The translations under genes and the position numbers were made by a program. The notes under the pieces were generated by a model. It ran no database searches. It was not told the origin of the DNA and saw nothing but the letters and a program-made list of their open reading frames with translations. Shown here in pieces: positions 1 through 16,878 of a stretch of DNA of 16,878 bases. Source of the DNA: Actinomycetes bacterium (GTDB lineage Bacteria > Actinomycetota > Actinomycetes > Actinomycetales > Cellulomonadaceae); the NCBI GenBank assembly GCA_021793115.1, contig JAJYTJ010000080.1:1-16878 (forward strand), given 5' to 3'. Each line of letters starts with the position of its first letter. The stretch's first letter is position 1.

Positions 1-1467
1 CCGATCTGGTCGTACGGCCTGTGGCTGTCCACGAGCTTCACGACGAGCTACGACGAGGCGACCGTGAGCTCGTTCATCGACGGCATGGCCGAGCGCCGGC
101 TGCCGCTGTCCGTGTTCCACTTCGACTGCTTCTGGATGCGCGAGTTCCAGTGGTGCGACTTCGAGTGGGACCCGCGCACGTTCCCGGACCCGGAGGGCAT
201 GCTCGAGCGCCTCCACGACCGGGGGCTGCGCGTGAGCGTGTGGATCAACCCCTACATCGGCCAGCGGTCGCGGCTGTTCGCCGAGGGTGCGGCGCTCGGC
301 TACCTGGTGCGGCGGCCGGACGGCTCGGTGTGGCAGTCGGACCTGTGGCAGGCCGGCATGGGGCTCGTCGACTTCACGAACCCCGACGCGACGCGCTGGT
401 ACCAGGCGCGGCTGCGGGCACTGCTGGACCAGGGGGTCGACTGCTTCAAGACCGACTTCGGCGAGCGCATCCCCACCGACGTCGTGTACCACGACGGCTC
501 CGACCCGGCGCGGATGCACAACCTCTACACGCAGCTCTACAACGCCGCCGTGCACGAGGTGCTGGTGGACGTCCGCGGCGAGGGTGAGGCGGTGCTGTTC
601 GCCCGCTCGGCCACGGCCGGCGGCCAGCAGTTCCCCGTGCACTGGGGCGGCGACTCGACCTCGACCTTCGCGTCCATGGCCGAGACGCTGCGCGGCGGCC
701 TGTCGCTCGCGCTCAGCGGCTTCGGCTTCTGGAGCCACGACATCGGCGGGTTCGAGGGCATGCCCGACCCCGCGGTGTTCAAGCGCTGGGTCGCGTTCGG
801 GCTGCTCTCGAGCCACTCGCGGCTGCACGGCAGTGAGTCGTACCGCGTGCCGTGGCTGTTCGACGTGAACCCGGCGACGGGCGAGACGACCACGGGACCG
901 ACGAGCGCCGTCGAGGTGACGCGCCGCTTCACCGAGCTCAAGCTCGCGCTCATGCCCTACCTGTACGCCGCCGGCCTCGAGGCGTCGCGGCGCGGCCTGC
1001 CGGTGATGCGGCCCATGGTCCTCGAGTTCCCCGACGACCCGGCGGTGGCCTACCTCGACCGCCAGTACATGCTGGGCCCGGACTTGCTCGTCGCGCCCGT
1101 GTTCTCGGCCGACGGCACCGTCGAGCTCTACCTCCCGGCGGGGCGGTGGACCAGCTGGTGGACCGGCGAGGTGGTCGAGGGCGGCCGGTGGCTGCGCGAG
1201 ACGCACGGCTTCGACACGGTGCCGCTGTACGTGCGGCCGGGCGCCGTCGTCCCCGTCGGCGCGGGCGTCGACCGGCCGGACTACGCCTACCTCGACGGCC
1301 TGACGCTGCGCGTGTTCCCGGGCGGCGAAGACGGCGCGCGGCGCGTGCTGCGGGTCACCGAGCCGGACGGCGGGGCCGCGGACTTCACGGTGACGTGGAC
1401 CGCCGCCGGTGCCGTGGTGACGAGCGACTCGGCGGCCCCGTTCGTCGTGGACGACCTGACCCGGTAG
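1..1467 (+). CDS. yicI: Alpha-xylosidase, GH31 family, YicI-like (5' end missing)
   Basis: This is the C-terminal part of a glycoside hydrolase family 31 alpha-xylosidase, which releases alpha-linked xylose from the non-reducing end of isoprimeverose-type oligosaccharides from xyloglucan. The frame is open from base 1, so the start lies upstream. The text resembles E. coli YicI almost throughout, including WINPYIGQ, KTDFGERIPTD and HWGGD. By analogy with YicI (Asp416 nucleophile, Asp482 acid/base) the catalytic residues are the Asp codons at 454-456 and 652-654. They are 66 residues apart, as in YicI, so about 264 residues are missing. GFGFWSHDIGGFE and LLSSHSRLHG are also conserved. The end carries the usual beta-sandwich (YMLGPDLLVAPVFS onward), and the stop is TAG at 1465-1467. 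No signal peptide can be judged because the start is absent. Family assignment is firm; the exact substrate is inferred from similarity to YicI. Confidence 0.93.
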   Translation, partial: PIWSYGLWLSTSFTTSYDEATVSSFIDGMAERRLPLSVFHFDCFWMREFQWCDFEWDPRTFPDPEGMLERLHDRGLRVSVWINPYIGQRSRLFAEGAALGYLVRRPDGSVWQSDLWQAGMGLVDFTNPDATRWYQARLRALLDQGVDCFKTDFGERIPTDVVYHDGSDPARMHNLYTQLYNAAVHEVLVDVRGEGEAVLFARSATAGGQQFPVHWGGDSTSTFASMAETLRGGLSLALSGFGFWSHDIGGFEGMPDPAVFKRWVAFGLLSSHSRLHGSESYRVPWLFDVNPATGETTTGPTSAVEVTRRFTELKLALMPYLYAAGLEASRRGLPVMRPMVLEFPDDPAVAYLDRQYMLGPDLLVAPVFSADGTVELYLPAGRWTSWWTGEVVEGGRWLRETHGFDTVPLYVRPGAVVPVGAGVDRPDYAYLDGLTLRVFPGGEDGARRVLRVTEPDGGAADFTVTWTAAGAVVTSDSAAPFVVDDLTR

Positions 1468-1472
1468 CCGCC

Positions 1473-1502
1473 GTGGGGTCGGGCCGCCGGGCCCGCCCCC
1501 AC
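1473..1502. terminator. Bidirectional hairpin terminator between convergent genes
   Basis: Two 13-base arms (1473-1485 and 1490-1502) pair with a single mismatch around the four-base loop GCCG. The hairpin sits in the 43-base gap between the alpha-xylosidase stop and the stop of the convergent dehydrogenase. There is no T-run on either strand, which is common for actinobacterial terminators. Confidence 0.65.
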
Positions 1503-1510
1503 GCAGCGCC

Positions 1511-2221
1511 TCACCAGCCGAGCTCGCCGGCGTCCTCCTGGAACGTGCCTGTCGGGCCGTCCGGGCCGATCGCGGCGAGCCGCGCGACGACCCGGGCGCT
1601 CTCGGCGGCGGGCCGCCCGGGGTGCTGCCCCGGGTCGCCGCCGCCCAGCTCGGTGGCGGTGATGCCGGGCTCCACGGCGTTGACCCGCAGCCGCGGGTAG
1701 GCGGTGGCGTACTGGACCGTGAGCATGGAGACCGCCGCCTTGCTGGCGCCGTAGGCGATGGAGACGAAGTGCGAGGCCGGGCGGGTCGGCTCGTGCGTGG
1801 CCCAGAACGAGCCCAGGGCGCTCGACACGTTGACGACCACGGGGTTCGACGAGCGCTCCAGCAGCGGCAGGGCCGCCTGCGTCACGCGCACCACCCCCAC
1901 GGCGTTGGTGTCGAAGACCTTCAGGACGGCGGGGCCGTCGAGCGCCTCGCCGCCGTCGGGCGTCCGCCAGGCGATGCCGGCGTTGTTGACGAGCACGTCG
2001 AGGCCCGTGCCCGAGGCCGTGAGGGTGTCGATCGCGGCGGCGACCGACGTGTCGTCCGTGACGTCGAGCTGGACGAACCGGGCGCCGAGCTCGTCGGCCG
2101 CGGCCCGGCCGCGTGCCTCGTCGCGGGCGCCGACCCAGACGGTGTGGCCGGCCGCGACGAGCAGCCGGGCGGTCTCCTTGCCGAGGCCCTTGTTCGCCCC
2201 GGTGATGAGTGTGGTGGTCAT
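1511..2221 (-). CDS. Short-chain dehydrogenase/reductase (SDR), classical type
   Basis: A 236-residue NAD(P)-dependent oxidoreductase of the classical SDR family. The Rossmann glycine motif is TGANKGLG at residues 7-14, followed by NNAG at 79-82. The catalytic set is Asn106, Ser133/134, Tyr157 and Lys161 (in NVSS and YGASK). The length is normal for a single-domain classical SDR. The ATG at 2219-2221 is chosen because the protein then begins MTTTLITGANKG, as SDRs usually do; a GAGGG lies just upstream. The open frame continues upstream to 2461 without family sequence. The gene diverges from the XRE/MmyB-like regulator starting at 2325, a frequent arrangement in which the regulator controls the SDR; that control is inferred. 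The substrate is unknown. It resembles the plant-type carbonyl-reductase-like SDRs often annotated only as SDR oxidoreductases. Confidence 0.88.
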   Translation of the reverse strand: MTTTLITGANKGLGKETARLLVAAGHTVWVGARDEARGRAAADELGARFVQLDVTDDTSVAAAIDTLTASGTGLDVLVNNAGIAWRTPDGGEALDGPAVLKVFDTNAVGVVRVTQAALPLLERSSNPVVVNVSSALGSFWATHEPTRPASHFVSIAYGASKAAVSMLTVQYATAYPRLRVNAVEPGITATELGGGDPGQHPGRPAAESARVVARLAAIGPDGPTGTFQEDAGELGW

Positions 2222-2256
2222 GCCCTCGATGCTCGGCCGGCCCGGCGCGGCTAGCC

Positions 2257-2279
2257 AGTCACCTGTCGTTCGTAGGACT
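2257..2279. promoter_or_regulatory. Imperfect inverted repeat, candidate operator between divergent SDR and regulator
   Basis: AGTCACCT and AGGACT form an imperfect dyad (one extra base) around the centre of the 103-base gap separating the SDR start from the regulator start. It is well placed for control of both genes, but the dyad is short and the call is weak. Confidence 0.25.
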
Positions 2280-2312
2280 GCCAGGGCCACGACGCGCCGC
2301 GGGTTCGGGGCG

Positions 2313-2324
2313 CACACTCGGACC
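2313..2324 (+). promoter_or_regulatory. Weak -10-like element (CACACT) 6 bases before the regulator start
   Basis: CACACT at 2313-2318 is followed by six bases and then the GTG start at 2325. The spacing matches the clearer leaderless promoters elsewhere in the window, but the hexamer lacks the first T of TANNNT. No ribosome binding site is visible before the GTG. Confidence 0.3.
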
Positions 2325-3170
2325 GTGGCCGAGTGGGACTTCGGGCGGGCGGTGCGGCGGTGGCGCGAGTCCGTCGCCCCCGAGGACGTCGGCCTGCCCG
2401 CCGGCGGGCGCCGCCGGGCCCCGGGCCTGCGTCGCGAGGAGCTCGCCGGGCTCGCCGGCATCTCGGTCGACTACCTCACCCGGCTCGAGCAGGGCCGTGC
2501 GACGGCGCCGTCGGCCCAGGTGGTCGAGGCGCTCGCGCGCGCCCTGCGGCTGCCCGACGCCGAGCGCGGTCACCTCTTCCGGCTCGCGGGGTTGCTCGCC
2601 CCCGGGCCGGGGCTCGTCACCACCAGGATCACGGCGAGCGTGCAGCGGCTGCTCGACCGGTTCGCGGGCATCCCGCTCGTCGTCTACGACGCGGCCTGGA
2701 ACCTCGTCGTGGCCAACGCGCCGTACGACGCCCTCATGGGGGACACCTCGGCGCTGCGCGGCCACGAGCGCAACGGCGTCTGGCGCAACCTCGTCGGCCC
2801 GCCGTCCCGCGCCGTGCAGACGCGCGAGGAGCACGACGAGCAGGTCGCGCGCCTGGTCGCCGACCTGCGCCTGACCGCGGCGCGCTACCCGGCGGACACC
2901 GCGCTGCGGCGCCTCGTCGCCGAGCTGCGGGCCGCGAGCCCCCGGTTCGTCGAGCTCTGGGACACGCCGACCGTGCTGCCGGCGGCCGAGGCATCGCGCC
3001 GCAAGGTGGTGCGGCACCCGGCGGTCGGCCCGATCACGGTCGACTGCGACACGCTCGTGGTGGCGGGCGACGACCTGCGGATCATGGTCTACACGGCCGA
3101 GCCGGGCAGTGCCGACGCGGAGCGCCTCGCGCTCGCGATCGTCCTGGGCACGCAGGCGCTCGTCGGGTAG
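2325..3170 (+). CDS. XRE-family transcriptional regulator with MmyB-like ligand-binding domain
   Basis: A 281-residue DNA-binding regulator. Residues about 8-85 form an XRE helix-turn-helix with the typical text PGLRREELAGLAGISVDYLTRLEQGR (written here in two parts: PGLRREELAGLAG and ISVDYLTRLEQGR). The rest (about 100-281), including IPLVVYDAAWNLVVANAPYDALMG and the end part ADDLRIMVYTAEPGS, matches the MmyB-like ligand-binding domain (MLTR_LBD, PAS-like fold). The open frame runs far upstream, but residues before 2325 are antisense to the SDR. The GTG at 2325 starts directly before the HTH and gives the usual family length. Family knowledge suggests a repressor or activator of the divergent SDR that responds to a small, perhaps lipophilic, ligand; the ligand is unknown. 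Confidence 0.88.
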   Translation: MAEWDFGRAVRRWRESVAPEDVGLPAGGRRRAPGLRREELAGLAGISVDYLTRLEQGRATAPSAQVVEALARALRLPDAERGHLFRLAGLLAPGPGLVTTRITASVQRLLDRFAGIPLVVYDAAWNLVVANAPYDALMGDTSALRGHERNGVWRNLVGPPSRAVQTREEHDEQVARLVADLRLTAARYPADTALRRLVAELRAASPRFVELWDTPTVLPAAEASRRKVVRHPAVGPITVDCDTLVVAGDDLRIMVYTAEPGSADAERLALAIVLGTQALVG

Positions 3171-3247
3171 CGGACACGCCCCCGCGCGCGGCGCCCCGTG
3201 CCGTGCCGCCATGCCGACGTCGCCGGCCTGGCGGAAGCGGCCCTGCG

Positions 3248-3268
3248 CCGCGCCGCTGACCGGCGCGG
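3248..3268. promoter_or_regulatory. Perfect 8-bp inverted repeat before ribokinase
   Basis: CCGCGCCG (3248-3255) and CGGCGCGG (3261-3268) pair perfectly around CTGAC. The repeat ends one base before the candidate -10 element of the ribokinase gene and about 80 bases after the regulator stop. It may be an operator covering the -35 region or a terminator for the upstream gene. Confidence 0.4.
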
Positions 3269-3269
3269 A

Positions 3270-3293
3270 TACGCTCTGCGGAGACCGGAGGGA
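3270..3293 (+). promoter_or_regulatory. Candidate -10 (TACGCT) and ribosome binding site for ribokinase
   Basis: TACGCT at 3270-3275 fits TANNNT. It would start a short leader carrying GGAGGGA at 3287-3293, well spaced for the ATG at 3300. No good -35 hexamer is seen. Confidence 0.4.
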
Positions 3294-3299
3294 GCGGGC

Positions 3300-4229
3300 A
3301 TGGAACCGCGCGTCGTCGTGCTGGGCAGCGCCAACCTCGACGTGACGCTCACCGTGGAGCGGGTGCCCGTGGCCGGTGAGACGGTGCTGACCCCGAGCGC
3401 GCCCGCGCGTGCGGCCGGCGGCAAGGGGCTCAACCAGGCGATCGCCGCGGCCCGCGCGGGCGGTGTGCCGACGACGTTCGTCGGCGTGGTGGGCGACGAC
3501 GGCGACGGTCGCTTCCTCGCGGAGCGGCTCGCCGCGGCCGGCGTCCGGCCCCTGCTGCGCACGGACCCGGCGCGGGCCACCGGGATGGCGCTGGTGCTGC
3601 TCGAGCGCGGCGGGGAGAACCGGATCGTCGTCGCGTCCGGCGCCAACCTGGCGCTCGACGAGATCACGCCGGCCGAGGCCCGCGAGGTCGGTGCCGCGGA
3701 CGTGCTGCTCATGCCCGCGGAGACCCCGGTGACCGGGCTCATCGAGGCGGCGCGCGCGGCCCGTGCGGGCGGCGCGCTCGTGGTGCTCAACGCGGCGCCG
3801 GTGCCGTCCCGCCTCGCCGAGCTCGTGCCGTTCGTCGACGTGCTCGTCGTCAACGAGACGGAGGCCGCGGCGGTGTGGGCCGCGCTCGCGGACGACGGTG
3901 CCGGCGATGCGCCGGCCGACCTCGCCGCGGCCCTGACCCGCTGGGTCGCCACCGTGGTGGTCACGCTCGGCGGTCGCGGCGTCGGCTGGGCCCGCGCGGG
4001 CGAGGCCGCCCGCCACGCGCCGGCGTTCGACGTGCGCGTGGTCGACACGACCGGCGCCGGCGACACGTTCTGCGGGGCGCTGGCCGCGGCGCTCGCCTCC
4101 GGCGCCGGCACGGCGGCCGCGGTCGAGCGGGGGACCGCCGCCGCGGCGCTCGCGGTGCAGCGGCCGGGCGCGTCGTCGGCTGTCCCGACGCGGGACGAGG
4201 TGGCGGCCCTGCTGGCGGACCGCCGCTAG
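3300..4229 (+). CDS. rbsK: Ribokinase, PfkB family
   Basis: A 309-residue cytoplasmic sugar kinase, the same length as E. coli RbsK, expected to phosphorylate D-ribose to ribose 5-phosphate with ATP. The N-terminal substrate motif GSANLD is at residues 9-14 and the first PfkB signature GGKGLNQA at 40-47. NETEA lies in the middle. The C-terminal signature DTTGAGDTFCGA carries the anion hole and puts the catalytic base at Asp255, the E. coli position. The ATG is supported by GGAGGGA seven bases upstream. No ribose transport genes or LacI regulator adjoin it, so it stands alone between the XRE regulator and a convergent membrane protein gene. Another PfkB sugar substrate cannot be excluded, but the overall text is ribokinase-like. 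Confidence 0.88.
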   Translation: MEPRVVVLGSANLDVTLTVERVPVAGETVLTPSAPARAAGGKGLNQAIAAARAGGVPTTFVGVVGDDGDGRFLAERLAAAGVRPLLRTDPARATGMALVLLERGGENRIVVASGANLALDEITPAEAREVGAADVLLMPAETPVTGLIEAARAARAGGALVVLNAAPVPSRLAELVPFVDVLVVNETEAAAVWAALADDGAGDAPADLAAALTRWVATVVVTLGGRGVGWARAGEAARHAPAFDVRVVDTTGAGDTFCGALAAALASGAGTAAAVERGTAAAALAVQRPGASSAVPTRDEVAALLADRR

Positions 4230-4248
4230 ACCGAGAGTCCCGACGGGG

Positions 4249-5508
4249 TCAGCGGGGCGGCGCCCCGGCGCCGGACAGGGCCGGCACCAGCCGCTCGGCC
4301 AGCGTGGGTGTCCAGAACCCCGTCGTACCGGCCGGGACCGGGCGACGGCGGCCGCGCAGCGCGAGCCCCAGGAGCACCACGGGGTAGAGGAGGTAGCCCG
4401 CGCGGCTCGTCGGCAGCACGAGCATCGCCGCGGTGAGCGCCATCGCGAGGAAGGCGGCGGTGCCGGACAGGGTTCGCGGCGGGCGCCGGACCAGGGCCCA
4501 GAGGAGCGCGCCGACGACGAGCAGCAGGAGCGCGTAGCCGAGGAGCTTGGCCGTGTGGCCGTCGTGCGCGAGCAGCACGCCGGGCGTCGGGGAGTCCGCG
4601 GGTGACGTGAACGTGCTGTTGGCCATCGGGAAGCCGGCCGCCTGCGCCACCATCGCCGTCGCGGTCGGGCCGACGAGCACCGGAAGCACCACACCGACCA
4701 CCACCGCGGTCGCGTTGGCGGCGAACCGGCCGGCGTGCCGCCACCCCCACCGCGCCACGACGAACGCGCCGATGACGGCGACGGCGGGCCAGGCCGACGC
4801 CTTGAGCGCGCACGCGACGCCCAGCGCGAGACCGGCCTGGGACATCCGGCCCCGGGCGGCCAGCGCGATGGACAGGCACAGCAGCCCGACCACCGGCAGG
4901 TCATGCCCCGCCACGGCCGCGTGCAGTGCGAGGAAGGGGGTCGCCAGCACAGCCCACAGCACGGGCTCGGTGCCGCGCGAACGACGCGCGAGCCGGTCGG
5001 CGGCGATGAAGCACACGCAGAAGACGAGGAGGAACCACCACCGCGGGTCGCCCAGCCCGTCGTGCGGGAGCATCAGGCGGGGGATCCCGAACAGCGACAT
5101 CAGCGGCATGTACGGGTTGACGTCGTAGGTCGTGGTCGGCTGGGCCAGGTAGGGCGAGCCGGTGTCCACCAGCAGCCGCGCCGAGCGCTCGACCACGCCC
5201 ACCTCGGGCTGGGAGATGCCGGCGACGACCATGACCACCGTGGGCAGCAGCACCGAGCCGGCGGCGGCGAGCCGGATGCCGACGATCGGGCGGCGCGTGC
5301 GCAGGGTGGCCACGCCGGCGACGAGGTAGCCGGCCGCCGCCAGCACGCCCCACACGCGGTGCGGGGTCTGGTCGGTCACCACGGCCAGGCCGAGCGCGAC
5401 GAGGGCGAAGGCGGCGCACGCCGCAGCCACACCGAGGTGCGCCGGCGTGCGGTCGAGCCACGCGAGGACTGCTCGGCGTGCGGCCTCGAACCAGCGCCGG
5501 TACGGCAC
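4249..5508 (-). CDS. Polytopic membrane protein, probable GT-C / GT87 (DUF2029)-type glycosyltransferase
   Basis: A 419-residue integral membrane protein with roughly ten hydrophobic segments; the first begins about residue 25 (LGVAAACAAFALVALGLAVV). An extracytoplasmic-looking stretch follows the third segment (SARLLVDTGSPYLAQPTTTYDVNPYMPLMS), given here as two neighbouring motifs, DTGSPYL and NPYMPLMS. NPY followed by a proline-rich turn, and later GHDLPVVGLL and LKASAWP, resemble polyprenol-phosphate-sugar-dependent GT87 proteins (mannosyltransferase type). The GTG at 5506-5508 is preceded by AAGGGGG at proper distance. The C-terminus is a short basic/proline tail. It converges on ribokinase with a 19-base gap. 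The function in cell-envelope glycan or lipid glycosylation is inferred; the acceptor is unknown. Confidence 0.65.
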   Translation of the reverse strand: MPYRRWFEAARRAVLAWLDRTPAHLGVAAACAAFALVALGLAVVTDQTPHRVWGVLAAAGYLVAGVATLRTRRPIVGIRLAAAGSVLLPTVVMVVAGISQPEVGVVERSARLLVDTGSPYLAQPTTTYDVNPYMPLMSLFGIPRLMLPHDGLGDPRWWFLLVFCVCFIAADRLARRSRGTEPVLWAVLATPFLALHAAVAGHDLPVVGLLCLSIALAARGRMSQAGLALGVACALKASAWPAVAVIGAFVVARWGWRHAGRFAANATAVVVGVVLPVLVGPTATAMVAQAAGFPMANSTFTSPADSPTPGVLLAHDGHTAKLLGYALLLLVVGALLWALVRRPPRTLSGTAAFLAMALTAAMLVLPTSRAGYLLYPVVLLGLALRGRRRPVPAGTTGFWTPTLAERLVPALSGAGAPPR

Positions 5509-5629
5509 CGGGCGCCCCCTTCGTCATACCGGTAGGACCGAGGGTGACGCTACCGCCTGGCAGCCCGCCGGAAGGGCCGCCATCGCGGAATCTCCACACG
5601 GTAGCCGCCGGGGCGGCGGGAACCCGGGT

Positions 5630-5659
5630 TTGGGGTGCACCCCGGGCGACCTGTATCCT
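5630..5659 (+). promoter_or_regulatory. Promoter of tRNA-Arg (-35 TTGGGG, -10 TATCCT)
   Basis: TTGGGG at 5630-5635 and TATCCT at 5654-5659 are separated by 18 bases and lie 25 bases before the mature tRNA 5' end. The spacer overlaps a perfect 12-bp palindrome (GGGGTGCACCCC, 5632-5643). The -10 is a good match; the -35 is partial. Confidence 0.55.
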
Positions 5660-5684
5660 CTCCGATGGCCCGTCCGCGGGCCAC

Positions 5685-5757
5685 GCGCCCGTAGCTCAAT
5701 GGATAGAGCATCTGACTACGGATCAGAAGGTTGGGGGTTCGAGTCCCTTCGGGCGCG
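5685..5757 (+). tRNA. tRNA-Arg (anticodon ACG)
   Basis: A complete 73-base tRNA. The acceptor stem is GCGCCCG (5685-5691) paired with CGGGCGC (5750-5756), with discriminator G. The D-arm includes TAGCTCAATGGATAGAGC. The anticodon stem TCTGA/TCAGA encloses loop CTACGGA with anticodon ACG at 5718-5720. The variable loop is AGGTT. The T-stem GGGGG/CCCTT has two G-T wobbles around TTCGAGT. CCA is not encoded. The ACG anticodon would be deaminated to ICG and read CGU, CGC and CGA. The gene is a plausible integration site for the atypical region that follows, though no duplicated tRNA end was found. Confidence 0.96.
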
Positions 5758-5766
5758 CTGTGTGAT

Positions 5767-5799
5767 GACGCGGGACATCGTTCATAGACGTCCCGCGTC
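5767..5799 (+). terminator. Hairpin terminator behind tRNA-Arg
   Basis: GACGCGGGAC (5767-5776) pairs perfectly with GTCCCGCGTC (5790-5799) around a 13-base loop, ten bases behind the tRNA. The ten bases TCGTTCATAG occur in the loop (5778-5787) and again right after the stem (5801-5810). Confidence 0.65.
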
Positions 5800-5813
5800 G
5801 TCGTTCATAGTGG

Positions 5814-5840
5814 GAGAGCCCGGCCAGCGGCCGGGCTCTC
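5814..5840. terminator. Second, perfect 12-bp hairpin terminator
   Basis: GAGAGCCCGGCC (5814-5825) and GGCCGGGCTCTC (5829-5840) form a perfect stem with loop AGC. It follows the first hairpin and separates the tRNA unit from the repeats and ATPase gene. There is no T-run, but a T-containing tail (GTTCGTTGG) follows. Confidence 0.7.
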
Positions 5841-5900
5841 GTTCGTTGGTGCGCCAGTAGGTGCGGGTCGGCTCGATGGTTCTCCAACGTGCGCCTTCCA

Positions 5901-5969
5901 GCACTCCAAACTGTAGCCTGGCAGCGCTCCAAACTGTAGCCCCGCACCGCTCCAAAGTGTAGTCTCGTG
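5901..5969 (+). repeat. Three 23-bp tandem repeats in front of the ATPase gene
   Basis: The core CTCCAAACTGTAG occurs at 5904-5916 and 5927-5939, and as CTCCAAAGTGTAG at 5950-5962, with an exact 23-base period. The first two cores are identical and each is followed by CC; the third differs by one base and continues into TAGTCT, a possible -10 element at 5960-5965. The array lies 34 bases before the ATG of the ATPase. Head-to-tail sites at about two helical turns suggest binding of an oligomeric regulator, perhaps autoregulation. No similar repeat is seen elsewhere in the window. Confidence 0.8.
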
Positions 5970-6002
5970 CTTGTGGCCAGCCGTGATGCGCTCGGAGGGA
6001 TC

Positions 6003-7262
6003 ATGAGCAGCGGGTACCGATCCCGTGTCATTGACGGCGTGCTCGAGGAACGCTTGCAGTCGGCCGGGGCCGTCGTGATCCAAGGGCCGAAGGCCTGCGG
6101 CAAGACATCCACCGCCAGCCGGATCGCCAAGAGCGAGACCCGACTGGACATCGATCGGAGTGCGCGTGACGCACTCCGTATCGACCCGTCCCTTGTCCTC
6201 AGCGGCGCGGCGCCGCAACTCGTGGACGAGTGGCAACTCGAGGCAGACACGGTCTGGAACCACGTCCGCTATGCGGTGGACCAGCGGGGCCTTCCGGGGC
6301 AGTTCATCCTCACCGGCTCAGCGACGCCCGATGACGATGCGCGCCGACACGCCGGCGCTGGCAGGTTCGCTCGCTTGACGATGCGACCGATGAGCCTGTT
6401 CGAGAGCGGAGAGTCAACCGGGGCGATGTCGCTGGCCGCCCTCTTGGCTGGGGAGCGTCCGACCGCCCCCGCGACACCGCTGACCGTCCCCGACGTTGCC
6501 GCACTGGTCGTCCGCGGTGGTTGGCCCCTCAACCTCCAGATGTCGGTCGAGGCGGCCGCCCGAGCCAACGTTGACTACCTGCGCAACATCGCCGAAGTCG
6601 ACCTGCCCCGGATTGAGCAGACACAGCGGGACCCACTGCGCACCAGCCGCTTCATCCAGGCGCTGGCGCGCAACACCGCCATGGAACAGAAGGTGGCCCG
6701 TCTGGCATCGGAAGCAGGCGTCGACGACGGACCTCTGGCCCGGAGCACCGTCTACGACTACGTCGCAGCCCTGCAGCGCCTCATGATCCTCGACGAGGTC
6801 ACGCCGTGGGCGACACACCTTCGCTCTCGCGCGACCCTGCGGACGGCGTCCAGGACTCACTTGGCAGATCCGTCGTTGGCGGCCGCCGCGCTCGGTGCCG
6901 GCCCTGAGCGGCTGCTGTCTGACCTGAACACGTTCGGGCTGCTCTTCGAGTCGCTCGTGGTGCGCGACGCCCGCGTGTACGCCGACCCGCTAGACGCGAT
7001 GGTGCACCACTACCGCGACAGCCTGAACCTCGAAGTCGACGTCGTCGTCCAGTGCCGCAACGGCCGCTGGGGGGCTTTCGAGGTCAAGCTCGGCACCGGA
7101 CAGATCGAGGAAGCCGCCAAGAACCTCCTCACGTTCGCCGACCGCGTCGACACCGACAAGGTCGGCCCACCGGCTGTCTTGGCCGTCATCACCGCAACCG
7201 GCTACGGCTACACCCGCCCAGACGGCGTCGTCGTCGTCCCCATCGGTTCATTCGGACCCTGA
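6003..7262 (+). CDS. AAA ATPase with DUF4143 C-terminal domain
   Basis: A 419-residue protein of the AAA_14-DUF4143 family. Walker A is GPKACGKT at residues 28-35, Walker B is LVDEWQ with Asp75-Glu76, and the sensor-like ILTGSATP follows near 100. FARLTMRPMSLFESG marks the end of the ATPase part. The C-terminal DUF4143 domain has Asp346 (LEVDVVV) and Glu360-x-Lys362 (FEVKLG), the pattern of PD-(D/E)xK nuclease-like folds. The ATG at 6003 is chosen because GGAGGG lies at 5994-5999 and the family text starts there; a GTG at 5967 is possible but overlaps the repeats. Family members are widespread in accessory regions and their cellular role is not established. The gene looks less G/C-biased at third codon positions than its neighbours, suggesting transfer. 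It stands alone, preceded by the 23-bp repeats. Confidence 0.88.
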   Translation: MSSGYRSRVIDGVLEERLQSAGAVVIQGPKACGKTSTASRIAKSETRLDIDRSARDALRIDPSLVLSGAAPQLVDEWQLEADTVWNHVRYAVDQRGLPGQFILTGSATPDDDARRHAGAGRFARLTMRPMSLFESGESTGAMSLAALLAGERPTAPATPLTVPDVAALVVRGGWPLNLQMSVEAAARANVDYLRNIAEVDLPRIEQTQRDPLRTSRFIQALARNTAMEQKVARLASEAGVDDGPLARSTVYDYVAALQRLMILDEVTPWATHLRSRATLRTASRTHLADPSLAAAALGAGPERLLSDLNTFGLLFESLVVRDARVYADPLDAMVHHYRDSLNLEVDVVVQCRNGRWGAFEVKLGTGQIEEAAKNLLTFADRVDTDKVGPPAVLAVITATGYGYTRPDGVVVVPIGSFGP

Positions 7263-7292
7263 GCCCCGCTTCCTACCCACGCCCTCGTCTCG

Positions 7293-7310
7293 GCCTCATC
7301 TTCATGAGGC
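7293..7310 (+). terminator. Hairpin behind the ATPase gene
   Basis: GCCTCAT (7293-7299) and ATGAGGC (7304-7310) pair perfectly around loop CTTC, 31 bases after the ATPase stop, followed by TCTTCGTG. It is a short but well-placed terminator candidate. Confidence 0.5.
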
Positions 7311-7820
7311 TCTTCGTGCCGGCGCACCGGTCGTGTCGTGCGTGTATTGGCGTGGCTTGACGAGTGCCCCGCCCGCCTGCATCGCCTGTCGACGTTGCGA
7401 TCAACATCGTCGTCGTCCTCATCCTCGTCGAGGTGCTCGTCCCTCTGCTCGTCCTTCCGCTTGTCCTCGTGCTCTTCCTCCTGCTCGTGATCCTGCTGCT
7501 CGCGCCGCTCGGGCTGATGGCGCGGCGCAGCGCACGACGGGGGATGGGGCGACGCGCGTGCGGCCGGCAGTCCTCGCTACGACGAATCCAGATGGACGGA
7601 CAAGTTCGGGTGCGGCATCGGAGGCAAACGCGCCACTTGTTGACGTCTCGGTGGCGTCCGCGGTGGCGGCGGTGGTCGCGGAGTTGCCGCCGGTGATGAC
7701 GCTGGTGGCGTCGCACGCATGGATGGACATGGCGATTGCGCCCGCGCCTTCGACATCGTTCGAACTTCCCGCGGACAACACCCCCGCAGATCCACGTGAG
7801 AGTCGCGCCGACACCCTCGC

Positions 7821-7864
7821 ACGAACGCCCCGTCGGCCGCCGCTGAGCGCCGCGGGGCGTTCGT
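7821..7864. terminator. Perfect 12-bp inverted repeat, hairpin with no clear upstream gene
   Basis: ACGAACGCCCCG (7821-7832) and CGGGGCGTTCGT (7853-7864) pair perfectly around a 20-base loop and are followed by CGTCGTCTC. It has terminator shape, but no recognised gene ends just before it on either strand. It may insulate the ferritin-like gene promoter at 7908 or be left from a lost gene. Confidence 0.5.
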
Positions 7865-7907
7865 CGTCTCCGGCCGCCGAGCGGTCGCCGGCCCGGCGCC
7901 CCCGACG

Positions 7908-7913
7908 TAGCGT
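7908..7913 (+). promoter_or_regulatory. Candidate -10 (TAGCGT) for the ferritin-like gene
   Basis: TAGCGT fits TANNNT and is the same hexamer as used before the VOC gene. Transcription from about 7920 would give a leader of roughly 95 bases with a ribosome binding site at its end. No good -35 is seen. Confidence 0.35.
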
Positions 7914-8014
7914 GGACACCGGTCCAGACGAGGGCCGCACCGCCCCCGGGGAAGGCCGCGGATCGTGGCCCCGGGAGGCTCGCCGCCGGACGGCGACGAC
8001 GAAAGGGACCCATC

Positions 8015-8500
8015 ATGTTCGAGCGCCTTGACACCCTCGACGACCTGTTCACCTTCCGCCTCGGCTCCTTGCTCTCCGCCGAGCACGACTCGCTCGAGAT
8101 GCTCGAGGACCTCCAGGAGGCCGTCGAGCGCACCGACCTCAAGGAGGTCTTCGCGCACCACGCCCACGAGACCCACGAGCAGATCGCGAACGTGGAGCGC
8201 TGCTTCTCGCTGCTGGGTAAGGACCCCGACGACTCGCCGTCCCCGACGACGCGGGGCCTGGCGAAGGAGGCTGATTCGCTGCTGCGCAAGTCCGACGCGG
8301 CGCTGCGCGACTCGGTCGCCGTCTCCGGCGGCCTGGCGACGGAGCACTACGAGATCGCCACCTACACGACGCTCATCGACATGGCCACGGCCCAGGGCGA
8401 GACCGAGGTGGCGCAGCTGCTCCGGCAGAACCTGGCCCAGGAGGAGGCGGCGCGCGACACGCTCGCCGCGATGGGCCACCAGCTCGCCACGGTGCGTTGA
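8015..8500 (+). CDS. DUF892 (YciE/YciF-type) ferritin-like protein
   Basis: A 161-residue, largely helical protein of the ferritin-like DUF892 family, which includes E. coli YciE and YciF and is usually linked to stress. Recognisable text includes LGSLLSAEHDSLEMLEDLQEA near the start (helix one: SAEHDSLEMLEDL), HHAHETHEQIANVERCFSLLGK (helix two: HETHEQIANVE), EHYEIATYTTL and LAQEEAARDTLAAMG. The Glu and His residues of these helices are the candidate metal ligands. The length matches the family. The ATG at 8015 follows AAAGGGA at 8002-8008. It is a single-gene unit closed by two hairpins before glycogen phosphorylase. Iron handling or oxidative-stress protection is inferred from fold only. 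Confidence 0.85.
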   Translation: MFERLDTLDDLFTFRLGSLLSAEHDSLEMLEDLQEAVERTDLKEVFAHHAHETHEQIANVERCFSLLGKDPDDSPSPTTRGLAKEADSLLRKSDAALRDSVAVSGGLATEHYEIATYTTLIDMATAQGETEVAQLLRQNLAQEEAARDTLAAMGHQLATVR

Positions 8501-8506
8501 TCTCCT

Positions 8507-8535
8507 CGGCCGCCCGGCACAGGCTCGGGCGGCCG
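8507..8535 (+). terminator. Hairpin terminator behind the ferritin-like gene
   Basis: CGGCCGCCCG (8507-8516) and CGGGCGGCCG (8526-8535) form a perfect 10-bp stem with a nine-base loop, starting seven bases after the stop codon. Confidence 0.7.
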
Positions 8536-8548
8536 GCGGGGTGACCGA

Positions 8549-8568
8549 CCGGGCCGTTCGCGGCCCGG
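8549..8568 (+). terminator. Second hairpin with TTCG loop
   Basis: CCGGGCCG (8549-8556) and CGGCCCGG (8561-8568) form a perfect 8-bp stem closed by the tetraloop TTCG. It stands between the first hairpin and the glycogen phosphorylase promoter and probably acts as a back-up terminator. Confidence 0.6.
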
Positions 8569-8602
8569 ACCAGGGCCTATGCATCGGCATCGGGGTCCCG
8601 GT

Positions 8603-8614
8603 TACCGTATCCCG
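8603..8614 (+). promoter_or_regulatory. Leaderless-type promoter -10 (TACCGT) of glycogen phosphorylase
   Basis: TACCGT at 8603-8608 is followed by six bases and then GTG at 8615, so transcription would begin at or next to the start codon. No ribosome binding site precedes the GTG. This supports GTG 8615 over the in-frame ATG at 8579, which would lie upstream of the promoter. Confidence 0.5.
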
Positions 8615-11098
<2,484 letters not shown>

Positions 11099-11103
11099 GC
11101 CGG

Positions 11104-11562
11104 ATGGGGGTCGACCTCGACGAGCTGCGCCGGTTGCGCCGCGCGCGCGACCGGATGGACCGCGAGTACGCCGAGCCCCTCGACGTCCCGGCGCTGGCTC
11201 GCACGGCGCTGATGTCACCGGCGCACTTCGCGCGCCGGTTCCGCGCCGCGTACTCCGAGACGCCGTACTCCTACCTCATGACGCGGCGCATCGAGCGCGC
11301 GGCCGCTTTGCTGCGCCGTGGCGACGTCTCGGTGACGGACGCGTGCTTCGCCGTGGGCTGCTCCAGCCTCGGCTCGTTCTCGGCGCGGTTCACGCAGATC
11401 CTGGGCGAGACGCCGAGCGCCTACCGGGCGCGCGACCACGCCCAGCTGGTGCCCGTCCCGGACTGCCAGGCGATGGTGCTGACGCGCCCCCGCCGCACGC
11501 CGGCGAACAGAGCAGTTTCCGAGAAGCCCGCCGCCGGTCCCGTCCTTAGCGTGGTGCCATGA
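11104..11562 (+). CDS. AraC-family regulator, DNA-binding domain only
   Basis: A 152-residue protein that is little more than the AraC/XylS DNA-binding domain. The first helix-turn-helix is at about 28-49 (LARTALMSPAHFARRFRAAY) and the second at about 77-98 (VTDACFAVGCSSLGSFSARF), followed by the family ending GETPSAYR. There is no N-terminal sensor domain. The start ATG at 11104 is five bases after the phosphorylase stop; the ribosome binding site is poor, so translation may depend on coupling to glgP. Its TGA overlaps the ATG of the VOC gene (ATGA at 11559-11562). Short AraC regulators paired with VOC proteins are common in actinobacteria, and the partner may sense the ligand; that is inference. 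Confidence 0.87.
   Translation: MGVDLDELRRLRRARDRMDREYAEPLDVPALARTALMSPAHFARRFRAAYSETPYSYLMTRRIERAAALLRRGDVSVTDACFAVGCSSLGSFSARFTQILGETPSAYRARDHAQLVPVPDCQAMVLTRPRRTPANRAVSEKPAAGPVLSVVP
11547..11558 (+). promoter_or_regulatory. Leaderless-type promoter -10 (TAGCGT) of the VOC gene
   Basis: TAGCGT at 11547-11552, six bases, then ATG at 11559. It lies inside the end of the regulator gene. The same spacing is seen before glgP, so the VOC gene may have its own leaderless transcript in addition to coupled translation. Confidence 0.45.
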
Positions 11563-11969
11563 CCACCACACTCAGCCACGTGCAGATCCTTGTCGACGAC
11601 CCCGACGCGGCCCTGGCCTTCTACCGCGACGCGCTCGGCCTGTCGGTGACGTTCGAGGTCGCCAACGGCGGCTTCCGCTGGATCACGCTCGGCACGCCGT
11701 CCCAGCCGGAGATCGCGATCGTCCTCATGGAGCCGCACGCGGGCCGTTCGCAGGAGGACGGCGACACCGTCGCGGCGCTCCTGGCGAAGGGCGAGCTGCG
11801 GCCCGTGCAGTTCGCGACCGACGACCTCGAGGGCACGTGGGCCAAGGTCGTCGCGACGCCCGGCGTGTCCGTGGTGGAGGAGCCGGCCGACCAGCCGTGG
11901 GGCGTGCGCGACGGCGCGGTGCGCGACCCCGCGGGCAACCTGGTGCGCCTGCAGCAGGCGCGCGCCTGA
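11559..11969 (+). CDS. VOC-family (glyoxalase/bleomycin-resistance fold) protein
   Basis: A 136-residue single VOC-domain pair. The first module starts SHVQILVDDPDAALAFYRDALG, given in short as SHVQILVDDP and ALAFYRDALGL, with His7 as a possible metal ligand. The second ends VRDPAGNLVRLQQ. In metal-dependent members the last motif usually reads GNxxEL; here the glutamate position is arginine, so canonical metal binding looks doubtful. The gene overlaps the AraC-type regulator by four bases and has a -10 element of its own. It could be a ligand-binding or resistance protein, or a dioxygenase-like enzyme; the substrate is unknown. Confidence 0.85.
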   Translation: MTTTLSHVQILVDDPDAALAFYRDALGLSVTFEVANGGFRWITLGTPSQPEIAIVLMEPHAGRSQEDGDTVAALLAKGELRPVQFATDDLEGTWAKVVATPGVSVVEEPADQPWGVRDGAVRDPAGNLVRLQQARA

Positions 11970-11984
11970 TCCCACCCGGCGCCC

Positions 11985-12090
11985 GGCACCCCCCCCGCAC
12001 CCCACGGCACCTCGGCACCTCGGCACCCCCCCGCACCCCGGCACCTCGGCACCCCCCCGCACCCCGGCACCCCTCCCCGCACCCCGGCGC
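11985..12090. repeat. C-rich tandem repeat, G-quadruplex-prone on the minus strand
   Basis: Two exact 26-base copies lie head to tail at 12014-12039 and 12040-12065. Each is built of GGCACCTC followed by GGCACCCCCCCGCACCCC. Partial copies of the second module flank them (from 11985 and from 12066). The minus strand carries repeated runs of four to eight G. The tract ends exactly where the 68-bp palindrome begins. Confidence 0.8.
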
Positions 12091-12158
12091 CGAGCACGGC
12101 AGTTCACGTCGAACACGGCAGTCCTGCCTGCCGTGTTCGACCGGAACTGCCGTGCTCG
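12091..12158. repeat. 68-bp nested palindrome, copy A
   Basis: The outer arms CGAGCACGGCAGTTC (12091-12105) and GAACTGCCGTGCTCG (12144-12158) pair perfectly over 15 bases. The inner arms CGAACACGGCAG (12110-12121) and CTGCCGTGTTCG (12128-12139) pair perfectly over 12. Spacers are four bases (ACGT, ACCG) and the loop is TCCTGC. It lies between the convergent ends of the VOC gene and trmB, 13 bases from the trmB stop, where it could end transcription both ways. It is one of three copies in the window. Confidence 0.92.
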
Positions 12159-12171
12159 CGGGAGTGAGCTG

Positions 12172-12900
12172 TCACCGGACCCGGCGGAACACCAGGTCAC
12201 GGGCCGGCCGGCCCTCGGCGAGCGCCTTCCGCTCGAACGCCGTCATCGGGCGGCCGGCGGCCGCCTCGGGCGCCGGCTCCAGGCCGGGGTCCGACGAGAG
12301 CACCTCGGCCATCTGGCCGGCGTAGTCCGGCCAGTCGGTCGCCGTGCGGAGCACGCCGCCGACGACGAGCCGGCTGCGCAGCAGCGCGACGTGGGCCGGC
12401 TGCACCAGACGGCGCTTGTGGTGGCGGGCCTTCGGCCAGGGGTCGGGGAAGAACGCCCGGACCTCCGCGAGCGTGCCCGGCGCAAGGGCGTGCCGCACCA
12501 GGTCGAGCGCGTCGCCGTGGCCCACGCGAACGGTGCGGATCCCGGCCTCGTCGAGCAGCTTGAGCAGGTTGGCGACCCCCGGCAGGTGGGCCTCGACGGC
12601 CAGCACGTCGCACCCCGGGTCGGCTGCCGCCATGGCTACGGTGGCCTCGCCCATGCCGGGGCCGATCTCGAGCACGAGCGGCGCCACCCGACCGAACATC
12701 GCGGCCGCGTCGAGCAGGCCGTCGCGCGTGCGGGGGAAGGGTGCCGTCTCGTCGTGCACCGAGAACCCGAGCTCCGGGAAGAGGCGGCGCAGCGCCTCCT
12801 GCCGCACCGGCCCGAGCCCGGCGCCCCGCGGGTGGAACGTCCGCAGCGGCTCGTGCGGCGCGGCCGCGGGGTGACGAAACCGTCCGGCCGTGGGATCCAC
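12172..12900 (-). CDS. trmB: tRNA (guanine-N7-)-methyltransferase TrmB
   Basis: A 242-residue S-adenosylmethionine-dependent enzyme that makes m7G46 in the variable loop of tRNAs. The AdoMet motif is EIGPGMG at residues 78-84, and VEAHLPGV follows near 102. The signature FFPDPWPKARHHKRR is at 150-164 and TDWPDY at 188-193. The end TAFERKALAEGRPARDLVFRR is typical. The N-terminal RTFHPRGAGLGP also fits actinobacterial TrmB. The GTG at 12898-12900 is chosen because a TAGGCT -10 element lies seven bases upstream, consistent with a leaderless message. The gene lies between palindrome copies A (downstream) and B (upstream). Confidence 0.93.
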   Translation of the reverse strand: MDPTAGRFRHPAAAPHEPLRTFHPRGAGLGPVRQEALRRLFPELGFSVHDETAPFPRTRDGLLDAAAMFGRVAPLVLEIGPGMGEATVAMAAADPGCDVLAVEAHLPGVANLLKLLDEAGIRTVRVGHGDALDLVRHALAPGTLAEVRAFFPDPWPKARHHKRRLVQPAHVALLRSRLVVGGVLRTATDWPDYAGQMAEVLSSDPGLEPAPEAAAGRPMTAFERKALAEGRPARDLVFRRVR

Positions 12901-12913
12901 AGCCGTCAGCCTA
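12901..12913 (-). promoter_or_regulatory. Leaderless-type promoter -10 (TAGGCT) of trmB
   Basis: On the minus strand TAGGCT (12913-12908) is followed by seven bases and the GTG start. The same hexamer and spacing occur before the DUF1349 gene. Confidence 0.5.
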
Positions 12914-12963
12914 CGAACCCTCGTCGGCCTCGCAGATCCATCACGTCGCCGCGCCCCCGTCGT

Positions 12964-13031
12964 CGAACGCGGCAGTTCGGTCCGAACACGGCAGGCCGGA
13001 CTGCCGTGTTCGACATGAACTGCCGTGCTCG
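12964..13031. repeat. 68-bp nested palindrome, copy B
   Basis: The plan is the same as copy A: outer arms 12964-12978 (CGAACGCGGCAGTTC) and 13017-13031 (GAACTGCCGTGCTCG), inner arms 12983-12994 and 13001-13012 identical to copy A. Spacers are GGTC and ACAT, loop GCCGGA. The outer arms have two non-Watson-Crick positions. It lies between the histidine phosphatase stop (41 bases away) and the trmB promoter, both genes being on the minus strand. Confidence 0.92.
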
Positions 13032-13039
13032 GTGAAGCA

Positions 13040-13067
13040 GGGGAGAGGGAAGGAGGGGACGAGAGGG
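13040..13067 (+). other. G-run tract, quadruplex candidate beside copy B
   Basis: Four runs of three or four G (13040-13043, 13047-13049, 13055-13058, 13065-13067) are separated by three to six bases. The tract fills the space between palindrome copy B and the histidine phosphatase stop codon at 13072. Confidence 0.5.
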
Positions 13068-13071
13068 CGTC

Positions 13072-13722
13072 TCAGGCGCCGACCGGCTCCGCCGAGGGGA
13101 CCGGGCGGGCCGCCAGCGCACCGTGCCCGGCAACGTCGACGCCCACCGCGAGCAGCCGGGCCGAGCCGTCGGGCTCGAGCGCGACCGTGGAGACCGAGGC
13201 GTTGGGCAGCGCCACGAGGCCCGCCGGGTCGAGCGTGGCCAGCCACGCGCCCAGCGCCAGGCCGTGCCCGACGACGAGCACCTGGCCCGCGGGGTGGCGC
13301 TCGGCGATCGTCGTGAACGCCCGCCGCACGCGGGTCATGAAGTCGGCGGCGTGCTCGCCGCGCGGCAGGCCCGGGTACCGGCCGGCGAGGATCTCGGGGA
13401 CGATCTCGCGCCACGGCGCGATCTCCTCGAGCTCCCGCTCGGGCCGGCGCTCGAACGTGCCGAAGTCGTACTCCCGCAGGTCGGGGTCGGTGCGAAGCCG
13501 CACCGTCGGGTGGTGCCGCAGCAGCTCGACGGCCGTGGTCACCGCGCGCCCGGAGGGCGAGGAGTAGGCCGCCTCGAAGGGGACGTCCGCCAGGTGCCGC
13601 GCGGTGGCGCGCACCCCGTCGCGGCCGGGCCGCGTCAGGGGCGAGTCGCAGCTGCCCTGCAGCAGCTGGCGCTGGTTGAAGTGGGTCTGCCCGTGTCGCA
13701 CGAGCGTGAGCGTGAGGGTCAT
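13072..13722 (-). CDS. Histidine phosphatase / phosphoglycerate mutase-like protein
   Basis: A 216-residue member of histidine phosphatase branch 1. The phosphohistidine motif LVRHGQT puts Arg9-His10 in the pocket, with Arg59 (SSPSGRA), Glu84 (LREYDFG) as likely proton donor and His153 (VVGHG) completing it. The ATG at 13722 gives the family start MTLTLTLVRHGQT; the frame upstream to 13767 adds no family sequence. An AAGGA lies about ten bases upstream of this ATG. Members include cofactor-dependent phosphoglycerate mutases and many broad-specificity phosphatases; the short length and lack of the mutase insert favour a phosphatase. The gene may be read from the upstream DUF1349 gene or from its own promoter. 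Confidence 0.88.
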   Translation of the reverse strand: MTLTLTLVRHGQTHFNQRQLLQGSCDSPLTRPGRDGVRATARHLADVPFEAAYSSPSGRAVTTAVELLRHHPTVRLRTDPDLREYDFGTFERRPERELEEIAPWREIVPEILAGRYPGLPRGEHAADFMTRVRRAFTTIAERHPAGQVLVVGHGLALGAWLATLDPAGLVALPNASVSTVALEPDGSARLLAVGVDVAGHGALAARPVPSAEPVGA

Positions 13723-13754
13723 CGATGCCCGTCCTTCGTCGTTGTGTCCCCGCC

Positions 13755-13779
13755 ACCGTAACCCCACCGGGGTGACGGT
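13755..13779. promoter_or_regulatory. 11-bp inverted repeat (one mismatch) upstream of the histidine phosphatase
   Basis: ACCGTAACCCC (13755-13765) and GGGGTGACGGT (13769-13779) pair with one mismatch around ACC. On the minus strand the proximal arm contains TACGGT, a possible -10 element. The repeat may be an operator or a terminator for the DUF1349 gene that ends at 13823. Confidence 0.4.
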
Positions 13780-13822
13780 CCGATGTCGTCTCGGTGAGCG
13801 TCCGGCGAACGGTCGGGCGGCG

Positions 13823-14410
13823 TCAGTGCAGCGCGGCGTCCGCGGCCGTCGTCCGCCAGCCCAGGAAGCGCACGACGAGCCCGGCGCGCGACGGGGCGCA
13901 GCAGTAGGGGCCGGCCTCCAGCGGCGCGTCGACCTCGAAGGGCGTGACCCGCACGAGCCGCCACGGCTCGCCCTCGGCGTGGGCGCGCACCACGAGCGCG
14001 TCGCCGAACCGGCTCGCCCGGACGGTGACGACGCGCCCTGCCCACTCCGAGACCGGCGCGAGCGACCAGTCCGACGAGCCGCGCGTCACGACCGCGCCCA
14101 CCTGCGCGACGCCGTCGGAGACCTCGACCCCGGCCTTGACCCACGCCTCCGCTGACGCCCGCACCAGCAGGCCGGCCTGGTCGAACAGCTGGTCGTACGC
14201 GACGGCGACGTCCACCTCCACGGCGGTGCCGGCCGGCAGCGGGGCGAGCAGCGCGTGCTCCGAGTCGTGGACGAAGCCGTACGCCGTGTGGCGCCACGCG
14301 TCCGAGCCCTCGACCGCCTCGACGAGCAGGGCCTCGCCGTCCTCGCGGGCGGACACCGGCGGGTGGGTCCAGTGCCCGGCGGACCAGGGGACGCGGACCT
14401 CGGCGCTCAT
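13823..14410 (-). CDS. DUF1349 (concanavalin A-like fold) protein
   Basis: A 195-residue protein resembling the DUF1349 family of beta-sandwich, lectin-like domains. Seen are [23 protein letters not shown], cited here by its parts [12 protein letters not shown] and VHDSEHALL, then [28 protein letters not shown] (core: [13 protein letters not shown]) and VTRGSSDWS. The end reads [15 protein letters not shown], close to the usual G-x-x-x-x-S-P-x-x-x-G-x-x-x-x-F pattern. There is no signal peptide. The ATG at 14410 is preceded by TAGGCT and seven bases, suggesting a leaderless message. The hydrolase gene lies 40 bases upstream on the same strand. The function is unknown; sugar or glycan binding is a fold-based guess. 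Confidence 0.75.
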
Positions 14411-14423
14411 GGCGCGGAGCCTA
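14411..14423 (-). promoter_or_regulatory. Leaderless-type promoter -10 (TAGGCT) of the DUF1349 gene
   Basis: On the minus strand TAGGCT (14423-14418) is followed by seven bases and the ATG at 14410. No ribosome binding site is visible. Confidence 0.5.
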
Positions 14424-14450
14424 GCCACGGCGCCCGCGCGATGCGCGTCG

Positions 14451-15404
14451 TCAGGCGGGCAGCCGTCCGTCGAGCCAGTCCAGGACGGTGCGCAGGTAGC
14501 GGGTACGGGCGGGCTCGGGGGACAGGCACAGGTCGTGCGCGCCCGGCTGCTGCACCAGCGTGACGTCGTCGCCGAGGAGCGGGGCACGGGCCACCATGTC
14601 GCGCACGTCGAGGACGGCGTCCGTGGTGAGGATCTCGTCGTGCGGGCGGTCCCCGGGGCCGGTGGCCTCGGACGTGACGACGAGCACCGGCGCCTCGACG
14701 TGCAGGCCGCGCGCGACGCGGCGGTGACCGGCACGGATGGAGCGCACCCAGCCGGCCCGCACCGGGAACCCGGACAGCGGCTTCCACGCAAGGTCGTAGT
14801 CCCACTCGCCGCCGGTGCTGCGGTGCAGTGCCCGCCCGTACCAGGGGTCGAGCTCGCTCACCTTGAGGCGGGGGGCGACGCGGCCGACGATGTCGAGCGC
14901 GACGGTGAGCGGGCCGCGCTCGAACCAGGTGCCCCGCAGGTCGAGCCACGGGCTGTCGAGCACGAGCGCGTCGACGAGGCCGGGCCTCTCGGCGAGCCAC
15001 AGCGGCGCGACGAGGCCGCCCATGGAGTGGGCGTGCACCGCGACGATGTCGTGCTCGGCGCGCAGCAGGTCGACCGCGCGGTCGAGCTCGCGCGCGTAGA
15101 CCGCGATGTCGGTGGTGGCGTTGGGCTCGCGGCCCGGCCGGATGGAGCGGCCGTAGTCCCGCAGGTCGAGCGCGAAGAAGTCCCAGCCGTCGGCGGCGAA
15201 CGCGTCGCCGAGGTGGCGCTGGAAGAAGTAGTCCGCGAAGCCGTGCACGTGCAGCACGGCGCGGCGGGGACGGGCACCGGCGCGATCCCGGTGCACCAGC
15301 GTCGCGACGGCCGGCCCGTACCGGTCCGGCGGCAGCTCGAGCGTGAGCCGCGACCACCCAGGGCCGAGCACGTCGGGACCCCAGCCGGCAGACGTCGTCG
15401 TCAC
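14451..15404 (-). CDS. Alpha/beta hydrolase, serine aminopeptidase S33 / lysophospholipase-like
   Basis: A 317-residue alpha/beta hydrolase of the Hydrolase_4 type. The oxyanion-hole region is [13 protein letters not shown] (HGF at residues 54-56). The nucleophile is Ser127 in AHSMGG; the usual elbow GHSMGG has alanine in place of the first glycine here. The catalytic His is about residue 290 (GAHDLCLS), and an acidic residue after [10 protein letters not shown] is expected to complete the triad. The GTG at 15402-15404 is chosen because the protein then opens shortly before the first beta strand; the frame extends to 15503 but would run into palindrome copy C. A GAGGAT stands before it, readable as a poor -10 or as a ribosome binding site. 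Esterase or monoglyceride-lipase-like activity is likely; the substrate is unknown. Confidence 0.85.
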
Positions 15405-15433
15405 GGCCCGATCCTCGCACCACCCGGCCTCGG

Positions 15434-15475
15434 GCACCCCGTCTCGCCCCCCCTCCCGCACCTGCGCCCCCTTCC
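15434..15475. other. C-rich left flank of palindrome copy C
   Basis: C-runs including seven consecutive C and CCCTCCCGCACC lie just before copy C. The string CCCTCCC(C)GCACC is shared with the C-rich tract before copy A, so the flank may belong to the repeat element. Confidence 0.5.
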
Positions 15476-15496
15476 GAACTCGCGCCCCTCGTGCGT

Positions 15497-15564
15497 CGAG
15501 CACGGCAGTCCGGTCCGAACACGGCAGGTGGGACTGCCGTGTTCGACAGGAAGTGCCGTGTTCG
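15497..15564. repeat. 68-bp nested palindrome, copy C
   Basis: The plan is the same as copies A and B: outer arms 15497-15511 (CGAGCACGGCAGTCC) and 15550-15564 (GAAGTGCCGTGTTCG), inner arms 15516-15527 and 15534-15545 identical to the other copies. Spacers are GGTC and ACAG, loop GTGGGA. The outer arms have drifted (two mismatches and one G-T pair) while the inner pair is perfect. It lies between the divergent hydrolase and clpB genes, 45 bases before the clpB -35 element. Confidence 0.92.
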
Positions 15565-15569
15565 GCGAC

Positions 15570-15597
15570 GGGGGTGGGGGCGGCGAGGGGGGTGGGG
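15570..15597 (+). other. Strong G-quadruplex candidate upstream of clpB
   Basis: Four runs of five, five, six and four G are separated by loops of one, six and one base. The tract lies on the clpB coding strand, between palindrome copy C and the clpB promoter. Confidence 0.65.
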
Positions 15598-15608
15598 CCG
15601 GCGGTGGG

Positions 15609-15641
15609 TTGATCTGGAAGTTGAGTGGAATAGACTCAACT
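15609..15641 (+). promoter_or_regulatory. clpB promoter with HAIR-like HspR operator
   Basis: TTGATC (15609-15614) and TAGACT (15631-15636) are -35 and -10 elements 16 bases apart. AGTTGAGT (15619-15626) and ACTCAACT (15634-15641) form a perfect 8-bp dyad with a seven-base spacer. This closely matches the known HspR-associated inverted repeat CTTGAGT-N7-ACTCAAG, and its right half overlaps the -10. HspR with DnaK would repress here and release on heat shock; the operator is seen, HspR itself is not in the window. Confidence 0.8.
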
Positions 15642-15695
15642 CCGGTCTGGTTGCCCTCGTCGGAACCATCACCAGGAGAAACGCGGAGGAGAAGC

Positions 15696-16878
15696 GTGGA
15701 CGCGAAGTTCACCACTCGCGCCCAGGAGGCCCTGGGCGACGCCATCCAGCAGGCTTCGGCCGCCGGGAACCCGCAGCTCGAGCCCGCCCACGTGCTCGAC
15801 GCGCTGCTGCGCCAGGAGGGCGGGGTCGCCAACGGGCTACTCGATGCCGTGGGCGCCGACCGCGCCACCATCGGCCGGCAGGTACGCGCGATGCTCGTCA
15901 CGCTGCCGTCGTCGTCCGGTTCGACCGTGGCGCAGCCGTCCGCGTCGCGCCAGCTCGTCACGGCCCTCGACGCCGCGGAGAAGGAGGCCAGGGCGCTCGG
16001 CGACGACTACGTCTCCACCGAGCACCTGCTCGTCGGGCTGGCCACCGGACAGTCCGGCGTGGCCGAGGCCCTGACCGCAGCCGGCGCGTCCCGCGACGCG
16101 CTCCTCGCCGCGCTGCCCACCGTCCGCGGCAACGCCCGCGTCACCAGCCCCAACCCCGAGGGCACGTACAAGGCCCTCGAGCAGTACGGCGTGGACCTCA
16201 CCCAGCGTGCCCGGGACGGCAAGCTCGACCCGGTCATCGGGCGGGACTCGGAGATCCGCCGCGTGATCCAGGTGCTGTCGCGCCGGACGAAGAACAACCC
16301 TGTGCTCATCGGCGAGCCCGGCGTCGGCAAGACCGCGGTGGTCGAGGGGCTCGCGCAGCGGATCGTCGCGGGCGACGTCCCCGAGTCGCTGCGCGGCAAG
16401 CGCCTCGTCGCGCTCGACCTGGCGTCGATGGTGGCGGGCGCCAAGTACCGTGGCGAGTTCGAGGAGCGGCTCAAGGCCGTGCTCAACGAGATCAAGGCCT
16501 CCGACGGGGAGGTCGTGACGTTCATCGACGAGCTGCACACCGTGGTGGGCGCCGGGGCCGGCGGCGAGGGTTCGATGGACGCCGGCAACATGCTCAAGCC
16601 CATGCTGGCGCGCGGCGAGCTGCGGATGGTCGGCGCGACGACGCTGGACGAGTTCCGTGAGCACATCGAGAAGGACCCGGCCCTCGAGCGCCGGTTCCAG
16701 CAGGTGTTCGTCGGCGAGCCCTCGGTCGAGGACACCATCGCGATCCTGCGCGGCCTCAAGGAGCGCTACGAGGCGCACCACAAGGTGACCATCTCGGACG
16801 CCGCGCTGGTGGCCGCCGCCACGCTGTCGGACCGGTACATCTCCGGCCGCCAGCTACCGGACAAGGTGATCGACCTGG
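15696..16878 (+). CDS. clpB: ATP-dependent chaperone ClpB (3' end missing)
   Basis: The first 394 residues of the ClpB disaggregase, which works with DnaK to pull apart protein aggregates. The Clp N-domain covers about 4-145 ([32 protein letters not shown]). The first AAA+ module follows: [21 protein letters not shown], cited as [19 protein letters not shown], then Walker A GEPGVGKT at 206-213, the same numbering as E. coli ClpB, Walker [11 protein letters not shown] and the pore-loop text [15 protein letters not shown]. The frame is still open at the window end (VIDL), so the middle coiled coil and second AAA+ module are cut off. The GTG at 15696 follows GGAGGAG at 15685-15691. Heat-shock control through the HAIR-like operator upstream is expected. 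Confidence 0.96.

Follow-up and report, generated by a model that had tools for sequence, protein, structure and literature searches.

Four-armed palindromic repeats of Cellulomonas-type bacteria flank a solitary gene for an AbiEi-like and Vsr-like protein

The reason for the retention of REP-type repeats in bacteria is an old open question, usually posed for RAYTs alone. REP elements of the GTAG/CGTC type are tagged at one of their ends with the tetranucleotide GTAG or CGTC. An intrinsic terminator consists of a G+C hairpin with a T run downstream. In the AbiE type IV toxin-antitoxin system, the AbiEi gene is followed directly by the AbiEii toxin gene. RAYTs are described, in PMC3733652 and PMC8049555, as vertically inherited single-copy genes.

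The window is the whole stretch of DNA analyzed, 16,878 nucleotides from a member of the Cellulomonadaceae. Three 68-bp elements with the plan 15-4-12-6-12-4-15 (arm, spacer, arm, loop, arm, spacer, arm) had been claimed, and both coordinates and plan were confirmed for all three. Their convergent, co-directional and divergent intergenic settings were also borne out. The features are as follows.

12091..12158, minus strand: copy 1 of the element, reversed judging by its loop; between the convergent glyoxalase gene and trmB, 13 bp past the stop of trmB
12091..12105, plus strand: copy 1 outer left arm (15)
12110..12121, plus strand: copy 1 inner left arm, CGAACACGGCAG
12128..12139, minus strand: copy 1 inner right arm
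12144..12158, minus strand: copy 1 outer right arm (15)
12964..13031, plus strand: copy 2 of the element; the stop of the histidine-phosphatase gene (minus strand) is 40 bp away and the predicted trmB start 63 bp away
12964..12978, plus strand: copy 2 outer left arm
12983..12994, plus strand: copy 2 inner left arm
13001..13012, minus strand: copy 2 inner right arm
13017..13031, minus strand: copy 2 outer right arm
15497..15564, plus strand: copy 3 of the element, between the divergent hydrolase gene and clpB
15497..15511, plus strand: copy 3 outer left arm
15516..15527, plus strand: copy 3 inner left arm
15534..15545, minus strand: copy 3 inner right arm
15550..15564, minus strand: copy 3 outer right arm

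The inner arms pair at 12/12 positions in every copy and are identical in all three, as the earlier note had said. The outer arms pair at 15/15, 13/15 and 12/15 positions in copies 1, 2 and 3, respectively. The earlier note described all four arms as versions of one motif; two of the 12 window arms depart from CGARCACGGCAG, reading CGAACGCGGCAG at 12964 and CGAACACGGCAC at 15553-15564. The claim that spacers and loops vary freely was refuted. When copy 1 is reversed, all loops read GNNGGA and all right spacers read ACRN. Copy 2 is 90% complementary to copy 1 across 69 nt. The elements examined, as delimited, lack the GTAG/CGTC tag, and their ends are mostly CGAG/CTCG or TCA/TGA.

Scored by a detector of four-arm nested palindromes that ignores the motif, the three copies reached 46, 44 and 44. 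Among 100 dinucleotide-Markov shuffles of the window, 79 matches scored at least 33 and none scored above the maximum of 37. Three extra matches in the window, at 33-35, resemble chance. The Rfam scan of the window returned a tRNA only.

A covariance model from seven copies matched 103 of 220 Cellulomonas-family genomes (E<=0.01). The earlier proposal of a REP-like repeat family with copies elsewhere was right. The plan is kept across genomes, and the arm motif is genome-specific, changing jointly in all four arms. On sequence grounds, the window palindromes belong to a four-armed repeat family of Cellulomonas-type bacteria. The window motif is rare; combined with other motifs, the four-arm plan occurs widely. 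The exact 12+12 window pattern had 0 matches in a collection of 84,980 species genomes and none in a viral collection; this pattern is too strict because the motif of the relatives differs. Eight places in genome G002 are related to the window motif (E<0.01). The similarity search of plasmid and phage DNA gave no convincing resemblance to the element. The model matches L133, L137 and L138, weak or gene-overlapping, were left out before the counts. The 12-6-12 core brought XerC/D-type and integron attC sites to mind; this idea was not adopted.

Covariation among the seven mixed copies was little above shuffles. A signal emerges within one genome, where relatedness alone can exceed shuffles. In G097, neighbouring arms of one side agree at free bases (inner right with outer right, 0/2000), an agreement that a simple hairpin would not predict.

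The elements flank a solitary gene whose protein has an AbiEi-like half and a Vsr/homing-endonuclease-like half. A RAYT or other transposase flanked by the same arms had been anticipated. The flanked partner gene exists, and its product is AbiEi-like/Vsr-like and not a RAYT. Pfam matches of four partner proteins were AbiEi_4, DUF559, MTES_1575 and Lac_bphage_repr, at low scores that all lie below the curated cut-offs, and one protein had no match. None of these four proteins matched Y1_Tnp, the Y1/HUH tyrosine transposase. In Foldseek searches with the predicted partner model, only the AbiEi match reached E<=0.001; Vsr (0.24) and I-Bth0305I (1.3) gave values that are not significant by themselves. 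The AbiEi antitoxin is represented by structure 6y8q, and Vsr/I-Bth0305I-type nucleases by 3r3p and 1cw0. The model appears AbiEi-like plus Vsr-like, with a Vsr-type nuclease fold and conserved acidic residues, and this predicted fold offers moderate evidence for the assignment. Databases name such proteins 'hypothetical', 'AbiEi antitoxin' or 'very-short-patch-repair endonuclease'.

The association between elements and genes was measured at 56 genes, which are 61 high-scoring loci minus 5 without full flanks. An element lies within 600 bp of the gene in 47/56 and on both sides in 28/56, compared with 104/1540 and 1/1540 for random placements. Genes without an element number 9/56 at threshold 35 and 17/56 at threshold 40. 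At 20 two-sided genes, the two flanks share their motif, with 1.79 mismatches in 12 as against 5.19 between genes (0/10000); the two sides disagree at one of the 20, L267. The motif correlates with every part of the protein, least with the first 45 residues, in correlations that ignore shared phylogeny.

Dispersed copies match the motif of the resident gene in G143, G146, G084 and G054. A partner gene flanked by repeats, together with dispersed copies of the same motif, is the REP-RAYT-like pattern. Two patterns for cognate dispersed copies were over-exact and allowed too short a loop range: one matched two places in G212 outside its gene, and the other matched nothing, even in the source genomes, so these negatives carry no information. 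No resident gene matching the dispersed motif was found in G002, G097, G073 or G103, and the resident genes of G002 carry motifs other than the window-related one. In the genomes of relatives that were examined, no nuclease-like gene with the window motif was found. The nearest is gene L269 of G001, where some arms read ..GCTCGGCAG, one base from ..GCACGGCAG. This gene sits between prs and rplY, and the neighbours past the elements at this G001 site are glmU, prs, rplY and pth.

These data suggest a partnership of repeat and nuclease rather than ordinary hairpins. We consider it probable that this is a REP-like system that relies on an unrelated nuclease, with the window copies as its dispersed, non-autonomous four-armed members. 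The element consists of units arranged forward, forward, inverted, inverted, at about 19 bp per unit, and each subfamily has its own arm motif. The motif would be recognized by the cognate solitary protein encoded between two elements, and the pair would work like a REP with its RAYT. The protein may bind the four half-sites, and its nuclease half would act there, probably on an extruded or single-stranded hairpin. This action could maintain and spread the repeats. At fixed positions of the chromosome, the element-gene-element cassette would be swapped as an allele. Copies would persist mainly past gene ends, the places where they are least harmful and may be recruited as hairpin terminators.

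The binding part of this mechanism is compatible with a different reading, in which the elements are operator arrays. The protein would be an AbiEi-like sequence-specific regulator, autoregulated via its upstream element, the dispersed copies would be its regulon, and no nuclease would spread them. In support of this reading, 36/56 genes have a 5' element, placed 62-431 bp ahead of the point where the HMM match starts; 8 of the 12 classified G143 copies are in divergent gaps, which fits regulation too, and the motif bases kept in all four arms resemble protein contacts. Against it, 39/56 genes have a 3' element, which begins within 60 bp of the HMM match end in 30 of the 39, and some element families have no resident gene. 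With all genomes taken together, the median distance between a copy and its nearest stop codon is 18.5 bp; the copies lie mostly just past the stop, and 33/96 are in convergent gaps compared with 39/372 background gaps. These placement counts retain five duplicate places (L143=L219, L154=L204, L157=L212, L151=L050, L142=L026). We regard operator arrays as possible but doubtful.

The post-stop position and the convergent-gap enrichment would also suit bidirectional transcription terminators that share sequence within a genome by chance, as would the stability of the window hairpins (-58 to -74 kcal/mol with flanks). However, 16/96 copies are in divergent gaps, which supports the earlier statement that the elements are not simply terminators. 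No T run follows the window hairpins, and five G146 copies have T's 5' and A's 3' of the hairpin, the reverse of the intrinsic terminator order. A terminator also requires no four-fold motif, no genome-specific motif and no nuclease-like gene between copies. This explanation is unlikely, and termination as an acquired use is compatible with the REP-like nuclease system.

At fixed sites where flanks are 88-98% identical, the nucleases are just 54-79% identical and the motifs are often different, as if whole cassettes had been exchanged in place. In 5/27 same-site pairs, similar nucleases (69-83%) go with similar arms (1.1-2.5 mismatches), which is what gradual divergence would give. In a search for empty sites of a whole cassette, the distance between the flanks exceeded 1.2 kb in 153 of the 154 pairs compared, a total that counts same-genome and mirrored pairs. 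In the remaining pair, L306 vs L176 (flanks 77/80%), the cassette of G049 corresponds in G097 to a lone element whose motif is different. Among 33 close comparisons of orthologous sites, 7 are shorter by at least 50 bp and 19 simply retain the element. Gaps with and without a copy, as the earlier note envisaged, were seen; a clean insertion with target duplication was not seen at the orthologous or element sites compared, and the differences between occupied and empty sites include extra bases.

That no target duplication was seen at these sites also weighs against ordinary MITEs of a DDE-type transposon with two transposase-binding repeats per end. Each end does have two direct units, with the ends inverted around a short centre, and G146 holds near-identical copies. 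However, the gene between element pairs looks Vsr-like and not DDE, no DDE transposase was found adjoining the elements examined, and conserved motif bases stand beside free ones. MITEs of this kind are very improbable.

The data directly support the existence of the family with its plan and its concerted arm motifs, the specific flanking of the nuclease-like gene by motif-matched elements, and the sharp divergence of cassettes between similar flanks. Here the REP-type arrangement occurs with an unrelated nuclease-like protein. It is an even call whether a partnership of the REP-RAYT type was invented here for a second time, unrelated to the first. In that case, AbiEi-wHTH/Vsr-like nucleases of a family with very fast-evolving sequence specificity would each maintain their own palindrome population, and their cassettes would displace each other at fixed sites as incompatible 'alleles', much like warring homing or restriction specificities. 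Sequence alone is enough to match many naturally occurring arm motifs with their proteins; if the proposal is true, the DNA specificity of AbiEi-type domains could be decoded, a role would be suggested for the large group of proteins under the three database names above, and the cassette divergence would be sharp enough to suggest selection for altered specificity.

Several known systems resemble this one in part. Compared with AbiE, the protein has an extra nuclease-like half, and a toxin gene would not fit before the 3' element where this element starts close to the match end, as 30 of the 39 do; the AbiEi-AbiEii gene order of a type IV toxin-antitoxin system is absent there. In contrast to Vsr/I-Bth0305I nucleases and Pfam MTES_1575/DUF559, intact copies of what is presumably its target flank the gene here. 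MITEs and BIMEs are likewise non-coding, interspersed, inverted-repeat units, whereas here every arm repeats one motif and no target duplication was seen. No report of this repeat-nuclease association was found in a search of the open-access literature that included PMC3710099, PMC3733652 and PMC8049555. REP/REPIN-RAYT systems, as PMC3733652 and PMC8049555 present them, likewise have short intergenic palindromes and a solitary gene with repeats on its flanks; in some genomes the dispersed copies match these flanks, and in others a family lacks a resident gene. The differences from REPs and RAYTs are that four arms of one motif make up the element, that the partner is AbiEi-like/Vsr-like and not a Y1/HUH transposase, and that, set against the RAYTs of those texts, gene and motif here appear to be exchanged together as a cassette at fixed sites.

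The coordinates and the 15-4-12-6-12-4-15 plan proposed for three 68-bp, four-armed nested palindromes in the window were borne out for all copies. Their convergent, co-directional and divergent gene settings were confirmed as well.

12091-12158, reverse orientation: copy 1, convergent gap, 13 bp past the trmB stop
12964-13031: copy 2, co-directional gap, 40 bp from the stop of the histidine-phosphatase gene
15497-15564: copy 3, divergent gap between hydrolase and clpB

Outer arms are paired at 15/15, 13/15 and 12/15 positions in copies 1, 2 and 3, and inner arms at 12/12 in every copy. The earlier note held that the loops vary freely; this was not so, as in one common orientation they read GCAGGA, GCCGGA and GTGGGA. 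A motif-blind detector, which scores nested palindromes by plan without arm sequence, gave the copies 46, 44 and 44. When the window was shuffled 100 times under a dinucleotide-Markov model, 79 matches scored 33 or more and the highest was at most 37. Folded as RNA with 15-base flanks, the elements reached -58 to -74 kcal/mol.

Other repeats were seen in the window. C-rich short tandem repeats, absent from both relatives described below, occupy 11992-12077 in the gap ahead of copy 1. The sequence GTTGAGT-GGAATAG-ACTCAAC (15620-15640, upstream of clpB), an inverted repeat resembling a HAIR operator of HspR, lies 55 bp downstream of the end of copy 3. A 23-nt repeat (GCCTTCCAGCACTCCAAACTGTA-like) stands three times in tandem at 5893-5961, directly ahead of the AAA_14/DUF4143 gene (5967-7262).

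The window is Cellulomonadaceae-like: the best match of the hydrolase protein besides itself is 93% identical, and named Cellulomonas reach about 57-67% among the 120 matches listed. The closest genomes found were Cellulomonas sp. 73-92 (G002, locus L002) and MAG DX1.bin3 (G001, locus L001), with ortholog identities of 78-97%. Gene order is kept in L002; in L001, DUF1349 was not found and clpB is more distant. Between the protein-match ends of glyoxalase and trmB, L002 has about 12 bp and L001 27 bp, versus about 208 bp in the window, and the element is absent from this gap in both relatives. The trmB/phosphatase gap of L002 holds only CGAGCACGGCTGCTCG at the corresponding place, possibly an element remnant. 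The clpB gap of L002 (about 194 bp) has no element; that of L001 is about 2.5 kb. Because gaps of the relatives lack the element, the window copies are not fixed features, and the differences would fit insertion or deletion alike. The exact 12+12 core had zero matches in an 84,980-species collection.

Homologous copies are present elsewhere in G002. A seven-copy model at E below 0.01 found eight places in G002 and five in the partial G001; one of these in each genome overlapped a predicted gene and was then left out. In two further genomes of the same search, the lowest E-values were 0.035 and 0.064. Under stricter filters, at least 103 of 220 family genomes matched at E ≤ 0.01. Elements displayed for 29 of the matching loci, of which 27 were long enough to show, share the plan and have various motifs. 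The motif-blind detector returned 24 matches at its threshold versus 0 in one shuffle; three are the window's, and the lowest-scoring are doubtful. Some of the motifs are unlike the window's: Oerskovia enterophila (L040) has CGAGGTAGAGGT, for example, and Cellulomonas sp. URHD0024 (L036) has CGAGTTCGTGCG.

Arm motifs of elements in individual genomes
G097: CGAG-NN-CGGCAG
G143: TCA-NNN-CGGCAG
G073: CGAGCTCGGTGG
G084: CGAGGTCGTCAG; second set CGAGTTCGGCAC
G146: CGATGTCGGTAG/CGAGATCGGCAG

Genome G146 holds five closely similar copies (C9, C1, C7 and C3; L219-L223), four of them nearly identical and the fifth slightly diverged; CGTTTTAC/GTAAAA-like sequences at their ends extend the palindrome to about 80 bp. 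Their near-identity suggests recent copying; no target duplication was seen at them. Several elements in G007 (C259, C345, C223), G143 (C2) and G146 (C14) are no more than about 175 bp from a contig end, so draft assemblies may be broken at the hairpins and elements undercounted.

The elements were associated with a solitary nuclease-like gene, with an AbiEi-like and a Vsr/homing-endonuclease-like half. Sixty-one high-scoring gene loci were fetched, and the 56 with full flanks were tested.

Elements within 600 bp of the gene by detector threshold (any side/both sides, n=56), in random 900-bp placements at related loci (any/both, n=1540), and after removal of the four genes that led to the family (n=52)
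35: 47/28; 104/1; 43
38: 44/22; 40/0; 40
40: 39/17; 33/0; 36
42: 27/10; 21/0; 24

Genes in genomes beyond the first 220 had elements in two of four cases (G428, G284). Only one of 17 low-scoring paralogues had a match, a low-complexity repeat; two truncated G002 genes at contig ends, outside this count, carry elements. For 20 two-sided genes, arms on opposite sides show 1.79 mismatches per 12 bases versus 5.19 for permuted partners (0/10000), and the own partner was closest in 14, while the sides of L267 disagree. Among 47 genes, motif similarity was correlated with protein similarity (Mantel r 0.268, 0/2000), whichever part of the protein was compared, and an earlier 30-gene run gave r 0.194 (20/5000); both values include shared descent. 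At L136 5136-5240, beside the G001 gene, a portion of the upstream element is repeated in tandem together with flanking sequence.

The resident gene's motif is that of the dispersed copies in G143, G146 and G084, and one dispersed copy matches in G054; no match was found in G002, G073 and G103, whose genes carry other motifs, or in G097, which has only a weak homologue. This sample is biased, since the model built from the window was used to select its genomes. The window motif would belong to the orphan group, dispersed motifs without a matching resident gene; the nearest nuclease-like gene to it is in G001.

The genes occupy common sites across species, such as the prs/rplY interval in G001, with flanks matched in G002. 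Among 27 same-site pairs with one flank at least 84% identical, both flanks reach 88% or more in nine, and the nucleases of these nine are 54-79% identical in amino acids. In L316 and L318 the flanks are 94% and 98% identical, the nucleases 56%, and the arms CGAAGTAGAACG versus CGAGATAGAGGG. Five pairs instead have nucleases at 69-83% and similar arms (L265/L271, L244/L246, L253/L274, L264/L266, L256/L258). In profiles of eight pairs, identity falls from 0.82-0.96 on the left to 0.44-0.61 inside the element-gene-element cassette. On the right, six pairs regain 0.85-0.98 within 100-150 bp past the element boundary; the exceptions are L302/L312 (0.57) and L254/L269 (one element only). Whole-cassette replacement would explain these profiles better than mutation, with very fast local evolution as a possible alternative.

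Orthologous copies are often inherited: the element was retained in 19 of 33 close orthologous comparisons. G103, G097, G044 and G073 all have an element in the same convergent gap, and the four elements show three motifs. In L016 (Cellulomonas sp. Root930), a two-arm hairpin at about 2863-2908, CGAGAACGGCA...TGCCGTTCTCG, occupies the place of a four-arm element in C. humilata (L026, which is identical to L142 of G054). The hairpin may be an ancestral state or a reduced one. A neighboring C. humilata element, whose motif matches the one at the C. humilata nuclease-like gene, is absent from Root930.

Across the 21 copies of G097 and the 14 of G143, motif bases are near-invariant in all four arms, and two or three bases within each arm are highly variable. 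Left-right pairing over the whole structure was above all 500 shuffles (86.9 vs 82.7% in G097; 90.1 vs 85.9% in G143), and opposite arms agree beyond chance at free bases (matched by 1 and 31 of 2000 shuffles for G097 and by 33 and 1 for G143). Sequence recognition would explain the near-invariant bases, and base pairing, or birth as a perfect palindrome followed by decay, would explain the left-right agreement. Two neighboring arms also agree in G097 (0/2000 shuffles), which neither explanation predicts.

Among 106 elements, 47 were co-directional, 33 convergent, 16 divergent, seven overlapping a predicted gene and three unclassed, counts that include five duplicate places and rest on gene calls from a simple codon model; background gaps of at least 90 bp numbered 196, 39 and 137 in the first three settings. 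The nearest stop codon lay a median 18.5 bp away (82 elements) and the nearest start 75.5 bp (64 elements). G143 is an exception, with divergent gaps holding 8 of 12 classed copies. Transcription termination may be an acquired role.

The nuclease-like protein would bind the four half-sites of the element and act on its hairpin. Regulation without movement is a serious rival. PMC8049555 describes RAYTs as single-copy, vertically inherited genes that duplicate REPINs, and PMC3733652 describes REPs as carrying a GTAG or CGTC tag. The elements here differ in having neither tag, and their partner enzyme is not a RAYT. The likeness is in the arrangement: here too, a solitary gene lies between palindrome copies, and further copies are dispersed.
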